From Flintibacter sp. KGMB00164 (GTDB lineage Bacteria > Bacillota > Clostridia > Oscillospirales > Oscillospiraceae): a DNA stretch of 64,000 bases. Shown here one piece after another: positions 1 through 64,000 of the stretch. The number at the start of each line of letters is the position of its first letter. The first letter of the stretch is position 1. The notes beneath the pieces were generated by a model that saw nothing but the letters and a program-made list of their open reading frames with translations, was not told the origin of the DNA and ran no database searches. The position numbers and the translations under genes were made by a program. Location of the stretch: contig NZ_CP044227.1 of NCBI RefSeq assembly GCF_008727735.1, forward strand, positions 2,553,001 to 2,617,000, in the 5' to 3' direction.

Positions 1-196
1 CACGCTTCTGCTCGTCGGACAGGACGCTGTAAGCCTCGTTCACTTCCTTGAACTTGGCCTCTGCCTCCTTGTCGCCGGGGTTCATATCGGGGTGATATTT
101 TTTGGCCAACTTCCGGTAGGCCTTTTTAATCTCATCGTCGGAGGCGCCTTTGCTTACGCCCAGCACCTCGTAATAATCTCGTTTCTGTTCTGGCAT
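1..196 (-). CDS. dnaJ: Chaperone DnaJ, N-terminal part (cut by window edge)
   Basis: The first 65 codons of the Hsp40 co-chaperone that stimulates DnaK ATPase and delivers unfolded clients. Translating from the ATG at 196-194 gives a classic J domain: [19 protein letters not shown], then helix II with [14 protein letters not shown] and the invariant HPD loop near residue 37, followed by [14 protein letters not shown]. The gene runs off the left edge, so the Gly/Phe, zinc-finger and C-terminal domains are not visible. It is the last visible gene of the hrcA-grpE-dnaK-dnaJ operon. About 210 bases separate it from dnaK and carry one copy of a repeat. Confidence 0.95.
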
Positions 197-239
197 ATGG
201 TTCACCAACTTTACAAGTGGAGTTATGAACATGGGAAAT

Positions 240-258
240 GGCGGGGGCATCCCCCGCC
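240..258. other. Short perfect hairpin in the dnaK-dnaJ spacer
   Basis: GGCGGGGG and CCCCCGCC pair around a CAT loop. No U-run follows on the minus strand, so it is more likely an mRNA-stability or processing element than a terminator. Confidence 0.45.
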
Positions 259-267
259 TTTCCCTTC

Positions 268-404
268 ATTGTCACGCTACGGATTGGGCACACGGCCGGG
301 TCGCTTTCACTCCGTCTCCGGACGCAAACAGCCGTATGTCTTCCGGCTTGGTTTGCATCCGTCGCTGCGCTCCAAGCTCCCCTGTGTGCCTATCCTTCGC
401 GCTT
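268..404. repeat. Intergenic repeat, copy A (dnaK-dnaJ spacer)
   Basis: This 137-base block matches the block at 2329-2462 at both ends. The left end reads GTCACGCT(A/G)CGGATTGG and then CGGCCGGGTCGCTTTC. The right end reads GCTGCGCTCCAAGCTCCCCT and then CTATCCT(T/C)CGCGCTT. The central part is diverged. It has no credible reading frame of its own. Both copies sit in spacers immediately flanking dnaK, in the same orientation. Confidence 0.7.
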
Positions 405-409
405 ATTTC

Positions 410-2269
410 TTACTTCTTGTCGTCATCCACGACAGTGTAGTCCGCGTCCACTACGTCATCGCCGCCGTTGCTGCCGCCGGCCTGGCCGCCGCCGAAGTTG
501 GCGCCGCCCATGTCAGGGCCGGGACCAGCCTGGCCGCCCTGCTGCTGGTAGAGCTTCTCGCTGACCGCGTAGAAAGCCTTCTGCAGCTCCTCGGTGGCGT
601 TCTTGATGGCCTCGGTGTCGGAGCCCTTCAGGGTCTCCTTCAGCTTGCCCAGAGCGCTCTCGATGTTGGAGCGGTCGCCGGCGTCCATCTTGCCGCCCAT
701 CTCCTCCAGGGCCTTCTCGGTCTGGAAGACCATCTGGTCGGCCTGGTTGCGGGTATCGGCAGCCTCGCGCTGCTTCTTGTCCTCGGCGGCAAACTGCTCA
801 GCCTCACGCACGGCCTTATCAATGTCGTCCTTGGACATGTTGGTGGAGGAGGTGATGGTGATGTGCTGCTCCTTGCCGGTGCCCAGGTCCTTGGCGGACA
901 CGTTCACGATGCCGTTGGCGTCGATGTCGAAGGTAACCTCGATCTGAGGCACGCCGCGGCGGGCGGGAGCGATTCCGTCTAGATTGAAGCGGCCCAAAGT
1001 CTTGTTGTACTGAGCCATCTCACGCTCGCCCTGGAGTACGTGGACCTCAACGGAGGTCTGGTTGTCCGCGGCGGTGGTGAAGGTCTGGCTCTTCTTCACG
1101 GGGATGGTGGTGTTGCGCTCAATGAGCTTGGTCATCACGCCGCCCATGGTCTCAATGCCCAAGGACAGGGGGGTGACGTCCAGCAGCAGCAGGTCCTTCA
1201 CGTCGCCGGTGAACACGCCGCCCTGCAGGGCCGCGCCCAGAGCCACGCACTCGTCGGGGTTGATGCCCTTGAAGCCTTCCTTACCGGTGAGCTTCTTGAC
1301 CATCTCCTGGACCGCGGGGATACGGCTGGAGCCGCCCACCATCAGGACCTTGGAGATGTCGTTGCCGCTCAGGCCAGCGTCGCCCATGGCCTGACGCACA
1401 GGACCGGCAGTGGCCTCCACCAGGTGAGCAGTGAGCTGGTCAAACTTGGCGCGGCTCAGAGTCAGATCCAGGTGCTTAGGACCGGTAGCGTCGGCGGTGA
1501 TATAGGGCAGGTTGATGTTGGTGGAGGTGACGCCGGACAGCTCGATCTTAGCCTTCTCAGCGGCCTCCTTCAGGCGCTGCATGGCAACCTTGTCGCCGGT
1601 CAGGTCGATGCCCTCGGCCTTCTTGAACTCAGCGGCCATCCAGTCCATCACGCACTTATCGAAGTCATCGCCGCCCAGACGGTTGTTACCGGCAGTGGCC
1701 AGAACCTCGATGACGCCGTCGTCGATGTCCAGGATGGACACGTCGAAGGTGCCGCCGCCCAGGTCGTACACCATGACCTTCTGAGCGGTCTCCTTATCCA
1801 CACCGTAGGCCAGAGCGGCAGCGGTGGGCTCGTTGATGATACGCTTGACCTCCAGGCCGGCGATCTTGCCGGCGTCCTTGGTGGCCTGACGCTGAGCGTC
1901 GGTGAAGTAAGCGGGGACGGTGATGACGGCCTCGGAGACGGTCTGGCCCAGATAGGCCTCGGCGTCAGCCTTCAGCTTCTGAAGGATCATGGCGCTGATC
2001 TCCTGAGGAGTGTACTTCTTGCCGTCGATGTCCACCTTATAGTCGGTGCCCATCTCACGCTTGATGGAGATAACGGTGCGGTCGGGGTTGGTGATAGCCT
2101 GGCGCTTGGCCACCTGGCCCACCATACGCTCGCCATCCTTGGAAAAAGCCACCACAGAAGGAGTGGTGCGGTTGCCTTCGGCGTTGGGGATAACGACGGC
2201 GTCGCCGCCCTCCATAACCGCCACGCAGCTGTTAGTCGTACCTAAGTCAATACCAATGATCTTGGACAT
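410..2269 (-). CDS. dnaK: Molecular chaperone DnaK (Hsp70)
   Basis: ATP-dependent Hsp70 chaperone of the cytosol, working with DnaJ and GrpE. The 619 residues are the normal length. The N-terminal phosphate loop [18 protein letters not shown], the [14 protein letters not shown] motif and [10 protein letters not shown] mark the nucleotide-binding domain (about 1-360). The linker [13 protein letters not shown] leads to the substrate-binding domain and a helical lid. The end is a Gly/Asn-rich disordered tail closing with acidic residues and Lys-Lys. The start has an AGGAGG ribosome site 7 bases upstream. It is third in the operon after hrcA and grpE, and controlled by HrcA at the upstream CIRCE. 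Confidence 0.98.
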
Positions 2270-2328
2270 AATGTGTTTCCTCCTAATATATGAAAAGATT
2301 GTTGTTTACAAAAATTTATAAGGGTTAT

Positions 2329-2462
2329 ATTGTCACGCTGCGGATTGGACGCGCGGCCGGGTCGCTTTCGCTCCGTCTCGGGCTGGTCTCCGGGCCGCCC
2401 TGCGGCCCTGCGCTCGCCCTCGCTGCGCTCCAAGCTCCCCTGCGCGTCTATCCTCCGCGCTT
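2329..2462. repeat. Intergenic repeat, copy B (grpE-dnaK spacer)
   Basis: Second copy of the block at 268-404, same orientation, 134 bases. It occupies most of the gap between the grpE stop and the dnaK ribosome site. Its centre holds extra GC-rich self-complementary sequence (GGGCCGCCC-type) absent from copy A. Confidence 0.7.
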
Positions 2463-2466
2463 CGTA

Positions 2467-3051
2467 TCAGTTAGCCACCTTAACCATGGCAAACCGGATG
2501 ACCTTGTCGCCCAGCTGGAAGCCGGCCTGGAACACGTCGCAGACGGTGTTCTCGCCGAAGTTCTCATCCTCCACATGCATCACGGCATTGTGCAGGTTGG
2601 GATCAAAGGTCTGGCCCAGAGCGGGGATTTCGGTGATGCCCAGCTTTTCCAGCACGGTCTTGAGCTGGGTCATGGTCATCTCCACGCCCTTCTTAAAGGC
2701 CTCGTCGGCGGTTTCCTGCTTGAGAGCCCGCTCCAGATTGTCGTACACCGGCAGGAAGGCCACAGCCGCATCCGCTTTGGCGTCGTTCCAGATGGAGTCC
2801 TTCTCCTTGGCGGTACGGCGGCGGTAGTTGTCATACTCGGCGGCCAGACGCAGGTATTTGTCCTCCTGCTGGGCCACCTGATCCTTCAGGGACTCCAGCT
2901 CAGTGAGGAGGGGATCGGCGCTCTCGCTCTGAGCCTCGCCCTGGGGCTGGGTCTGCTCGGCCTGGGGTTCGGTCTGAACCTCAGCCTGCTGCTCCACCGG
3001 CTCCTGCTGCTCCGGAGCGGTCTGCTCCGCCTTATTTTCTTTCTTGCTCAT
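2467..3051 (-). CDS. grpE: Nucleotide exchange factor GrpE
   Basis: Homodimeric exchange factor that releases ADP from DnaK. The 194 residues begin with an acidic, Gln/Glu-rich disordered segment (about 1-50). A long coiled coil follows (LESLKDQVAQQEDKYLRLAAEYDNYRRR is its hallmark region), then the C-terminal beta domain containing FDPNLHNAVMHVED and ending near GFQLGDKVIRFAMVKVAN. The ATG at 3051 has AGGAGG about 11 bases upstream. It lies 15 bases after hrcA, so the two are co-transcribed. Confidence 0.97.
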   Translation of the reverse strand: MSKKENKAEQTAPEQQEPVEQQAEVQTEPQAEQTQPQGEAQSESADPLLTELESLKDQVAQQEDKYLRLAAEYDNYRRRTAKEKDSIWNDAKADAAVAFLPVYDNLERALKQETADEAFKKGVEMTMTQLKTVLEKLGITEIPALGQTFDPNLHNAVMHVEDENFGENTVCDVFQAGFQLGDKVIRFAMVKVAN

Positions 3052-3066
3052 GAACTAATGTTCCTC

Positions 3067-4128
3067 CTATTCCTGGTCGTTCCCGTCGCCGGGGGGAAGC
3101 TCCCCCTTGCCGAACATCCGGGTCAGGCTGTCGGCGAAATAGGACAGGCGGGCGGTCACCTTGGCGTAGTCCATCCGGGTGGGTCCTACCACCCCGATGA
3201 CGCCCCGCATATTATCTCCAATGTCATAGCTGGCCATGACCACGCTGGTATCCTTCAGCGCCTCGCTGACGTTTTCCGGCCCGATGAGAATATTCATATT
3301 CTGGCCGTTCTCCATGGATACCGGCAGCTTGGACCCCTCCTGGTTTTCCGCCAGGTAGGTCATCAGAGGCTTGGCCTTGTCCAGACTGCGGTACTCAGGG
3401 TGTTCCAGCAGATGGGTGATCCCCGAGGTGTGAATGGTCTGGCTGCGCTGCTCCTGAAGCACCTCGATGGCGTACTGCACTACCATGGAGATCAGGTTGA
3501 ATGCCCCGGGTGCGGAACGGGTCTCCATCTTGTCCAGGGTCTGTTCCATCTCCTCCACGGTCAGACCTACAAAGGAGCTGTTCAAAACGGTGGACAGCAG
3601 CTGCAGCTGGGTGTCGGAGAGCTCATCGGACAGGTGGATGAGCTTGTTGCGCACCACCGAGTTGTCGGTCATCACCACAGCGATAAAGGCGTTTTCCTCT
3701 ACCATCAGCAGGTCGTACCGCTTTACCGTCACCCGCTGCTTGGGCTGGGCCATGGTAAAGACGGGGTAGTCGCTGATCTGGGAGAGCACCTTGCCCGCCC
3801 GGTCGATGACCCGGTCCAGCTCCTCCATTTTCAGGTTCAGCGCGTCGTTGATGCGCTGGGTCTCCTGCATGGTCAGCTGGTGCTCACCCATGAGCTCGTT
3901 GACGTAGAGCCGGTAGCCCATGGGGGACGGAATCCGTCCGGCCGAGGTGTGGGGCTGCTCCAGATAGCCCAGTTCGGTGAGGTCGGCCATCTCATTTCGT
4001 ATGGTGGCGGTGGAGATGTCCAGTCCGGCCTGCTCTGCCACGGCCTTGGAACCTACCGGTTCCGCGGTGGAGATATAGATCTCAACAATGGCCCGCAGGA
4101 TTCGCTTTTTTCGATTGGTCAGCTCCAT
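3067..4128 (-). CDS. hrcA: Heat-inducible transcription repressor HrcA
   Basis: Repressor of class I heat-shock genes; binds CIRCE and is kept active by GroE in the Bacillus model. I place the start at the ATG at 4128 (MELTNRKKRIL), 353 residues, because GGAGG lies 7 bases upstream. A longer reading from 4164 would begin inside the CIRCE operator. The N-terminal winged helix includes AEPVGSKAVAEQAGLDIS and ATIRNEMADLTELGYLEQPH. A GAF-like middle and dimerisation region follow. First gene of the operon, autoregulated by the adjacent operator. Confidence 0.97.
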   Translation of the reverse strand: MELTNRKKRILRAIVEIYISTAEPVGSKAVAEQAGLDISTATIRNEMADLTELGYLEQPHTSAGRIPSPMGYRLYVNELMGEHQLTMQETQRINDALNLKMEELDRVIDRAGKVLSQISDYPVFTMAQPKQRVTVKRYDLLMVEENAFIAVVMTDNSVVRNKLIHLSDELSDTQLQLLSTVLNSSFVGLTVEEMEQTLDKMETRSAPGAFNLISMVVQYAIEVLQEQRSQTIHTSGITHLLEHPEYRSLDKAKPLMTYLAENQEGSKLPVSMENGQNMNILIGPENVSEALKDTSVVMASYDIGDNMRGVIGVVGPTRMDYAKVTARLSYFADSLTRMFGKGELPPGDGNDQE

Positions 4129-4157
4129 ACTCTCGCCTCCATTTCTCTTTCTATGTT

Positions 4158-4184
4158 TTAGCACTCATTCTCCTTGAGTGCTAA
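4158..4184. promoter_or_regulatory. CIRCE operator
   Basis: A perfect TTAGCACTC - 9 bases - GAGTGCTAA inverted repeat, the exact HrcA-binding consensus. It lies between the promoter at 4189-4217 and the hrcA ribosome site, so HrcA would block transcription of its own operon. Confidence 0.97.
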
Positions 4185-4188
4185 AGAT

Positions 4189-4217
4189 AATGTACCACCC
4201 ACCTGCAAGATTGTCAA
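4189..4217 (-). promoter_or_regulatory. Promoter of the hrcA-grpE-dnaK-dnaJ operon
   Basis: On the minus strand, TTGACA (4217-4212) and TACATT (4194-4189) are separated by 17 bases, immediately upstream of CIRCE. This is the typical vegetative sigma-A arrangement. Confidence 0.85.
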
Positions 4218-4244
4218 TAGGTACTTTATGAATTTATTTTAAAC

Positions 4245-4280
4245 AAAAAAAGCCCGGCATTTCTTTGCAGAAATGCCGGG
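4245..4280 (-). terminator. Terminator of the aromatic superoperon
   Basis: An 11-bp stem, CCCGGCATTTC with GAAATGCCGGG, has a 6-base loop and is followed on the minus strand by seven T residues. It lies 17 bases past the aroQ stop. Confidence 0.93.
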
Positions 4281-4296
4281 ATACTGCTAATTTGAC

Positions 4297-4728
4297 TTAC
4301 CGTTGTTTCCCAGTCAGATATTGAATGGCGGCCCGGTACCCCTCAAAGCCCATGCCGATAAAGGACTTCTCACAGGCCATCCCCGCATAGGAGATGTGCC
4401 GGAACTCCTCCCGGGCGTTCACATCGGACAGGTGGACCTCCACCGCAGGCAGGCCCACCGCCTTCAGGGCATCCAGAATGGCCACGCTGGTGTGAGTGTA
4501 GGCAGCGGGGTTAATGACGATGCCATCCATCTTCCCATAGGCCCACTGGATTTTATCCACAATGGCCCCCTCGTGGTTGGACTGGAACAGCTCCACCTGA
4601 GCACCGCACTCGTCTGCCGCCTGGTGAATAAAGGTCTCCAGGGCGGCAAAGTCCTGCTTGCCATAGATATCGGGTTCCCGAATGCCCAGCATATTAAGGT
4701 TGGGGCCGTTGATGACCAGAATTTTCAT
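4297..4728 (-). CDS. aroQ: Type II 3-dehydroquinate dehydratase
   Basis: Converts 3-dehydroquinate to 3-dehydroshikimate, the third shikimate-pathway step, as a dodecamer. At 143 residues it is the usual size for the type II enzyme. Visible motifs are INGPNLNMLG with the catalytic loop at the N terminus, SNHEGAIVDKI, INPAAYTHTSVAILDAL with the catalytic region, and EVHLSDVNAREEFRH. It overlaps the aroE-aroK stop by 4 bases (ATGA), so it is translationally coupled. It is the last gene of the superoperon, just before the terminator. Confidence 0.97.
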   Translation of the reverse strand: MKILVINGPNLNMLGIREPDIYGKQDFAALETFIHQAADECGAQVELFQSNHEGAIVDKIQWAYGKMDGIVINPAAYTHTSVAILDALKAVGLPAVEVHLSDVNAREEFRHISYAGMACEKSFIGMGFEGYRAAIQYLTGKQR

Positions 4729-5948
4729 CCCATCACCTTCCTGATGATCTCGTCCACGGTATCTTCCACCGTGCCGTTGTTGTCCACCGTCACCTGGGCC
4801 ATAGCCTCATAGAGGGGCGCCCGGCGGCGGTAGAGCTCCTCCCGGGGCACGCTCTGGGAGACAGGCCGGCCGTCGGTGGGCAGCTTATGAAGGTCTCGGC
4901 GCAGCCAGACCACCACGGAATTTTCCTCCATGGGGTCCCGGTTCTCCGGCCGGGTCACGATACCCCCTCCGGCGGAGATGACCTGACCGGACTCCTTGGC
5001 GATCTGAGCCAGAGCCCGGTGCTCCCGGACCCGGAACCCCTCCTCCCCTTCGCTGGCAAAGATGTGGGGGATGGAGCAGCCCGCCTCTTCTATGATCTTC
5101 TCGTCCACATCGGCCAGAGGGCGGCTCAGCCGCTGGGCCAGCGCCTTGCCAATGGTGGTCTTGCCGCAGCCGGGCATGCCGATGAGGAGGATGTTTTTCG
5201 TCTCCCGCTCCAGCTTGGCCGTGATATCCGCCACCAATTCGTCGGGCAGCTTTTTGCCCTGGAACCGCTCGGAGGCCGCCTTGGCCTGGGCCACCAGCAT
5301 CCCCAGGCCGTTGCCCCAGATGAGCCCCCGGCGCTGTGCCTGGAGGAGCAGCTGGGTTTTCGAGGGGTTATAAATGAGGTCAAAGACACCCTCACACTGG
5401 GGGAACTGGTCCAAATCCACGGGGGAAACTCCGTTGTTCGGGTACATACCCACGGGAGTGGCGTTAACGATGATCTGGGCGTCAGCGTGGCGGTCCAGAT
5501 TCTGATAGTTATTCTCTCCAGAACGGGAGATGGTAACGACCTCCCTTGCCCCCAGCTCGGAGAGCACCGCCCGCACCGTAAGGGAGGCTCCGCCGCTGCC
5601 CAGCACCAGGGCTTTCCGGCCCTCTACCTGGGCTCCGGCGGACTTTAACAGGTACAGAAAGCCATCGTAGTCGGTGTTGTCCCCCAGCAAGGTGCCGTCG
5701 GGGCGGCGGAGGATGGTATTTACGCTGCCGATGCGCCGGGCGGCCGGGGTGAGCTCGGCACAGTACTCCATCACCGTCTTTTTATAGGGTATGGTGACGT
5801 TAAGGCCGTGAAACTCCCCCTTGCGCAGGAAGTCCCCCACCTCCTCCGGCTCCAGAGGGAAGAGCCGGTAGGAGTAGTTCCCCAGCAGGCTGTGGATTTT
5901 TGGGGAAAAGCTGTGGCCCAGCTTGCGGCCGATGAGCCCACAGTCCAT
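4725..5948 (-). CDS. aroE: Shikimate dehydrogenase - shikimate kinase fusion
   Basis: One continuous 407-residue frame joins two consecutive enzymes. Residues 1 to about 245 are shikimate dehydrogenase: GRKLGHSFSPKIH, the VTIPYKK catalytic Lys (about K56), GDNTDYDG with the catalytic Asp (about D93), the VLGSGGASLTVRA nucleotide loop, and NATPVGMYP. Residues from about 252 to 407 are shikimate kinase (AroK): Walker A GMPGCGKTT (about 257-265), ADVDEKIIEEAGCSIPHIF, the SAGGGIV shikimate-binding loop, and the RRAPLYEAMA region. The fusion would reduce dehydroshikimate and then phosphorylate shikimate. No internal start with a good ribosome site was seen at the junction. Confidence 0.94.
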   Translation of the reverse strand: MDCGLIGRKLGHSFSPKIHSLLGNYSYRLFPLEPEEVGDFLRKGEFHGLNVTIPYKKTVMEYCAELTPAARRIGSVNTILRRPDGTLLGDNTDYDGFLYLLKSAGAQVEGRKALVLGSGGASLTVRAVLSELGAREVVTISRSGENNYQNLDRHADAQIIVNATPVGMYPNNGVSPVDLDQFPQCEGVFDLIYNPSKTQLLLQAQRRGLIWGNGLGMLVAQAKAASERFQGKKLPDELVADITAKLERETKNILLIGMPGCGKTTIGKALAQRLSRPLADVDEKIIEEAGCSIPHIFASEGEEGFRVREHRALAQIAKESGQVISAGGGIVTRPENRDPMEENSVVVWLRRDLHKLPTDGRPVSQSVPREELYRRRAPLYEAMAQVTVDNNGTVEDTVDEIIRKVMG

Positions 5949-7102
5949 CAGCAGATCACCTCATTGTAAGTGCCCAAATAGCGGAAGTGCTCGCTCTCCT
6001 CCTCCAGGTCCCGGAAGATACGCTCCATCTCGGGGGCATACACGGAGCACTCCAGGTCGAAGTAGAACATGAACTCAAACTCCCGGTCAGGGAGAGGACG
6101 ACTCTCCAGCTTGCGCAGGTTGATGCCCAGGGCGTAGAACTTGGAGAGGACATTATAAAGGGCGCCGGGCTTGTGGGGCAGGGTCATCATCAGAGAGGTG
6201 CGGTCGGCCCCGGGATAGATCTCGGGATTCTTGGAGATGCAGATGAAGCGGGTGTAGTTGTTGTCCTGGTCCTGGACGTTCTGCTCCAGGAGGTTGAGAC
6301 CGTAGAGCTCGCCGCAGAAGCGGGAGGACAGGGCGGCCACATCCCGGCGCTCCGACTGGGCCACCATCTGGGCGGCCAAGGCGGTGTTCTCCACCACGGT
6401 GACCTTCACGCCCTTCAGGGTGGACAGGTAACCGGCACACTGGCTGATGGCCTGCTGGTGGGAGAAGATCTCCTTGATGTCCTCCTTTTTCACCCCGTGT
6501 TTGCACAGCAGGTTGTGGCTCACCTTCAGGCGGGCGGAGCGGACGATGGAGAAGTTGTGCTTGGTCATCAGGTCGTAGATGGCGTTGACGGAACCGGCGG
6601 TGCTGTTCTCGATGGGCAGCACGCCGTACTGGCACATGCCGCTCTCCACCGCCTTGAAGACGTGCTCAAAGGTATTGAAGTAGAGGATGGTCGGAGCCTT
6701 GAAGATGCTGTCGCAGGCGATCTGGGAGTAGGCGCCCTCCACGCCCTGGCAGGCCACGGTAGCCCGCTGGGGGAAGAGGTCGGGGGTGGTATCCAGGGCC
6801 TTGCGGATGGTCTCATACACCTTGGAGGTCACACCGGAGCAGGCGTTCTGGTAGGAGCGTCCGGCGGCCAGGATGGTGCGGTACACCGACTGGGTGTAGT
6901 CGGCCAGCTCTTCCCCGGCCTGCTCGCCCACCTTGCCCAGCAGGGCGCGCTCCCGGCCTGCGTCCAGGGTGGGCAGGCCGTTTGCCTGCTTATAGGCGGC
7001 CACCTCTTTGGAGACCTCCATACGCTGCTTGAACAGGTCCACCATCTGCTGGTCGATGGCGTCAATTCTCTCTCTCAGATCCTTCAGTTCTTCCATCTTC
7101 AA
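5948..7102 (-). CDS. pheA: Bifunctional chorismate mutase / prephenate dehydratase (P-protein)
   Basis: Committed enzyme of phenylalanine synthesis: chorismate to prephenate to phenylpyruvate. The 384 residues divide into an AroQ-type chorismate mutase helix bundle (about 1-85, LRERIDAIDQQMVDLFKQRM), prephenate dehydratase (about 113-290, ACQGVEGAYSQIA, VLPIENSTAGSVNAIYDLM and the NYTRF catalytic motif), and a C-terminal ACT domain with HKPGALYNVL and the ESRP motif typical of Phe-sensing ACT domains. So enzyme-level feedback by Phe is expected. Its stop shares one base with the aroE-aroK start. It lies downstream of aroC, with a palindromic repeat between them. Confidence 0.97.
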   Translation of the reverse strand: MKMEELKDLRERIDAIDQQMVDLFKQRMEVSKEVAAYKQANGLPTLDAGRERALLGKVGEQAGEELADYTQSVYRTILAAGRSYQNACSGVTSKVYETIRKALDTTPDLFPQRATVACQGVEGAYSQIACDSIFKAPTILYFNTFEHVFKAVESGMCQYGVLPIENSTAGSVNAIYDLMTKHNFSIVRSARLKVSHNLLCKHGVKKEDIKEIFSHQQAISQCAGYLSTLKGVKVTVVENTALAAQMVAQSERRDVAALSSRFCGELYGLNLLEQNVQDQDNNYTRFICISKNPEIYPGADRTSLMMTLPHKPGALYNVLSKFYALGINLRKLESRPLPDREFEFMFYFDLECSVYAPEMERIFRDLEEESEHFRYLGTYNEVIC

Positions 7103-7143
7103 TCACTCCTTACCAATGGGTGCAATATTCTATAACTTAATGT

Positions 7144-7202
7144 GGCGAAACGAAGTTTCGCCCGAAAGCTCTTTTGCTTACTTTTCTCCCGAGAAAAGTA
7201 AG
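7144..7202. repeat. Palindromic repeat (double hairpin) at the 3' end of aroC
   Basis: Contains a 12-bp perfect palindrome, CTTACTTTTCTC with GAGAAAAGTAAG (7177-7202), and a second hairpin, GGCGAAAC gaa GTTTCGCC (7144-7162). The same two-hairpin arrangement occurs at 32973-33030 and twice at 48454-48580. The aroC stop codon and its last few codons lie inside the first palindrome. Confidence 0.75.
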
Positions 7203-8263
7203 TCGGTGAGAACGAGGGCTGTGACCGCCTCTACTACGGGAACCGCCCGGGGAACGATGCAGGGGTCATGGCGGCCGGTGACCACCAGCTCCTCCACCTG
7301 CTTTTTCGACAGGCTCACCGTCTGCTGTTGCTTGGCAATGGACGGGGTGGGCTTCACCGCCAGACGGAACACCAGGGGCATCCCATTGGTAATGCCGCCT
7401 AAAATGCCTCCGGCGTGGTTGGTCTCGGTAACCAGCTTCCCGTCCTTCACGGTAAAGGGGTCGTTGTTCTCCGAACCCCGCATAGTGGCCACGCCGAAAC
7501 CCGCGCCAAACTCCACGCCCTTCACCGCCGGGATACCAAACAGGGCGGCGGCCAGACGGTTCTCCATGCCGCCGAACATGGGCTCTCCCAGCCCGGCGGG
7601 CACCCCGGTGACCAGGCATTCCACGATGCCGCCTACCGAGTCGCCCTCCTCCTTGGCCTGGAGAATGACCTTGCGCATCTGCTCCCCCGCCTTCTCGTCC
7701 AGGACAGGGAAGGGGGCCCGCTTCAGAGCGTCCAGCGTCTCCACGCTCTCCCCCATGGGGTCGAAGGGCCGGTCGGCCTCTCCGGCGATAGAAGCGATGT
7801 GGGCGGCCACCTCAATGCCCCGGCGTTTTAACATCTGGAGGCAGATGCCGCCCGCAATGCACAGGGGCGCGGTGAGGCGGCCGGAAAAGTGGCCTCCCCC
7901 CGCCACGTCCTGAAAGCCGCCGTACTTCACCTGGGCGGTAAAGTCGGCGTGGCCGGGACGGGGCTTGTCCCGGAGCTGGGCGTAGTCCTGGGAGCGGGTG
8001 TTGGTGTTTTCAATGAGGGCGGCCAGCGGAGCACCGCAGGTCACATCGTCCACCAAGCCGCTGAGAAACTGGGGCAGGTCGGCCTCCTTGCGGGGGGTGG
8101 AGGTGGCGTTTTGTCCCGGAGCCCGGCGTTTTAAGAAACGGCCCAGCTCCTCCATGTCCACCCGCTCCCCGGCGGGCAGGCCGTCCACCACTACCCCGAT
8201 GGCCGGGGAATGGGACTGTCCAAAGACGGACACGTGGATATGTTCACCCAGATATGAGGCCAT
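7178..8263 (-). CDS. aroC: Chorismate synthase
   Basis: Last step of the shikimate pathway, EPSP to chorismate, needing reduced FMN. The 361 residues start MASYLGEHIHVSVFGQSHSPAIG, the usual N-terminal signature. Others are GRLTAPLCIAGGICLQML, GDSVGGIVECLVTGVPAGLGEP, the HAGGILGGITNGMPL motif, and GRHDPCIVPRAVPVVEA near the C terminus. Ribosome site GGAGGAG lies 6 bases before the ATG. It overlaps the end of aroA by 20 bases. The final residues (LLFSGEK) are encoded by an intergenic-type palindrome, suggesting that a repeat was captured at the gene end. Confidence 0.97.
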   Translation of the reverse strand: MASYLGEHIHVSVFGQSHSPAIGVVVDGLPAGERVDMEELGRFLKRRAPGQNATSTPRKEADLPQFLSGLVDDVTCGAPLAALIENTNTRSQDYAQLRDKPRPGHADFTAQVKYGGFQDVAGGGHFSGRLTAPLCIAGGICLQMLKRRGIEVAAHIASIAGEADRPFDPMGESVETLDALKRAPFPVLDEKAGEQMRKVILQAKEEGDSVGGIVECLVTGVPAGLGEPMFGGMENRLAAALFGIPAVKGVEFGAGFGVATMRGSENNDPFTVKDGKLVTETNHAGGILGGITNGMPLVFRLAVKPTPSIAKQQQTVSLSKKQVEELVVTGRHDPCIVPRAVPVVEAVTALVLTDLLFSGEK

Positions 8264-9428
8264 GTACTTCTCCTCCCAACGCAGTGTAGTCCTCCCAGAA
8301 CCGGGGATAAGATTTTTTCACGCACTCCGCACCCAAAATAGTCACCGGCTCTTTGCAGGCTACAGCGGCCACGGCGGCCATCATGGCAATGCGGTGGTCG
8401 TTACAGCCGTCCACTGTGCTGCCCTTCAGGTGGTCCAGCCCCTCCAGAATGAGGGTGTCCTCCCCCACCTGAGCCTTGGCTCCCAGGGCGTTTAACGTGC
8501 GGGCGATGGTCTCCAGGCGGTCGCTCTCCTTCATGCGCAGCCGCCCGGCATTGACAAAGCGGGTGGTTCCCTTCCGCACCGCCGCCATGACGGCCAGCGG
8601 GGGCGCCAGGTCGGGGCACTGGGACAGGTCAATGTCCACGTCTCCGGGCCGGGCCAGCTTCCAATAGAGGGTACCGATCTGCCGGTCTCCCTGGACGGAA
8701 TCGGGATTGAGCCCCTGTATGTCTACCTGAGCGCCCAAAAAGTTGGCGGCGTACCAGAAAGCGGCGCCCGACCAGTCGGCCTCCAGGGTCAGGTCCCGGG
8801 CCTGATAGCTCTGGTTTCCCGGCACCAGGAAGCCGTCCTCCTGCTCCTCCACCTTTATATCAAACCGGCGGAGCATATCCAGCGTCATATCCACATAGCC
8901 CCGGGATTCCAGGGGTGTGGTGAGGACAATTCGGCTGTCTCCAGGCAGCAGAGGCAGAGCATAGAGCAGCCCGGTGATAAACTGGCTGGACACGTTGCCG
9001 GGAAGGGCATAGACGCCCGGCTCCAGCTGACCTGCCACGGTCAGGTACGCCCCCTCTTGGTTCCACAAAATCCCCTTCTCCTCAAACAGACGGATGTAGG
9101 GACCCTGGGGCCGCTCCATCAGCCGTCCCCGGCCGGTAAAGTGGCCTCCGCCCCGCACAGCCAGGGCCACCGGGATGAGAAAGCGCAGGGTGGAACCCGA
9201 CTCGCCGCAGTCCAGCAAAGGCAGCCCATCCGCCTGCGCGGGCTGCCCGCTTTTCAGGGCGGCTACACAGTCCTGGGTGGCCTGGATATCCTGGGAAACC
9301 GCCAGGTTGGAGAGCTTGCCCTCCCCCTGGGCCAGCATGAGGGCCAGCACCGCCCGGTGGGTCTGGGACTTGCTGGAGGGCGGGGTGACCGCTCCCTTCA
9401 GCGTTCCCGCCAGAATGGTCACATTCAT
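8244..9428 (-). CDS. aroA: 3-phosphoshikimate 1-carboxyvinyltransferase (EPSP synthase)
   Basis: Transfers the enolpyruvyl group of PEP to shikimate 3-phosphate. The 394 residues are slightly shorter than the common 420-430. Motifs seen: PPSSKSQTHRAVLALMLAQG (substrate-binding Lys-Ser), LLDCGESGSTLRFLIPVAL, the FITGLLYALPLL segment, RLRMKESDRLE, and GCNDHRIAMM. The Gly-Glu-Ser-Gly-Ser-Thr loop keeps the normal PEP-site pattern. GGAAAGGAA precedes the ATG. The aroB stop lies one base upstream, so the two are tightly coupled. Confidence 0.97.
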   Translation of the reverse strand: MNVTILAGTLKGAVTPPSSKSQTHRAVLALMLAQGEGKLSNLAVSQDIQATQDCVAALKSGQPAQADGLPLLDCGESGSTLRFLIPVALAVRGGGHFTGRGRLMERPQGPYIRLFEEKGILWNQEGAYLTVAGQLEPGVYALPGNVSSQFITGLLYALPLLPGDSRIVLTTPLESRGYVDMTLDMLRRFDIKVEEQEDGFLVPGNQSYQARDLTLEADWSGAAFWYAANFLGAQVDIQGLNPDSVQGDRQIGTLYWKLARPGDVDIDLSQCPDLAPPLAVMAAVRKGTTRFVNAGRLRMKESDRLETIARTLNALGAKAQVGEDTLILEGLDHLKGSTVDGCNDHRIAMMAAVAAVACKEPVTILGAECVKKSYPRFWEDYTALGGEVHGLISG

Positions 9429-9429
9429 G

Positions 9430-10515
9430 TCAGTTTCCTTTCCACATGGGGGCCAGAGCTTCCAGCAGCGCTTCCCGGGGCATGGCGTGGGGGACGGCCT
9501 TTCCCAGCTCCTCCAGCACGATGAGGCGGATGTCGCTGCCGGCGTTCTTCTTATCCAGACCCACCGCCTCCACCAGGGTATCCCAGGGACAGGGGATGGT
9601 GAGGGGCAGCTGATACTCCTTTAATATATTCTGGATGGTCTCGGTCGTTCCGGCGGGAGTGATGCCCATCTGCTCCCCCAGCCGGGCAGCTACACACATG
9701 CCCGCGGCCACCCCTTGGCCGTGGGTCCAGGTCTCATAGTGGCCGGCCAGCTCAAACGCATGGCCGATGGTGTGGCCGAAGTTCAGCACCATCCGCTCGC
9801 CGGTGTCCCGCTCGTCGTTGAGAACCACCTTGCGCTTGATGTCGCAGCAGGTGTGGATGACCTCCTCGATGTGCTCCATCACGCCGTCCCGTCCGCCCCA
9901 GGCGGCCAGCTTGTCAAAGAAGGCCCGGTCCCGGATGCAGCCGTACTTGATGACCTCAGCCATACCATCGGAGAAGGTGCGGTCGGTGAGGGTGGTGAGC
10001 ACCTCCGGGTCAATGAGCACTCCCTTGGGCTGCCAGAAGGCCCCGGCCAGGTTTTTACCCGCGTGCAGGTCGATGGCCACCTTGCCGCCCACGGAGGAGT
10101 CTACCTGCGCCAGGAGAGTGGTGGGGATCTGGATGTAATCCACACCCCGCAGCACGGTGGCAGCGGCAAAGCCCGCCAGGTCGCCCACCACGCCGCCGCC
10201 CAAGGCGACAACTCCGTCGGTGCGGGTAAGGCGGGCGGCCATCATGGCCTCCCACAGCTCCTGGAGCCGCTCCACACACTTGCTCTCTTCCCCGGCGGGA
10301 ACGGTGTGGAGGACGGCGGCAAAGCCGGCCTTCTCCAGGCTGTCCAGCACCCGCTGGCCATAGAGGGGGCCTACCGTGCTGTCAGTGACCACAAAGAGGG
10401 CCTTGGCCCGGGGCAGCACCGCCTTGCACCGCTCTCCTACCCGGTCCAGGAGCCCACGCTCAATTTCAATGTCGTAGGCCCGGCCGGGCAGGTCTACCGT
10501 CAGGATTTTACTCAT
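9430..10515 (-). CDS. aroB: 3-dehydroquinate synthase
   Basis: NAD- and metal-dependent cyclisation of DAHP to 3-dehydroquinate. I use the ATG at 10515 (MSKILTVDLPGRAYDIEIERGLL), giving 361 residues, the family norm. A longer frame extending to 10794 reads through tyrA and has no family resemblance. Motifs: VPAGEESKCVERLQELWEAM, VALGGGVVGDLAGFAAATVLRG with the NAD loop, PTTLLAQVDSSVGGK, GKNLAGAFWQP, and NFGHTIGHAFE supplying metal-binding histidines. It overlaps the tyrA stop by 4 bases. AGAAGGTGG lies upstream. Confidence 0.97.
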   Translation of the reverse strand: MSKILTVDLPGRAYDIEIERGLLDRVGERCKAVLPRAKALFVVTDSTVGPLYGQRVLDSLEKAGFAAVLHTVPAGEESKCVERLQELWEAMMAARLTRTDGVVALGGGVVGDLAGFAAATVLRGVDYIQIPTTLLAQVDSSVGGKVAIDLHAGKNLAGAFWQPKGVLIDPEVLTTLTDRTFSDGMAEVIKYGCIRDRAFFDKLAAWGGRDGVMEHIEEVIHTCCDIKRKVVLNDERDTGERMVLNFGHTIGHAFELAGHYETWTHGQGVAAGMCVAARLGEQMGITPAGTTETIQNILKEYQLPLTIPCPWDTLVEAVGLDKKNAGSDIRLIVLEELGKAVPHAMPREALLEALAPMWKGN

Positions 10516-11345
10516 TGTCCATCCACCTTCTCTTTGCAGATCCGGCCCTCCGCCAGGAGGGTACAAAGCCGGTCGCCGTTGCCCTGCTCCAGAGCTTCCC
10601 GGTACTCCTGAAGGCTGCCAATCATCTGGTCCAGTTCCTGGAGCAGGAAGGTCCGGTTCTCCAGAAACAGGTCGGTCCACATGTGCTCGTTGAGCCAGGC
10701 CACCCGGGTCAAATCCATGTAGCTGCCCGCCGAGTAGCCCTTGTGCATCTGGGCTCGGGGGCTCTTGACATAGGCGTTGGAGATGACGTGGCACATCTGG
10801 GAGGTATAGGCGATCATCTCGTCGTGGTGCTCCGCGGTGGTCACCGTCAGGTGAGCAAAGCCGGCAGGGGTGAGGAGCTTTTTCACCCGGTCCAGCAGCA
10901 AAATATCGTCGGCCTGGGGCGGGACCACTACCATGGGCGCCCCGTCAAACATATCCGCCTTGCTGTTGGCAAAGCCGGAGAACTGGGTGCCCGCCATGGG
11001 GTGGCCGCCCACAAAGGTGAAGCCATACTGCTCCGCCAGGCGGAAGCCCACCTTGCACACCTCCTGCTTGACGCCGCAGCAGTCCATCACCAAAGTGGTG
11101 CCGGGGATGTAAGGAGCCATACGCTCCAGATACTCCATGGTCACCTCGGGGTACAGGGCCACCAGCAGCAGCTCGCACTCCCCGATGGTGTTCTCGTCCA
11201 GGTCGCCCGCCAGCACCCCCTGGAGCTTGGCAAAGTCCTGGACAACCCGGTTTCCGTCGTAGCCGTACACGGTGGCGCCGCTGCGCTCGTAGGCCTTGGC
11301 TAGGGAGCCTCCGATGAGGCCCAGACCTGCAATTCCAACTACCAT
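10512..11345 (-). CDS. tyrA: Prephenate dehydrogenase
   Basis: NAD(P)-dependent oxidative decarboxylation of prephenate to 4-hydroxyphenylpyruvate, the tyrosine branch. The 277 residues open with a Rossmann loop, GIAGLGLIGGSLAKAYERSG. The active-site region GGHPMAGTQFSGFANSKADMFDGAP follows, then a helical dimerisation domain with SQMCHVISNAYV and SAGSYMDLTRVAW. No C-terminal ACT domain is present, so Tyr feedback probably acts on the DAHP synthase or by attenuation rather than here. Second gene of the superoperon. Confidence 0.95.
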   Translation of the reverse strand: MVVGIAGLGLIGGSLAKAYERSGATVYGYDGNRVVQDFAKLQGVLAGDLDENTIGECELLLVALYPEVTMEYLERMAPYIPGTTLVMDCCGVKQEVCKVGFRLAEQYGFTFVGGHPMAGTQFSGFANSKADMFDGAPMVVVPPQADDILLLDRVKKLLTPAGFAHLTVTTAEHHDEMIAYTSQMCHVISNAYVKSPRAQMHKGYSAGSYMDLTRVAWLNEHMWTDLFLENRTFLLQELDQMIGSLQEYREALEQGNGDRLCTLLAEGRICKEKVDGQ

Positions 11346-11355
11346 GCCTGCCTCC

Positions 11356-12372
11356 TTACTCCTCGCTCAGGGCGGCGGCACGCACCCGGCGCACCGCCTT
11401 GGCCACGTCCTCAAACTGCTCGGGCCGCAGGGACTGGGCGCCGTCGCACAGGGCGTGGGGCGGGTCATTGTGCACCTCGATGATGAGGCCGTCGGCGCCG
11501 CAGGCGGCGGCCGCCATGGCCATGGGCTTGACATACCGGGCCACGCCGGTGGCGTGGCTGGGGTCCACCACCACGGGCAGATGGGTGAGCTCATGGAGGA
11601 CGGTAACGGCGGACAGATCCAGGGTGTTGCGGGTGGCAGTCTCAAAGGTACGGATGCCACGCTCACAGAGGATAACGTTCTCGTTGCCGCCGGCCATGAT
11701 ATACTCCGCGCTCATCAGCAGCTCCTTGAGGGTGTTGGCAAGGCCCCGCTTGATGAGGATGGGTTTCCGGGTCTTGCCCAGCTCCTTCAAAAGCTCAAAG
11801 TTCTGCATGTTCCGGGCGCCCACCTGGATGACGTCCACGTCCTCGAAGAGAGGCAGGTGGTTGGCGTTCATGATTTCGGTGACGATGGGCAGTCCGGTCT
11901 CCCGCTTGGCCTCCAGCAGCAGCTCGATGCCGTCGGCCTTCAGGCCCTGGAAATCATAGGGAGAGGTGCGGGGCTTGAACGCGCCGCCCCGGAGCATGGT
12001 GGCTCCGGCAGCCTTGACGCTCTTGGCCACCGAAATGATCTGCTCCTCGCTCTCCACGGAACAGGGCCCGGCAATCAGGGCGAAGTTCCCGTGGCCCACT
12101 TTCAGCTTCTGCTCGCCAACTTCGATGATGGAGTCCTTGGGATGGAACTTCCGGTTGGCACTTTTAAACGGCTCAGAAATATGCTTGACCCCCTCTACAA
12201 TGTCCAGTCCGGTGATCAGGTCGTCATCCAGCTTGCTGATGTCGCCGATGACGCCGATGATGGTGGCGTAGTCTCCCTTGGAAACGTGGGTGCGCAGGTT
12301 CTGGGCCTCGATCCACTGGATCAGATCCCGTACCCGCTCTTCCTTGGCGTCCTGTTTTACAATGATAATCAT
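11356..12372 (-). CDS. aroF: 3-deoxy-7-phosphoheptulonate (DAHP) synthase, type I-beta with N-terminal ACT-like domain
   Basis: First shikimate-pathway enzyme: PEP plus erythrose 4-phosphate to DAHP. I start at the ATG at 12372 (MIIIVKQDAKEERVRDLIQW; GGAGGAG 7 bases upstream), giving 338 residues. A start at 12429 would lie inside the upstream terminator hairpin. Residues 1-70 form a ferredoxin/ACT-like regulatory domain, as in Thermotoga-type enzymes. The barrel carries LIAGPCSVESEEQI, MLRGGAFKPRTSPYDFQG, the QVGARNMQNFELLKELG segment, LIKRGLANT and VDPSHATG. First enzyme gene of the superoperon, so it is the point that the leader attenuator would control. Confidence 0.96.
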   Translation of the reverse strand: MIIIVKQDAKEERVRDLIQWIEAQNLRTHVSKGDYATIIGVIGDISKLDDDLITGLDIVEGVKHISEPFKSANRKFHPKDSIIEVGEQKLKVGHGNFALIAGPCSVESEEQIISVAKSVKAAGATMLRGGAFKPRTSPYDFQGLKADGIELLLEAKRETGLPIVTEIMNANHLPLFEDVDVIQVGARNMQNFELLKELGKTRKPILIKRGLANTLKELLMSAEYIMAGGNENVILCERGIRTFETATRNTLDLSAVTVLHELTHLPVVVDPSHATGVARYVKPMAMAAAACGADGLIIEVHNDPPHALCDGAQSLRPEQFEDVAKAVRRVRAAALSEE

Positions 12373-12405
12373 AGCTGTTCTCCTCCTTGCTTCACCGGGC
12401 AAATG

Positions 12406-12440
12406 AAAAAGCCTGCGGTGAAGTGTCATTCACCGCAGGC
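12406..12440 (-). terminator. Intrinsic terminator in the aroF leader (putative attenuator)
   Basis: A perfect 12-bp stem, GCCTGCGGTGAA with TTCACCGCAGGC, has a 6-base loop and is followed on the minus strand by TTTTTCATTT. It sits after the Phe/Tyr-rich leader ORF and before the aroF ribosome site, inside the transcript. That is the position of an attenuator, not of an ordinary gene-end terminator. Confidence 0.9.
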
Positions 12441-12462
12441 CTAAAACTTCCCTATTCCCCGC

Positions 12463-12576
12463 TTACGCGAAACTGGGGAGCCCATTGTTTGCAGCAAAAA
12501 ACACTCTTACCTTTTTGAACCAAAAGCCAAAAAAGTAAAAGTAGCCAAAAAAGTAAGCCGCAAACTGCTTCATCAT
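12463..12576 (-). CDS. Phe/Tyr-rich leader peptide of the aromatic operon (putative)
   Basis: A 37-codon frame starts with two Met codons (ATG at 12576-12574), 8 bases after the strong AGGAAAGGAG site, and ends with TAA at 12463-12465. It encodes 11 Phe, 3 Tyr and 1 Trp. Residues 5-20 (FAAYFFGYFYFFGFWF) are almost a solid run of aromatic residues. Its stop is 22 bases from the attenuator stem. The bases TTCGCGTAAGC spanning the last codons can pair imperfectly with the left arm of the terminator, giving a possible antiterminator. Predicted role: ribosome stalling when charged tRNA-Phe or tRNA-Tyr is scarce. Caution: the tract also resembles the palindromic intergenic repeats of this genome. 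Confidence 0.7.
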   Translation of the reverse strand: MMKQFAAYFFGYFYFFGFWFKKVRVFFAANNGLPSFA

Positions 12577-12618
12577 GAAATTTGGCTCCTTTCCTCGTTC
12601 TCGCGTTGGGTTGTTTTT

Positions 12619-12647
12619 ATGGTAGCACCGGCTTTTCTCCCTGTCAA
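12619..12647 (-). promoter_or_regulatory. Promoter of the aromatic superoperon
   Basis: On the minus strand, TTGACA (12647-12642) and TACCAT (12624-12619) are 17 bases apart. Transcription would begin about 35 bases before the leader-peptide start. A second TTGACA occurs further upstream with a poor -10. Confidence 0.75.
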
Positions 12648-12730
12648 TCATAAAACAATAGGATATTTTCACAAAATTATATTCTTGTCAAGCCTCCGGC
12701 TTTTGTTATTTTGCCGCCATTTCCAGACAT

Positions 12731-12761
12731 AAAAAACCCCCGGGTCTTGCCAGACCCGGGG
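12731..12761 (-). terminator. Terminator of the htrA-like gene
   Basis: A 10-bp stem, CCCCGGGTCT with AGACCCGGGG, has a TGCC loop. On the minus strand it is followed by a run of six T residues. It lies about 50 bases after the protease stop. Confidence 0.93.
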
Positions 12762-12810
12762 TAAAAGAGAGGGGAGAGGAAAACCGATGAGAAATCGGTA
12801 GAACGTAATA

Positions 12811-14187
12811 TTACCAGCTGTATCCGCTGAAGGGCCAGCCATAGGAGCCGCCGGACTGCTGCTGTTGCTGTTGCTGCTGATTGGACTCCTGCTGGACCTG
12901 ATTGGCAGCCTCAGTCTGCTCATTCTTCTCGTCGAAGGTAATGGAGAGGGTGATCTTATCGCTGCCCCGCAGAACCGTCAGAGTGGCGGTGTCGCCGGCC
13001 TTGTAGTTGCTGGACAGGGCGGCAGTGAGGGCGGAGCTGGAGTCGATGGCGGTGTCGTCAATGGCGGTGATGATATCGCCCTGCTGCAGGCCAGCCTTCT
13101 GGGCGCAGGAGCCGTCAGCCACGCTCTCCACATAGGCGCCGGCGCTGATGCCGTAGCGCTGCGCGTACTCAGGCACGGAGGAGACCTGAACACCCATATA
13201 GGGCTTACCGGTAACGTAGCCGTGCTCGATGAGGTCGTTGATGATGTCCTTGACATCGTTGATGGGGATGGCGAAGCCCAGGCCCTCGGCAGACACACCG
13301 GAGGAGGACTCGGTCATTTTGGCGGAGACCACACCCACCACATTGCCGTAGCTGTCAAACAGGGGGCCGCCGGAGTTGCCGGGGTTGATGGCACAGTTGG
13401 TCTGCAGCACGTTCAGGGTGGTGGAAACGGTGTTGCCGTTGGCATCCTGGCTGGAGGTGGTGATGAGCCGGTCCAGGGCGGAGACGATGCCGTCGGTGAG
13501 GGTATAGGTCAGCTCGCCCAGGGGGTTGCCGATGGCGTAGACGCTCTCGCCCACCACCAGCTGGCTGCTGTCACCCAGGGTGACGGCCTGCAGGCCGGTG
13601 GCGTCGATCTTCAGCACAGCGATGTCGTTATCCTGCTCGCCGCCCACCAGCTGGGCGGTGTACTTGGTGCCGTCGGCAAAGGAAACCTCAATGGTGACGG
13701 AGGAATCGTTGGCCGCGTCCTCAATCACGTGGTAGTTGGTGACGATGTAGCCATCCTGGGTCAGCACAAAGCCGGAACCGCTGGCGGCGGAGGTGGTGGT
13801 CTGGCCGAAGATGTTCACCGTGGTGTTCACGGTAATGCCCACGCAGGAGGCCAGGTTGGCCGCGTAGAGCTGCTCGGGAGTCATAGGCTCGCCGTTATTG
13901 TTGTTGACCACCGTCTGTACCGTGGGGCGTTCCCCCTCATAGACCACGGTACCGCCCCGGCTCAGGTTCTGATACAGGGCCGCACCGCCCACGCCGGCGC
14001 CGCCGCCCACGATGGCACAGGCCAGCACCAGGGCTACGACCTTCTTGGAAAAACCTCTGCCCGGCTTCTTCCGGTTCTCGGGTCCTTCCGGATTGGGAAC
14101 CGCGGGGGTGGGATCAACATATTCTCCAAAGCTTCCCCGGTAGCCGTCATTCTCGCTATTATAAAAGTTGAACTCGTTGTTTTCCAT
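12811..14187 (-). CDS. Membrane-anchored HtrA/DegP-type serine protease with PDZ domain
   Basis: Surface quality-control protease. Residues 1-45 are a cytoplasmic Asn/Pro-rich segment. A transmembrane helix spans about 49-72. The trypsin-like domain (about 105-310) has catalytic His153 (VTNYHVIED), Asp188 (QDNDIAVLKI) and Ser272 (INPGNSGGPLFD). A PDZ domain follows (about 330-425: YMGVQVSSVPEYAQRYGI, GLQQGDIITAIDDTAID). The tail is unusual: Gln-rich (eight Gln in a row) and ending in an aromatic SYGWPFSGYSW. GAGGAG precedes the ATG. The direct repeats upstream suggest control by an OmpR-type response regulator, as in CssRS systems (inference). Confidence 0.95.
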   Translation of the reverse strand: MENNEFNFYNSENDGYRGSFGEYVDPTPAVPNPEGPENRKKPGRGFSKKVVALVLACAIVGGGAGVGGAALYQNLSRGGTVVYEGERPTVQTVVNNNNGEPMTPEQLYAANLASCVGITVNTTVNIFGQTTTSAASGSGFVLTQDGYIVTNYHVIEDAANDSSVTIEVSFADGTKYTAQLVGGEQDNDIAVLKIDATGLQAVTLGDSSQLVVGESVYAIGNPLGELTYTLTDGIVSALDRLITTSSQDANGNTVSTTLNVLQTNCAINPGNSGGPLFDSYGNVVGVVSAKMTESSSGVSAEGLGFAIPINDVKDIINDLIEHGYVTGKPYMGVQVSSVPEYAQRYGISAGAYVESVADGSCAQKAGLQQGDIITAIDDTAIDSSSALTAALSSNYKAGDTATLTVLRGSDKITLSITFDEKNEQTEAANQVQQESNQQQQQQQQSGGSYGWPFSGYSW

Positions 14188-14242
14188 AACTGCTTCACTC
14201 CTCTATGGTCTCTTGGAGGTCCTCCTCCGTTCGACTGGGGCA

Positions 14243-14278
14243 AGTATAAAGGAAAAATATGAAGAAACCATGAAGAAA
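14243..14278 (-). promoter_or_regulatory. htrA promoter with 11-base-spaced direct repeats
   Basis: On the minus strand a TATACT -10 (14248-14243) lacks a good -35. Overlapping the -35 position are two exact TTTCTTCAT repeats (14278-14270 and 14267-14259) with an 11-base period. That spacing is typical of tandem OmpR-family response-regulator sites, and a weak -35 fits an activated promoter. Confidence 0.5.
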
Positions 14279-14329
14279 AAACATGCGTTTTTTGAATTTT
14301 CCCAAAACAAATTTTGACAGCTTATCCAG

Positions 14330-15490
14330 CTATTCGCTCTCGGGGCGCTCCCGCAAAATGGCGATCACATCCTCCACAGCAGCCTCCGCGTCCGCCCGAA
14401 CCCCGTCAAACAGGCCCAATTTCACCAGATTCAGGGCAATCAGCAGGACAGTTGGGCCCAAAATCATCCCCAGCACACCGCCCAGACGCATACCTACATA
14501 GATACTCACCAGGGACAAAATGGGAGACAGACCGGTCTGGTCGCCCACAAATTTGGGCTCGCCCACCCGGCGAAACAGGGCGATCAGTCCCCAAATCACC
14601 ATCAGACGGATGGCGCCGCCCAGATTTCCGGTAAACAGGTCAATGACCGCCCAGGGCACCATGACGGTCCCCGCGCCGATGATAGGGATAAAGTCCATCA
14701 CCGCCAGCACCAGGGCCAGCAGCAGGCCGTAGGGCTGATGGATGATAAAGAAGCCGCCCAGCAGGATAAAGAATACACCCACCGACAGGAGAAACTCTGC
14801 CTTCAGATAGCCGCCGAAGGCCGCCAGGGCAGTATCCCGCACCTGGATCAGAAAGGCCAGCAGCCGCCGGTCGGTGCGCCGGGCCGCCGCGGTGCGCAGG
14901 TCGGGGTAGTCGGCGGTGAGCAGGTAGGAGGCCATGATATAGATGATCAGCGCCAGGCCAAAGGAGGGCAGGCTCAGAGCCTTATCCTTGGCATAGTTCA
15001 CCAGCCCCTCCAGCATCCCTGGCAGGGTATTTTTCAGCCACTCCAATACGCTGTCCCACACAGAGTCCACCGTCTCGTTGAGAGCCGGAGGCACCAGGTC
15101 CCAGAAGCGGGCAAAAATCTGCTCCAACTGCTGGAAGATGCCCTCCAGATTGGCCAGCAGGTCGTCCCAGCTCTGCACCAGGGAGATCAGCTGGGCTCCG
15201 GCGGCATAAATGAGGCCGCCCAACGCCGCGCCCATCAGCCCGAACAGCAGCACCAGCACCAGCAGCGACCACAGCTTTCGGGAGCCTCCCAGAGTGCTCC
15301 TCAGCCACCGCACCACCGGGTGGAGAATGGCGGCGGTAATGAGGGCGGCCACAAAGGGGGCCAGTAGGGACAGCAGAGGCAGCCCCACCTTCCACAGCAG
15401 CCACAGTCCCGCCAGCAGCAGCACCAGCCGAATGCCGATCCGGAACCACAGTCTTCCTCTGGCCCGCCAGGTCAGCTTTTGTTCTTTCAT
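14330..15490 (-). CDS. AI-2E family (PerM/YtvI-like) membrane protein
   Basis: Polytopic inner-membrane protein of the AI-2 exporter superfamily; the substrate cannot be read from sequence. The 386 residues show about eight hydrophobic segments. There is a paired helix near the N terminus (IGIRLVLLLAGLWLLWKVGL, LLSLLAPFVAALITAAIL), a long soluble amphipathic stretch in the middle (about 115-190, with Trp- and Glu-rich helices), and the conserved C-terminal PIIGAG...PWAVIDLFTGN and GVLGMILGPTVLLIALNL region. AAGGAG precedes the ATG at 15490. The gene is separated from degV by a long GC hairpin. Confidence 0.88.
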   Translation of the reverse strand: MKEQKLTWRARGRLWFRIGIRLVLLLAGLWLLWKVGLPLLSLLAPFVAALITAAILHPVVRWLRSTLGGSRKLWSLLVLVLLFGLMGAALGGLIYAAGAQLISLVQSWDDLLANLEGIFQQLEQIFARFWDLVPPALNETVDSVWDSVLEWLKNTLPGMLEGLVNYAKDKALSLPSFGLALIIYIMASYLLTADYPDLRTAAARRTDRRLLAFLIQVRDTALAAFGGYLKAEFLLSVGVFFILLGGFFIIHQPYGLLLALVLAVMDFIPIIGAGTVMVPWAVIDLFTGNLGGAIRLMVIWGLIALFRRVGEPKFVGDQTGLSPILSLVSIYVGMRLGGVLGMILGPTVLLIALNLVKLGLFDGVRADAEAAVEDVIAILRERPESE

Positions 15491-15528
15491 CTCATGTCAC
15501 TCCTTGTTTCCACGCCAAAATGGACACA

Positions 15529-15563
15529 GCGGCCCCGCACCGGAGTTTCCGGAGCGGGGCCGC
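15529..15563. terminator. GC-rich hairpin between degV and the AI-2E-type gene
   Basis: GCGGCCCCGC pairs with GCGGGGCCGC around an inner CCGGA/TCCGG stem, a very stable structure 8 bases after the degV stop. It lacks a U-run, so it may be a weak terminator or an RNA-end stabiliser. Confidence 0.55.
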
Positions 15564-15571
15564 AAAGAAGA

Positions 15572-16438
15572 TCACTGTTCCCGGTATACCACACCGATGA
15601 GGTTGGGACCGGCATTGATGGCGATGACGCCGCCGATGGGATAGACCATATCGGCAGGAGCGCCGAACTCCTCCTCACAGGCCCGGATCAGAGCGTCGGC
15701 CATGGGGGCGTTGTCCGCCTTGATGACCATGTAGGGGCTGGCCGCCTGACGGGTCTTGCGGCAGCGCTCCATAATAGCGGGGATGATGTTTTTCTCTCCA
15801 CGTACCTTGGAGAGGATCTTGGACTCGCCGTTTTCAAAAGTCATGATGGGCTTGAGTCCCAGGGCGTCGCCCACAAAGGCGGCGGCCGCCGACACACGGC
15901 CCGACTTCTTGGCAAAGCGCAGGTCCAGCGGGGCAAAGAGCACCCGCACGTGGTCCAGCCAGTCCTGAATATAGGCCACTACCTTGTCCGGATCGGTACC
16001 CACCGCAGCCATCTTGGCTCCCTGAACCACAGCCCAGCCGTAGGTCATGGTGTAGTTGCGGGAGTCGATGATAGTAATCTGGAAGTTCTCCCGGGCCTCG
16101 GGATGCTCCTCATAAAACTCCTCCCGGGCCTGGACGGCGTTCTGATGGGTGGCCGAGCCCTTGGAGTTGATGGAGGTATAGATAAGATGGGTATAGCCGT
16201 TGTCGTAGGCCTGCTCAAAGCACTGCTCAAAGACATAGGGATTGAGCTGAGCGTGGGTGGGGATCTGCGGGGCGCTGAGCAGCATCCCGTAAAACTCCTC
16301 CGGAGTAAAATCATAGCCGTCTTCATACTCTTTATCCCCCATGGCGATGGGGAAGGGGAGCACCTGAATATCCAGCTCCTCCCGCAGGGCGCGGGGGATA
16401 TCGGCGGCAGAATCGGTAACCATTTTTACGTAAGCCAT
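15572..16438 (-). CDS. DegV family fatty-acid-binding protein
   Basis: Two-domain lipid-binding protein; family members act as FakB, presenting fatty acids to the FakA kinase. The 288 residues begin with MAYVKMVTDSAADIPRALRE, the family signature in which the T-D-S-A motif binds the carboxylate. Further motifs are QIPTHAQLNPYVFEQCFEQAY, YTSINSKGSATHQNAV, IIDSRNYTMTYGWAVVQGA, and a C-terminal PIGGVIAINAGPNLIGVVYRE. No fakA is in this window. It has its own promoter at 16505-16533. Confidence 0.94.
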   Translation of the reverse strand: MAYVKMVTDSAADIPRALREELDIQVLPFPIAMGDKEYEDGYDFTPEEFYGMLLSAPQIPTHAQLNPYVFEQCFEQAYDNGYTHLIYTSINSKGSATHQNAVQAREEFYEEHPEARENFQITIIDSRNYTMTYGWAVVQGAKMAAVGTDPDKVVAYIQDWLDHVRVLFAPLDLRFAKKSGRVSAAAAFVGDALGLKPIMTFENGESKILSKVRGEKNIIPAIMERCRKTRQAASPYMVIKADNAPMADALIRACEEEFGAPADMVYPIGGVIAINAGPNLIGVVYREQ

Positions 16439-16504
16439 AGCGGCCTCCTAAATCAAAATCTTATGTGTCCTCGCGACAGCCGTCCATAGGGGCTGTCTGG
16501 GGCC

Positions 16505-16533
16505 ATTATTGCAGAAAGGGCAAGGCTTGTCAA
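16505..16533 (-). promoter_or_regulatory. Promoter of degV
   Basis: On the minus strand TTGACA (16533-16528) and AATAAT (16510-16505) are 17 bases apart, between the DUF896 stop and degV. Confidence 0.8.
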
Positions 16534-16543
16534 GAAAAGGGAG

Positions 16544-16750
16544 TCAATCTTTGCGTTTTTCTAATTTGACCCGGGAGCCGTCCGGCTTCTGCAGCCAGGT
16601 GTTGTTCAGCTGTCCCTCCAGGTTGGCCTTCACCGAGTCGATATAGGCCCGGCGCAGCTTGCCCCGCTCCTCTTTCTCCTCCTCGGTCAGTTCCCGCTCC
16701 TTGGCCAGCCGGGCCAGCTCATTGATGCGGTCAATGTCCTTTTGCTCCAT
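16544..16750 (-). CDS. DUF896 (YnzC-like) small protein
   Basis: 68-residue helical protein of unknown function. The family signature is the N-terminal helix-turn DIDRINELARLAKERELTEEE, followed by ERGKLRRAYIDSVKANLEGQL and a C-terminal basic tail. Bacillus YnzC belongs to this family and is associated with the SOS/yneA region there, but the role is unclear. Its start overlaps the end of the Gx transporter by 20 bases, so it ends that operon. Confidence 0.88.
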   Translation of the reverse strand: MEQKDIDRINELARLAKERELTEEEKEERGKLRRAYIDSVKANLEGQLNNTWLQKPDGSRVKLEKRKD

Positions 16751-17282
16751 GGTTTTCCTCCTTCCGCCCGGACGCCAGCCGGTCCAGGCGCTGCATCAAA
16801 AATTGGGCGCACAGCCCGGTAAACAGTCCTGCCCCCGCTCCGGCAATCACCAGGTAGGGCAGGTAGGCCAGCACCGCCCAGGTCTTCATCACCCCGGCGG
16901 CCACCAGCAGCTGGCCCAGGTTGTGGCAGATGGCGGCCAGGGGGCTGCACAGCCACAGCTGCTTCACGGTGAGCAGCCGCTTGAGCCCCACCATGGCAAG
17001 CCAGCACAGAAGGCCGCCGCCCAGGCTGTACAGCAGGGTCATCATCTGTCCGGAGAACACCGCGCCCAGAAACACCCGGCTCACCAGCACCAGCAGGGCG
17101 TCTCCCGCCCCCAGGGCAAAGACGGTGTACACCGTTACAATATTGGCAAGGCCCAGCTTGACCCCCGGGATAGGCACCGCCACCGGGATCTGGGCCTCCA
17201 CCATAAAGATGGTCAGGGCAATGGCGGTGAGCAGGGCCAGCCGGGTCACCCGCCGCGCCCCTTTAACCGGTCGCTGCGTCAA
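16731..17282 (-). CDS. Gx transporter family membrane protein (HepS component I-like)
   Basis: Small integral membrane protein. I choose the TTG at 17282 (reading MTQRPVKGARRVTRLALL): GGGAGGAGGG lies 8 bases upstream, and longer frames read through the neighbouring gene. The 183 residues have about five membrane segments, with conserved polar patches PVAVPIPGVKLGLANIVTVY and LAAICHNLGQLLVA. The family resembles ECF-type substrate-binding membrane subunits and is often annotated as heptaprenyl diphosphate synthase component I. It overlaps the NusG-II gene by 20 bases. With ApbE next door, a role in flavin or quinone redox at the membrane is plausible but inferred. Confidence 0.85.
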   Translation of the reverse strand: MTQRPVKGARRVTRLALLTAIALTIFMVEAQIPVAVPIPGVKLGLANIVTVYTVFALGAGDALLVLVSRVFLGAVFSGQMMTLLYSLGGGLLCWLAMVGLKRLLTVKQLWLCSPLAAICHNLGQLLVAAGVMKTWAVLAYLPYLVIAGAGAGLFTGLCAQFLMQRLDRLASGRKEENHGAKGH

Positions 17283-17643
17283 CCTGGCTCCCTCCTCCCG
17301 TGATCTGGATGATGACCTGATTGGGCAGGCAGACGATGGGCTCGCTGCCGTCGCCGATCCACCCCTGGTGGACACAGATCTGGTCCGGACAGGAGGCCTC
17401 ACTGATGCAGATGCGCCCCGGCTCCACCTGCACGGTATTGAGCGCCCCGTTCTCCCCCTCAATGACAAAGGAGTAGGGCTCCTTCACCTGGGTCAGGTCG
17501 ATCTCCCGGAGCACCTGCCCCTTCTGGGTGATCTTGGCGATCCGGGCCTCCTGGGGGTTCAGCTTGCGCCATACCAGCACGCCTGCCGACAAAAGTACCA
17601 CGGCCGCCAGCACACCGGCAAGGATCTTGGTCTGTTTGTTCAT
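17263..17643 (-). CDS. Membrane-anchored NusG domain II protein
   Basis: 126 residues: a short N-terminal transmembrane anchor (about 6-25, ILAGVLAAVVLLSAGVLVW) followed by an extracytoplasmic NusG-II beta domain. The conserved block ISEASCPDQICVHQGWI is characteristic, with two Cys spaced CxxxxC, and LPNQVIIQI follows. Such proteins occur next to Gx transporters and ApbE in Firmicutes flavin loci. The molecular role is not established from this sequence. It overlaps apbE by 4 bases and the Gx gene by 20. Confidence 0.88.
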   Translation of the reverse strand: MNKQTKILAGVLAAVVLLSAGVLVWRKLNPQEARIAKITQKGQVLREIDLTQVKEPYSFVIEGENGALNTVQVEPGRICISEASCPDQICVHQGWIGDGSEPIVCLPNQVIIQITGGGSQVDAATG

Positions 17644-18689
17644 CGGTGGATCACCGTCACTTCCCGGTCCTGGTAACCGTCAGCCAGGGTAAAGTGCTTC
17701 TCCAGGCCTTCGGTCACCGCGATGGTGCCGTCCTGGGAGACAAAGATAGCCTCAAAGTCCAGCTCCGGGTGGTCCTTCCAGAACTGGGCGCCCTTCTCCT
17801 CCCCCATGACGAACAAGGCGGTGGACAGAGCGTCACACACCGTCCCGTCGGAGCCTACAATGCTCACCGAGTCCACCCCGCTGTCTGCGGGAGCGGCGGT
17901 GGCAGGGTCCATGATGTGGCAGTAGGTCTGGCCGTCCTGCTCAAAGTAGCGCTGGTAATCTCCGGAGGTGACCACCGCCTGGTCAGCCACCTCCACAATG
18001 GCCAGATAGCCCCCCTCCTGGGAGTTGGGGTCCTGGATGCCTACCCGCCAGCGGGAGCCGTCCGGCTTGGTCCCCACCGTCTGAATGTTGCCGCCCAGCT
18101 CCAGCAGAGCAGAGGTCACCCCCAGCTCCTTCAGGTCCTGAGAGAGCACCTCTCCCAGGCCGCCCTTGGCCACGGCACCCAGGTCCAGGGACATGCCGTC
18201 GCTCAGACGGGCCTGGCCGGTCTGCTCATCCAGCTCCACCTGGGTGTAGTCGATGGTCCCCACCAGCTGCTCCAACTCTGCCTCATCGGGCACCCGGTAC
18301 GCTCCGGTAGGGAAGCCCCAGGCCTGCACGGCGGAGTATGCAGTAAGATCCAGCGCTCCGTCGGTGAGGGCACACAGCTCCAGACCACGGCTCAAAATCT
18401 CCTGGGTATCCTCAGACAGCTCCACCCAGTTTCCGCCGCTGTGGTTCAGCGCCCAGATTTCGCTGTTCTCATCGGTGGCCGACCACAGTTTTTCCAGCTT
18501 CTGAATGGTCTGCTCCGCCTGATCCAGCCCCTGCTGGGCCTGATCGCCGTAGACGGTGAGCAGCATCACCGTATCCATGGCAAATACCTGGCTGCTCTGG
18601 GAGGAAACCTTCTGCTCCCCCCCGCAGCCCGTCAGCACCGCTCCCGCCGCCAGCACGCCGGCCAGCAGCAAGCTCAGCCGCCCCTTCAC
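17640..18689 (-). CDS. apbE: ApbE-type FAD:protein FMN transferase, lipoprotein
   Basis: Attaches FMN covalently to Thr/Ser of secreted or membrane redox proteins, using FAD. The 349-residue protein has a lipoprotein signal (LLLAGVLAAGAVLTGCGG; lipidated Cys22), then the ApbE fold: VFAMDTVMLLTVYG near the start, DGALDLTAYSAVQAWGF, the LDLGAVAKGGLGEVLSQDL motif, LLELGGNIQTVGTKPDGSRWRVGIQDP, TSGDYQRYF, CHIMDPATAAPADSGVDSVSIVG and the STALFVMG segment. No obvious target flavoprotein (Rnf, NQR, or a fumarate-reductase-like protein) is in the window. It is transcribed with NusG-II and Gx genes. Confidence 0.95.
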   Translation of the reverse strand: MKGRLSLLLAGVLAAGAVLTGCGGEQKVSSQSSQVFAMDTVMLLTVYGDQAQQGLDQAEQTIQKLEKLWSATDENSEIWALNHSGGNWVELSEDTQEILSRGLELCALTDGALDLTAYSAVQAWGFPTGAYRVPDEAELEQLVGTIDYTQVELDEQTGQARLSDGMSLDLGAVAKGGLGEVLSQDLKELGVTSALLELGGNIQTVGTKPDGSRWRVGIQDPNSQEGGYLAIVEVADQAVVTSGDYQRYFEQDGQTYCHIMDPATAAPADSGVDSVSIVGSDGTVCDALSTALFVMGEEKGAQFWKDHPELDFEAIFVSQDGTIAVTEGLEKHFTLADGYQDREVTVIHR

Positions 18690-18928
18690 AGCAGCTCCCG
18701 GTACATGGCCGCCGCGTCGGCCTTGCCCACGTTGTCGGCCACCAGCAGCACCTCTACCTTTACCACCCGCTCGCCAAAGCGCAGCTCCAGCACGTCTCCG
18801 GCCTTTACGTCGTAGCTGGCCTTCACCGGCCGGCCGTTGGCGGTGACCCGCTGGTTGTCGCAGGCCTCATTGGCCACCGTGCGCCGCTTGATGAGCCGGG
18901 ATACCTTCAGCCATTTATCCAGTCGCAT
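18686..18928 (-). CDS. rqcP: S4-domain RNA-binding protein RqcP (YabO/Hsp15-like)
   Basis: Small S4 protein that, in the Bacillus model, binds stalled 50S subunits and assists RqcH in alanine tailing. I start at the ATG at 18928 (MRLDKWLKVSRLIKRRTVANEACD), giving 80 residues; the in-frame extension to 18964 has no better ribosome site. The S4 motif runs through RVTANGRPVKASYDVKAGDVLELRFGERVVKVEVL. The order mazG-hup-rqcP matches yabN-yabO in Bacillus. It overlaps apbE by 4 bases. Confidence 0.93.
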   Translation of the reverse strand: MRLDKWLKVSRLIKRRTVANEACDNQRVTANGRPVKASYDVKAGDVLELRFGERVVKVEVLLVADNVGKADAAAMYRELL

Positions 18929-18965
18929 TGCATTGTCCTTTCCAAAGCAAAAGATAATTTCCAAG

Positions 18966-18995
18966 AAAAAGGGGCGCCGCCTTCCGCGGCGCCCC
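18966..18995 (-). terminator. Terminator of hup
   Basis: A 10-bp stem, GGGGCGCCGC with GCGGCGCCCC, has a 5-base loop and TTTTTCTTGG follows on the minus strand. It lies 22 bases after the HU stop. Readthrough could feed rqcP. Confidence 0.92.
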
Positions 18996-19017
18996 CAAGG
19001 GTCAGCGTTGCAGTGCT

Positions 19018-19293
19018 TCAGCCCGCCACCGCGTCCTTCAGAGCCTTGCCGGCCTTGAAGACAGGGGTCTTGGTCTGGGGGATCTCGATCTCGGTGCCGG
19101 TCTTGGGATTGCGGCCCACCCGAGCGGCGCGGGTCTTCACCTCAAAGGAGCCAAAGCCCACCAGCTGCACCTTCTCCTCCCGGGTCAGCGCTTCGGCAAT
19201 GGCCTCCACGGTGGCAGTAATGGCAGCCTCAGCGTCCTTCTTGGACAGCTGGGTCTTATCGGCCACGGCGTTGATGAGTTCGGTCTTGTTCAT
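19018..19293 (-). CDS. hup: HU family DNA-binding protein
   Basis: Nucleoid-associated histone-like protein that bends DNA as a dimer. The 91 residues have the whole HU fold: [36 protein letters not shown] for the helical body, [25 protein letters not shown] with the DNA-embracing arm, and [13 protein letters not shown] at the C terminus. GGAGGAG lies before the ATG. Located between mazG and rqcP, the conserved sporulation/division neighbourhood of Firmicutes. Confidence 0.97.
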
Positions 19294-19356
19294 AGCGTGT
19301 CTCCTCCTAAGAATTTGCGCGGCCTTGGGAAAGGCCTGTCCTTTGCGTGGGGCGTT

Positions 19357-20145
19357 TCAGCCCTCCTGTTGCTTGGCGCGGGCCCAAAGCTCCTCCAGCT
19401 GGGCCAGCTCCATCTGGTCCAGGCTCTCTCCCTGGGCCAGCCGCTCCACAGCGCGAAAGCGGCGGATGAACTTTTCGCAGGCCTGAGTCAGCGCCTGCTC
19501 GCTGTCCACGTGGAGAAAGCGTCCCGCCTTCACCGCGGCAAACAGCAGGTCGCCCAGCTCCTCCTGGGGGTCTCCGTCGCCCTGAGCGGCGCGGCGCAGC
19601 TCCCCCACCTCCTCGTCCAGCTTGTCCAGGGCGGGAGCCAGGTCCGGCCAGTCAAAACCCGCTTTGCGGGCCTTGTCCTGCAATTTTTCTGCCCGGATCA
19701 GGGCGGGCAGAGAACGCGCTACCGCATCCAGCGTGTCGCCGGCGGTGCGCTGGTGCTTCTCCTGGCGTTTCTGGGCGTCCCAGGTCTCCAGAGCCTGGTC
19801 GCTGTCCTCCGCCTGCACGGTGCCAAACACGTGGGGGTGGCGGAAGACCATCTTCTTGGCCACGCCGTCCACCACATCCTGGAAGGTAAACAGACCTTCC
19901 TCCTTGGCCATCTGGGCGTGGAACACCACCTGGAGCAGCACGTCCCCGAGCTCCTCTTTCAGGTGCTCCGGGTTCTTTTCGTCAATGGCCTCTGCGGCCT
20001 CGTAGGCCTCCTCCAGCATATTGCGCCGGATGCTCTCGTGGGTCTGCTCCCGGTCCCAGGGGCATCCCCCGGGCGCACGCAGCAGAGCCACGATCCGCTC
20101 CAGATCCTCCATGCCATAGGAGTCCATGCACTCAAAATCTACCAC
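19357..20145 (-). CDS. mazG: Nucleoside triphosphate pyrophosphohydrolase MazG
   Basis: Hydrolyses (d)NTPs to monophosphates, limiting non-canonical nucleotides. The 262-residue protein has two MazG repeats. The first includes LRAPGGCPWDREQTHESIRRNMLEEAYEAAEAID and ELGDVLLQVVFHAQMA, with the E-E-E-D metal motif. The second is LDKLDEEVGELRRA with ELGDLLFAAV. GTG start at 20145 with GAAGGAAG upstream; a later ATG (20127) is an alternative. The SAM-methylase domain of Bacillus YabN is absent. Next to the SpoVB-like flippase, as in Bacillus. Confidence 0.93.
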   Translation of the reverse strand: MVDFECMDSYGMEDLERIVALLRAPGGCPWDREQTHESIRRNMLEEAYEAAEAIDEKNPEHLKEELGDVLLQVVFHAQMAKEEGLFTFQDVVDGVAKKMVFRHPHVFGTVQAEDSDQALETWDAQKRQEKHQRTAGDTLDAVARSLPALIRAEKLQDKARKAGFDWPDLAPALDKLDEEVGELRRAAQGDGDPQEELGDLLFAAVKAGRFLHVDSEQALTQACEKFIRRFRAVERLAQGESLDQMELAQLEELWARAKQQEG

Positions 20146-20183
20146 AACTTCGCTTCCTTCGCAAGGTATTTTTTACGCATCTG

Positions 20184-21986
20184 TTAAGAAAGATGCAGAA
20201 TCCGGGCAATTTTCTCTCCCTTTGGCATGAGCGCCAGGTCCTCCTTGGTGATGGCCCGCAGCACGATCACCAGCACGCCGTAGATGACCACCGCCACCAA
20301 AATGGCGGCCAGTGTGGACACGGCGTTGCCCATTCTGCCTGCGGCAAACAGCTTGGCCAGCAGGCCGTGGACCGCCCAGGCTCCCAGGCCCATCACCGCG
20401 GCGGCGGCGGCGGGCTTGGCAAACAGGGGGATATACTTGGGACAGCCGGGAATGACCCGGGCCATGACAATGAGGTCCAGAATGAGACACAGGGCAAAAC
20501 AGAAGATGTTGCCCAGGGGCGCGCCGTAGATGCCCACCTGGGGCAGCACCACTACATTGTAGTTAAGCACGATCTTGATGACGCCTCCGGCCAGCATGAT
20601 AATGACCGGCAGATTCACAAAGCCGTAGGCCTGCAAAATGGAGTTGCATACCAGCATCATACACACGAACACCGTGGCCAGGCCCAGGGTGGACAGCAGA
20701 GGACCGGCCAGCTCCGCGGTGAGGCTGGGGAAAATCAAAGCCATGATGGGCTTGCCCAGTACGTACAGGCCCACACCCATGGGGAAGGCCAGCAGGGCAG
20801 AGATGCGCAGGGCGGAACCTGCCACCCGGCTGGCGCCCTTCCGGTCCCGGCGGGCCAGGGTACCGGAGACCGCGGGGATGACCGCGGCGGTAATGGCCGC
20901 CATGAGGGAGGTGGGCAGGTTATAGATGTTCAGGGCTCCGTTGTAGTTACCGTAGAGGGTGCGGCTGGCCGCCTCCAGGGCGTCGTGGAGAGCCCCGGCG
21001 GTCTTACTTCCATCCGCCAGCTGGTCAGACAGCAGGGACATGGAGACGGCCGTTCCCTCCGGCAGAGTGGCCTGCCAGGCCTTCAGGGCGCTCTCCAGCG
21101 TATCAAAGTCCATAAAGTCCTTGTACAAAGCCCAGCAGTCGGTATTTTCCAGCAGAGCCCGCTGGAGCTGACCCTGGACCAGAGAGGAGTCGATGACGGT
21201 GACGATACCCACCATGGAGGAGCTGATGGTAATGGGCACGGCGATCATCAGCAGGTTGCGGATGATGGTGGCGTTGGAGTCGGGGGTGTCCTTGGCCAGA
21301 CCCTCCCGGCTGCGGCCCATCAGGTAGTTGAGCAGCATGTAGGCCAGGGCCACAATGGTACCCACCGTCACGCCGGTGATGGCGCCGGCGGCGGCGTGGC
21401 TCTGGTCGGCTCCCGCTTGTACCAGCCAGTAGGCCAGTCCCAGGCCTACCACCAGCTTGCACAGGGCCTCGATGATCTGGGAGACGGCGGTGGGCGTCAT
21501 GTTCCCGTGGCCCTGGGCATAGCCCCGGAAGGCGGACAGACAGCCCACGCAGATGACGGCCGGAGCCAGGGCGCGGATGCCGGGGGCGGCCTGGTCGTCG
21601 TTCATCAGGGCGGCCAGCTGTGCCGAGCCAAAGGACATGATGAGGAAGGACAGCACGCCCAGGGTAAGAAACAGGGCCAGGGACAGCCGGAACACCCGGC
21701 GCACCTGGTTTTGCCGTCCGGTGGCGTTCGCCTCGCTGACCAGCTTGGACACGGCCACGGGCAGGCCCGCGGTGGAGATGGTGAGCAGCACGGCGTAGAT
21801 ATTATAGGCATTGCCGAAGTCGGCGCTGCCCTGCTCCCCGATGATGTTGATCAGCGGGATCTTGTAGAACATGCCGATGAGTTTGACCACCATGATACCC
21901 ACGGCCAGGATGGCGGCTCCGCCGAAGAAGGTGTTTTGTTTTTCCGGCCGGGCCACCCGGCGGGGTGCATGACTGTGTTGGGCCAT
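20184..21986 (-). CDS. SpoVB/MurJ-like polysaccharide flippase (MOP superfamily)
   Basis: 600-residue membrane protein with about 14 hydrophobic helices, of the lipid-linked oligosaccharide flippase group. The N terminus has LIGMFYKIPLINIIGEQGSADFGNAYNIY, very close to SpoVB/YabM consensus, and LPVAVSKLVSEANATG follows. A cluster of charged and polar residues between helices near 260-340 is longer than usual. Position beside mazG, hup and rqcP supports a spoVB/yabM assignment. Likely role is peptidoglycan-precursor translocation during growth or cortex formation; which of these is not decided by sequence. Confidence 0.9.
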   Translation of the reverse strand: MAQHSHAPRRVARPEKQNTFFGGAAILAVGIMVVKLIGMFYKIPLINIIGEQGSADFGNAYNIYAVLLTISTAGLPVAVSKLVSEANATGRQNQVRRVFRLSLALFLTLGVLSFLIMSFGSAQLAALMNDDQAAPGIRALAPAVICVGCLSAFRGYAQGHGNMTPTAVSQIIEALCKLVVGLGLAYWLVQAGADQSHAAAGAITGVTVGTIVALAYMLLNYLMGRSREGLAKDTPDSNATIIRNLLMIAVPITISSSMVGIVTVIDSSLVQGQLQRALLENTDCWALYKDFMDFDTLESALKAWQATLPEGTAVSMSLLSDQLADGSKTAGALHDALEAASRTLYGNYNGALNIYNLPTSLMAAITAAVIPAVSGTLARRDRKGASRVAGSALRISALLAFPMGVGLYVLGKPIMALIFPSLTAELAGPLLSTLGLATVFVCMMLVCNSILQAYGFVNLPVIIMLAGGVIKIVLNYNVVVLPQVGIYGAPLGNIFCFALCLILDLIVMARVIPGCPKYIPLFAKPAAAAAVMGLGAWAVHGLLAKLFAAGRMGNAVSTLAAILVAVVIYGVLVIVLRAITKEDLALMPKGEKIARILHLS

Positions 21987-22042
21987 TCGTTAGGTCCTCC
22001 TTGTATTTTGGAGAGTCAGGCGGCGCTGCCGCCCGGATGATC

Positions 22043-23350
22043 TCAGGCTTGCGGGAAAATTTTCGGCAGGGCGTAGTGCTCCACCTCATAGCGGATGCGC
22101 TCCAGGTCCAGGGTGAAGAACTCCCCCTTCTCATATATGACCTGTCCCCGGGCCATATTCATCTCCACATTGGAGCCACGGGCGGCGTAGACCAGATTTT
22201 CCTCCACGTCGTGGCAGGGCATCAGGTTGGGGGCGCTGAAGTCCACCAAAATGAGGTCGGCCAGCTTCCCCGGCGCAATAACGCCGGTGTCCCGGCCCAG
22301 AGCCCGGGCTCCGTTGACGGTGGCCATGGCAAGCGCCTCGTGGGCGGTGACCGCCATGGGGTCATGCTGGACCCCCTTGTGGAGGATGGCAGCCAGCTTG
22401 ATCTCCTCAAACAGGTCGGTATTGTTGTTGGAGGACACGCCGTCGGTGCCCAAGGTCACGTTGACCCCCGCCTTCAGCAGCTGGGGCACCCGGGCCACAC
22501 CGGAGCCCAGCTTCAGGTTGGACACCGGGTTGTGGACGGCGGTAATGTGCTTTTGAGCCATAAGGGCCATATCCTCGTCGGTGACCCACACGCAGTGGGC
22601 GGCGGTGCCTCCCCGCTCCCACACGCCGTACTGGTCCAGCAGAGCCACCGGGGTCTTGCCGTATTTCTCCAGGCAGCTCTCATGCTCCAGCCGGGTCTCG
22701 GAGATGTGCACCTGCATGCCCAACTTGTGCTGGGCGGCGTAGTCGGCCATCCACTGCCACAAGGGCGGATTGGAGGTATACTCCGCGTGGATGGAGGCAT
22801 CTACCAGGATCTGCCCATTTCCCGCGCCGTGCCACTGCTCCGTGAGCTCCTGCTGGTTGCGGCAGTCGTTACACTTTTCGGGGGAAAAATCCTCGGGCGC
22901 GCCGAAGTACACCCCGCCGCAGGACAGATTGGCGGAGATGCCCGCCTTCATGATCTCCTGGGCGATGGTGCCGGTGTGCATATACATATCCGCAATACAG
23001 GTGGTGCCGCTGGCGATCATCTCGGCTAGGCCCAGAGCCGCTCCGGCGGCCACGGCCCGGTCGTCCAGCTTAGCCTCGGCGGGGAAAATGAAGTCGTTGA
23101 GCCAGTGCTGCAAATCGTGACCCCCACCATAGCCCCGCATGAGGGTCATAGGCACGTGGGTGTGGCAGTTTACAAGGCCGGGCATGAGCACCTTGCCCTT
23201 GCCCTCCACCACCCGGTCAAAGGTTCCCTCCGGGCGCACCGTCCCCACGGAGACGATTTTCGTTCCCTCCACCGCCACAAAGGCGTTCTCCAGCACCGGC
23301 TGGGTGGGGTCCATGGTCACAGCGGTGACGTTGGCAAATAAAACAGACAT
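22043..23350 (-). CDS. mtaD: 5-methylthioadenosine/S-adenosylhomocysteine deaminase-type amidohydrolase
   Basis: Metal-dependent deaminase of the amidohydrolase superfamily. The 435 residues show the HxH metal motif in GLVNCHTHVPMTLMRG, the GTTCIADMYMH strand, IHAEYTSNPPL, QVHISETRLEHE with a metal His, AHCVWVTDEDM, and LGTDGVSSNNNTDLFEEIKLAA with the metal Asp. A C-terminal composite beta domain contains GALDLARE-like GRDTGVIAPGKLADLILVD. Adjacent to a purine nucleoside phosphorylase in the same direction (33 bases), which supports a role in MTA/SAH or adenosine salvage. Confidence 0.88.
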   Translation of the reverse strand: MSVLFANVTAVTMDPTQPVLENAFVAVEGTKIVSVGTVRPEGTFDRVVEGKGKVLMPGLVNCHTHVPMTLMRGYGGGHDLQHWLNDFIFPAEAKLDDRAVAAGAALGLAEMIASGTTCIADMYMHTGTIAQEIMKAGISANLSCGGVYFGAPEDFSPEKCNDCRNQQELTEQWHGAGNGQILVDASIHAEYTSNPPLWQWMADYAAQHKLGMQVHISETRLEHESCLEKYGKTPVALLDQYGVWERGGTAAHCVWVTDEDMALMAQKHITAVHNPVSNLKLGSGVARVPQLLKAGVNVTLGTDGVSSNNNTDLFEEIKLAAILHKGVQHDPMAVTAHEALAMATVNGARALGRDTGVIAPGKLADLILVDFSAPNLMPCHDVEENLVYAARGSNVEMNMARGQVIYEKGEFFTLDLERIRYEVEHYALPKIFPQA

Positions 23351-23383
23351 CTGTGGTTTACTCCTTACAAATTACGAACTCCG

Positions 23384-24208
23384 TCACATATCCCGCAGGC
23401 AGGCGCGCACCAGGGCGGAGAAGTCCTCCCGGGCGTGCTCCCCGGCGATGAGGACCTCCTCCTCGCTGAGAGGCTGGTCCAGAATACCGGCAGCCATGTT
23501 GCTAAGCAGGGTAAAGCCCAGCACCTCCATGCCGCAGTGGCCCGCCACAATGACCTCGGGGGCTGTGGACATGCCCACCGCGTCGCCGCCCAGGATCCGG
23601 GCCGCCCGGATCTCCGCCGGGGTCTCGTACTGGGGACCGTAGCAGTAGAAATAGACACCCTCCCGCAGGGTGAGGCCCAGCTTTCCGGCGCAGTCCCGGG
23701 CCACCTGGCGCAGGCGGGGGGTATACAGCTTGGAGGCGTCGGGGAAGCGCACCCCGAACTCGGGCAGGTTCTCGCCCCGCAGGGGGGACTCGGAGAACAT
23801 TTTAATGTGGTCGGTAATGAGCATCAGCTCTCCGGCCTTCCAGTCGGTGTTCACACAGCCGGCGGCGTTGGTAACCACCAGGGTGTCGCACCCCAGCAGA
23901 CGCAGTACCCGCACCGCGTAGGTGACCTCCTCATAGGAGTAGCCCTCGTAGTGGTGCATCCGGCCCTGCATCACCGCCACCTTCTGGCCCTCCAGGGTGC
24001 CGAACACCAGACGGCCCTTGTGGCCCGGTGCGGTGGAGGCCTTGAAGTTGGGGATGTCTTTGTAATCCACGGCGATGGGATTTTCTACCTGGTCACCCAG
24101 ATAGCCCAGGCCGGAACCCAAAATCATAGCCACCTTAGGGACAAAACTGCCCAGGCGGGCGCGTAAAAAGTCCGCGCTCGCCCGGTAATGCTCTATGGTA
24201 TAGGACAT
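23384..24208 (-). CDS. punA: Purine-nucleoside phosphorylase (trimeric class)
   Basis: Phosphorolysis of purine ribonucleosides to free base plus ribose 1-phosphate. The 274 residues match the trimeric family: MILGSGLGYLGDQVENP phosphate loop, GRMHHYEGYSYEEVTYAVRVLRLLG, VTNAAGCVNTDWKAGELMLITDHI, FPDASKLYTPRLRQVA, GVYFYCYGPQYETPAEIRAARILGGDAVGMSTAPEV, and GFTLLSNMAAGI. The start at 24208 follows the zinc-ribbon gene by 10 bases. Paired with the mtaD-like deaminase. Confidence 0.95.
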   Translation of the reverse strand: MSYTIEHYRASADFLRARLGSFVPKVAMILGSGLGYLGDQVENPIAVDYKDIPNFKASTAPGHKGRLVFGTLEGQKVAVMQGRMHHYEGYSYEEVTYAVRVLRLLGCDTLVVTNAAGCVNTDWKAGELMLITDHIKMFSESPLRGENLPEFGVRFPDASKLYTPRLRQVARDCAGKLGLTLREGVYFYCYGPQYETPAEIRAARILGGDAVGMSTAPEVIVAGHCGMEVLGFTLLSNMAAGILDQPLSEEEVLIAGEHAREDFSALVRACLRDM

Positions 24209-24218
24209 GGCAGCCTCC

Positions 24219-24617
24219 TTACAGGCTTCCGCCGCACCGGCGGCAGAACTGGTCGTCCTTGCCGCACACCGCGCCGCAGTTGGGGCAGGTGCGGGACTGG
24301 CGCAGGGCGGCGATGCGCTCTCTGAGCTCGGCGATCTTTCCGGAGAGCTCGTCAGCCTGGGTGAGCAGGCCCGCGATCTTCTCCTCGTCCTGGCTCTCCC
24401 CCTTGTGGGTCTGGTACATCACTTCGCCCAGCTGGCGCAGCACGTCGTTATACTCTCCGCTCAGGTCAAACAGCTGCACATTCAGCTTGGCCACGTCCAC
24501 CATCTGGCCGGCCCGCTTGCCCGCCACCCGTGCGGTGCCTGCCGCGGCGTCGGCTGCATCGGCCGCCGTGCTCCGGATTCGGTCCAGCAGTTCCTTCACC
24601 TTGTCGTCCATATCCAC
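24219..24617 (-). CDS. Helical protein with C-terminal zinc ribbon, function unknown
   Basis: 132 residues. The N-terminal two thirds are alpha-helical with coiled-coil character (VKELLDRIRSTAADAADAAAG, VDVAKLNVQLFDLSGEYNDVLRQLGEVMYQTHKG). The C terminus is a two-pair Cys zinc ribbon, CPNCGAVCGKDDQFCRRCGGSL. Proteins of this shape are common in Clostridia and usually left as zinc-ribbon hypothetical proteins. First gene of the minus-strand group with the phosphorylase. I do not recognise a specific function. Confidence 0.75.
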   Translation of the reverse strand: MDMDDKVKELLDRIRSTAADAADAAAGTARVAGKRAGQMVDVAKLNVQLFDLSGEYNDVLRQLGEVMYQTHKGESQDEEKIAGLLTQADELSGKIAELRERIAALRQSRTCPNCGAVCGKDDQFCRRCGGSL

Positions 24618-24739
24618 GTGCTCCTTTCCGTGTCACAACCCCTGGTATTTTTTGGTTTGTTTCATTAGTTTTCACTATTTTACACCATTGGATAGGAAAA
24701 ATCAACGGAAAAGGCCTGTCTTCCCACTCTATCTGCCGA

Positions 24740-24768
24740 TTGCCCCAGGGTGGAATTTATGATATACT
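24740..24768 (+). promoter_or_regulatory. Promoter upstream of rpoN
   Basis: TTGCCC and TATACT are separated by 17 bases. Transcription from here would give a leader of about 140 bases before rpoN. Confidence 0.65.
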
Positions 24769-24774
24769 TCTTTT

Positions 24775-24917
24775 GACAATTTCATGCGCCCGGAGCCCGC
24801 CCTGCAAGCCGGCTCTGGGAAGATTGCATGAAGATGCACACGGGGGCAGATCGCCCGGGGAGGTGACTGTCCCTGTTTGCCTGGCAGGGACGTCCGGGAG
24901 CTTAAGGAGGGACGCGC
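24775..24917 (+). ncRNA. Structured 5' leader of rpoN (unassigned)
   Basis: The leader can fold into nested hairpins. CATGC/GCATG encloses CCCGGAGCC/GGCTCTGGG (24792-24836). GTCCCTG (24869-24875) pairs with CAGGGAC (24885-24891). The six bases AGGGAC recur inside the ribosome site AAGGAGGGAC (24908-24913), so GTCCCT could instead pair with the ribosome site and hide it. No consensus of a riboswitch class I know was matched. The role is a hypothesis. Confidence 0.4.
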
Positions 24918-26264
24918 GTGAATCTGGAGCTGTCACTGAAACAAACCTTGAAATTGACCCCGCAGATGCTCCAGTCCATGGAGGTGCTGCAGATGAGCAC
25001 CCAGGAACTGGCGGACTACATTCAGGACCTGGTCCAGATGAACCCCGCCGCCGAGCTCACCGAGCCTGCCGCCCAGAGCGACGAGAGCGAGGAGATGTGG
25101 CGGCGTCTGCAGTCTCTGGCCGATGCCGACCACCAAAACCGCCAATATCTCTCCCCCGACCGGGAGGAACTGGACCCCCTGGCCCGGGTAGGCACCGACG
25201 GCGGCCTGGGCGAGACCCTGGTACTCCACCTCACCCGCCAGCTGGAGCGCAGCCACGCCTCCACCCTGGTGCTGCGTGCCGCCCAGTTTCTATGTGCCTG
25301 CCTGGATGAAAACGGCTACCTCCGGGATGAGCTGGAGGACCTGTCCCAGGCCTCCCGTCTGCCCTTGAGCGCCCTGGAACAGGGCCTTCATCTGATCCAG
25401 AGCCTGGACCCGGCTGGAGTGGGCGCCCGGGATCTGTCCCAGTGCCTGGCCCTGCAGCTGCAGCGCCGGGGCGAAACCGGCCCCGCACTGGAGATTGTCC
25501 TCCACCACCTGGAGCGGCTGGGCCGCAAGCAGTATCACGCCATTGCCCAGGAGATGGGCATTTCCCAGAAGGAGGTCCTGCGGGCTCAGAGTCTCATCCA
25601 GGAGCTGGACCCCCGACCCGGCGCCGCCTTTGCCAGCCGGGACGAGACCTCCTACCTGGTCCCCGACCTGGTGGTCATCCAGGACGAGCAGGGTCTCACC
25701 GTGGCCTATCAGGACTCCTACCTCCCCGGCCTTCATCTCAGCGGCTACTACTGCAAGCTGCAAAAGCAGAGCGCCGACCCGGAGGTCAAGCAGTACCTCA
25801 CCGACAAAATCAAGCAGGCCCAGTGGGCCATTCAGGCGGTGGAGCAGCGCCGCTCCACCCTATTATCCTGCGCCCAGGTCATCGTGCGCCGGCAGGAGAG
25901 CTTCTTCCGCCCCGGGGGGCACCTGTCCCCTCTGCGCCTGGCCGATGTGGCCCAGGAGCTGTCTATCCACGAGTCCACCGTTAGCCGGGCCATCCGGGAG
26001 AAGTATCTGCAGTGCAGCCGGGGCGTGTACCCGCTGAGCTTTTTCTTCTCCCGGGAGGGAGGCACCGAGGGCACCTCAGTACACCAGATCAAGGAGCGGC
26101 TGCGGCAGCTGGTGGACCGGGAGGACAAGAAGCATCCTCTCTCCGACCAGAAGCTGTGTGAGCAGCTGGAGACGGAGGGCTGCGCCATCTCCCGGCGCAC
26201 TGTTGCCAAGTACCGGGACGAGCTGGGCATCCCCAGCGCCTCGGGGAGAAAAGAGATCCACTAA
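24918..26264 (+). CDS. rpoN: RNA polymerase sigma-54 factor
   Basis: Alternative sigma factor needing an AAA+ enhancer-binding activator. The 448 residues have the usual three regions. Region I is Gln/Leu-rich (MNLELSLKQTLKLTPQMLQSMEVLQMSTQELADYI) and contacts activators and core. The core-binding domain follows. The DNA-binding part includes the helix-turn-helix LRLADVAQELSIHESTVSRAIREKYLQCSRG and the RpoN box SRRTVAKYRDELGIPSA near the C terminus. GTG start with AAGGAGG 8 bases upstream. No enhancer-binding regulator is in the window, so targets are unknown. Confidence 0.97.
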   Translation: MNLELSLKQTLKLTPQMLQSMEVLQMSTQELADYIQDLVQMNPAAELTEPAAQSDESEEMWRRLQSLADADHQNRQYLSPDREELDPLARVGTDGGLGETLVLHLTRQLERSHASTLVLRAAQFLCACLDENGYLRDELEDLSQASRLPLSALEQGLHLIQSLDPAGVGARDLSQCLALQLQRRGETGPALEIVLHHLERLGRKQYHAIAQEMGISQKEVLRAQSLIQELDPRPGAAFASRDETSYLVPDLVVIQDEQGLTVAYQDSYLPGLHLSGYYCKLQKQSADPEVKQYLTDKIKQAQWAIQAVEQRRSTLLSCAQVIVRRQESFFRPGGHLSPLRLADVAQELSIHESTVSRAIREKYLQCSRGVYPLSFFFSREGGTEGTSVHQIKERLRQLVDREDKKHPLSDQKLCEQLETEGCAISRRTVAKYRDELGIPSASGRKEIH

Positions 26265-26273
26265 GGAGTTTAT

Positions 26274-26933
26274 ATGAAACACTATCGCGCCATCTGTTTT
26301 GACTTTGACTATACCCTGGGCGACTCCACCGACTCCATCGTGGGCGGCTTCCAGTACGCCTTTGAGCGCATGGGCCTGCCCATTCCCGACCGTGACACGG
26401 TGCGTGGCACGGTGGGCTACCTGCTGGAGGACGCCTATGAGATGCTCACCGGAGACAGCGACAAGGAGCACCGCGCCCAGTTCCGCGCCTACTTTCTGGA
26501 GGTGGCCCGCCCCCGCCAGGTGGAGGAGACCACCCTGTTTCCCGGCACGGCGGAGCTGCTGCAAGGCCTTCACAGCCGGGGCGTACGCCTTGGCATTGTA
26601 AGCACCAAGACGGGCGAGACCATCTCCCGCATTATGGAGCGCTTTGGCCTGCGGGACACCCTGGAGCTCATTCTGGGCAGCTACGACGTCACCCACCACA
26701 AGCCCCACCCGGAGGGCATTTTAAAGGCCCTGGACCAGATGGGTGTGGCTCCGGAGGAATTCCTCTACTGCGGAGACACCATTCTGGATGCCCAGGCCGC
26801 CCAGGGCGCGGGGGTGGACTTTGCCGCCGTCCTCAACGGCACCACCCAGGCCCCGGCCTTTGCCCCCTACCCCTGTGTCCATATCGCCCCCGACCTCACT
26901 GAGCTGGCCCAGTGGCTGGAGGGCAGAGCGTGA
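26274..26933 (+). CDS. HAD-family hydrolase (phosphoglycolate phosphatase / PpaX-like)
   Basis: Cytosolic phosphatase of HAD subfamily IA, 219 residues. Motif I is CFDFDYTLGDSTDSI (nucleophile Asp and acid Asp), motif II IVSTKTGE, motif III HHKPHPEGILKAL, and motif IV YCGDTILDAQAAQGAGVDFAAVLNG. The cap helices contain GGFQYAFERMGLPI. Substrate could be phosphoglycolate or pyrophosphate. It overlaps the dihydrouridine synthase by 4 bases, 9 bases after rpoN. Confidence 0.88.
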   Translation: MKHYRAICFDFDYTLGDSTDSIVGGFQYAFERMGLPIPDRDTVRGTVGYLLEDAYEMLTGDSDKEHRAQFRAYFLEVARPRQVEETTLFPGTAELLQGLHSRGVRLGIVSTKTGETISRIMERFGLRDTLELILGSYDVTHHKPHPEGILKALDQMGVAPEEFLYCGDTILDAQAAQGAGVDFAAVLNGTTQAPAFAPYPCVHIAPDLTELAQWLEGRA

Positions 26934-27901
26934 AGTACTATTTTGCCCCCATGGAGGGAGTCACCGGGGCGGAGTTCCGCCGCGCCCACCACCAGGTGTT
27001 CGGCGGCGTGGACGCCTACTACATGCCCTTCCTCTCCCCCACCCAGGACCACGTGTTCACACCCCGGGAGCTGCGGGGGATTTTGCCGGAAAACAACCCT
27101 GGTTTTCGCGCCGTACCCCAGCTGCTCACCCGGAATGTGGAAGATTTCCTCTGGGCCGCGGGAGAGCTGGCGGCCCTGGGCTATGACGAGGTCAACCTGA
27201 ACCTGGGCTGCCCCTCGGGCACCGTCACCGCCAAGGGCAAGGGCGCGGGACTTCTCCAGCGCCGGGACACCCTGGAGGAGCTGCTGGAGGGTATCTTCTC
27301 CAAAACTCCGGTCAAGCTATCCATAAAAACCCGGCTGGGCTGGGAGGACCCCGTGGAGTTCGGCCCCCTGCTGGAGCTCTTCTCCCGCTACCCTGTCTCC
27401 CTGCTCATCATCCACCCCCGGGTGCGCCAGGACTTCTACCGCGAAAAGGTCCGCCTGGACGCCTTTGCCCAGGCGCTGGAGGTCTACCCCGGGCCGGTGT
27501 GCTTCAACGGCGGCCTGGTCACGCCCGAAGATTGCAAGGCATTTCACGCCCGCTTTCCCCAGGTGGAACACGTGATGATCGGCCAGGGTCTGCTGGCCGA
27601 CCCCGCCCTGACCCGGAAGGCCAAGGGCGGAAGCGCCGCCACCGTGGACGAGCTGCGTGCCTTCCATGACCTGCTCTACCGCACCTATCTCTCCCTCTTC
27701 TCGGGGGAGCGAAGCACGGTATTTCATATGAAGGAGCTGTGGAGCTACCTCTCCCGCCTGTTTGAGGACAGCGCCCGCCCCCTGAAGAAAATCCGCAAGG
27801 CCGACCGCTCCGCCCCCTATGAAGCGGCAGTGGAAGAAATGTTCGCCCGGCCTCTGCGCCGGGACGCCCTCTGGGAAGAATCTAACATAGATTTGTCTTG
27901 A
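26930..27901 (+). CDS. dus: tRNA-dihydrouridine synthase
   Basis: FMN enzyme that reduces uridines in tRNA D-loops. I start at the GTG at 26930 (MKYYFAPMEGVTGAEFRRAHH), sharing GTGA with the HAD stop and preceded by GGAGGG; the upstream in-frame ATG at 26912 lies inside the HAD gene without support. The 323 residues show PMEGVTG, FRAVPQLLTRNVEDF, EVNLNLGCPSG with the catalytic Cys, the KLSIKTRLGWEDP catalytic region, IIHPRVRQDFY, VCFNGGLVTPEDC and VMIGQGLLADPAL. Which uridines are modified cannot be told. Confidence 0.93.
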   Translation: MKYYFAPMEGVTGAEFRRAHHQVFGGVDAYYMPFLSPTQDHVFTPRELRGILPENNPGFRAVPQLLTRNVEDFLWAAGELAALGYDEVNLNLGCPSGTVTAKGKGAGLLQRRDTLEELLEGIFSKTPVKLSIKTRLGWEDPVEFGPLLELFSRYPVSLLIIHPRVRQDFYREKVRLDAFAQALEVYPGPVCFNGGLVTPEDCKAFHARFPQVEHVMIGQGLLADPALTRKAKGGSAATVDELRAFHDLLYRTYLSLFSGERSTVFHMKELWSYLSRLFEDSARPLKKIRKADRSAPYEAAVEEMFARPLRRDALWEESNIDLS

Positions 27902-27927
27902 ATCGCCGGGATGTGGTGTGCTATACT
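27898..27927 (+). promoter_or_regulatory. Promoter of mgtE
   Basis: TTGAAT and TATACT are separated by 18 bases. The -35 overlaps the dus stop codon, and the transcript would carry a leader of roughly 275 bases. Confidence 0.6.
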
Positions 27928-27934
27928 CTAAAAT

Positions 27935-28170
27935 GTAGAATTTTGTGCGCCGCGGTCTGGCAGTCAGGCCCCAATTGGGCGCGGAAAGGTTGTGAAGCCC
28001 CATGAAAAGTCGAAGTCGCCACCGGGACACCGTACATGCGCTGTCACGAACGGCGGAGGACGCGGGGCCGCATCCTCTTGATCCGCCGCTCCGGGGCCGG
28101 CATGCGGAATAGCCGCACCGTCCCCTGACCAATTCGTAACAGCCGCAGGAGTGATCCTGTGGCTGTTTTC
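27935..28170 (+). ncRNA. Candidate Mg2+-sensing M-box (ykoK) riboswitch with terminator
   Basis: The block AAGTCGAAGTCGCCACCGGG, then ACACCG (28006-28031), resembles the conserved M-box core as I remember it (a GUC..AAGACGCCAAUGGGUCAACAG-type segment). GGTTGTGAAGCCCC just before it resembles the GGUGAGGCUCC segment. The leader ends in a 13-bp hairpin, AACAGCCGCAGGA with TCCTGTGGCTGTT (28138-28167), followed by a short U-run, which fits a termination switch. Position before mgtE is the strongest support. Similarity is partial, so confidence is moderate. Confidence 0.55.
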
Positions 28171-28208
28171 CGTCCCGGATACTCCGTGACTTCAGAGGGG
28201 GAAACCAT

Positions 28209-29585
28209 ATGCACGAGAATTATGATCTGGACCAGCTGCTGGAGCTGGTCCGCACCAAGCAGTTCCGCCGCCTGCGGGAATTGCTGGAAGATATGAACGA
28301 GGTGGACATCGCCGAATTTCTGGACGAACTGGGTCCGGAGGAGACCATTCTGGTCTTCCGTCTGCTGCCCAAGGAGGTAGCCGCCGAGGTGTTCACCGAG
28401 CTGGAGGACTCCGACGATCAGGAGCGGCTCATCAACGCCCTGAGCGATAAGGAACTGCGGGAGGTGCTGGACGAGCTGTACCTGGACGATACCGTGGACC
28501 TCATCGAGGACATGCCCGCCAACGTGGTCAGCCGTATCCTGCGCAACACCGACGCCACCACCCGCACCCAGATTAACCAGCTGCTCAACTATCCCAAAGA
28601 CTCCGCCGGCTCCATCATGACCACCGAGTATGTCTACCTCCACCCCAACGCCACCGTGGAGGAGTCCTTTGCCCGCATCCGGAAAGTCGGCATGGATAAG
28701 GAGACGGTGTACACCTGTTACGTCACCCAGCGCCGGGTATTGCTGGGCGTGGTCACGGTACGCCGGATGCTGCTCTCCTCCTACGATACCCGCATCGGCG
28801 ACATCATGGAGACCAACGTTCTCTCGGTAAACACCCATGAGGACAAGGAGGACGTGGCCCAGTTGCTGAACAAGTACGACCTGTACGCCCTGCCCGTGGT
28901 GGACGGCGAGGACCGGCTGGTGGGCATCATCACCTTCGACGACGCCATGGACGTTATCGAGGAGGAGACCACCGAGGACTTCGAAAAGATGGCCGCTATC
29001 CTCCCCTCCGACAAGCCCTATTTAAAGACCGGCGTGCTTGAGACCTGGAAGGCTCGCATCCCGTGGCTGCTGCTTCTGATGCTCTCGGCCACCTTCACCG
29101 GCATCATCATCACCAGCTTTGAAAGCGCCCTGGCCGCCTGCGTGGTGCTCACCTCCTTCATCCCCATGCTCTCGGGTACCGGCGGCAACTCCGGTTCCCA
29201 GTCATCGGTAGCCGTGATACGTGCCTTATCACTGGACGAAATCGACTTTTCCGACATGGTTCTGGTGGTATGGAAGGAGATCCGGGTGGCAGTGCTGTGC
29301 GGTGTGTGTCTGGCCTGCGCCAACTTTGTGAAAATGATGATCGTGGACCGCTGGCTCATGCACAACCCGGAGGTCACCCCTCTGGTGGCTCTGGTAGTGT
29401 GCCTTACCCTGGTATTCACCGTCATCTGCGCCAAGGTGGTGGGCTGCACCCTCCCCATGTGCGCGGAGAAGATCGGCATCGATCCGGCCGTCATGGCCTC
29501 CCCCTTCATCACCACCATCGTGGACGCTCTGTCCCTGCTCATCTACTTCTTTATTGCCACTCATCTGTTGGGTCTGAACACCTAA
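28209..29585 (+). CDS. mgtE: Mg2+ transporter MgtE
   Basis: Homodimeric magnesium channel. The 458 residues comprise an N-terminal MgtE_N superhelical domain (about 1-130), two CBS domains (about 135-255; MTTEYVYLHPNATVEESFARI and METNVLSVNTHEDKEDVAQLL) that bind Mg2+ and gate the pore, the connecting helix and five membrane helices. The signature SGTGGNSGSQSS in the pore-lining region and VGCTLPMCAEKIGIDPAVMASPFITTIVDALSLL are visible. Expression is probably repressed at high Mg2+ by the leader riboswitch. Confidence 0.97.
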   Translation: MHENYDLDQLLELVRTKQFRRLRELLEDMNEVDIAEFLDELGPEETILVFRLLPKEVAAEVFTELEDSDDQERLINALSDKELREVLDELYLDDTVDLIEDMPANVVSRILRNTDATTRTQINQLLNYPKDSAGSIMTTEYVYLHPNATVEESFARIRKVGMDKETVYTCYVTQRRVLLGVVTVRRMLLSSYDTRIGDIMETNVLSVNTHEDKEDVAQLLNKYDLYALPVVDGEDRLVGIITFDDAMDVIEEETTEDFEKMAAILPSDKPYLKTGVLETWKARIPWLLLLMLSATFTGIIITSFESALAACVVLTSFIPMLSGTGGNSGSQSSVAVIRALSLDEIDFSDMVLVVWKEIRVAVLCGVCLACANFVKMMIVDRWLMHNPEVTPLVALVVCLTLVFTVICAKVVGCTLPMCAEKIGIDPAVMASPFITTIVDALSLLIYFFIATHLLGLNT

Positions 29586-29604
29586 TTACAGAAAGGAAGC
29601 TGCT

Positions 29605-30237
29605 ATGTCTCAGGTCAAGCGGGGTATTTCCCCACTGTCCCTGTTCAAGCAGGGAAAACTTATCATTTTTGGCGTGCTGCTGGCCATTATCTGCTTTGCC
29701 GTGGGCTTTTTCAGCGGCGGGCGGCAGGAGAAAGCACCGACTCTTTCCTCCATCACCGTGGAGAACCAGCTCCAGCAGATCAGCCAGCTGGCCACCGTGC
29801 GCTACTCCTACACCAACATGGGGCAGTTTGAAAACAGCAACGAATTTTACGGCATCAAGCTTCCCTTTACCACCAAGAGCTTCATCGTGGCCTATGACGG
29901 CACGATCATTGCCGGCGTGGACCTGACCCAGGCCAAGGTGACCATCACCGACCAGAAGGTGACCATCTCTCTGCCTGCGCCCCAGATCCTCTCCCACGAG
30001 GTGGACCCCAACAGTCTGGAGGTCTTTGACGAGACCACCAGCATCTTCAACCCCATCACCATTGAGGACTACACCGGCTTCCAGGCCGACCAGCAGGGCG
30101 TCATGGAGGAAAAGGCCATCCAAAGCGGTCTGCTCACCCAGGCCAAGGACCAGGCCGAGACCGCCATCGGCGGACTCATCACCCCTCTGCTCCAGGAGGG
30201 ACAGGCCCTGGAGATCGCCGTGGCCGATCCCGAATGA
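29605..30237 (+). CDS. DUF4230 domain protein, membrane-anchored
   Basis: 210 residues: one N-terminal transmembrane helix (about 18-38, LIIFGVLLAIICFAVGFFSGG) and an extracytoplasmic domain with the DUF4230 pattern (SSITVENQLQQISQLATVRYSYTNMG, FIVAYDGTIIAGVDLTQAKVTI, LPAPQILSHEVDPNSLEVFDE). Function is unknown. It lies 19 bases after mgtE with its own AAAGGAAG ribosome site, so it may be co-transcribed. Confidence 0.82.
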   Translation: MSQVKRGISPLSLFKQGKLIIFGVLLAIICFAVGFFSGGRQEKAPTLSSITVENQLQQISQLATVRYSYTNMGQFENSNEFYGIKLPFTTKSFIVAYDGTIIAGVDLTQAKVTITDQKVTISLPAPQILSHEVDPNSLEVFDETTSIFNPITIEDYTGFQADQQGVMEEKAIQSGLLTQAKDQAETAIGGLITPLLQEGQALEIAVADPE

Positions 30238-30260
30238 CCCTCTCTGAGCTGGAAAAAATG

Positions 30261-30312
30261 ACCCGCCCCGCGCCCTCTGAGAAAGAGCGGCGGAAGGGGC
30301 GGGTCTTTCTTA
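30261..30312 (+). terminator. Terminator after the DUF4230 gene
   Basis: ACCCGCCCC pairs with GGGGCGGGT across a partly structured 26-base loop and is followed by CTTTCTTATTTT. Confidence 0.8.
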
Positions 30313-30388
30313 TTTTCCAACCCTTTCTGCGGTTGTGTGTTCCGTGCAAAAAAGACGGATAGACATAAAAAATTCATGGTAAATTTAT

Positions 30389-30417
30389 TTTTCAAACGGG
30401 GGCAACTATGCTATAAT
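30389..30417 (+). promoter_or_regulatory. Promoter of zapA
   Basis: TTTTCA and TATAAT are separated by 17 bases, ending about 85 bases before zapA. Confidence 0.7.
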
Positions 30418-30503
30418 GTCCATAATACCACCATTCTGCCGTCATTTCCGGATTCTGGGCCGAAATGCGGTGAAAATAGAGAACTGATTGGGAGGGCTTC
30501 CGG

Positions 30504-30824
30504 ATGAAAAACAAGATTACCGTCGCCATCGCGGGCCAGGAGTACACGATGGTAGCCGAGGAAGACGAAAACTACGTACACCGCTGTGCCACCCTGGTGG
30601 ACAGCCAGGTGCGGGATGTGATGGATGGTGCCCGTCTGGGCCGCTCCGATGCGGCAGTGCTGGCCGCTATGAACATCGCCGACCAGTTCTTCCGGGAGCA
30701 GGAGGCCAGCGAAAATCTCCGCCGCCAGATCAAAGACGGTCTGGATGAGAACGCCCGGCTGAAGATGGAGCTCTCCGAGGCCAAGCGGGAGATCTTCAAA
30801 CTGCAGAACGCTCACAAATCCTAA
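30504..30824 (+). CDS. zapA: Cell division protein ZapA
   Basis: Small Z-ring-associated protein that bundles FtsZ filaments. The 106 residues have the N-terminal beta-alpha domain (KITVAIAGQEYTMVAEEDENYVHRCATLVDSQV) and a long C-terminal coiled coil (MNIADQFFREQEASENLRRQIKDGLDENARLKMELSEAKREI). GGGAGGG lies upstream of the ATG. It is followed by the U32 peptidase after 63 bases. Confidence 0.93.
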   Translation: MKNKITVAIAGQEYTMVAEEDENYVHRCATLVDSQVRDVMDGARLGRSDAAVLAAMNIADQFFREQEASENLRRQIKDGLDENARLKMELSEAKREIFKLQNAHKS

Positions 30825-30887
30825 TTGCCCCGCGCCTCCTGTCCAAGGGCGGGAGGCGCTTACCATGAAATCGGAAGAGGGTTATCC

Positions 30888-32972
30888 ATGCTGGAATTGC
30901 TGTCGCCCGCCGGCTCTATGGAGTCGGTGACTGCCGCAGTCCAGAACGGCGCAAACGCCGTCTATCTGGGCTACGGCGACTTTAACGCCCGCCGCAACGC
31001 GAAGAACTTTACCCGGGAGGAAGTTGCGGCGGCGGTTTCTTATTGTCATACCCGGGGAACCAAAGTGCATCTCACCTTAAACACCCTGCTCACCGACCGG
31101 GAACTGCCCGCCGCCGCCCAGGTGGCCGGGGAGATCAACGAGATGGGAGTGGACGCCGTCATCGTCCAGGACCTGGGCGTGGCCCGGATGCTCCACCAGG
31201 TGGCGCCTCAGCTCGCCCTGCACGCCTCCACTCAGATGACCGTACACAGTCTGGACGGTGTGAAGGAGTGCGCCAAGCTGGGCTTTACCCGGGCGGTCCT
31301 CTCCCGGGAACTGAGCCGGGATCAGATCCGCTACATCTGCCAGAACTCTCCCATTGAGATCGAGACCTTTGCCCACGGCGCCCTGTGCATGTGCTATTCG
31401 GGACAGTGCTACCTGTCCTCCGTCATCGGCGGCCGCAGCGGCAACCGCGGCCTGTGCGCTCAGCCCTGCCGCCTCAAATACGGCTGGGGCAACCGTGCCA
31501 ACGAGTACCCCCTGTCCCTCAAGGACATGTCTCTGGCCGACTATCTCCAGGAGCTGGAGGAGATGGGGGTATGCTGTCTCAAGATTGAGGGACGTATGAA
31601 GCGTCCGGAGTACGTGGCCATCGTCACCGGCATCTATGCCCGGGCCATCCGGGAGGGCCGCTCTCCCACCCCCGAGGAGCTGGAGCAGCTGGAGGCCGCC
31701 TTCTCCCGCCAGGGCTTTACCCAGGGGTACTATCTGGACAAGAAGGGCCCCGATATGTTCGGCGTGCGCCAGGAGAGCGAGCCTCCCCGGGAGCTGTACG
31801 CCCAGGCCCGCACCACCTATGAAAGCGGAGAGAACCGCAAGGAGCTCATCCGCATGTACGCCATGATCCGCACCGGCGAACCTGCCCAGGTAGCCGCCCA
31901 GGACCTGCTGGGCAACGTGGCCCGGGTGGAGGGCGCCGTCCCTGAGGCAGCCGTCAACGTCCCCCTCACCGCCGAGAAGGTGGAGGGACAGCTCAAGCGC
32001 ACCGGCGGCACTCCCTACGAGTGCGAGAAGGTCACCGCCTATGTGGATGAGGGGCTCAGCCTGCCCCTGTCCGCCCTCAATGCTCTGCGCCGCCAGGCCC
32101 TGGAGGAGCTCAGCCGCCAGCGTGGTCTGCCTCCCCAGCGGGAGAAGGGGGAATTCCACCCCGGCGTGCGCTATGAAAACCCCAAGGGCGCGCCTCAGAT
32201 CACCCTGTCGGTGCGCAGCGCCCAGCAGATCACCCCTGCCCTGCTGGCTCTGCAGCCCGCCCGCATCTACCTTCCCAGCGACGAGGGAGCCGCTTGCCCC
32301 GACGCCATCCGCGCCTGCCAGCAGGCCGGCGTGGAGGTGGCCGTCCTGCTGCCCCGCATCTGCTGGGACCGGGAAAAGAACAAGCTGGAGCAGGAGCTGA
32401 AGGTATTCCAGGACCTGGGCGTCACCCAGGCTCTGGCCGGTACTCTGGACGGGGTGCAGCGGGCGCTGGATCTGGGCTTCACTGTGACCAGCGACTTTGG
32501 CATCGGCGTCTACAACAGCCAGACCCTCAAGGAGCTTAAGCGCCTGGGGGTGTCGGCGGCCACCGCCTCCTTTGAGCTGAAGCTGCCCCAAATCCGGGAC
32601 CTGTCCAAGGCCATCCCCTTGGAGGCCATTGTCTACGGACGGCTGCCCCTGATGATTATGGAAAACTGCATCATCCACAACCACACCGGACAGCATAGCT
32701 GCACCGGGGTCAATCAGCTCACCGACCGCCGGGGCGAGAAGTTCCCTGTGGTCAAGGCCTGGGGCTGCCGGAACGAAATTTTGAACGGCAAGACCCTGTT
32801 TTTGGCCGACAAGGCCGCCGACTACCAGCGGCTGGGCCTGTGGGCGGTGCGGCTGATGTTTACCACCGAGAAGCCGGAGCAGTGCGTCCAGGTGCTGGAG
32901 CGTTACCGCGGCCAGGGCCGCTACAAGCCCTTCGACTTTACCCGCGGCCTCTACTACCGCGATGTAGAGTGA
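30888..32972 (+). CDS. U32 family peptidase, long form with DUF3656 (RlhA-like)
   Basis: I start at the ATG at 30888 (MLELLSPAGSMESVTAAVQNGANAVYLG); the 21-residue upstream extension begins at the zapA end without a site. The 694 residues contain a U32 catalytic half (HASTQMTVHSLDGVKECAKLG, IEIETFAHGALCMCYSGQCYLSSVIGGRSGNRGLCAQPCRL with clustered Cys that likely bind an Fe-S centre) and a second half with DUF3656. Such long forms include RlhA, needed for hydroxylation of 23S rRNA C2501 in Escherichia coli; the peptidase label may be misleading. Which RNA is modified here is unknown. Confidence 0.88.
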   Translation: MLELLSPAGSMESVTAAVQNGANAVYLGYGDFNARRNAKNFTREEVAAAVSYCHTRGTKVHLTLNTLLTDRELPAAAQVAGEINEMGVDAVIVQDLGVARMLHQVAPQLALHASTQMTVHSLDGVKECAKLGFTRAVLSRELSRDQIRYICQNSPIEIETFAHGALCMCYSGQCYLSSVIGGRSGNRGLCAQPCRLKYGWGNRANEYPLSLKDMSLADYLQELEEMGVCCLKIEGRMKRPEYVAIVTGIYARAIREGRSPTPEELEQLEAAFSRQGFTQGYYLDKKGPDMFGVRQESEPPRELYAQARTTYESGENRKELIRMYAMIRTGEPAQVAAQDLLGNVARVEGAVPEAAVNVPLTAEKVEGQLKRTGGTPYECEKVTAYVDEGLSLPLSALNALRRQALEELSRQRGLPPQREKGEFHPGVRYENPKGAPQITLSVRSAQQITPALLALQPARIYLPSDEGAACPDAIRACQQAGVEVAVLLPRICWDREKNKLEQELKVFQDLGVTQALAGTLDGVQRALDLGFTVTSDFGIGVYNSQTLKELKRLGVSAATASFELKLPQIRDLSKAIPLEAIVYGRLPLMIMENCIIHNHTGQHSCTGVNQLTDRRGEKFPVVKAWGCRNEILNGKTLFLADKAADYQRLGLWAVRLMFTTEKPEQCVQVLERYRGQGRYKPFDFTRGLYYRDVE

Positions 32973-33030
32973 CCCACTTTTCTTGAAAGAAAAGTGGGCA
33001 AAAGAACTTTGGCGGAAAACTTCGTTTTCC
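32973..33030. repeat. Palindromic repeat (double hairpin) after the U32 gene
   Basis: CCCACTTTTCTT and AAGAAAAGTGGG pair around GA (32973-32998) immediately after the TGA stop. CAAAAGAACTTT follows, then GGAAAAC ttc GTTTTCC (33014-33030). Same architecture as the copies at 7144-7202 and 48454-48580. Confidence 0.75.
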
Positions 33031-33087
33031 TTCTACGCTCTTTGGGAAGGACTCCTTGTGCTGCAAGGTTTCCCTTCTAACCTACCT

Positions 33088-33117
33088 TTGTCTGTTTTTG
33101 TAATTTGAGTTTAATAT
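33088..33117 (+). promoter_or_regulatory. Possible promoter of the dut-maf-mre group
   Basis: TTGTCT and TAATAT are separated by 18 bases, 20 bases before the dut start region. It is a moderate match. Confidence 0.45.
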
Positions 33118-33137
33118 ATAACTATGAGGAGTACCCT

Positions 33138-33587
33138 ATGAACCTGAAAGTCAAAGCCCTCTCCCCCAAAATCGGCAAGGAGATCCCCGCCCCCTTCTAC
33201 GCCAGCGCCGGCGCTGCCGCCATGGACCTGCACGCCTGCGTGGACGAGCCTGTCACCATCCCCGCCGGCGGCCGGGCCGTCATCCCCACCGGCATCGCCA
33301 TCGCCCTGCCCTCGGCCCAGTATGTGGCCCTGGTCTTTGCCCGCAGCGGCTTGGGCATTAAGCACGGCGTGGCTCCCGCCAACTGCGTGGGTGTCATCGA
33401 CAGCGATTACAGAGGTGAAATCATGGTGGGTCTTCAAAACTCTGGGGAATCGGATTATACCATCCAGCCCGCTGACCGCATCGCCCAGCTGATGATCACC
33501 CCCGTGGTTCAGGCTCAGGTGGAGCTGGTGGACGAGCTGGACGACACCGACCGGGGCGCCGGCGGCTTCGGCTCCACCGGCCGGTAA
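33138..33587 (+). CDS. dut: dUTP diphosphatase (trimeric dUTPase)
   Basis: Hydrolyses dUTP to dUMP, keeping uracil out of DNA and feeding dTMP synthesis. I start at the ATG at 33138 (MNLKVKALSP) after ATGAGGAG, giving 149 residues. The five trimeric dUTPase motifs are present: AAAMDLHA, FARSGLGIKHGVAPAN, VGVIDSDYRGEI with the catalytic Asp, DRIAQLMI, and the C-terminal RGAGGFGSTG arm. Fifteen bases before maf. Confidence 0.96.
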   Translation: MNLKVKALSPKIGKEIPAPFYASAGAAAMDLHACVDEPVTIPAGGRAVIPTGIAIALPSAQYVALVFARSGLGIKHGVAPANCVGVIDSDYRGEIMVGLQNSGESDYTIQPADRIAQLMITPVVQAQVELVDELDDTDRGAGGFGSTGR

Positions 33588-33602
33588 GAAAGAGGCGCGG
33601 AT

Positions 33603-34184
33603 ATGGCCATCATTCTCGCCTCCCAGTCTCCCCGGCGGCGGCAGCTGCTGGAGCAGATGGGTTTTACTGATTTTCTGATCCGGCCCGCCCAGGGGGAGGA
33701 GCTTGCCGACCCCAATTTGGACCCCGGCGGGCTGGTGGAGGCCCTCTCCCGTCAAAAGGCGCTGGAGATCTCTGCCTCGGCCGATCCGGAGGACCTGATC
33801 ATTGCCGCCGACACGGTGGTAGCGGTGGACGGCCGGGTGCTGGGCAAACCCCACAGCACCCAGCACGCCCACCAGATGCTCGCCGCCCTCTCTGGCCGGG
33901 AGCACACCGTCTACACCGGCGTGACCGTGTGCCGTGGCGGACAGATTCTCACCCAGCACGAGGCCACTGCGGTGCGCTTTCGTCCTCTGACCGCCCAGGA
34001 GATCGACGCCTACATCGCCACCGGTGAGCCTATGGACAAGGCGGGCTCCTACGGCATCCAGGGCCGGGGTGCTCTGCTGGTAGAGGGCATCTCCGGAGAC
34101 TATTTTAATGTAGTCGGCCTGCCGGTGTGCCGGCTGGGCCGCATGCTGACCCAGTTTGGGGTGGATCCCCTGACGGGAATGTAA
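33603..34184 (+). CDS. maf: Maf-like nucleotide pyrophosphatase
   Basis: Nucleoside-triphosphate pyrophosphatase of the Maf/YhdE family, acting on dTTP/UTP and modified nucleotides, linked to septum arrest when overexpressed. The 193 residues have the ILASQSPRRRQLLEQMGF substrate loop, IIAADTVVAVDGRVLGKP catalytic motif, LSGREHTVYTGVTV and the GSYGIQGRGALLVEGISGDYFNVVGLPV motif. Directly upstream of mreC, as in many Firmicutes. Confidence 0.95.
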   Translation: MAIILASQSPRRRQLLEQMGFTDFLIRPAQGEELADPNLDPGGLVEALSRQKALEISASADPEDLIIAADTVVAVDGRVLGKPHSTQHAHQMLAALSGREHTVYTGVTVCRGGQILTQHEATAVRFRPLTAQEIDAYIATGEPMDKAGSYGIQGRGALLVEGISGDYFNVVGLPVCRLGRMLTQFGVDPLTGM

Positions 34185-34201
34185 GGAAAGGAGGAGTCGT
34201 C

Positions 34202-35044
34202 GTGAAGGACTTTCTTCGCCACAACGGCGCTTGGCTGCTGGTCATTGCCCTGCTGCTGAGCATCCTCATCGGCCTGACCTCCGCCTTTATGGGGGGCAAC
34301 GCCGATCCCCTGTCCAACCTGGTCAATACCGTCACCGCTCCCGTCCGCAGCGGCATTGCCGCCGCCGCCGACTGGGCGGAGGGCGTCTATTCCTACGTGT
34401 TCCACTACGGCGAGATCCAGCAGCAGATGGAGGAACTGGAGCAGGAGAACGCGGAACTGCGCAAAAAGATCCGCCAGGGCGAAGCTGCCTCTCAGGAAAA
34501 CGAGCAGCTTCGGGAGCTCTTGAATCTCCAGGCCAAGCGGGAGGACTTTGTCTTTGAGTCGGCCAAGGTGACCGCCCGCTCCACCGACAACTGGCGCTCC
34601 ACCCTCACCCTCAGCAAAGGCAGCAATGCCGGCGTGGAGAAGGGAGACTGCGTTATTACCGAGACCGGCCTTCTGGTGGGCGTGGTCAGCAGTGTGGGCA
34701 CCAACTACTCCATTGTCAACACGCTGATCGATACCGGCACCGAAATGGGCGGCATCATCACCCGCACCAACTCCGCCGGCGTGCTGGAGGGCGATTTGGC
34801 CCTCATGCAGGAGGGCAAGCTCCGCCTGAGCTACCTGCCGGACGAGGCCCAGCTGGTGGCCGGTGACGAGGTGCTCACCTCGGGCAACGGGGACGTGTAC
34901 CCCGCCGGCCTTGTGGTAGGCCAGGTAGAGAGCGTCTTCACCGACGCTTCCGGCCTTACCCGCTACGCCATCGTCACCCCCGAGGTAAAGCTGGACCAGC
35001 TGGTGGAGGTCTTTATCATCAAGGAATTTGACATCGTGGAGTGA
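34202..35044 (+). CDS. mreC: Rod-shape protein MreC
   Basis: Extracytoplasmic scaffold of the elongasome. I start at the GTG at 34202 (MKDFLRHNGAWLLVIALLLSI) with AAAGGAGGAG 6 bases upstream; the earlier ATG lies in the maf gene. The 280 residues have one N-terminal transmembrane helix, a coiled coil (about 70-115, IQQQMEELEQENAELRKKIR) and the MreC beta domain with VENGMNVxDxVI-like region seen as KGSNAGVEKGDCVITETGLLVGVV and VGDEVLTSG. No mreB is in the window. Confidence 0.94.
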   Translation: MKDFLRHNGAWLLVIALLLSILIGLTSAFMGGNADPLSNLVNTVTAPVRSGIAAAADWAEGVYSYVFHYGEIQQQMEELEQENAELRKKIRQGEAASQENEQLRELLNLQAKREDFVFESAKVTARSTDNWRSTLTLSKGSNAGVEKGDCVITETGLLVGVVSSVGTNYSIVNTLIDTGTEMGGIITRTNSAGVLEGDLALMQEGKLRLSYLPDEAQLVAGDEVLTSGNGDVYPAGLVVGQVESVFTDASGLTRYAIVTPEVKLDQLVEVFIIKEFDIVE

Positions 35045-35077
35045 TAGAGACCCCGCGCTGTTGGAAAGGAGGTCCCC

Positions 35078-35590
35078 ATGACCCGTCGGGACCAGATACA
35101 CAAATGGTTCGTCTATGCGCTGGCTCTGGTGCCGGTGTGGCTGCTGGACGAATTTGTCCTCAACCGTGTTCCCCTCTTCGGCGTGGTCCCCATGCTGCTG
35201 CCGTTGACGGTGGTAGCGGTGGCCGTGCTGGAGGGTTCGGTGGCCGGAGCAGGCTTCGGCATGGCAGTTGGCCTGCTGTGGGAGCTGGCCTATCCCGGCG
35301 GCTCCGGCATTCTGGTCTTTGGCATGACTCTGGCCGGAATGCTCACCGGCTCCATTGCCCAGTATGCCCTGAGCCAGTCCTTTGTCAGCTGCCTGCTGTG
35401 CTCCGCGGGGGTGCTGGCCATGATTGACGGCGCCCGCATCGTCCGCTACCTCTTCGTCCAGGCGGAGACCCTGGACGTGCTGCTCCAGGTGGCTGCCTCA
35501 GAGATCGCTGTCTCTTTGTGCTTTACTCCCTTCATCTATCTTTTGTTCCGCATGGTGTTTCGCCGGGTGGGCGGCACCAAACTGGCTTAG
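35078..35590 (+). CDS. mreD: Rod-shape protein MreD
   Basis: 170-residue membrane protein with about five transmembrane segments, partner of MreC in lateral wall growth. Identification rests on size, hydrophobic profile (AGFGMAVGLLWELAYPGGSGILVFG, MLTGSIAQYALSQ) and its fixed place between mreC and a class B penicillin-binding protein. GGAGG precedes the ATG. Confidence 0.85.
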   Translation: MTRRDQIHKWFVYALALVPVWLLDEFVLNRVPLFGVVPMLLPLTVVAVAVLEGSVAGAGFGMAVGLLWELAYPGGSGILVFGMTLAGMLTGSIAQYALSQSFVSCLLCSAGVLAMIDGARIVRYLFVQAETLDVLLQVAASEIAVSLCFTPFIYLLFRMVFRRVGGTKLA

Positions 35591-35614
35591 ACCCTCTTGT
35601 GAGAGGAGGTTTCC

Positions 35615-37900
35615 ATGGATCACAAGCAATTTTCCCGCCGGGTGGTGGGCGTGGTGGTCATGCTGGCCCTATTGCTCACTTTCCTGTGCTCCAACCTGTA
35701 CACCATCCAATATACCAACGGGGCGGAATATGCCGAGCAGTCGGTATCCCAGGTTTCGGAAACGGAGACCGTAGCCGCCAGCCGGGGCAACATCCTCGAC
35801 CGCAACGGCAAAGTGCTGGTTTCCAACCAGGTCAGCTACAACGTCACCCTGGATCTGAACCTGTTGGGTAACGAGGAAAAGAATCGGTGCGACACCATTC
35901 TGGCCCTCACTCAGACCGCCACAGAGCAGGGTGTGACCTGGACAGACACCCTCCCCATTACCACCCAGCCTCCCTTTGAATACACCACGGAAGATCCCTT
36001 CTATACCACTTCCGTCAACGAGGAGGGCGAGACAGAGTACAATCTCACCTCCCTGGGCAAGCTGGCCGTCAACCAGAAGTGGATCGAGGATCCCTCAAAG
36101 CAGAACGCCTCGGACAGCAGCACCGAGGAGAAAACCGGTCTGATGGACAAGATCAAAGCCTTCTTCGGCATGGGCGGCAGTCAGGAGGAAACCGAGGAGG
36201 AAGAGTCCTACCGCCTGCCCACAGCGGAGGAACTGCTGGGCAAAATGTGCAAGAGCTTTGACATTGCCGGCAACGGCAAGGTGGACGAAAAGCAGGCCAA
36301 GGCCAACGGGGAGACCGTGCCCACCCTGAATATCGGGGACATGGACCCCACCGACGCCCGCACCATCGCCGGTATCCTCTATGAACTGTACTACCGCGCC
36401 CGCATCAACAGCTGGCCTCCCTACACCTTCGCCACCGATGTGAGCATCGACTTCATCACCCGGGTAAAGGAGCTGAATCTGCCCGGCGTAGAGATCGAGA
36501 CCACCAGTGTGCGCAAGTATAACACCGAGTACGCCGCCCATCTGCTGGGCTACACCGGCGCCATTACCAGCGAAACGTGGCCCACCTACAAGGAAAAGGG
36601 CGGGTACACTATGAACGACTACGTGGGCATCACCGGTGCGGAGTCTGCCTTCGAGTCCTATCTCAAGGGCACCTCAGGTACCCGTGCCATCAAGCGCAAT
36701 GAGAGCGGTAAAATCATCTCCTCCCAGTGGCTCACCGACGCGGAAACCGGAGAAAGTCTTGCCCCGCAGCCCGGCCAGAACGTCTTCCTCACCATTGACA
36801 TTGACCTGCAGCAGCAGGTGGAGGAGATTCTGGCCAGCGGCGTAGCCGGCCTGCAAAGTAAAGAGACGGAGGGTGCGGCCTGCGTGGTGCTGGATGTAAA
36901 CTCCGGCGATGTGCTGGCCTCCGCCTCTTATCCCACTTATTCACTGACTACCTTCTCCCAGGACTACAACAGCTTGGCGGAAGATCCCCTGAAACCCCTG
37001 CTGAACCGTGCTCTCCAGGGCCTGTATCCCCCCGGATCTACCTTTAAAATGATTACCGCCATTGCGGCGCTGGAGTCAGGGATCGTGGAACCTGACACCC
37101 AGATCGATGATAAGGGTGTCTATACGTTCTACTCCAGTCCTCAGCCTCAGTGCTGGTACTACCGGCAGTATAGACGCACCCACGGCCTGCAAAATGTAAG
37201 CCAGGCTATTATGAACTCCTGCAACTATTACTTCTATGAAGTGGGCCGTCTGGTAGGCATCGATCTGTTGGATCAGTATGCCGCCATGTTTGGTCTGGGA
37301 CAGAAGACCGGCATCGAACTCACTGAGCAAGCCGGCGTGGTGGCCAGTCCGGAATTTACCGAATCTCTGGGCGGCACCTGGCATGAGGGCAACATTCTCT
37401 CCGTGGCCATCGGTCAGGAGAGTACCCAGGTCACCCCCATCCAGTTGGCCAACTATATTGCCACCCTGGTCAACGGCGGTACCCGCTACTCCACCCACCT
37501 GCTGAAAACGGTGAAGTCCAACGACTTCTCCCAGGTCACCTACAACTATGAGCCCAAGGTGCTCAGCCAAGTGGAGATGGAGGAGGAAAACCGAGAGGCC
37601 GTTATGGAGGGCATGCTTATGCTTACCACGGAAGGTTCCGTATCCTCCGCTTTTAAGGACGTCCCCGTCTCGGTAGGCGCCAAGACCGGTTCCGCTCAGG
37701 TCAGCGCCCAGACCAATTCCAACGCCGTTTTTGTGTGCTTTGCCCCCTACGACGATCCCCAGATCGCCGTGGCCATCGCGGTAGAGCACGGCGGCAGCGG
37801 CTCGGAGCTGGGCAAGATCGCTGCCCAGATCGTCACCGCCTACTTCTCCGTCCAGGGGGAGCAGGGCACCATTACTCAGGAAAATACCCTGGTACCCTGA
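35615..37900 (+). CDS. mrdA: Class B penicillin-binding protein (PBP2/MrdA type)
   Basis: Elongasome transpeptidase. The 761 residues have an N-terminal anchor (about 10-30, GVVVMLALLLTFLCSNLYTI), a dimerisation/pedestal domain (SRGNILDRNGKVLVSNQVSYNV), and a C-terminal transpeptidase with the SxxK serine in GLYPPGSTFKMITAIAALE, SxN in IMNSCNYYFYEVG, and KTGSAQ. About residues 165-210 form an acidic Ser/Glu-rich insertion (EEKTGLMDKIKAFFGMGGSQ plus a run of Glu) that is not usual in the family. Follows mreC and mreD. Confidence 0.93.
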   Translation: MDHKQFSRRVVGVVVMLALLLTFLCSNLYTIQYTNGAEYAEQSVSQVSETETVAASRGNILDRNGKVLVSNQVSYNVTLDLNLLGNEEKNRCDTILALTQTATEQGVTWTDTLPITTQPPFEYTTEDPFYTTSVNEEGETEYNLTSLGKLAVNQKWIEDPSKQNASDSSTEEKTGLMDKIKAFFGMGGSQEETEEEESYRLPTAEELLGKMCKSFDIAGNGKVDEKQAKANGETVPTLNIGDMDPTDARTIAGILYELYYRARINSWPPYTFATDVSIDFITRVKELNLPGVEIETTSVRKYNTEYAAHLLGYTGAITSETWPTYKEKGGYTMNDYVGITGAESAFESYLKGTSGTRAIKRNESGKIISSQWLTDAETGESLAPQPGQNVFLTIDIDLQQQVEEILASGVAGLQSKETEGAACVVLDVNSGDVLASASYPTYSLTTFSQDYNSLAEDPLKPLLNRALQGLYPPGSTFKMITAIAALESGIVEPDTQIDDKGVYTFYSSPQPQCWYYRQYRRTHGLQNVSQAIMNSCNYYFYEVGRLVGIDLLDQYAAMFGLGQKTGIELTEQAGVVASPEFTESLGGTWHEGNILSVAIGQESTQVTPIQLANYIATLVNGGTRYSTHLLKTVKSNDFSQVTYNYEPKVLSQVEMEEENREAVMEGMLMLTTEGSVSSAFKDVPVSVGAKTGSAQVSAQTNSNAVFVCFAPYDDPQIAVAIAVEHGGSGSELGKIAAQIVTAYFSVQGEQGTITQENTLVP

Positions 37901-37987
37901 GTTTTCCCGTTCACAACCGCCCGGCGGTTTTGAAATATGATGTGTTTGCCCCTCCCTGTATGCGGGGCAGAAAGGAGACACAAGAAA

Positions 37988-38797
37988 ATGTCTGAATGTA
38001 CGCACGACTGTTCTTCCTGCAGCGCCGACTGCGGCTCTCGGGACCTGCGGGCTCCCGCCAATTCCCGTTCCAGCATCAAGCGGGTCATTGCCGTAGTCAG
38101 CGGCAAGGGCGGCGTCGGTAAAAGCACCGTCACCGCTTCCCTGGCGGTGGCCATGGCCCAGCGCGGCCACAAGGTCGCCGTTCTGGACGCCGACATCACC
38201 GGTCCCTCCATCCCCACCGCCTTCGGTATCCACGAGCGGGCTACCGGAGATGATACCGCTCTCTTCCCCGCCGTTACCCCCAGCGGCATCAAGGTCATGT
38301 CCCTGAACCTGCTCACCGCCAACGAGACTGACCCCGTCATCTGGCGTGGTCCCGTCATCGCCGGCGTGGTCACCCAGTTCTGGAGCGACGTGGTGTGGGG
38401 CGACGTGGACTATATGTTTGTGGACATGCCTCCGGGAACCGGCGACGTGCCCCTGACCGTGTTCCAGTCTCTGCCCGTGGATGGCGTGATCGTGGTCACC
38501 TCTCCCCAGGATCTGGTGTCTATGATCGTCACCAAGGCGGTGCACATGGCTCAGATGATGTCGGTGCCTCTGCTGGGTCTCATTGAGAACTACAGCTACT
38601 TCCAGTGCCCCGACTGCGGCGCCAAGCACACCATCTTTGGTGAGAGCCACCTGGAGCAGGAAGCTATGAAGCTGGGGCTTCCCCTGCTGGCCAAGCTGCC
38701 CATCGATCCCAAAGTGGCCGCTGCCTTCGACGCGGGCAAGATCGAGTCCCTGGAGACCAACTACCTGGCCGAAGTGGCTGCCAAGCTGGACGTATAA
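37988..38797 (+). CDS. mrp: Mrp/NBP35-type Fe-S cluster carrier ATPase
   Basis: P-loop ATPase that binds and transfers iron-sulfur clusters. I start at the ATG at 37988 (MSECTHDCSSCSADCGS) after AAAGGAG; the longer frame has no site. The 269 residues have an N-terminal Cys cluster as in NBP35, the deviant Walker A SGKGGVGKSTVTASLA, DADITGPSIPTAFG, the MPPGTGDVPL motif and the bridging CxxC in FQCPDCGAKHTIFGE. Last of the plus-strand block, followed by two hairpins. Confidence 0.95.
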   Translation: MSECTHDCSSCSADCGSRDLRAPANSRSSIKRVIAVVSGKGGVGKSTVTASLAVAMAQRGHKVAVLDADITGPSIPTAFGIHERATGDDTALFPAVTPSGIKVMSLNLLTANETDPVIWRGPVIAGVVTQFWSDVVWGDVDYMFVDMPPGTGDVPLTVFQSLPVDGVIVVTSPQDLVSMIVTKAVHMAQMMSVPLLGLIENYSYFQCPDCGAKHTIFGESHLEQEAMKLGLPLLAKLPIDPKVAAAFDAGKIESLETNYLAEVAAKLDV

Positions 38798-38804
38798 AAA
38801 CATT

Positions 38805-38829
38805 GCACCGGGCAAACCCTGCCCGGTGC
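38805..38829 (+). terminator. Hairpin after mrp
   Basis: GCACCGGGCA and TGCCCGGTGC pair around a 5-base loop 7 bases after the mrp stop. The following bases are A-rich on the plus strand, so it works with the next hairpin or protects the RNA end. Confidence 0.7.
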
Positions 38830-38831
38830 AT

Positions 38832-38868
38832 AAAAAAACACCGTGGATTAACTCCACGGTGTTTTTTT
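38832..38868. terminator. Bidirectional terminator between mrp and the DUF6465 gene
   Basis: ACACCGTGGA and TCCACGGTGT form a 10-bp stem flanked by an A-run on the left and a T-run on the right, so it can terminate both converging transcripts. Confidence 0.95.
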
Positions 38869-38880
38869 ATGGATATTTGC

Positions 38881-39216
38881 TCAGAACTCCACCTTGCCGG
38901 TGATGTCGCCGTTGACCACGTAGTAGACAGCGGCCTCCTCGGGCTTGGCGTACAGGTCCAGGGTCTTGATCTCCGCCTCGACCTGAGCCTTAACGGCCTC
39001 CACCATAGCCTGCTGAGTCATCTCCTTACCCATGTACTGCACGGTCAGGGTAACAACGGGAGCAGCGGGGGCGGCAGCCTTCTTGGCGGGAGCCTTGCGG
39101 GCAGCGGGCTTCTTGGCGGGAGCCTTCTCGGCCTTGGGAGCCTCAGCCTTCACAGCCTCGGTCTTGGGGGCGGTCTCAGCCTTGGCGGCCTTGGTGCCCT
39201 TATTGAGAATCGCCAT
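38881..39216 (-). CDS. Small protein with Lys/Ala/Pro-rich histone-like tail and DUF6465-type domain
   Basis: 111 residues. The first half (about 8-52) is a low-complexity basic tail of Lys, Ala, Pro and Glu with PAKK/ARKAPAKKAAAP repeats, like the tails of histone H1 and some bacterial nucleoid proteins. The second half (about 53-111, VVTLTVQYMGKEMTQQAMVEAVKAQV, then YAKPEEAAVYYVVNGDITGKVEF) resembles the small DUF6465 domain known in Clostridia. Function is unknown. Monocistronic between terminators. The tail may bind nucleic acid (inference). Confidence 0.8.
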   Translation of the reverse strand: MAILNKGTKAAKAETAPKTEAVKAEAPKAEKAPAKKPAARKAPAKKAAAPAAPVVTLTVQYMGKEMTQQAMVEAVKAQVEAEIKTLDLYAKPEEAAVYYVVNGDITGKVEF

Positions 39217-39390
39217 GTTTCTTACACTCCTTACTCAGACGACCAGGGCCGTCTCAGATTACAATTACTATTTTATCAGGATTTGGAAGGAACGAAAGAG
39301 CAAAAACGACGATTCTTTTCCATATTCCAGGAAGTTCTTACTGCTATTTGTACATTTAAAGTGAATTTTATTACATTTTTTTGAAAGTAT

Positions 39391-39427
39391 AAAAACCCGG
39401 CCCCTCCCAGATGGGAGGAGCCGGGTT
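39391..39427 (-). terminator. Terminator of gdhA
   Basis: AACCCGGC and GCCGGGTT with an inner CTCCC/GGGAG stem form a long hairpin. On the minus strand a T-run follows. Confidence 0.93.
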
Positions 39428-39456
39428 CGAGCGGATTTAATCAGTGGGGATCTGGA

Positions 39457-40809
39457 TTAGAAGATACCCTGAGCCATCATGGCGTCAGCAACCTTCTGGA
39501 AGCCCACGATGTTGGCGCCGGCGACCAGGTCATAGCCCAGGCCATAGCGCTCAGCGACCTCAACAGAGGAGTGATAGATGTTCTTCATGATGCCCTTCAG
39601 CTTGGCGTCGACTTCCTCAGCGGTCCAGTACAGACGCTCGGCGTTCTGAGCCATCTCCAGCTCGGACACGGACACGCCACCGGCGTTAACAGCCTTGGAG
39701 GGAGCAACGACCATGTGCTTCTGCTCCTTCAGGAACTCCAGAGCCTCGTTGGTGGTGGGCATGTTAGCGACCTCGATGTAGTACTTCACGCCGGACTCAG
39801 CGATCTTCTTGGCCCAATCCAGGTTGACGTCGTTCTGGGTGGCAGCGGGCATATAGATGTCCACGTCCTTGACGCCCCAGCACTTCTCACCGGGAACGAA
39901 CTCGCAGTCGAACTTCTCAGCGTAGGGCTTGCAGTGCATGGGATCCTTAGCACGCATCTCCAGGATGTAGTTCAGCTTCTCCTCGGTGCACACGCCATCG
40001 GGATCGTGGATGTAACCGTCGGGGCCGGCGAAGTAGGTGACCTTGGCGCCCAGCTCAGCGGCCTTCTTCATGATGCCCCAGCCCACGTTGCCGTAGCCGG
40101 ACATGGCGATGCGCTTGCCCTCGATGGACTCACCGTCGTGAGCCAGAGCCTCGACCAGATAGTACACAGCGCCGTAGCCGGTAGCCTCGGGACGCAGGAT
40201 GGAACCGCCGGTGGAAACAGCCTTGCCGGACAGAGCGCCGAACTCGGAAGCGCCCACGATGCGGCGATACTGGCCATACATGTAGCCGATCTCACGGCCG
40301 CCGCAGCCCAGGTCGCCGGCGGGGCAGTCGATGTCCTGGCCGATGTGGCGATACAGCTCGGTGATGAAGGCCTGGCAGAAACGCATGACCTCGGCGTCGC
40401 TCTTGCCGCGAGGATCGAAGTCGGAGCCGCCCTTGGCGCCGCCGATGGGCAGACCGGTCATAGCATCCTTAAAGACCTGCTCAAAGCCCAGGAACTTGAT
40501 GATGGACAGGTTAACGGAGGGGTCGAAGCGGATGCCGCCCTTGAAGGGGCCAAGAGCCGCGTTGTACTGCACGCGGTAGCCGCGGTTGACATGCCACTCG
40601 TGGTTGTCATCCTCCCAGGTCACGCGGAACTCGATGGCGCGCTCGGGCTCCACCATGCGCTCCAGCAGAGCGACCTTCTCATACTCGGGGTGAGCGTTGA
40701 TAACGGGCTCCAGAGAGCTCAGGACCTCTTCCACAGTCTGCAGGAACTCAGGCTCGTTGGCGTTCTTCGCCTTGGTGTCGGCCAGAACTCTCTCAATGTA
40801 CTTGTTCAT
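39457..40809 (-). CDS. gdhA: NADP-type glutamate dehydrogenase (hexameric)
   Basis: Reductive amination of 2-oxoglutarate, the main ammonium entry point at high ammonium. The 450 residues have RGYRVQYNAALGPFKGGIRFDPSVN with the substrate Lys, KDAMTGLPIGGAKGGSDFDP with the catalytic Lys, PAGDLGCGGREIGYMYGQYR, and the GYGNVGWGIMKKA nucleotide loop. The codon choice is noticeably cleaner (abundant GCC, CTG, AAG) than in neighbours, consistent with a highly expressed gene. AGGAGG precedes the ATG. Followed by its own terminator. Confidence 0.97.
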   Translation of the reverse strand: MNKYIERVLADTKAKNANEPEFLQTVEEVLSSLEPVINAHPEYEKVALLERMVEPERAIEFRVTWEDDNHEWHVNRGYRVQYNAALGPFKGGIRFDPSVNLSIIKFLGFEQVFKDAMTGLPIGGAKGGSDFDPRGKSDAEVMRFCQAFITELYRHIGQDIDCPAGDLGCGGREIGYMYGQYRRIVGASEFGALSGKAVSTGGSILRPEATGYGAVYYLVEALAHDGESIEGKRIAMSGYGNVGWGIMKKAAELGAKVTYFAGPDGYIHDPDGVCTEEKLNYILEMRAKDPMHCKPYAEKFDCEFVPGEKCWGVKDVDIYMPAATQNDVNLDWAKKIAESGVKYYIEVANMPTTNEALEFLKEQKHMVVAPSKAVNAGGVSVSELEMAQNAERLYWTAEEVDAKLKGIMKNIYHSSVEVAERYGLGYDLVAGANIVGFQKVADAMMAQGIF

Positions 40810-40884
40810 CGCTACATTCCTCCTACGATAAAAATTTGTGGCTTATACCTTGAAAACTGACAGATTCCCTTCATTTCTTCGATC

Positions 40885-41056
40885 ACGTTTGGAACAAACG
40901 TCCGGAAAAGGAAACCTATCACTTATCCTTATGTATAGCATAACATAAAACGCTGGGAAGTAAAGCAAATTTTTTGTGGATGTTACCACAACAAAATAGC
41001 TGTGGCTAGTTTTGATTTTCGCTCAATTTTACGGTAATCAAACAATTTGACCGTAA
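40885..41056 (-). promoter_or_regulatory. gdhA control region with promoter and two dyads
   Basis: The 338-base gap 40810-41147 holds no gene. A possible promoter reads TTTACT (40964-40959) and TATGCT (40942-40937), 16 bases apart, on the minus strand. ACGTTTG gaa CAAACGT (40885-40901) lies in the transcribed leader. TTACGGT and ACCGTAA (41029-41056), with an inner CAAA/TTTG pair, form a second dyad upstream of the promoter, a possible regulator site. Confidence 0.45.
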
Positions 41057-41064
41057 TTTTAAAC

Positions 41065-41103
41065 AAAAAATGGTTGAATTCCAAAAGTGAAATTCAACCA
41101 TTT
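41065..41103 (-). terminator. Terminator of the GNAT gene
   Basis: AAATGGTTGAATT and AATTCAACCATTT form a 13-bp stem with a 10-base loop, and a T-run follows on the minus strand, 44 bases past the stop. Confidence 0.9.
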
Positions 41104-41147
41104 GTAAATGTCATAGAACTTGTCCCGTTTTGAATGACGTTCCTCTG

Positions 41148-42005
41148 TCAATCAAAGGCCAGTCCCAGGTAGGCGCGGCGCTCCCAGTCCCAGCGTTCTG
41201 CCCGGGCCGGATCCAGCCATTTGAGCATACCAAACTGCAAGTTGTCCCCGGGACAGCGCCAAATTCCAGACCAGGCAGGCAGCAGACGGGGCAGCCAGGT
41301 AAGCAGCCGCTCCGCTGCCTCCGCCTCGCCCAGCACCTCCTTGGCCAGCAGCGAGCCGTCCTCCATCCCCTCGGCACACAGCAGAGCCACTCCCGCTCCC
41401 GTATCCGCGGCGTACAGACCGCCCCCCGGCGTCAGAGCACAGGCTCCGGCCTGATAGGCCACCGCCTCCTCCCCCAGATCAATATGGGGTTTTCCGGCCA
41501 GAATGGACTCCCGCATCCCCTGATAGTGGAAAGGTGTCAGCTTGTCCAGAGCAAAGGGCGGCTCTCCCTCCGGTCCCGGACCAGGCTGGGTACGGTACTC
41601 CGTATGGGTAAAGCACTCCCGGAAGCCGTTGGCCCCAAAAAAGTTGTGCAGGGAGGGCTCGGCGGGAACGGTGGTCACCGCCGGGATCCCCAAGGCGCGG
41701 AAATGGTCGTCCGCCCAGGCCAGCAGCCGCCCGGCCATCCCCTTTCCCCGGCAGTCGGGGTGGGTAGCCACAGCGTAGAGGTAGGCCGCCCGGAAGCTGC
41801 CTTCCTCCGGCACCACAAAGGCAGTATCAAACCAGGCGGTCATGGCCTGGACCACACCGTCCTCCTCCAGCACCAGCATCCGCTCCGGTTTATAATAGGT
41901 ATCAAAAAAGTTGTCCACGTAGGCCCCGTCGTCTCCAAAGGCCAAATACCACAGCTCACGCAGCCGGGGGATATCCTGGAGCACAGAACAGCGCAGTCTC
42001 TCCAT
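41148..42005 (-). CDS. GNAT family N-acetyltransferase
   Basis: I start at the ATG at 42005 (MERLRCSVLQDIPRLRELWYLAFGDD), AAGGAG being 9 bases upstream; the 76-residue longer frame covers the PspC gene antisense-free spacer without homology. The 285 residues contain the acetyl-CoA fold in the first half: YLYAVATHPDCRGKGMAGRLLAWADDHF is motif A, followed by TVPAEPSLHNFFGANGF. The second half is of unknown type (Eis-like proteins have a similar two-part layout). Substrate unknown. Confidence 0.82.
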   Translation of the reverse strand: MERLRCSVLQDIPRLRELWYLAFGDDGAYVDNFFDTYYKPERMLVLEEDGVVQAMTAWFDTAFVVPEEGSFRAAYLYAVATHPDCRGKGMAGRLLAWADDHFRALGIPAVTTVPAEPSLHNFFGANGFRECFTHTEYRTQPGPGPEGEPPFALDKLTPFHYQGMRESILAGKPHIDLGEEAVAYQAGACALTPGGGLYAADTGAGVALLCAEGMEDGSLLAKEVLGEAEAAERLLTWLPRLLPAWSGIWRCPGDNLQFGMLKWLDPARAERWDWERRAYLGLAFD

Positions 42006-42079
42006 CGCCTCTTTCTCCTTATTATATAATGGTATAAAAATGGACGGCAGATTTCTGCCGCCCAAATCAGGATGTGTTG

Positions 42080-42286
42080 TTACAGCTGGGGGTATACGTC
42101 GCTCTTTCGGGGCATCACGATGGCGCACAGGATATACGCCCACAGCCCAAAGGAGGCCATGCACCCGGCGATCACCCAGCCCACCCGCACCAGGGTGGGG
42201 TCGATGCCGAAGTACTCTGCCATTCCGCCGCATACACCGCAGATCATCTTATCGCCATTCTCGGTCTTATAAAGCCGTTTATCCAT
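42080..42286 (-). CDS. PspC domain small membrane protein
   Basis: 68 residues from the ATG at 42286, with GGAAGGAG 8 bases upstream. RLYKTENGDKMICGVCGGMAEYFGIDPTLVRVGWV is the PspC signature, followed by one strongly hydrophobic helix (IAGCMASFGLWAYILCAIVMP). PspC proteins sense envelope stress in other bacteria. A TTG two codons upstream is an alternative start. Apparently monocistronic. Confidence 0.9.
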   Translation of the reverse strand: MDKRLYKTENGDKMICGVCGGMAEYFGIDPTLVRVGWVIAGCMASFGLWAYILCAIVMPRKSDVYPQL

Positions 42287-42386
42287 AACCAATTCTCCTT
42301 CCGTACGATTTGTACTCTGTTCTCCTATATCATACGACGGGAAGGATAAAAAAGTGATGGGGACAAGATGAAAAAAGCATTAAGTT

Positions 42387-43562
42387 TTATTTCTTGCCCG
42401 GCTCCAGCTCCCCCTGGGCGTTGAGGTGGACATACTGGATGTTGTTTCCGGTGTTCTTCTGGATATCGTCCAGGCGGATGCCCTCAGTGATGTTGGACAC
42501 CAGAGAGAAGGCCACGCCGTGGCGCTTGGCACGGCCGGTACGGCCAATGCGGTGGATATAGTACTCATTCTCGTCGGGCACGTCGTAGTTGAACACCGCG
42601 TCTACATCGTCGATGTCCAGACCACGGGCCGCCACGTCGGTGGCCGCCAGCACCCGCAGCTGTCCCTCCCGGAATTTCTGGAGGGTCTTCTCCCGCACCC
42701 GCTGCTGGATATCGCCGTGGATGGCCTCGCAGGTGATGTGGCGCATGCGCAGCAGACCGGCCAGGCGGTCAGTCATATTTTTGGTGTTGCAGAAGGCGAT
42801 GACCCGGTCATAGCCGCCCATCTCCATCAGGCGCACCATGGTGTCCACCTTCTCGTTGCGCTCCACATCCAGGCGGTACTGGGTGATGTCGGGCTTGTTC
42901 TCCTCGTCGGCCCGGACGGTGATCTCCACCGGGTCACGCTGGTAAACCCAGGAGATATCCATGACCTCCCGGGAGATGGTGGCGGAGAACAGACCCAGGT
43001 TGCGCCGCTTGGGCATCAGGTCCAGGATACGGGTCACGTCCTTGATAAAGCCCATATCCAGCATCCGGTCGGCCTCGTCCAGCACCACGGTCTGCACCTT
43101 ATCCAGGCGCACGGTGCGCCGCTTCACGTGGTCCATCAGCCGTCCCGGGGTGGCCACCACGATCTGGGGGTCCTTCTTCAGCTGGGTGATCTGCTTGTCG
43201 ATGGGCTGGCCGCCGTACAGGCACACGGTGCGCACGCCCTCCTTGAAGGCGCACAGGTCCCGCAGCTCGTCCCGGATCTGGATGGCCAGCTCCCGGGTGG
43301 GAGCCAGCACCAGGCCCTGCACGTCCCGGCTCTCCGGGTCGATGTGCTCCACCATGGGGATGCCGAAGGCAAAGGTCTTGCCGGTTCCGGTGGGCGCCTT
43401 GGCGATCACATCCTTATACTCCATAAAATAAGGAATGGAGCCACCCTGTACCGGGGTGGCCTGTACATAGCCCTTCTTGTCAATGGCCCGCATAAGCTCC
43501 GGGCTGAGCCCCAGGTCGGCATAGCGAACCTGGTCGTTTACGATCTCGCCGTTAATTTCCAT
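42387..43562 (-). CDS. DEAD-box ATP-dependent RNA helicase
   Basis: I start at the ATG at 43562 (MEINGEIVNDQVRYADLGLSPELM) with AAGGAAA upstream. The 391 residues have all helicase motifs: Q motif (GYVQATPVQGGSIP), I APTGTGKTFAFG, Ia APTRELAIQ, II VLDEADRML, III FSATIS, IV VIAFCNTKN, V ATDVAARGLDI, VI HRIGRTGRAKR. It lacks the long basic C-terminal tail of CshA/DbpA, so it is a minimal core plus a short tail. Likely acts in ribosome assembly or mRNA turnover. The 5' leader is about 160 bases, as in cold-responsive helicases. Confidence 0.95.
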   Translation of the reverse strand: MEINGEIVNDQVRYADLGLSPELMRAIDKKGYVQATPVQGGSIPYFMEYKDVIAKAPTGTGKTFAFGIPMVEHIDPESRDVQGLVLAPTRELAIQIRDELRDLCAFKEGVRTVCLYGGQPIDKQITQLKKDPQIVVATPGRLMDHVKRRTVRLDKVQTVVLDEADRMLDMGFIKDVTRILDLMPKRRNLGLFSATISREVMDISWVYQRDPVEITVRADEENKPDITQYRLDVERNEKVDTMVRLMEMGGYDRVIAFCNTKNMTDRLAGLLRMRHITCEAIHGDIQQRVREKTLQKFREGQLRVLAATDVAARGLDIDDVDAVFNYDVPDENEYYIHRIGRTGRAKRHGVAFSLVSNITEGIRLDDIQKNTGNNIQYVHLNAQGELEPGKK

Positions 43563-43729
43563 GGTCTGTTTCCTTTCTTTCTGTGTGGTGATCCAAGGCC
43601 CTCCCAACCCACACAGTCTGTGCGGAAACGCCCGTGTTCCGGCGCGGCCCCGAATCCGGCAGGGAGCACGCTCCCCACCTCTTACTTTTTCACTTTTACC
43701 GCTTCCCTTAAGAAGCGGCATTACATTTT

Positions 43730-43758
43730 ATTATAGTCGCCCTTTTCCCCCTTGTCCA
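43730..43758 (-). promoter_or_regulatory. Promoter of the DEAD-box helicase
   Basis: On the minus strand, TGGACA (43758-43753) and TATAAT (43735-43730) are 17 bases apart. A CCGCTTC/GAAGCGG hairpin lies just inside the transcript (43699-43718). Confidence 0.75.
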
Positions 43759-43840
43759 CCAATATTTTACCCAAACACACCCTCTTATCCCCAATTTTCC
43801 TACTTTCCACAGGAAATCCTTTCGTTCCACAACTGTCTTC

Positions 43841-43869
43841 TTTACTCCCGGAGCGTTTTGCGGTACAAT
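43841..43869 (+). promoter_or_regulatory. Promoter of dnaD
   Basis: TTTACT and TACAAT are separated by 17 bases, ending about 48 bases before the dnaD start. Confidence 0.75.
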
Positions 43870-43917
43870 GTAAGCTACGTAAAACGGCCCTGCGGGGCCG
43901 GGAGAGGAGGAGCACCC

Positions 43918-44862
43918 ATGACTCAGAACCTGCTGCCCGGCAGCGTGCTGGCCCTGCCCGACCAGGCGGTCCAGCGACTGATCAAACTGGATAACGGCGA
44001 CGCCGCCCTGCTGTACTTACATCTGCTGCGCCGCAACGGCCTGGAGGGGCTCCCCTGGCCGGTGGAGCGCAAACAGGCTGCCCTGGAGGCGCTTCAAAGT
44101 CAGGGTATGGCCCCCCGTGAACTCTCCTCCGTCCCCGCCGCTCCCATCCCCGAGCCCGCGCCCCCGGAGTACGCCCTGGAGGACATCACTACCGCCCTCA
44201 GCGACAAGGCCTCCACCTTCCCCGCCCTGTGCGACGAGGTGGAGCGGCGGCTGGGCAAGAAGCTCACTGCCAACGATCTGAAGATCCTCTACACCCTCTA
44301 CGACTATCTGGCCCTGCCCACCGAGGTCATCTTCCTGCTGGTGGGCTGGTGTATTGAGGAGATGGAGCGCAAATACGGCCCCGGCCGCCGCCCCTTCCTC
44401 TCCCAGATCCGCAAAGAGGGGTTTGCCTGGGCCCGGCAGGGCATCGACACGGTGGAGGCCGCCGAGCGCCACCTCCAGACCCTGGCCCGGCTCCGCGGCC
44501 GTGGCGCCGAGGTGCTGCGGCTGCTGGATATCCCTCCCCGGCCTCTGGTGGAGCGGGAGAAGAACTACATCGCCGCCTGGGACGCTATGGGCTTCGACGA
44601 CGGCGCTCTGCGTGCGGCCTACGAGCGCACCATCATGAAAAAGCAGTCCATGGACTGGAGCTACATGAACGGCATCCTTCGCCGCTGGCACGAGAAGGGG
44701 CTGCACACCCTGGCCGCCATCCAGGCGGGAGACCGGGATCCCCGGCCGGTGCAGGCCGCCCCCGCCCCCTCCCCGGCTCAGGCCGATCGGGAGGCCCAGC
44801 AGGCCCGGGAAGATATGGAGCGCATGCGCCGCCTGATGGAGCAGATGAAAAAGGAGGGCTAG
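43918..44862 (+). CDS. dnaD: DnaD-domain replication protein
   Basis: Primosome initiation protein. I start at the ATG at 43918 (MTQNLLPGSVLALPDQAVQRL) after GAGAGGAGGAG. The 314 residues have an N-terminal winged-helix part (about 1-60), a Pro-rich linker, and two DnaD-like C-terminal modules: EVERRLGKKLTANDLKILYTLYDYLALPTEVIFLLVGWCIEEME and EVLRLLDIPPRPLVEREKNYIAAWDAMGFDDGALRAAYERTI with MKKQSMDWSYMNGILRRWHEKGL. It ends in a Glu/Arg-rich helix. Directly followed by the helicase loader after 3 bases. Confidence 0.93.
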   Translation: MTQNLLPGSVLALPDQAVQRLIKLDNGDAALLYLHLLRRNGLEGLPWPVERKQAALEALQSQGMAPRELSSVPAAPIPEPAPPEYALEDITTALSDKASTFPALCDEVERRLGKKLTANDLKILYTLYDYLALPTEVIFLLVGWCIEEMERKYGPGRRPFLSQIRKEGFAWARQGIDTVEAAERHLQTLARLRGRGAEVLRLLDIPPRPLVEREKNYIAAWDAMGFDDGALRAAYERTIMKKQSMDWSYMNGILRRWHEKGLHTLAAIQAGDRDPRPVQAAPAPSPAQADREAQQAREDMERMRRLMEQMKKEG

Positions 44863-44865
44863 TAA

Positions 44866-45870
44866 ATGGCATACGACGCCAACGTGCTGCGCCGGGCCAC
44901 CGCCCGGCTGGAGGAAAACAAGCGCCGCCGGGAGGACCAGCGGGAGCAGCTGCGCCAGCAGCTCTACGCCCGGGAGCCCCGTCTGGCCAAGCTGGACCGC
45001 CAGCTCCAGGGCACCATGGCCCAGCTGGTGGCCGCCTCTTTGCGCAAGGGAGAGGACGCGGGTGCCGCGGTGCGGGCCATCCGGGACAAAAATCTGGACA
45101 TCCAGCAGGAGCGTGCGGTCCTGCTGGGCGCTATGGGCCTGCCCGAGGACGCCCTGGACCCCAAGCCCGCCTGTCCCCTCTGTAACGACACCGGCTGGCG
45201 GGGGGCACAGATGTGCCAATGTTTAAAGGAGCTGTGCACCCAGGAGCAGATCCAGGAGCTGTCCAAGCTGCTGGACCTGGGGGAGCAGTCCTTTGACACC
45301 TTTCGCCTGGACTATTACAGCCAGACTCCCTGGCCCGGTCGGGGCACCTCTCCCCGCTCCAACATGGATTTGGTGTATGAGGTATGTCTCAACTATGCCC
45401 AGAAGTTTGGCCGCTTTGCCATCAAAAACCTGTTTCTCACCGGAGCGCCCGGCCTGGGCAAGACCTTCCTGTCCGCCTGCATCGCAAGGAGCGTCTCGGA
45501 GCAGGGGTTCTCGGTGGTCTACGATACGGCGGGCAACATCTTCTCCCAGTTTGAGACCCGCAAGTTCCAGCGAGACACCCAGGGGGTGCAGGAGGCCCGG
45601 GACGAGACCCGGCGCTACCTTACCTGTGACCTGCTGATTCTGGACGACCTGGGCAGCGAGCTCACCACCCAGTTTGTCCAGTCCGCCCTCTACGAGCTGC
45701 TTAACACCCGCCTGGTGGGCGAGAAGCACACCGTCATCTCCTCCAACCTCACCATGGAGGAGGCAGCCCGGCGCTACTCCCCCCAGATTGCATCCCGCCT
45801 GATGGGAGAGTACCACGTGCTCCACTTCTTCGGCGACGACATCCGTCTGCTGAAGAAAAATCAGTTTTAA
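44866..45870 (+). CDS. DnaC/DnaI-like helicase-loader ATPase
   Basis: AAA+ loader that deposits the replicative helicase. The 334 residues start with a charged coiled coil (about 10-60), then a Cys cluster CPLCNDTGWRGAQMCQCLKELC that is likely a zinc site as in DnaI, then the AAA+ domain: Walker A GAPGLGKTFL, Walker B LLILDDLGSE, sensor 1 VISSNLT and arginine finger region RYSPQIASRLMGEY. Pairing with dnaD supports the replication role. The start is 3 bases after the dnaD stop. Confidence 0.94.
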   Translation: MAYDANVLRRATARLEENKRRREDQREQLRQQLYAREPRLAKLDRQLQGTMAQLVAASLRKGEDAGAAVRAIRDKNLDIQQERAVLLGAMGLPEDALDPKPACPLCNDTGWRGAQMCQCLKELCTQEQIQELSKLLDLGEQSFDTFRLDYYSQTPWPGRGTSPRSNMDLVYEVCLNYAQKFGRFAIKNLFLTGAPGLGKTFLSACIARSVSEQGFSVVYDTAGNIFSQFETRKFQRDTQGVQEARDETRRYLTCDLLILDDLGSELTTQFVQSALYELLNTRLVGEKHTVISSNLTMEEAARRYSPQIASRLMGEYHVLHFFGDDIRLLKKNQF

Positions 45871-45885
45871 GGTCCAAAAATTCCC

Positions 45886-45946
45886 GCGCAACCGAAAGTT
45901 TACGACGAGATCGGCAAATGCAACCTCAATTTGGTTCCGGTTGCGC
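45886..45946. other. Inverted repeat between the loader and the XRE gene
   Basis: GCGCAACCG (45886-45894) and CGGTTGCGC (45938-45946) are perfect 9-base inverted copies separated by 43 bases. They might form a hairpin at the end of the dnaD operon or an operator for the XRE regulator. No U-run is present. Confidence 0.4.
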
Positions 45947-45991
45947 CGCTGTTCTGGTAAGCTGGAACCACCTTGAAAGGAGGATCTCGCC

Positions 45992-46924
45992 ATGAGCTTT
46001 GGTGAAAACCTGCAATTCTACCGCGCCCGGGAGGGCCTGACCCAGGAGGAGCTGGCCGAGCGGCTGGAGGTATCCCGCCAGTCGGTAAGCAAGTGGGAGT
46101 CCAATACCAGCTTTCCTGAAATGGAGAAGCTGATGACCCTGTGCAGCCTATTCCAGACCGACCTGGACACCCTGGTACGGGGAGACGCTCAGGCGGCATG
46201 CCAGGAGGACGCCGTCGGCTACGACCGGCACATGAATGCCTTTTCCAATGCAGTGGCCGCAGGAGTCGGGTTGATTCTCCTGGGGGTGGCCGCGGCTCTG
46301 AGTCTATATGGTTTGGCGGGCATACCCGATACCTGGTGCGGGGCAGTGATCCTGTCCGCCATTGCCGTGGCAGTGGCTATCCTGGTGGTGGCCTTTATAA
46401 ATCACGACCACTTTGCCCAGCAGCATCCCACCCTGCCCCAGATCTACACCCCCGCCCAGCGGGAGGTCTACGCCCGTCGCTTTCCCTACCTCATAGCCCT
46501 GCCCATTGCCGCTATTATCATCGGCGTGGTGTGGCTGATGCTTCTCTCCTCCTGGGCCGAGGCGGGCGGCGACCGCCGGGAGGCCGCCCTGGTCTCTGTC
46601 TTCCTGCTGGACCTTGCCCTGTCTGTCTCGGTGCTGGTATGGGCAGGCATGCGCATGGAGAAGTATGAGATTGAAAACTGGAACCGGGAGCATGACCCCA
46701 GGCCCCAGGCCAAGGCCCGGCGTAAGAAAATTGACCGGATCTGCGGGGCCATTATGCTGGTAGCCACCATTCTCTTTCTGGCCGTCGGTTTTGGTTGGAT
46801 GGCCCTGGTCAACGATTATAAAAACTACCTCGGCTGGCGCTGGGGCTGGATCGTCTACCCTATCGCCGGAGTGCTGTGTGCCCTGGTCAGCCATCTCATG
46901 GATAATGGGGATGAAGAAGAATAA
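45992..46924 (+). CDS. XRE-family transcriptional regulator with membrane domain
   Basis: 310 residues. The N-terminal helix-turn-helix (about 6-60) reads LQFYRAREGLTQEELAERLEVSRQSVSKWESNTSFPEM, a confident XRE match. The remainder has about six transmembrane helices (GVGLILLGVAAALSLYGLAGI, then ILSAIAVAVAILVVAFI, IALPIAAIIIGVVWLML and three more), so it is a membrane-anchored DNA-binding protein. AAAGGAGG precedes the ATG. It has its own terminator. It may sense a membrane signal. Its neighbour is also a membrane-anchored regulator. Confidence 0.87.
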   Translation: MSFGENLQFYRAREGLTQEELAERLEVSRQSVSKWESNTSFPEMEKLMTLCSLFQTDLDTLVRGDAQAACQEDAVGYDRHMNAFSNAVAAGVGLILLGVAAALSLYGLAGIPDTWCGAVILSAIAVAVAILVVAFINHDHFAQQHPTLPQIYTPAQREVYARRFPYLIALPIAAIIIGVVWLMLLSSWAEAGGDRREAALVSVFLLDLALSVSVLVWAGMRMEKYEIENWNREHDPRPQAKARRKKIDRICGAIMLVATILFLAVGFGWMALVNDYKNYLGWRWGWIVYPIAGVLCALVSHLMDNGDEEE

Positions 46925-46929
46925 AGGCA

Positions 46930-46963
46930 GGAAGCCCTCCACCAGGTGGAGGGCTTCCTTTTT
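46930..46963 (+). terminator. Terminator of the XRE gene
   Basis: GGAAGCCCTCCAC and GTGGAGGGCTTCC form a 13-bp stem with a CAG loop, followed by five T residues. Confidence 0.95.
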
Positions 46964-46984
46964 CTGAAAAAACGCAAAAAAATC

Positions 46985-47015
46985 TTGACCTTCCCCCTTG
47001 TGGAAGGTATACACT
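46985..47015 (+). promoter_or_regulatory. MerR-type promoter with dyad operator
   Basis: TTGACC (46985-46990) and TACACT (47010-47015) are 19 bases apart, the elongated spacer recognised by MerR activators. The spacer carries the dyad ACCTTCC - 7 bases - GGAAGGT (46988-47008). A 17-base alternative -10 (TATACA) also exists. It precedes the MerR-like gene itself, so autoregulation is likely. Confidence 0.75.
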
Positions 47016-47039
47016 GAAGGAGCAAAGGGGGAACAACCT

Positions 47040-47693
47040 GTGAAAATCAATGAGGTGGAGGCCCAGGTGGGCATCACCAAAAAGAACATTCGCTTCTACG
47101 AGGAGCAGGGACTCATCGCCCCCCGGCGCAACAGCGAGAATGGCTACCGGGAGTACGGCCCTCGGGAGGTGGACCAGCTGCGGCAGGTAAAGCTGCTGCG
47201 CAAGCTGGGCGTCCCTCTGGAGGAGATTCGAAAGATGCAGTCGGGTACCCACACCGTGGGCGATGGCATGCGCCGTCATCTGGTCACCTTGGAGCGGGAT
47301 AAGAAAAATCTGGAGCAGTCCATCCAGCTCTGCCGCACTCTCAGCGACCGGGATGAGCGGCTGGACGACTTGGACGCCGCCGCGCTGCTGGAACAGATGG
47401 ACCGTCTGGAGCGGGAGGGCACCACCTTCCTCAACAAACAGGTGGAGGACACCAAGCGCCTGCGGTATGTTGCCCCGGCGGTGGTTACGGTACTCACGGT
47501 GGCTCTGATGGCAGGGCTTATGGCGCTGATGATCTGGGGCTTTACCATTGACGCGGAGGAAGCTCCGCCCCTGCCCCTGGTGGTAGTTCTGGTGGCTATT
47601 CCCGGTGTGATCATTCTGGGCGTCCTGCTGGCTCTCATCCAGCGGGTGCAGGAGATTGAGAAAGGAGAGGTGGACGATGCGAAAAAGTACTAA
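47040..47693 (+). CDS. Membrane-anchored MerR-family regulator
   Basis: I start at the GTG at 47040 (MKINEVEAQVGITKKNIRFYEEQGL), 6 bases after AAAGGGGGA. The 217 residues have a MerR winged helix (1-70, with RNSENGYREYGPREVDQLRQVKLLRKLGVPLEEIRKM), a coiled coil (to about 135), then two transmembrane helices (about 145-167 and 178-200) instead of a ligand domain, and a short tail ending EIEKGEVDDAKKY. The two-helix part plus tail resembles the two small downstream proteins. The last 17 bases overlap the next gene. Confidence 0.88.
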   Translation: MKINEVEAQVGITKKNIRFYEEQGLIAPRRNSENGYREYGPREVDQLRQVKLLRKLGVPLEEIRKMQSGTHTVGDGMRRHLVTLERDKKNLEQSIQLCRTLSDRDERLDDLDAAALLEQMDRLEREGTTFLNKQVEDTKRLRYVAPAVVTVLTVALMAGLMALMIWGFTIDAEEAPPLPLVVVLVAIPGVIILGVLLALIQRVQEIEKGEVDDAKKY

Positions 47694-47925
47694 GGGCCGC
47701 GGCCCGGTCATCGTCGCGGCGTTGGGAACTGTTGTGGTGGCGCTGCTGTTTTTCGGCTCCCTTCTCTGGGTCATGCTGGAGGAGGAACCCATCCCCGCTG
47801 TCATCGGGATCATGGTCGTGTACGGTCTGCTGGCCGTGGCCATTGTAGTGGGTGTGCTGTACGCCATGATGCAGCGTCTGCGGGAGATTAAGGGAGGCGA
47901 GGAAGATGAAGCACGAAAGTACTGA
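47677..47925 (+). CDS. Small two-helix membrane protein of the MerR operon (first)
   Basis: 82 residues from the ATG at 47677 (MRKSTKGRGPVIVAALGTVVV), whose AAAGGAGAGG ribosome site lies inside the MerR coding sequence. Two transmembrane helices (about 9-32 and 39-62) with a short acidic outer loop (EEEPIP) and a cytoplasmic tail LREIKGGEEDEARKY. The tail matches those of the MerR protein and of the next protein. I recognise no named family. Confidence 0.8.
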   Translation: MRKSTKGRGPVIVAALGTVVVALLFFGSLLWVMLEEEPIPAVIGIMVVYGLLAVAIVVGVLYAMMQRLREIKGGEEDEARKY

Positions 47926-48172
47926 GGCCCGTCAGGCCCGGCGCAAGCGGGACGCGGTGCGGGGGATCTTGTTTTTTGCCATGCTGCAGATCATTACCTC
48001 GGTAGCCTGCGCCTCTCTGTGCTTTATTCCCGGTATGCCCCGGTGGGCCATCATATTGTGTCTGGTCCTGGCCATCCTGTGTCTGGCCCTGATTATCCCT
48101 GCCCTGTTTGTGTTGAAAAGCAGATTCAAAGAAATCGAAGGAGGAGAATTAGATGCTGCTGGTAAATATTGA
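47906..48172 (+). CDS. Small two-helix membrane protein of the MerR operon (second)
   Basis: 88 residues: a basic N terminus (KHESTEARQARRKRDAVRG), helix 1 (about 20-42), a short loop FIPGMPRW, helix 2 (about 46-70), and the tail FKEIEGGELDAAGKY, which matches the tails of the two preceding proteins. Start overlaps the previous gene by 20 bases; GGAGGCGAGG in the previous tail is the ribosome site. Function unknown. Confidence 0.8.
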   Translation: MKHESTEARQARRKRDAVRGILFFAMLQIITSVACASLCFIPGMPRWAIILCLVLAILCLALIIPALFVLKSRFKEIEGGELDAAGKY

Positions 48173-48467
48173 TTACATTCCCGGAAAGGAATTCGAGGTG
48201 CTTGGTATTGTAAAGGGCACCGTGGTCCAGTCCAAGAATTTTGGCAAGGACTTCATGGCTGGCATGAAAACTCTGGTGGGCGGCGAGATCACCGGCTACA
48301 CCGAGATGCTCAACGAGGCCCGTCAGATCGCGGTCAAGCGCATGGTGGATGAGGCCGAGGCTCTGGGCGCCGACGCCATCATCAACATCCGTTACGGCTC
48401 TTCTTCCGTGATGCAGGGCGCAGCCGAGGTCATCGCCTACGGCACCGCCGTCCGATACTTTTCTTGA
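48153..48467 (+). CDS. YbjQ/UPF0145 heavy-metal-binding-type protein
   Basis: 104 residues of the small pentameric YbjQ family. Signatures are YIPGKEFEVLGIVKGTVVQSKNFGKDFMAGMKTLVGGEI, YTEMLNEARQIAVKRMVDEAEALGADAIINIRYG and AAEVIAYGTAVRYF. Biochemical role is not known, although the family is often labelled heavy-metal-binding. The start overlaps the previous gene by 20 bases with GAAGGAGGAG 7 bases upstream. The last codons and TGA stop lie inside a palindromic repeat. Confidence 0.92.
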   Translation: MLLVNIDYIPGKEFEVLGIVKGTVVQSKNFGKDFMAGMKTLVGGEITGYTEMLNEARQIAVKRMVDEAEALGADAIINIRYGSSSVMQGAAEVIAYGTAVRYFS

Positions 48468-48580
48468 AAAGAAAAGTATCAAAAGAATTTTATGCGAAAC
48501 TTCGTTTCGCCCCGTTGATACTTCCGCTTTCTTGAAAGAAAGCTTGGGAAAGAACTTCCCGCGAAACTCCGTTTCGCCCC
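48454..48580. repeat. Two tandem copies of the palindromic repeat
   Basis: Copy 1: GATACTTTTCTT with AAGAAAAGTATC (48454-48480) and GCGAAAC ttc GTTTCGC (48494-48510). Copy 2: GCTTTCTT with AAGAAAGC (48526-48543) and GCGAAAC tcc GTTTCGC (48561-48577). A third stem, TTCCGCCGC with GCGGCGGAA, follows at 48621-48642. The 48468-48837 gap holds no gene apart from these elements. Confidence 0.78.
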
Positions 48581-48698
48581 ATAGAGCAGGAGCAAACTTA
48601 TATAGCCCTCCTGCAAGGAGTTCCGCCGCCGCAGCGGCGGAATAAAATAAAATCCCATCATTTCCGGGGGCGTGTACCTTGGAAATGATACTTCTCGT

Positions 48699-48781
48699 CC
48701 AAGACAGGCCGACTTTTCCGCAAGGAATCGAGGCCTGTCTTGGGTGCAACTTTCTCAACAAAGTGCTTGGCACTTTGTTGA
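48699..48781. other. Pair of long perfect hairpins downstream of rny
   Basis: CCAAGACAGGCC and GGCCTGTCTTGG (48699-48743) enclose a small TTCC-GCAA-GGAA hairpin with a GNRA-type loop. TCAACAAAGTGC and GCACTTTGTTGA (48755-48781) form a 12-bp perfect stem with a TTG loop. Their position 3' of both converging genes is odd for simple terminators and could be a small RNA. Confidence 0.55.
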
Positions 48782-48786
48782 CTATA

Positions 48787-48818
48787 AAAAAGGAGACTGC
48801 CAAAGCAGTCTCCTTTTT
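48787..48818. terminator. Bidirectional terminator at the rny 3' end
   Basis: AAAAAGGAGACTGC and GCAGTCTCCTTTTT form a 14-bp stem with a CAAA loop. It has U-runs in both directions, and the rny stop is 20 bases away. Confidence 0.95.
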
Positions 48819-48837
48819 GTAATTAAATGGGGAACAT

Positions 48838-50385
48838 TTACTTTGCGTATTCAATTGCCTTGGTCTCACGCAGCAGGTTGACCTTGATCTGGCCGGGATA
48901 CTCCAGCTCGTCCTCGATCTTCTTGGCAATGTCCCGGGCCAGCAGCACCATCTGGTCCTCGCTGACCTGGTCGGGCTTGACCATGATGCGGACCTCGCGG
49001 CCAGCCTGGATGGCAAAGGACTTCTCCACGCCGGGGAAGGAAGAGGTGATCTCCTCCAGCATCTCCAGACGCTTGATATAGTTCTCCAGGTTCTCGCGCC
49101 GGGCACCGGGACGGGCGGCGGAGATGGCGTCGGCCGCCTGGACCAGGCAGGCCACCACCGTCTGGGGCTCCACGTCGTTGTGGTGGGCGTGGATGGCGTG
49201 GATGACGTTCTCGCTCTCCCGGTACTTCCGTGCCAGCTCCACGCCGATGGACACGTGGGAGCCCTCCACCTCGTGGTCGATGGACTTACCCAGGTCGTGC
49301 AGCAGACCGGCACGCTTGGCCTCGGCCACATTGGCGCCGATCTCGGCGGCCAGCAGGCCGGCAATGTGGGAAACCTCGATGGAGTGGTTCAGCACGTTCT
49401 GGCCATAGCTGGTGCGGTAGCGCATACGTCCCAGCAGCTTGACCAGCTCTGGGTGCAGGCCGTGGACGTTGGTCTCAAAGATGGCACGCTCGCCTTCCGC
49501 CTTAATGGTGGCGTCCACCTCGCGCTTGGCCTTCTCCACCATCTCCTCAATGCGGGCGGGATGGATGCGGCCGTCCAGAATGAGCTTCTCCAGAGCCAGC
49601 CGGGCAATCTCCCGGCGCACGGGGTCAAAGCAGGAGACCGTAATGGCCTCGGGGGTATCGTCGATAATCAGGTCCACGCCGGTCAGGGTCTCCAGCGTGC
49701 GGATGTTGCGGCCTTCGCGACCGATGATGCGGCCCTTCATCTCGTCGTTGGGCAGGGGTACCACGCTGACAGTAGCCTCCGCCACGTGGTCGGCGGCACA
49801 GCGCTGGATGGCCAGAGAGATGATCTCCCGGGCCTTGGTGTCGGCCTCGTCCTTGAAGCGGGCCTCGATCTCCTTGATCTTCATGGCCGACTCGTGGGTC
49901 ACGTCAGCTTCCAGCTGATCCAGCAGGTAGGTCTTGGCCTCCTCGGCGGTAAAGCCGGAGATGCGCTCCAGAGTGTCTACCTGCTCCTGCTTGATGCGCT
50001 CAGCCTCGGCCTGGGTGGCCTCCAGCTTGGCAAGACGGTTGGCAAGGTGCTCTTCCTTTTTCTCCATGTTCTCCGTCTTGCGGTCCAGGTTCTCTTCCTT
50101 CTGCTGCAGGCGGCGCTCCTGCTTCTGCAGGTCGGCGCGGCGCTCTTTCTCTTCCTGTTCGTACTCGTTGCGGGCCTTCAGGATCTCTTCCTTGGCCTCT
50201 ACCAGGGCTTCCCGCTTTTTGCTCTCGGCGCTCTTATAGGCGTCGTTGACAATGCGGGTGGCCTCTTCCTCGGCGGAGCCGATCTCACGCTCCGCGGTGG
50301 CCTTTCTCCGCTGGTATCCAAACAAGCTGCCGACGATAAACATCACCACAGCCACCAGAATACCTTCGATTACATAATATATCAT
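48838..50385 (-). CDS. rny: Ribonuclease Y
   Basis: Membrane-associated endoribonuclease that starts mRNA decay in Firmicutes. The 515 residues comprise an N-terminal transmembrane helix (about 3-24, [21 protein letters not shown]), a long coiled coil (about 30-200), the KH domain ([25 protein letters not shown]), and the HD domain whose catalytic motif is [19 protein letters not shown], ending with [16 protein letters not shown]. It has its own promoter with a long leader. Confidence 0.97.
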
Positions 50386-50451
50386 ATTGGTCTCTTACAC
50401 CTCCAAAAAATTCAGCATCATATCTTCGCGGCGGACGGCCGCGCACTGTGT

Positions 50452-50474
50452 TTTTGCCGGGCATCCCGGCAAAA
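50452..50474 (-). other. Perfect hairpin in the rny leader
   Basis: TTTTGCCGGG and CCCGGCAAAA form a 10-bp stem with a 3-base loop. It lies within the transcribed leader between the promoter (50582-50610) and rny. The U-run that follows on the minus strand is short, so it may act as a weak attenuator or a processing site. Confidence 0.5.
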
Positions 50475-50581
50475 GACTTGACAGCATAAAATGAGCCGCA
50501 AGGCAAAGCCGCTCACCGCGTCTTTCATCCTTGCGACAACTGAAAAACGTCCCCCAAGTTTTTCATTTTTGTCCTGTACAT

Positions 50582-50610
50582 ATTGTAAAGGCAAGCTGGG
50601 TTTATGTCAA
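50582..50610 (-). promoter_or_regulatory. Promoter of rny
   Basis: On the minus strand TTGACA (50610-50605) and TACAAT (50587-50582) are exactly 17 bases apart. The transcript would carry a leader of about 190 bases. The rest of the 470-base gap up to 50855 shows no gene. Confidence 0.88.
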
Positions 50611-50855
50611 GATTTATTCATATTTGGAACAAAACCTTTCCCTCTTTCCCCGAGCAGCCTGCCCTCTCCGGGGTTTCTCTAGGTCGCTGGGTTAAAATTG
50701 GCAGAAAAATCAGTTTTGCGCCGGAAATTTGGCCGTTTTTTCTCAAATAAATCTCTGTTCTTTTGTCAGGGAGTATGATAATATGATACCCGAGTATTTT
50801 TCGCTTTGGGCGCGGGATCGGACCGCGCCGGCGCAGAGAAGAGAAGGAGCGTACC

Positions 50856-52451
50856 ATGATCACTGTTACCGATCTGGGCCTGCAGTACGGCGGGTCCCCC
50901 CTGTTTTCCCACGTGGATCTCCAGTTCACCCGGGGCAACTGCTACGGCATCATCGGCGCAAACGGCGCCGGTAAGTCCACCTTTCTGAAGATCCTGTCTG
51001 GAGACCTGGAGTCTACCTCCGGTGAGGTCTCCATCCTGCCCAACATCCGTATGTCTGTGCTGAAGCAGGACCAGAACGCCTATGACGCCTACAACGTGAT
51101 GGATACCGTCATCATGGGCAACCAGCGCCTCTACGATATCGGCAAGCAGAAGGAAGCTCTGTACGCCAAAGAGGAGATGACCGACGAGGACGGCATGCTG
51201 GCCTGCCAGCTGGAGGAGGAGTATGCCGAGCTGGGCGGCTGGGAGGCCGAGAGCGATGCGTCCCGCATCCTCCAGGGCCTTGGCATCGGCACTGACCTGC
51301 ACTACAACGACATGGCCACCCTGGACGCCCGTCTGAAGGTGAAGGTACTGCTGGCCCAGGCTCTGTTCGGCAACCCCGACCTGCTGATGATGGACGAGCC
51401 CACCAACAACCTGGACATCGACGCGGTCAACTGGCTGGAGGACTTCCTGCTGGACTTCCCCGGCACCGTCATCGTGGTCAGCCATGACCGTCACTTCCTC
51501 AACACCGTGTGTACCCACATTGTGGATATCGACTACGGCAAGATCAAGATGTACGTGGGCAACTACGACTTCTGGTATGAGTCCTCCCAGCTGGTGCAGC
51601 AGCTCATCAAGAACCAGAACAAGCGCAACGAGGAGAAGATCAAGGAGCTGCAGGACTTTATCTCCCGCTTCTCCGCCAACAAGTCCAAGTCCAAGCAGGC
51701 TACCGCCCGGCGTAAGCTGCTGGATAAGCTCACCGTGGAGGAGATGCCCGCCTCCTCCCGCCGCTATCCCTGGGTGGCCTTCTCTCCCGACCGTGAGGTG
51801 GGCAAGGACATCCTCTTTGTCACCGACGTGTCCAAGACCATCGACGGCGTGAAGGTGCTGGATAAGGTGTCCTTCATCGTGGGCCACGGGGACAAGATCG
51901 CCTTTGTGGGTGACAATGAGAACGCCCACACCGCTCTCTTTAAGATCCTGGCCGGCGAGATGGAGCCCGATGAGGGCACCGTGAAGTGGGGTCAGACCGC
52001 CACCTTCTCCTACTTCCCCAAGGACAACACCCCCTACTTCCAGGACAACGACGACAATCTGGTGCAGTGGCTGCGCCAGTTCTCCCCCGATCCCCAGGAG
52101 CAGTACCTGCGCGGCTTCCTGGGCCGGATGCTCTTCTCCGGCGACGAGGTATATAAGGCGGTGAAGGTGCTCTCCGGTGGTGAGAAGGTGCGCTGCATGC
52201 TCTCCCGGATGATGCTCTCCGGCGCCAACGTGCTCATGCTGGACCAGCCCACCAACCATCTGGATCTGGAGTCCATCGCCGCCCTGAACAAGGGCCTGGA
52301 GATGGTCAAGTGCAACGTTCTGGTGGCCTCCCACGACCATCAGCTCATCCAGACCGTGTGTAACCGCATCTTTGACTTCACCGCTGACGGAAAACTCGTC
52401 GACCGTATGATGACCTATGATGAGTATCTGGAGAGCCAAAAGCCCCAATAA
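50856..52451 (+). CDS. ABC-F family ATPase (YbiT/YkpA type)
   Basis: Soluble tandem-ABC translation factor. The 531 residues hold two ABC domains and the linker. Domain 1: GANGAGKSTFLKIL, an LDARLKVKVLLAQAL signature region, MMDEPTNNLD (Glu181). The linker (about 245-320) is rich in Lys/Glu, with the PtIM-like KNQNKRNEEKIKELQDFISR helices. Domain 2: VGDNENAHTALFKILAG instead of a clear Walker A, LSGGEKVRCMLSRMML, and MLDQPTNHLDLES, in which the catalytic Glu is Gln464. The degenerate second site may slow hydrolysis. GAAGGAG precedes the ATG. Confidence 0.94.
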   Translation: MITVTDLGLQYGGSPLFSHVDLQFTRGNCYGIIGANGAGKSTFLKILSGDLESTSGEVSILPNIRMSVLKQDQNAYDAYNVMDTVIMGNQRLYDIGKQKEALYAKEEMTDEDGMLACQLEEEYAELGGWEAESDASRILQGLGIGTDLHYNDMATLDARLKVKVLLAQALFGNPDLLMMDEPTNNLDIDAVNWLEDFLLDFPGTVIVVSHDRHFLNTVCTHIVDIDYGKIKMYVGNYDFWYESSQLVQQLIKNQNKRNEEKIKELQDFISRFSANKSKSKQATARRKLLDKLTVEEMPASSRRYPWVAFSPDREVGKDILFVTDVSKTIDGVKVLDKVSFIVGHGDKIAFVGDNENAHTALFKILAGEMEPDEGTVKWGQTATFSYFPKDNTPYFQDNDDNLVQWLRQFSPDPQEQYLRGFLGRMLFSGDEVYKAVKVLSGGEKVRCMLSRMMLSGANVLMLDQPTNHLDLESIAALNKGLEMVKCNVLVASHDHQLIQTVCNRIFDFTADGKLVDRMMTYDEYLESQKPQ

Positions 52452-52484
52452 TCTCCAAAAATTGCCCATTTCTTTGGCGAAGCC

Positions 52485-52518
52485 AACCCCCTCCGGTATG
52501 GTCCGGAGGGGGTTTTTT
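52485..52518 (+). terminator. Terminator of the ABC-F gene
   Basis: AACCCCCTCCGG and CCGGAGGGGGTT form a 12-bp stem with a 6-base loop and a T-run, 34 bases after the stop. Confidence 0.95.
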
Positions 52519-52567
52519 GTCAGATTGGAGAAAATATTAAGGGCAGATGAGATTTTTGTAAAATCGG

Positions 52568-52596
52568 TTGACGCGGACCGGTTTCTTTCCTATAAT
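52568..52596 (+). promoter_or_regulatory. Strong promoter upstream of the Na/Pi cotransporter leader
   Basis: TTGACG and TATAAT are exactly 17 bases apart. Transcription would start near 52603, about 270 bases before the gene. Confidence 0.9.
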
Positions 52597-52602
52597 GCTA
52601 GA

Positions 52603-52764
52603 TGTAGGAAGTTGCGAGTAAAGAGTACAGAGAGGTAGAAATGCCATGGGAGCATCTGTGCCCAGGTCGGCGGGGATCGGCCTGATCGGACAATGGAATA
52701 TGAAAAAACAATGACATGACCTGCGCGCCCTGCCGGCACGTGGGCTATGTCTTTTTTCTTTTTT
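52603..52764 (+). ncRNA. Leader RNA ending in a terminator, upstream of the Na/Pi cotransporter (unassigned riboswitch-like)
   Basis: No gene lies in 52519-52872. The transcript can fold as TGTGCC-CAGGTCG pairing with CGGCCTG-GG-ACA (52655-52692), closed by CCAT (52643-52646) with AATGG after a 9-base bulge. It ends with GACAT/ATGTC plus GCCC/GGGC (52713-52751) and then TTTTTTCTTTTTT, an intrinsic terminator well short of the coding region. This is typical of a termination-controlled riboswitch or a separate small RNA. No riboswitch class I know was matched. Confidence 0.5.
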
Positions 52765-52872
52765 ATCCCTGCGCGGTTGGAATACGGCACGCCTCTGCTC
52801 CGCCGTTTTCCAGCATGATTTACCCCAAAACGCAAAAAATGTTTGTAAGAGAGAAAGAGGAGGAATCCTGAG

Positions 52873-54558
52873 ATGCAAATGTCAGACTTTCTGGGACTTC
52901 TGGGCGGCCTGGCGCTATTCCTGTACGGCATGCAGATGATGAGCTCCGGCCTGGAGGCCGCAGCCGGCAGCCGTATGAAAATGATTTTGGAGCGACTGAC
53001 TGCCAACCGCTTTTTGGGCGTGCTGGTAGGCGCGGCCATCACCGCCGTTATTCAGTCGTCCTCCGCTACCACAGTCATGGTGGTTGGCTTTGTTAACGCG
53101 GGCATGATGACCCTCAATCAAGCGGTCTGGATCATCATGGGTGCCAACATCGGTACCACCGTCACCGGCCTGCTCATCGCCCTGGACGTGGGTGAGCTGG
53201 CTCCCCTGTTCGCCTTTGTAGGCGTGGCCCTGGTGGTCTTTGTGAAAAAGCCCCAGCTGCAGCACATCGGTCAGATCCTGGCCGGTCTGGGCGTGCTGTT
53301 CATCGGTATGGACATGATGAGCTCTGCCATGTCTCCCCTTCGGGAGTCTGAGGCCTTCATCAACCTCATGTCCACCTTCTCCAACCCCCTGCTGGGCATC
53401 CTGGCCGGCGCCGGCTTCACCGCCGTCATCCAGTCCTCCTCCGCCTCGGTGGGTATCCTTCAGGCCCTGGCCAACAGCGGCGTGATCGGCCTGCCCAGCG
53501 CGGTGTTCGTGCTGTTCGGTCAGAACATCGGCACCTGTATCACTGCCGTGCTGGCCTCCATCGGCACCAGCCGCAACGCCAAGCGTGCCACCATCATCCA
53601 CCTGATGTTCAACATCATCGGTACCTGTATTTTCACCATTCTGTTCCTGGTCTTCCCCATCGCCTATGTGATCGATGGTTCCCTGACCCTCCCTGGCTCC
53701 CTGGGACAGACCATTGCGGGACTCATGCCTGCCTCCCACGCCGGACAGATTGCTCTGGTGCACACCAGCTTCAACATCATCACCACCATCATCCTGCTGC
53801 CTCTGGGCAACTACCTGGCCAAGGCTGCGGTGAAGATCCTGCCCGAGCGTCCCGAGGACAAGGCCGACCAGCTCCACCTGGAGTACCTCACCCCCATCCA
53901 GATCAGCAGCAAGGACGGCGGCCTGGGTGTGTCCGCCATCTATGTGGACCAGATGCAGCATGAGCTGCGCCGCATGATGGAGATGGCCAAGGACAACGTG
54001 GAGGCCAGCTTCCGCTCCGTGCTGAACCGTGACGAGGAGGAGTTGGAACAGGTAGAGAAGACTGAGGAGTACCTGGACTTCCTGAACAAGGAGATCTCCC
54101 TGCACGTCTCCCGCCTGATCACCTACGAAACCAACGAGAAGGCCTCCGCCGTGGTCAGTAGCTTCTTTACCATCTCCGGCAACATCGAGCGCATCGGCGA
54201 CCACGCCGACAACCTGGCCGGTTACACCCGGATGCTCAACAAGCGCAACATCTCCTTTACCGGCGTGGCTCACGATGAGATTTCCGCCATGCGAGATATC
54301 TGCCTGGAGGGCATCAACGACCTGCTCTCTCTCAACGCCGGCAATGTGGAGTGGCTGGCCGATGTCTCTGCCCTGGAGCAGCGCATCGACGACATGACCA
54401 GCGACTACCGCCGCAACCACCTGGAGCGTATGCGTGACGGCGAGTGCTCTGACGAGGCCTGTATCCTCTACTCCGAGCTGCTCACCGACTTTGAGCGCAT
54501 CGGCGACCATATTCTGAACATTGCCCAGGAGATGGCCAAGGTTCAGGAGCACATCTGA
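52873..54558 (+). CDS. Na+/phosphate cotransporter with C-terminal PhoU-like domain
   Basis: The 561-residue NptA/YjbB-type transporter. Residues 1 to about 330 are membrane helices with the two inverted QSSSA repeats, AVIQSSSATTVMVVGF and AVIQSSSASVGILQALANS, that form the transport site. The C-terminal part (about 355-555) is helical and PhoU-like, with VSSFFTISGNIERIGDHADNLAGYTRM and CILYSELLTDFERIGDHILNIAQEMA carrying the ERIGDH metal motifs. GAGGAGG precedes the ATG. Long leader upstream. Confidence 0.94.
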   Translation: MQMSDFLGLLGGLALFLYGMQMMSSGLEAAAGSRMKMILERLTANRFLGVLVGAAITAVIQSSSATTVMVVGFVNAGMMTLNQAVWIIMGANIGTTVTGLLIALDVGELAPLFAFVGVALVVFVKKPQLQHIGQILAGLGVLFIGMDMMSSAMSPLRESEAFINLMSTFSNPLLGILAGAGFTAVIQSSSASVGILQALANSGVIGLPSAVFVLFGQNIGTCITAVLASIGTSRNAKRATIIHLMFNIIGTCIFTILFLVFPIAYVIDGSLTLPGSLGQTIAGLMPASHAGQIALVHTSFNIITTIILLPLGNYLAKAAVKILPERPEDKADQLHLEYLTPIQISSKDGGLGVSAIYVDQMQHELRRMMEMAKDNVEASFRSVLNRDEEELEQVEKTEEYLDFLNKEISLHVSRLITYETNEKASAVVSSFFTISGNIERIGDHADNLAGYTRMLNKRNISFTGVAHDEISAMRDICLEGINDLLSLNAGNVEWLADVSALEQRIDDMTSDYRRNHLERMRDGECSDEACILYSELLTDFERIGDHILNIAQEMAKVQEHI

Positions 54559-54570
54559 TTTCCCCACAAA

Positions 54571-54602
54571 AAAATCGCCCGTCCAAAGACGGGCGATTTT
54601 TT
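54571..54602. terminator. Bidirectional terminator between the Na/Pi cotransporter and rsiV
   Basis: AAAATCGCCCGTC and GACGGGCGATTTT form a 13-bp stem with a CAAA loop, flanked by A and T runs. It serves both the plus-strand transporter and the minus-strand rsiV. Confidence 0.96.
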
Positions 54603-55474
54603 CATGCCTGAGGCAGCTTCCCAATGGGGAATTCCAGCACACCGGCGGCCCCGGCGGCGATCTCATACTTATCAAAGACCACCACCACGGTGCCGTCCTC
54701 TTGGAGATAGAAGTCCTCCTTCTCCTCCAGCAGCGCCTCCAGGTCTACGTCGTCAAAGAGCAGGGCCTTCTGCTCCTGGTCCCACTGGGACAGCTGCTCT
54801 TCCACCGCCGCCGCACCCTGGGCGGCCCAGTTGGGGCCCAGAACATCCCGCAGGGTCAGACTCTGGCCGGTCTCCAGGTCCAGGTTGTAGAAGTACTGCC
54901 GGAAGTAGGCGCTGGCCAGACTCTCCGTCTTGGTGACCACAAAGGAGGCCCACTGATCCGTGACAGACTTCACCTGATAGTCCACCTGGATCTGGATGGG
55001 CTGGAAGGTGTCCGGGTCTCCTCCTGTGTCCAGATAGGCCTGGTAATACTCCCGTGCCCGCTCCTTGCTCTCATCCACCTCCCGGCTGAGCACTGCGCTG
55101 ATCTCCAGATTCACCCGCTGCTCCAGGCTGCTGTCCCCGGTGTTTTCGATCTCAGGCAGCTGGACCTGCACGTAGCTGGTCTCCTCCCGGCTCTCATAGG
55201 CCTGCCCGGTGAGGATCCGGCACAGCTGGCCTAATACCGGCACATCGTCCACCGCCGCGGCCACCGCCGGGGATGTGAGCACCACAAAGCAGGCGCACAG
55301 TCCGGCCGCGGCCGCAGCCGCCCGCTTCAGTCCCCGGCGGGGCAGCCTGGGCCGGCAGCCCGCCTGGATGGCGTCCTCCACTGCTCCCTCCAGTTCCGGT
55401 GGGGTGGGAATATCCCGGTAGGCCTGACGGCACTGTTCCATGGCATGGGAAAAACGGTCCTGTTTTTCTGTCAT
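54602..55474 (-). CDS. rsiV: RsiV-like anti-sigma factor with DUF3298 domain
   Basis: 290 residues: a cytoplasmic N-terminal segment that would bind the sigma factor, one transmembrane helix (about 50-72, AAAAAAGLCACFVVLTSPAVAAAV) and an extracytoplasmic DUF3298-type domain (about 95-285: YVQVQLPEIENTGDSSLEQRVN, FQPIQIQVDYQVKSVTDQ, then DLETGQSLTLRDVL and DGTVVVVFDKYEIAAGAAG). In Bacillus RsiV binds lysozyme and is cleaved to release SigV. Its ribosome site lies inside the last codons of the sigma gene, two bases before. Confidence 0.88.
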   Translation of the reverse strand: MTEKQDRFSHAMEQCRQAYRDIPTPPELEGAVEDAIQAGCRPRLPRRGLKRAAAAAAGLCACFVVLTSPAVAAAVDDVPVLGQLCRILTGQAYESREETSYVQVQLPEIENTGDSSLEQRVNLEISAVLSREVDESKERAREYYQAYLDTGGDPDTFQPIQIQVDYQVKSVTDQWASFVVTKTESLASAYFRQYFYNLDLETGQSLTLRDVLGPNWAAQGAAAVEEQLSQWDQEQKALLFDDVDLEALLEEKEDFYLQEDGTVVVVFDKYEIAAGAAGVLEFPIGKLPQA

Positions 55475-55475
55475 A

Positions 55476-55937
55476 TCATCCCTCCTGCAAGCTCTCCCGC
55501 AATTTCTTCAGCCCCTTGTACAGGCGGCTCTTCACCGTGCTGAGATTGGTCCCGGTGATCTCCGCGATTTCGCTCAGCTGCATCTCCTCGTAAAAGCGCA
55601 GCAGCACCACGGTCTTGAGTTTGGGAGAGAGCCGATCGATGGCCTGCTGCAGAGCCTCCCGGTCCTCCAGCGCGCTCTCCTGGCTGCTCTGGATCTGCTC
55701 GGGCGGCTCAGCCAGATAAATGACCCGCCGGTTCTGCCGCAGGAAGGACAGGCACTCCCGCACCAGAATACGGTAAAACCAGCTGCGCACCGCCTCCGGC
55801 TCCCGCAGGCTCTCCCAGTGCTGCAGGGCTTTGACCACGGCGTCCTGTACCAGATCCATGGCCAGATCCCGGTCTCCCACGTATTGATAGGCCAAGCGAT
55901 AAAAATAAGTTTGATTTTCCCGGATATAGCCTACCAA
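55476..55937 (-). CDS. sigV: ECF RNA polymerase sigma factor, SigV-like
   Basis: 153-residue (or slightly longer) ECF sigma factor. Region 2 is YFYRLAYQYVGDRDLAMDLVQDAVVKALQHWESLR with the SWFYRILVRECLSFLR helix. Region 4 is LSPKLKTVVLLRFYEEMQLSEIAEITGTNLSTVKSRLYKGLKKLRESL. The start is uncertain. TTG at 55937 is the first usable codon, but the strong GGAGGGGG lies further upstream, in front of an in-frame ACG that leads into an open ETTGQDVRERL segment. Upstream of rsiV, as in the sigV operon. Confidence 0.88.
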   Translation of the reverse strand: MVGYIRENQTYFYRLAYQYVGDRDLAMDLVQDAVVKALQHWESLREPEAVRSWFYRILVRECLSFLRQNRRVIYLAEPPEQIQSSQESALEDREALQQAIDRLSPKLKTVVLLRFYEEMQLSEIAEITGTNLSTVKSRLYKGLKKLRESLQEG

Positions 55938-56035
55938 GCGTTCCCGTACATCCTGCCCCGTAGTCTCCCCCTCCTTTCACTCATTCATAAGACGCACCAC
56001 CCGACCGGAAAGTTTGCCCGGGGACGTTCTTTTTT

Positions 56036-56073
56036 AAAAAAGCGTGCGCTGTGGAGATTCCACAGCGCACGCT
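56036..56073 (-). terminator. Terminator of the hydroxyacid dehydrogenase gene
   Basis: AGCGTGCGCTGTGGA and TCCACAGCGCACGCT form a 15-bp perfect stem with a GAT loop, followed by T residues on the minus strand. Confidence 0.95.
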
Positions 56074-56117
56074 CCGCTCTCTTATCAAATTTCCTTCGCA
56101 GCTCTTACGAAGATGCC

Positions 56118-57056
56118 TTACAGGCTCAGAGCCTCCTTGACCTTGCCGATAATCAGCTCAGCAATGTCGCGGGAAGCGTCGGTGGACTGGGCGCCCAGGT
56201 GAGGAGTGACGATGAAGTTATCGCACTCGAACAGGGGGGAGTCGAAGGAAGCGCCCTCGGTCAGGCCGCCGGCAGCCAGCTCATTCTCCATAACGTCGGA
56301 GGCATAGCCGCCGATCTTGCCGGCCTTCAGAGCCTCGTACATATCCTTCTCGTTGACGATACCGCCGCGGGCCATGTTCAGAACCACAGCGTCGTTCTTC
56401 ATCTCAGCGATGGACTTGGCATTGAACAGGTCCTTGGTCTCGGGGGTCAGAGGCATGTGGATGGTGACATAGTCAGCAGTCTTCAGCACCTCGTCGATGC
56501 TCATGCTGGTGGCCTGCTGCTCCTCAAACACGTGAGCGGGCAGGTAGGGATCGTAAGCCACGATGTTCATCTTGAAGGCGCGGCCCAGCTCACCCACGCG
56601 CTGGCCGATGCGGCCGAAGCCCAGGATGCCCAGGGTCTTGCCGCGCAGCTCACGGCCCACGAACTTATACTTATCCCAGTTCTTGTTGACCTTTACGTCA
56701 TAGTTGGCGGGGATGGTGTGGCGGGACAGGTCCAGCATCTTGGAGAAGGTCAGCTCGGCCACGGCGTTGGCGTTCATGCCGGGAGCGTTGAAGACCTGGA
56801 TGCCCTTGGCCTTGGCGGTATCCATGTCGATGTGGTTCAGGCCAACGGAGCAAACGCCGATGACCTTCAGATTCTTGGCGGCGTCCAGGATCTCCTTGTT
56901 GATGGCGGGGTCAACACGCATGATCAGCACATCATAGTCAGGGATCAGCTTGGCCAGCTCCTCCTGGGTGGGCAGCATGTGGGTGTCCACCTGCATGTAC
57001 TTGCTGAACTCCTCGGCGATGGAGCTGTGGACGGCGTCAATGATCAGACATTTCAT
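56118..57056 (-). CDS. D-isomer-specific 2-hydroxyacid dehydrogenase
   Basis: NAD-dependent dehydrogenase, substrate not assignable from sequence. I start at the ATG at 57056 (MKCLIIDAVHSSIAEEFSK) with AAAGGAAG 10 bases upstream, giving 312 residues. Motifs: VIGVCSVGLNHIDMDTAKAKGI, the Rossmann GILGFGRIGQRVGELGRAFKMNIVAYDPYL, MPLTPETKDLFNAKSIAEMK, LNMARGGIVNEKDMYEALKAGKIGGYASDV with the catalytic Arg, and TPHLGAQSTDAS with the catalytic His. Like PGDH in size but without an ACT domain. Divergent from the lysR-ucpA pair, so co-regulation is plausible. Confidence 0.93.
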   Translation of the reverse strand: MKCLIIDAVHSSIAEEFSKYMQVDTHMLPTQEELAKLIPDYDVLIMRVDPAINKEILDAAKNLKVIGVCSVGLNHIDMDTAKAKGIQVFNAPGMNANAVAELTFSKMLDLSRHTIPANYDVKVNKNWDKYKFVGRELRGKTLGILGFGRIGQRVGELGRAFKMNIVAYDPYLPAHVFEEQQATSMSIDEVLKTADYVTIHMPLTPETKDLFNAKSIAEMKNDAVVLNMARGGIVNEKDMYEALKAGKIGGYASDVMENELAAGGLTEGASFDSPLFECDNFIVTPHLGAQSTDASRDIAELIIGKVKEALSL

Positions 57057-57265
57057 GGCAAACAATCTTCCTTTCTCAATGTTTGGTCTTTCCAGTTATT
57101 TTGACAGGGATTGCCCTATGCGCACATGGTTTGTAATTACACTTTTGCATTCCATTTTTGAATGTTTTTAAAAGCTAAGGCAGGGATTCTTCTCTCTTTT
57201 GCCCTATCTTTTGATACTATTAAACCATAAAATTATCATTCCGAACAGCAGATTTTTATCGATGG

Positions 57266-57294
57266 TTGCCACAGCTTTTTGGCTGTGATATAAT
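57266..57294 (+). promoter_or_regulatory. Promoter of lysR with an overlapping dyad
   Basis: TTGCCA and TATAAT are 17 bases apart. CACAGC (57270-57275) and GCTGTG (57282-57287), separated by 6 bases, form a dyad between the two promoter boxes, a plausible autorepressor site. The 57057-57361 gap otherwise holds only A+T-rich sequence with a CATTC/GAATG dyad near 57150. Confidence 0.7.
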
Positions 57295-57361
57295 AGTGCT
57301 ATCCCAACGAAAAAATGAAGGAACTCCTTCATATATCTGGAATTTGGAAGGGGGAGACCGG

Positions 57362-58300
57362 TTGAATTTTCTCCATTTGAAGTATTTCCTGCTTGTGGCA
57401 GAGGAATTGAACATTACCAGGGCGGCCGAGCGGCTGTATATCTCCCAGCAATCGTTAAGCAACCACATCAGCAACATGGAGCGGGAGCTGGATGTCAAGC
57501 TCTTTACCCGCTCGCCCAAGCTGTCCCTGACCTACGCAGGGGATCTGCTGGTGGAGACTGCCACCCAGATCCTGGACCTGCACAGCCAGTACCTGGCCAA
57601 GGTGGGCGACATCAACCGCCACTACATGGGCGTGCTCCGTCTGGGCATCTCCCACACCTGCGGTCTGGCTCTGCTGCCTGAGGTGCTGCCCAAATTCCAG
57701 GCCGAGTTTCCCATGGTGGAATTCTCCCTCTTTGAGGGCAACTCCACCCACCTGGAGGACGAGTTGGCCCACGGCCGTGTGGATCTGATCGTCTGCTTCC
57801 AGCCTATCATGATGGAGGGTGTGGAGGTGGTCCCCCTGACCCAGGAGGACCTGATGCTGGTGGTGCCCCGCAGCTTTACCGACCAGATCTTCGGCGACCG
57901 GGCGGAGGAGATGCGTAAACAGTTTGCCGACGGGGCGGACATTGACGCCTTCCAGCACATGCCTTTCATCCTGATTAAACGGGGCAACCGCACCCGCAGC
58001 ATCGTGGACCAGTACTTCAGCCGCCATTTCTTCAAGCCTAAGCTGATTCTGGAGACGGAGAACACCATTACCACGCTGGCCATGGCCGAGGCGGGGGTGG
58101 GCATCACCATCTGCCCGGAGCTGTTTGTCAAGACCATCCATGTCACCGCCGCCCGCTCCTCCACCGACAAGCTGGACTTCTTCCCTCTCACCGACCCCTC
58201 TACCATCAGCCGCCTGGTGGTGGGCTACCGCCGGGACCGGTACCTGTCCCACTTTGGAGAGCGGTTCATTGAGCTGACACAGCAGGCTCTCCAGGGCTGA
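57362..58300 (+). CDS. LysR-family transcriptional regulator
   Basis: I start at the TTG at 57362 (MNFLHLKYFLLVAEELNITRAAERLYISQQSLSNHISNMERELDVKLF), 6 bases after GGAAGGGGGAG; the longer frame lies over the promoter. The 312 residues have the N-terminal winged helix (1-60) and the periplasmic-binding-like effector domain (VLRLGISHTCGLALLPEVLPKFQAEFP, HLEDELAHGRVDLIVCF, EAGVGITICPELFV). Probably controls the divergent dehydrogenase and the downstream ucpA-like gene. Effector unknown. Confidence 0.9.
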   Translation: MNFLHLKYFLLVAEELNITRAAERLYISQQSLSNHISNMERELDVKLFTRSPKLSLTYAGDLLVETATQILDLHSQYLAKVGDINRHYMGVLRLGISHTCGLALLPEVLPKFQAEFPMVEFSLFEGNSTHLEDELAHGRVDLIVCFQPIMMEGVEVVPLTQEDLMLVVPRSFTDQIFGDRAEEMRKQFADGADIDAFQHMPFILIKRGNRTRSIVDQYFSRHFFKPKLILETENTITTLAMAEAGVGITICPELFVKTIHVTAARSSTDKLDFFPLTDPSTISRLVVGYRRDRYLSHFGERFIELTQQALQG

Positions 58301-58357
58301 TTTTGTATTATTTTTAATATATTATACGATATGGAATCTAAAAGGAGCTGTTTTACC

Positions 58358-59137
58358 ATGGGTAAGCTGACCGGAAAGACCGCCCTCATTACCGGCGCCT
58401 CCAAGGGCATCGGCGAGGGCATCGCCCGCACCTTCCTCAAGCATGGAGCCAAAGTGATTCTGGCCGCCCGGGGCGCCGCCGTGGAGGAGCTGGCCGCCCA
58501 GATGGGCGAGAACGCCATGGCGGTGCGTATGGACGTGTCCGACCCCGCCAGTGTAAAGGCCGGGGTGGAGGCCGCCCAGGCCGCCTTTGGTCCCATCGAT
58601 ATTCTGGTGTCCAACGCCGGCATCTGCAAGCTGGGAGACTTCCTTACCCAGAGCGATGAGGACCGGGACGCCCACCTGGACATCAACGTGAAGGGCGCCT
58701 GGAACACCTGCAAGGCGGTGATTCCCGGCATGCTGGAGCGCAAATGGGGCAAGATCGTCATCATGTCCTCCGTCACCGGCGACATGGTGGCCGACCCCGG
58801 TGAGGCCGCCTATGCCATGAGCAAGGCCGCCCTGGTGGGTCTCACCAAGGCTCTGGCCCGGGAGTTTGCTCCCACCATCAACGTCAACGCCATCTGCCCG
58901 GGCTATGTGCTCACCCCCATGGTGAAGGGGATGGCCCAGCAGTCCTGCCCGGACAACCCCCAGAGTGTCATCGACGGTATCGCCTCCGCCATTCCTCTGG
59001 GCCGCCTGGCCGATCCCACCGAGGTGGGCGAGCTGGCCGCCTTCCTGGCCAGCGACGAGGCCAGCTATCTCACCGGCGCCCAGTTCGTCATTGACGGCGG
59101 CTCCACCCTCCCCGAGACCAGCACCATGGGCGTGTAA
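58358..59137 (+). CDS. ucpA: Short-chain dehydrogenase, UcpA-like
   Basis: NAD(P)-dependent oxidoreductase, 259 residues from the ATG at 58358 (MGKLTGKTALITGASKGIGEGIARTF) after AAAAGGAG. The nucleotide loop is TGASKGIGEG, the catalytic set is VMSSVTGDMVADPG and YAMSKAAL, and ASYLTGAQFVIDGGSTLPETS ends the fold. Many blocks (start MGKLTGKTALITG, SSVTGDMVADPGE, end GGSTLPETxxxG) match what I remember of enteric UcpA, linked to furfural tolerance. The natural substrate is unknown. It has its own terminator and sits behind lysR. Confidence 0.9.
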   Translation: MGKLTGKTALITGASKGIGEGIARTFLKHGAKVILAARGAAVEELAAQMGENAMAVRMDVSDPASVKAGVEAAQAAFGPIDILVSNAGICKLGDFLTQSDEDRDAHLDINVKGAWNTCKAVIPGMLERKWGKIVIMSSVTGDMVADPGEAAYAMSKAALVGLTKALAREFAPTINVNAICPGYVLTPMVKGMAQQSCPDNPQSVIDGIASAIPLGRLADPTEVGELAAFLASDEASYLTGAQFVIDGGSTLPETSTMGV

Positions 59138-59151
59138 CGCCATATTCCCTT

Positions 59152-59178
59152 CCCCGGCCATCAGGCCGGGGATTTTTT
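59152..59178 (+). terminator. Terminator of the ucpA-like gene
   Basis: CCCCGGCC and GGCCGGGG form an 8-bp stem with an ATCA loop, followed by ATTTTTTAT. Confidence 0.92.
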
Positions 59179-59893
59179 ATGGCCGCTCCGGGAAGATCAC
59201 ACCTGCCTCCGGTGCAATCCCCTGGCGGGCCATGAGCTGCTCCACCGTAACAAAGCAGAACCCCTTCTCCTCCAGAGCGTCTACGATGCGGATGGCCGCC
59301 TCTGCGGAGGACTGATAGATGTCATGCATCAAAATCACGTCGCCGTCCTCCACCCACTCCACCACGCTGGCCACGATGCGCTCCACGTCGTGGTCCTTCC
59401 AGTCCTCCGGGTCCACCGACCACAGAATAATCGGCCCGTCCGACCAGGTCCGCACCCCCTGGTCCACAAAGCCGTAGGGCGGCCGCAGCCAGTAGTTTCC
59501 CTCCCCCAAGATCTCCCGCAGAAGGGTGCGGGTCTTGCCGATCTGCAGGTCAAAATCAGTCTGGCTCAGCCCGGTCACATCCACATGGTCATAGGTGTGT
59601 ACCCCGATCTGGCACCCCTGCTCCTTCATCTGACGGATGAGGTCCTCGTTGCCGGGGATCCGGCTGCCTACCATAAAAAAGGTGGCGGGCACTTCCCGCA
59701 GCTCCAGCTGCTCCAGCAACCAGCTTGTGGTGTCCCAGCGCGGTCCGTCGTCAAAGGTGAGGGCCACCACCGGCACCTCCACCTCAGCCTCTCCCCCCGC
59801 GCTTTGCGCCTGTTCCCCCACCGGGGTCAGCGCCAGAACAAAACACATCACCAAAAGGCCCAGCCCCACGCCCGGTCCCTTTCCTCGCCCCAC
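59177..59893 (-). CDS. Secreted polysaccharide deacetylase
   Basis: NodB-type carbohydrate esterase acting on peptidoglycan or another N-acetylated glycan. I start at the GTG at 59893 (MGRGKGPGVGLGLLVMCFVLALTPVG), 4 bases past AAGGAGGGAG, giving a signal peptide and 238 residues. Catalytic motifs: VVALTFDDGPRWDTTSWLLEQL (first Asp), IGVHTYDHVDVTGLSQ (metal His pair), NYWLRPPYGFVD, then WSVDPEDWKDHD and ILMHDIYQSSAEA. It is PdaA-like in size. A longer frame starting at 60007 is not supported. Confidence 0.9.
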   Translation of the reverse strand: MGRGKGPGVGLGLLVMCFVLALTPVGEQAQSAGGEAEVEVPVVALTFDDGPRWDTTSWLLEQLELREVPATFFMVGSRIPGNEDLIRQMKEQGCQIGVHTYDHVDVTGLSQTDFDLQIGKTRTLLREILGEGNYWLRPPYGFVDQGVRTWSDGPIILWSVDPEDWKDHDVERIVASVVEWVEDGDVILMHDIYQSSAEAAIRIVDALEEKGFCFVTVEQLMARQGIAPEAGVIFPERP

Positions 59894-59990
59894 GCCGCTC
59901 CCTCCTTTTGTTTTCTCCAAAAAGAAGTATATGAGCTTTTCTTTGTTTTTTTCGGTGCAATGATTGCTAATTTTCCTATTTTGGGCATAA

Positions 59991-60019
59991 AAAATCCCGG
60001 GGAGCACCCTCCCCGGGAT
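59991..60019 (-). terminator. Terminator of the SPFH gene
   Basis: ATCCCGGGGA and TCCCCGGGAT form a 10-bp stem with a 6-base loop, with TTTTTT on the minus strand. It lies 14 bases from the stop. Confidence 0.94.
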
Positions 60020-60032
60020 AGGATCAAAGGAT

Positions 60033-60986
60033 TTACGCTTTCGGGTCCTCGGTATCGAAGATGGTCTTGGCGCCTGCGGCCAGACCGGCCAGACCCTGGA
60101 TCTCGCTGGGAATGATGATCTTGGTGGCCTTGCCGTTGGCGGCGGCAGTGAAGGCCTCCAGAGCCTTGATCTTCAAAACGCCCTCGCCGGGGGCGGCCTC
60201 GTTGATGAGCCGGATGGCGTCAGCGGTGGCCTGCTGCACCTTCAGGATGGCCTCTGCTTCTGCTTCGGCTTCCAGAATCTTGGCCTGCTTGGCGCCCTCA
60301 GCCTGGAGGATAGCGGCCTGCTTGGCGGCGTCAGCCTTCAGGATGGCAGACTGCTTCTCGCCTTCCGCCACCAGGATCTGGGACTGCTTCTGGCCCTCAG
60401 CCTGGAGGATAGACTCACGGCGTTCACGCTCGGCGCGCATCTGCTTCTCCATGGACTCCTGGATATCCCGGGGAGGCATGATGTTCTTCAGCTCCACGCG
60501 GTTGACCTTGATGCCCCAGTTGTCGGTGGCCTCGTCCAGGATGGCACGCATCTGGGCGTTGATGTGGTCGCGGCTGGTGAGAGACTGGTCCAGCTCCAGA
60601 TCGCCGATGATGTTACGCAGGGTGGTGGCGGTCAGGTTCTCGATGGCGCTCATGGGCTGCTCCACGCCGTAGGTGTAGAGCTTGGGGTCGGTGATCTGGA
60701 AGTAGATGACGGTGTCGATCTGCATGGTGACGTTATCCTTGGTGATGACGGGCTGGGGCGGAAAGTCCACCACCTGCTCCTTCAGGGACACGTTTTTGAC
60801 CACCCGCTCAATAAAGGGGATCTTGAAGTGCAGGCCCACACCCCACACGGTCTGGAACGCGCCCAGACGCTCGATGACGTAGGCACGGGACTGCTGTACC
60901 ACCCGGATGTTGGATGCCAGGATGAGCAGGATCAGGATAATGACGATGACAGGGATCAATTTTGTAATGATGTCCATAAAGCCCAT
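60033..60986 (-). CDS. qmcA: SPFH/Band 7 membrane protein (QmcA/stomatin-like)
   Basis: 317 residues: an N-terminal hydrophobic anchor (about 8-27, LIPVIVIILILLILASNI), the SPFH domain (about 30-190: RVVQQSRAYVIERLGAFQTVWGVGLHFKIPF, LKEQVVDFPPQPVITKDNVTMQIDTVIYFQI, QSMEKQMRAERERRESILQAEG), a heptad coiled coil, and a C-terminal oligomerisation part with Ala-rich AEGAKQAKILEAEAEAEAIL. Membrane microdomain scaffold, usually with NfeD; the NfeD-type gene lies 24 bases upstream in the same operon. Confidence 0.94.
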   Translation of the reverse strand: MGFMDIITKLIPVIVIILILLILASNIRVVQQSRAYVIERLGAFQTVWGVGLHFKIPFIERVVKNVSLKEQVVDFPPQPVITKDNVTMQIDTVIYFQITDPKLYTYGVEQPMSAIENLTATTLRNIIGDLELDQSLTSRDHINAQMRAILDEATDNWGIKVNRVELKNIMPPRDIQESMEKQMRAERERRESILQAEGQKQSQILVAEGEKQSAILKADAAKQAAILQAEGAKQAKILEAEAEAEAILKVQQATADAIRLINEAAPGEGVLKIKALEAFTAAANGKATKIIIPSEIQGLAGLAAGAKTIFDTEDPKA

Positions 60987-61010
60987 ATGTTTCCTCCTTG
61001 TTCCCGATGT

Positions 61011-61460
61011 TTATACTGCCTTGGTCTGGTCTGCCGTTACCGGCTCCACGATGACCTTGACCCCCTGGATATGGAGCACGCGCACCTCCTGTCCAGCGGG
61101 GATGACCTCTTCTGTTTTGCTCCGGGCGCTCCACACCTGGCCGGCCAGATTTACCAGCCCCTCACCAGCCAGATTATTCACCGCCTGGGTGACCACGCCC
61201 ACCGTTCCAATGACTCGGTCGGCATTGGTGGCCGAGTAGCCCGGCCGGAGCAGCTTTTTGGCCAGCGGACGCACCAGAGCCAGGGTAATGCCCGACAAAA
61301 CGATGAACACAGTGATCTGCGGCCAGAATCCCAGCCCCAGCCCAGCGGTGATCAGCGCGCCCAGGGCGCCTACCGCAAACCAAATGCTGGTCAGCCCTAC
61401 GGTGACCGCCTCGCCCACGGCAAAGGCAATCATCACGCCCAGCCATATGATCGCTTCCAT
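61011..61460 (-). CDS. NfeD family membrane protein (short form)
   Basis: I start at the ATG at 61460 (MEAIIWLGVMIAFAVGEAVTVGL), AAAGGAG lying 6 bases upstream; the longer frame to 61547 has no family similarity. The 149 residues have three to four membrane helices (about 5-75) and a C-terminal OB-fold (about 85-145: RVIGTVGVVTQAVNNLAGEGLVNLAGQVWSA, IPAGQEVRVLHIQGVKVIVEPV). Short NfeD proteins pair with SPFH partners, matching the neighbour. Confidence 0.92.
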   Translation of the reverse strand: MEAIIWLGVMIAFAVGEAVTVGLTSIWFAVGALGALITAGLGLGFWPQITVFIVLSGITLALVRPLAKKLLRPGYSATNADRVIGTVGVVTQAVNNLAGEGLVNLAGQVWSARSKTEEVIPAGQEVRVLHIQGVKVIVEPVTADQTKAV

Positions 61461-61570
61461 AGCACACTCCTTTCTTGCGAGACTCTGTATACTCTTACGT
61501 CCCGTTGCCCATACCATACCATATTTTTTGTGAAAACTCCATAGCAAACCCTTCCAGTTTGGAAAAGGAA

Positions 61571-61599
61571 TTGCGAATTTTTCCCCAGTCCGATATACT
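61571..61599 (+). promoter_or_regulatory. Promoter of the RNA methyltransferase gene
   Basis: TTGCGA and TATACT are exactly 17 bases apart, about 110 bases before the GTG start. Confidence 0.75.
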
Positions 61600-61711
61600 A
61601 TATGTGATAAGCGTCCATACAGCTCCTTTTTTCTCTGTTTTTCGCAGGCTGGGAACTGTTTTTTTATTGGAAAAATGGCCGGGTACAGCGCCCGGTCCGG
61701 GAGGTTTTACT

Positions 61712-62833
61712 GTGAATGATTTGACCTTTGCCGTGCCCACCCTGTTTGGGCTGGAAGGCCTGTGCGCCGACGAGATGCGCCGATTGAATCTGGAGGGAGT
61801 CCAGGCAGAGAACGGCCGGGTGCTGTGCCGGGGCTCGGCGCTGGACATTGCCCGGCTCAACCTGAACCTGCGCACCGGAGAGCGGGTGCTGCTGGTGCTG
61901 GGCTCTTTCCCGGCGGATAATTTTGACGCCCTGTTTGAGGGTACCAAGGCCCTGCCCTGGGAGCAGTTTATTCCCCGGGAGGGCCAGTTCCCCGTCAAGG
62001 GACACTGCCTCAACTCTGCCCTCCACGCCGTGCCCGCCTGCCAGGCCATTGTGAAGAAGGCGGTAGCCGCCCGGCTGGGGGAAAAGTACGGGTTCAACAC
62101 TCTGCCGGAGACTGGAGCGCTCTATCAGATTCAGTTCTCCATTATGAAGGATACCGCTACCCTGATGCTGGACACCAGCGGTGCAGGACTGCACAAGCGG
62201 GGCTACCGGGCTCACGGCGTAGTGGCGCCTCTGCGGGAGACCCTGGCTGCCGCCATGGTGATGCTCTCCCGGTACAAGGGCCGGGACCCCCTGTGCGACC
62301 CCTTCTGCGGCAGCGGCACCATCCCCATCGAGGCCGCCCTCATCGCCAAAAACCGTGCTCCCGGCCTCAACCGCACCTTCTCCGCCCAGAAGTGGGCCTT
62401 TGTGGACAAGAAGCTGTGGCTGGAGGCCGCCGACCAGGCTATGGACCAGGAGTTTGACGGGGACTACGAGATCTGGGGCGGCGATCTGGACCCGGATGCG
62501 GTGGAGCTGGCCCGGCACAACGCAGAGCTGGCCGAGGTGGACGACGTGGTACACTTTGACGTGGACGACGCCCGCACCTTCCACTGGGGCGGACTCTACG
62601 GCCGTGTAGTTACCAACCCTCCCTACGGCGAGCGCATCATGGAGCGCAAAGAGGCCGAGGAGCTCTACCGGGCCTTCGGCAAGGCCTGGGCCAAGTTCCC
62701 CGACGGGTGGAAGCTGTATCTGCTGTCCTCCCACACGGAGTTCGAGCGCACCTTCGGCAAGCAGGCGGACAAAAAGCGCAAGCTCTACAACGGCATGCTC
62801 AAGTGCGACCTGTTTATGTACGGTATCAAATAA
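61712..62833 (+). CDS. Class I SAM-dependent RNA methyltransferase, THUMP-type (RlmL N-terminal-like)
   Basis: I start at the GTG at 61712 (MNDLTFAVPTLFGLEGLCADEMRRL) with GGGAGG upstream; the longer frame runs through the promoter. The 373 residues have a ferredoxin-like/THUMP region (about 1-160, LNLNLRTGERVLLVLGSF, FPVKGHCLNSALHA) and a Rossmann methyltransferase (about 170-373) with DPFCGSGTIPIEAALIAKN and the catalytic NPPYGERI. In Bacillus this family is RlmL/YpsC-like and methylates 23S rRNA guanine; the target here is inferred only. Confidence 0.92.
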   Translation: MNDLTFAVPTLFGLEGLCADEMRRLNLEGVQAENGRVLCRGSALDIARLNLNLRTGERVLLVLGSFPADNFDALFEGTKALPWEQFIPREGQFPVKGHCLNSALHAVPACQAIVKKAVAARLGEKYGFNTLPETGALYQIQFSIMKDTATLMLDTSGAGLHKRGYRAHGVVAPLRETLAAAMVMLSRYKGRDPLCDPFCGSGTIPIEAALIAKNRAPGLNRTFSAQKWAFVDKKLWLEAADQAMDQEFDGDYEIWGGDLDPDAVELARHNAELAEVDDVVHFDVDDARTFHWGGLYGRVVTNPPYGERIMERKEAEELYRAFGKAWAKFPDGWKLYLLSSHTEFERTFGKQADKKRKLYNGMLKCDLFMYGIK

Positions 62834-62867
62834 GTTTCGGCCCTTTGTGGCCGTTTGAGGTGATTTT

Positions 62868-63779
62868 TTGCGCCATCTGTTTATTATCAACCCCGTGGCC
62901 GGACGAAAGGGCAGCACCCAGGCTCTGCTGGACCAGCTGGACCGGGTCTCCTTCCCCCACGAGCGGGTCTTTACCGAAGGAGAGGGCCACGCGGAAAAGC
63001 TGGCCCGGCAGGCCGCCCAGACCGGCGAGCCGGTACGCATCTGGGCCTGCGGCGGAGACGGCACCCTCAACGAGGTGGTCAACGGGGCGGCAGGCTTTGA
63101 CAACGCTGCCATTACCTGTGTGCCCAAAGGCACCGGAAACGACTTTTTAAAGGTATTTGGTCCCAATTACCGGGACCTGTTCTACGACCTGGAGGCTCTT
63201 GCCGCCGGTCCCCAGACCACGCTGGACCTGATGGACTGCAACGGCAAGCTGGGGCTGGATGTGGTGTGCGGGGGTGTAGACGCCCGCATCGCCGCCGGGG
63301 TCCACCGGTATAAGGACCTGCCCTTTGTCACCGGCAAGGGAGCCTACATTCTCTCTTTGATCGAAAACATCTTTTTAAAAGGTATCTGCCGTCCCATGGA
63401 GGTGCAGATGGGTCCGGTCCATTACAGCGGCCCCACCGCCATTGTCTGCGTATGCAACGGCCGGTACTACGGCGGCGGCTTTATGCCGGTGGCCGACGCC
63501 ATGCCCGACGACGGGGTGCTGGACATGCTGCTGGTAGGCAAGGTGAGCCTGCTCACCTTTATCCGTCTGGTGGGCCAGTACGCCAAGGGCCGCTACAAGG
63601 ATTACCCCCAGCTCATTGAGGATTTCCACGGCCAGGAGCTCACCTGGTCCAGCAAGGAACCCCTGGTGGCGGTGGTGGATGGGGAGGTGCTGGAGAGCAC
63701 CTCCTTTACCGTGCGCCTCTCCGAAAAGAAGATCCACTTCTTCTATCCCAACGGGGCAAGCTACGCCCCCCACCTTTAA
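62868..63779 (+). CDS. Diacylglycerol kinase family lipid kinase (YegS/BmrU-like)
   Basis: 303 residues; TTG start at 62868 (MRHLFIINPVAGRKGSTQALLDQL) with GAGGTGAT 4 bases upstream. The DAGK catalytic motif GGDGTLNEVVNGAAG and GTGNDFLKVFG are visible, and the C-terminal beta domain includes TAIVCVCNGRYYGGGFMPVADAMPDDGVLDML. Phosphorylates lipid hydroxyls with ATP; the exact lipid is unknown. It is 34 bases after the methyltransferase and probably in one operon with the following MFS gene. Confidence 0.92.
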   Translation: MRHLFIINPVAGRKGSTQALLDQLDRVSFPHERVFTEGEGHAEKLARQAAQTGEPVRIWACGGDGTLNEVVNGAAGFDNAAITCVPKGTGNDFLKVFGPNYRDLFYDLEALAAGPQTTLDLMDCNGKLGLDVVCGGVDARIAAGVHRYKDLPFVTGKGAYILSLIENIFLKGICRPMEVQMGPVHYSGPTAIVCVCNGRYYGGGFMPVADAMPDDGVLDMLLVGKVSLLTFIRLVGQYAKGRYKDYPQLIEDFHGQELTWSSKEPLVAVVDGEVLESTSFTVRLSEKKIHFFYPNGASYAPHL

Positions 63780-63796
63780 ATAGGGGGGCTATCTTT

Positions 63797-64000
63797 ATGC
63801 GACACAGCTATCAAGCGACACTGGGTACCTGCTTTGCCGGGTACATCGTCCAGTCGGTCATCAACCTCTTTGCCCCTTTGCTCTTTCTCACCTTCCAGCG
63901 GGAATTCTCCCTCTCTCTGGACCAGATTGCCCTGCTCATTACTGTCAATTTCCTGGTGCAGCTGTGCGTGGACGGCCTGTCCGCCCGGTTTGTGGATAAG
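63797..64000 (+). CDS. MFS-type transporter, N-terminal part (cut by window edge)
   Basis: The ATG at 63797 opens a frame continuing past the right edge. The 68 visible residues (MRHSYQATLGTCFAGYIVQS then INLFAPLLFLTFQREFSLSL and DQIALLITVNFLVQLCVDGL) form two hydrophobic segments with the typical first and second helices of a major-facilitator permease. AGGGGGG lies upstream. Substrate cannot be assigned. The rest of the gene is missing. Confidence 0.75.
   Translation, partial: MRHSYQATLGTCFAGYIVQSVINLFAPLLFLTFQREFSLSLDQIALLITVNFLVQLCVDGLSARFVDK

What the first reader, a model, noticed from the sequence alone, without database searches (positions are those of the whole stretch)
12406..12647. 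Phe/Tyr leader-peptide attenuator controlling the whole aromatic superoperon
Seen in sequence: a TTGACA-17-TACCAT promoter, an AGGAAAGGAG ribosome site, a 37-codon ORF with 11 Phe, 3 Tyr and 1 Trp codons (16 residues almost all aromatic in the middle), then 22 bases on a 12-bp terminator followed by a U-run, then aroF. TTCGCGTAAGC at the ORF end can pair (with two wobbles, one mismatch and one bulge) with the left arm of the terminator. Stalling at Phe/Tyr codons would therefore free an antiterminator, whereas a ribosome at the stop codon would cover it. Ribosome-mediated attenuation by this logic is classic for pheA and trp in proteobacteria. Control of an eight-enzyme Clostridial superoperon covering both Phe and Tyr would be noteworthy.
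Basis: partly seen in the sequence, partly recalled or inferred. Interest (0 to 1): 0.78.

Follow-up and report, generated by a model that had tools for sequence, protein, structure and literature searches.

The report
Phe/Tyr leader attenuator before aroF
A Clostridia-like bacterium appears to switch its phenylalanine/tyrosine pathway on or off by letting a ribosome stall, or not, on a tiny peptide packed with those amino acids, a classic mechanism that many of its relatives seem to use at the same gene.

Summary
In detail: minus strand 12647-12406 holds a promoter, SD, 37-codon ORF (11 Phe, 3 Tyr, 1 Trp) and terminator, upstream of aroF-tyrA-aroB-aroA-aroC-pheA-aroEK-aroQ. TTCGCGTAAGC pairs weakly, without covariation. 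The conserved antiterminator is GUGUUUUUUGCUGC (12504-12491), which pairs with the terminator's left arm and loop (12436-12423) and competes with a 1:2 hairpin whose left arm is the Phe/Tyr codon run. Over 106 non-redundant leaders, own 1:2 and 2:3 partners pair far better than swapped ones (z -19.3, -14.5; control 1:3 -0.7). The antiterminator site occurs in all three frames: it is kept as RNA, the run as codons. Aromatic-run ORFs precede aroF in 84 of 98 genus/family regions and, with a terminator, in 43 of 69 class-level regions. In 13 selected two-copy genomes Tyr-rich leaders precede aroF-tyrA and Phe/Trp-rich ones aroF...aroB, without exception. The kind is known (pheA, trp; shikimate uORFs already predicted); new here are the architecture, the breadth, and codon content that tracks operon content. 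Nothing was tested at the bench.

The parts
12619..12647 (-). promoter: TTGACA, 17-nt spacer with TG, TACCAT
   Evidence: looser TTGA...TAnnnT match within 90 nt upstream of the leader in 71 of 109 leaders
12586..12595 (-). Shine-Dalgarno AGGAAAGGAG of the leader ORF
   Evidence: SD-like 4-mer in 87 of 109 leaders against 763 of 2180 composition-shuffled
12463..12576 (-). leader ORF, 37 codons: 11 Phe, 3 Tyr, 1 Trp
12557..12565 (-). region 1, outer 5' arm (GTTTGCGGC), pairs with 12495-12487
   Evidence: one search counted it one base shifted, 12566-12558
12527..12544 (-). region 1, inner 5' arm = Tyr-Phe-Tyr-Phe-Phe codons (CTACTTTTACTTTTTTGG)
12502..12517 (-). region 2, inner arm (CAAAAAGGTAAGAGTG), pairs with 12544-12527
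12491..12504 (-). region 2, antiterminator strand (GTGTTTTTTGCTGC), pairs with 12436-12423; its GCTGC also closes the outer 1:2 helix
12423..12436 (-). region 3: terminator left arm and loop (GCGGTGAATGACAC)
12409..12442 (-). intrinsic terminator hairpin (3:4), followed by a T-run
11356..12372 (-). aroF, DAHP synthase
10512..11345 (-). tyrA, prephenate dehydrogenase
   Evidence: best NCBIfam hits below their curated cut-offs, E 3e-41
9430..10794 (-). aroB, 3-dehydroquinate synthase (ORF as listed; match starts at residue 107, so the true start is further in)
8244..9428 (-). aroA, EPSP synthase
   Evidence: 284 bits, cut-off 287
7178..8263 (-). aroC, chorismate synthase
5948..7102 (-). pheA, chorismate mutase-prephenate dehydratase, ACT match just below its cut-off
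4725..5948 (-). aroE-aroK fusion: shikimate dehydrogenase + shikimate kinase
   Evidence: NCBIfam hits shown are below their curated cut-offs; Pfam SKI and Shikimate_dh_N are above
4297..4728 (-). type II 3-dehydroquinate dehydratase (aroQ)
4253..4280 (-). terminator at the operon's end, before a promoter-like site (4217-4189) in front of hrcA

Best explanation
This is a ribosome-mediated transcription attenuator that senses charged tRNA-Phe and tRNA-Tyr. With no ribosome, or with one that runs through to the stop codon, region 1 (the aromatic codons plus the GTTTGCGGC just before them) pairs with region 2. Region 3 is then left to form the terminator with region 4, and transcription stops before aroF. 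When Phe- or Tyr-tRNA is short, a ribosome stalled in the aromatic run (roughly codons 5-21) covers region 1. Region 2 then pairs with region 3 as soon as region 3 emerges and before region 4 is made, the terminator cannot form in time, and the eight-gene operon is transcribed. Shown by computation and comparison: the parts, their mutually exclusive pairings, the covariation, and the frame behaviour. Inferred: stalling, the read-out of tRNA charging, termination in vivo, and the kinetic order on which the switch rests.
For: Over 106 non-redundant leaders (window included), cognate 1:2 z -19.3 and 2:3 z -14.5 (0 of 5000 permutations each), with control 1:3 z -0.7. In the window, 1:2 has 15.9 expected pairs in the free transcript cut before region 4; with region 1 blocked, 2:3 has 12.6-12.7 pairs. 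Scan of ribosome positions: in the downstream-only model 2:3 has 10.9-12.7 pairs for a ribosome at codons 1-21 and falls over 22-24; in the masked model it is 0.0-0.2 for codons 25-34, and inner 1:2 is back at 14-16 pairs for codons 31-38. The 2:3 site starts in frames 0/1/2 of the ORF in 37/37/32 of 106, and the stop codon ends before the site's midpoint in 50 of 106. Genus codon columns of the run vary TTT/TTC and Phe/Tyr but stay aromatic in 15 of 16 aligned leaders; the exception, L059, is out of register by an indel. In 13 selected genomes with two aroF copies, leader Tyr content separates aroF-tyrA from aroF...aroB operons 13/13 against 0/13.
Against: No expression, Term-seq or ribosome-profiling data. 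In full-length transcripts at equilibrium the terminator wins in every state modelled, stalled ones too (3:4 11.8 pairs, 2:3 0.0 where computed), so the switch needs 2:3 to form before region 4 is transcribed. The balance of 1:2 and 2:3 in the window depends on where the RNA is taken to start: folding from 15 nt before the ORF, instead of from the predicted +1, leaves 2:3 formed even with region 1 free (12.8 of 14.2 pairs). That switch test also scored 131 of 405 shuffles as switch-like against 90 of 135 real leaders, so it is weak. If pairing across the ribosome is allowed, the outer 1:2 helix suppresses 2:3 for stalls at codons 13-18, 2:3 is also low at codons 7-8, and 2.8-5.7 pairs of 2:3 return at codons 35-38. 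In the downstream-only model a stall at codons 1-4 would give 2:3 as well, so the predicted sensing window is wider than the aromatic run. Within the genus alone 2:3 shows no covariation because both sides are nearly invariant (z 0.3), and 4 of 18 genus leaders pair weakly at the fixed site. Leaders of one operon type are related, so the 13/13 count is not 26 independent events.
Confidence: 0.9

Rival explanations
1. One reading: the antiterminator is TTCGCGTAAGC at the end of the ORF; a ribosome at the stop codon covers it.
For: The segment can pair with the terminator arm (-9.3 kcal/mol in the window), has 1.9 expected pairs with region 3 in the free truncated transcript and overlaps the stop codon.
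Against: Weaker than the region-2 site in 15 of 18 genus leaders (equal in L060, slightly stronger in L062 and L063), no cognate advantage (z 0.7), 0.0 expected pairs with region 1 blocked. Its flank instead takes part in a 5' UTR/SD pairing with cognate advantage (z -5.1).
Confidence: 0.04
2. The ORF encodes a small functional hydrophobic peptide and the terminator is incidental or constitutive.
For: Conserved start, SD and aromatic tract; small hydrophobic peptides exist.
Against: The antiterminator site after the run is conserved as RNA, in all three frames or after the stop codon; strong 1:2 and 2:3 covariation; leader composition tracks operon content; no NCBIfam match.
Confidence: 0.02
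3. A tRNA-binding T-box or another aptamer controls the terminator and the ORF is a by-product.
For: The same genome carries 13 T-box matches, 6 above the cut-off, so T-boxes are probably used there.
Against: No Rfam match at gathering threshold in the window; a permissive scan of the leader gives ten sub-threshold hits, none of them a T-box or riboswitch; the aromatic tract in frame points to translation.
Confidence: 0.02
4. Same three-helix RNA, but the switch mainly reads ribosome loading or transcription-translation coupling (SD sequestration by the leader's 3' end) rather than Phe/Tyr-tRNA charging.
For: 5' UTR/SD x leader 3' part shows cognate advantage in 18 genus leaders (z -5.1, 0 of 5000); it is part of the free-state fold.
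Against: Does not explain the aromatic codons or their match to operon content.
Confidence: 0.05

Closest known systems
Enterobacterial pheA / trp / his leader-peptide attenuators (recalled)
   Same: Leader ORF rich in codons of the end product; 1:2, 2:3, 3:4 competition; regulatory codons in the 1:2 arm; terminator before the first gene.
   Different: Two amino acids would be sensed together; in front of shikimate, Phe and Tyr branches in one operon; in the window the stop codon lies beyond region 2; no sequence relation was looked for.
uORFC-13-1 motif upstream of aroF in Acholeplasma (PMC8632094, passages read)
   Same: uORF with Phe codon(s), possible promoter, SD and terminator ahead of aroF.
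   Different: Acholeplasma and environmental sequences only, 24 examples; another base-paired substructure is mentioned, but no 1:2/2:3 scheme in the passages read; no Rfam hit of that name in the window.
Two uORFs with Phe and Tyr before shikimate genes in a five-genome survey that includes Clostridium novyi (PMC6429828, section 15 and passages read)
   Same: Phe/Tyr uORF linked to shikimate genes; perhaps the nearest published relative.
   Different: Only a figure legend seen; which of the five genomes, and whether pairing or mechanism was worked out, could not be read.
Leader-peptide attenuators of other Firmicutes: Bacillus hisZ/hisS* (PMC2965389, passages), S. aureus ilv (PMC5794164, passages)
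   Same: Classical leader peptides in Firmicutes, in place of T-boxes.
   Different: Other amino acids and operons.
T-box leaders
   Same: Sense tRNA charging by alternative terminator/antiterminator (recalled); matches elsewhere in this genome.
   Different: No translation of an ORF; no T-box match at this locus.

Membership tests
Ribosome-mediated (leader-peptide) transcription attenuator | Short translatable ORF with SD and a run of codons for the pathway's end products | tested here: met
   (translation itself not tested)
Ribosome-mediated (leader-peptide) transcription attenuator | Intrinsic terminator between the leader ORF and the first structural gene | tested here: met
   terminator downstream of the run in 135 of the 138 aromatic-run loci
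Ribosome-mediated (leader-peptide) transcription attenuator | Mutually exclusive 1:2, 2:3 and 3:4 pairings | tested here: met
   equilibrium caveats
Ribosome-mediated (leader-peptide) transcription attenuator | Operon makes the amino acid(s) encoded by the run | tested here: met
Ribosome-mediated (leader-peptide) transcription attenuator | Read-through rises when the cognate tRNA is uncharged, and depends on leader translation | not testable with these tools
   needs bench work
T-box leader | Stem I / specifier loop and T-box bulge recognised by the RF00230 model | tested here: not met
   no match in the window although the search rings elsewhere in the same genome
uORFC-13-1 (Acholeplasma aroF motif) | Match to the published consensus | not tested
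   consensus figure not held; only passages read
Named leader-peptide or small-protein family | Match to a curated NCBIfam model | tested here: not met
   P0001 hits no model at E 0.001

The most novel reading that the evidence does not exclude
One widespread attenuator type governs aroF across much of Clostridia, and evolution retunes its amino-acid specificity by swapping codons while the RNA switch is kept: Tyr codons when aroF is joined to tyrA, Phe/Trp codons when it is joined to aroB...pheA, both when the branches are fused in one superoperon as here. Isozyme-specific end-product control, done in E. coli by separate repressors and isozymes (recalled), would then be written in the leader codons.
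Probability: 0.6. Interest if true: 0.65.

Novelty: new member of a known kind. Interest (0 to 1): 0.5.

Why it matters
In Firmicutes T-boxes are the better-known tRNA-charging sensors (recalled; also PMC2965389, passages). Here a translated leader seems to do that job for a whole aromatic pathway, although the same genome also carries T-box matches. The natural set of Tyr-type, Phe/Trp-type and mixed leaders is a ready test of whether leader codons alone set the specificity of an attenuator. It also gives a simple reading rule for annotating short aromatic ORFs upstream of aroF and, in two-copy genomes, for assigning each DAHP synthase to its branch.

Tried and rejected
Antiterminator TTCGCGTAAGC: rejected. 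T-box or other Rfam element: rejected (the best permissive hit, E 0.0075 to a microRNA family, is 20 bits against a gathering score of 50 and is taken as chance). First terminator finder allowed only even hairpin lengths and missed many terminators or picked the 1:2 hairpin; redone with all lengths. Per-leader duplex energies against shuffled upstream sequence were weak evidence (33 of 92 at or under 5 of 100 shuffles), so the cognate-against-swapped-partner test was used instead (78 leaders, 2:3 only, z -15.4, 0 of 20000, 106 leaders). Two switch scores: the first (67 of 135 up by 3 pairs or more, 5 down) counted any upstream partner of region 3 and was dropped; the second is weak, 90 of 135 real against 131 of 405 shuffled. 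Looking for other aromatic runs in the own genome: five consecutive Phe/Tyr codons occur at 17 places and the reversed control pattern at 39, so a run of five alone means nothing. A frame comparison of the run (aromatic fraction 0.67, 0.17, 0.19 in frames 0, +1, +2) is biased, because the run was chosen in frame 0, and is not used as evidence.

Rows dropped before counts. One search dropped 14 of 92 leaders whose best site lay outside 30-70 nt from the terminator. One search used 106 of 135 (26 same-genus repeats and 3 near-identical ones dropped). One search lost 2 of 18 leaders (L054, L058) that did not fit its anchor or length. The 13 two-copy genomes were chosen after seeing the leaders, out of 24 genomes tabulated. 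Not opened downstream: G037 (composition agrees), G050 (second leader unclear, does not show the contrast), and nine others that lacked a recognised leader at one or both copies or (G003) had two mixed leaders.

Full report
What is there. The ORF is MMKQFAAYFFGYFYFFGFWFKKVRVFFAANNGLPSFA*. The genes behind it are aroF, tyrA, aroB, aroA, aroC, pheA (chorismate mutase plus prephenate dehydratase), an aroE-aroK fusion and aroQ. Within them the minus strand shows only weak promoter- and terminator-like matches, and a 12-pair terminator follows aroQ at 4280-4253. The leader DNA has one place in the 2.92-Mb genome when searched at E 0.001. The closest named AroF record is a Lawsonibacter MAG, 88% identical (nearer records may be left out there).

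Is it more than chance. Among 98 aroF-upstream regions of the genus and family, 84 hold an ORF with at least 7 aromatic residues in 16; 490 mononucleotide shuffles of the same regions gave one. After adding 77 named loci, 138 of 173 regions with at least 300 nt held such a run, and 135 of these a terminator downstream of it. At the level of the class, 43 of 69 regions held both. Those 69 come from the better AroF matches among the 108 of 148 genomes with a match, so they are not a random sample. In the genus the aromatic columns change between TTT and TTC and between Phe and Tyr but stay aromatic in 15 of 16 aligned leaders; the 16th, L059, is out of register by an indel. The Trp codon is not kept (3 of 16).

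The RNA switch. Three helices compete. 1:2 pairs the codon run CTACTTTTACTTTTTTGG (12544-12527) with CAAAAAGGTAAGAGTG (12517-12502), extended by GTTTGCGGC (12565-12557) with GCTGCAAAC (12495-12487). 2:3 pairs GTGTTTTTTGCTGC (12504-12491) with GCGGTGAATGACAC (12436-12423), the terminator's left arm and loop. 3:4 is the terminator. In the transcript cut just before region 4 and starting at the predicted +1, 1:2 has 15.9 expected pairs and 2:3 0.1. Moving a ribosome along the ORF, the downstream-only model gives 10.9 to 12.7 pairs of 2:3 for codons 1-21 and a fall over 22-24. With the ribosome's footprint masked, 2:3 is 0.0-0.2 for codons 25-34 and inner 1:2 is back at 14-16 pairs for codons 31-38. 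Twelve of the 15 aromatic codons lie within codons 5-20.

Covariation. For 106 leaders (genus repeats and near-identical ones removed) I computed duplex energies of each region with its own partner and with all others. Own partners are better for 1:2 (-24.9 against -17.8 kcal/mol, z -19.3) and 2:3 (-14.4 against -10.7, z -14.5), with 0 of 5000 permutations as good; the control 1:3 shows nothing (z -0.7). The 2:3 site starts in frame 0, 1 or 2 of the ORF in 37, 37 and 32 of 106, and the stop codon ends before the site's midpoint in 50. So region 2 is kept as RNA, and the run, judged by the genus alignment, as codons.

TTCGCGTAAGC pairs weakly with the terminator arm and shows no cognate advantage in 18 genus leaders (z 0.7). 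The leader's 3' part instead shows a cognate advantage with the 5' UTR and SD (z -5.1), which suggests that it hides the leader's own ribosome site; this was noticed late and not followed further. Because the stop codon here lies beyond region 2, the off-state is best explained by 1:2 re-forming behind the ribosome. In 50 of 106 leaders the stop lies before or in the first half of the antiterminator site instead, so both designs exist.

Which amino acids. All 135 leaders hold both Phe and Tyr codons (737 Phe, 508 Tyr, 22 Trp in total); 18 hold Trp. In genomes with two aroF copies the leaders part company. In 13 opened genomes the Tyr-rich leader (Tyr fraction 0.56-1.0) precedes aroF-tyrA, and the Phe/Trp-rich one (0-0.33) precedes aroF with aroB as the first matched gene (in L281 and L292 after an unmatched stretch of about 0.5 kb): 13 of 13 against 0 of 13, Fisher p 2e-7. 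In the three genomes opened further, G078 and G022 show aroA, aroC, pheA and shikimate kinase after aroB, and G118 pheA and shikimate kinase (its two ORFs between were not scanned). The pairs were selected after seeing the leaders, and the leaders of each type are related, so this is consistency over 13 genomes, not 26 independent events. Among 120 further leaders with a readable downstream gene, the window's included, tyrA is next in 99 (median Tyr fraction 0.44), aroB in 17 (0.25), pheA in 2 and none matched in 2. The window has tyrA next and a Tyr fraction of 3 in 15.

Weak points. In full-length transcripts at equilibrium the terminator wins in all modelled states, so the switch is kinetic or nothing. 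The free-state fold depends on the assumed 5' end: from 15 nt before the ORF, 2:3 persists. The switch score separates real from shuffled leaders only by 67% against 32%. If pairs may span the ribosome, stalls at codons 13-18 do not give 2:3, codons 7-8 little, and some 2:3 returns at codons 35-38. In the genus alone 2:3 does not covary, being nearly invariant, and 4 of 18 leaders are weak at the fixed site. No experiment bears on stalling, termination or tRNA charging.

What is known. Leader-peptide attenuation is textbook for pheA and trp (recalled). In Firmicutes it was reported for hisZ/hisS* (PMC2965389, passages) and ilv in S. aureus (PMC5794164, passages). A Phe uORF before aroF was predicted in Acholeplasma (PMC8632094, passages). 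Two Phe/Tyr uORFs before shikimate genes were shown in a survey whose five genomes include Clostridium novyi (PMC6429828, one section and passages; figure and supplements not seen). A survey of structured RNAs in human microbiomes (PMC8040213, passages) had no hit for attenuation or shikimate in its main text. A 2010 comparative study of attenuation (Lopatovskaya et al.) is cited in PMC4833913 (passages); I did not see it. My nine searches listed no paper that I recognised as describing this attenuator in Oscillospiraceae or the link between leader codons and operon content; they cover an open-access library only, and most listed papers were not opened. I therefore file it as a new member of a known kind, with a pattern of codon retuning that seems undescribed.

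Noticed in passing
among L103-L114, L272-L299, L302, L304-L329 (family genomes with two aroF): Two aroF copies carry different leaders: Tyr-rich before aroF-tyrA, Phe/Trp-rich (often with GWARFMGxGFFG) before aroF...aroB.
   Followed up: partly
window about 12606-12584 with about 12483-12465: The leader's 5' UTR and SD can pair with the end of its own ORF (fold); this covaries in the genus and may limit re-initiation on the leader.
   Followed up: partly
G000 whole genome: 13 T-box matches, 6 over the cut-off, none in the window.
   Followed up: no
L049, L050 (same genus): L049 has its leader terminator 195-158 nt before aroF with extra sequence between; in L050 no leader was found within 450 nt, perhaps an insertion.
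   Followed up: no
window 410-4164: The aromatic operon is followed by hrcA and, by eye, grpE and dnaK, with a promoter-like site at 4217-4189.
   Followed up: no
L064-L074 (same genus): A second, diverged aroF type (62-66% identical protein) with a different leader (in most, AGCTTTACC...GGTAAGGCT-like 1:2 arms) but the same layout.
   Followed up: partly
L117, L118, L126, L136, L154, L156, L157, L182, L184, L188: Records titled Sutterella, Treponema(taceae), Bacteroidaceae, Lentisphaerae, Spirochaetales or Thermoguttaceae hold aroF close to the window's; the titles may be wrong, not tested.
   Followed up: no
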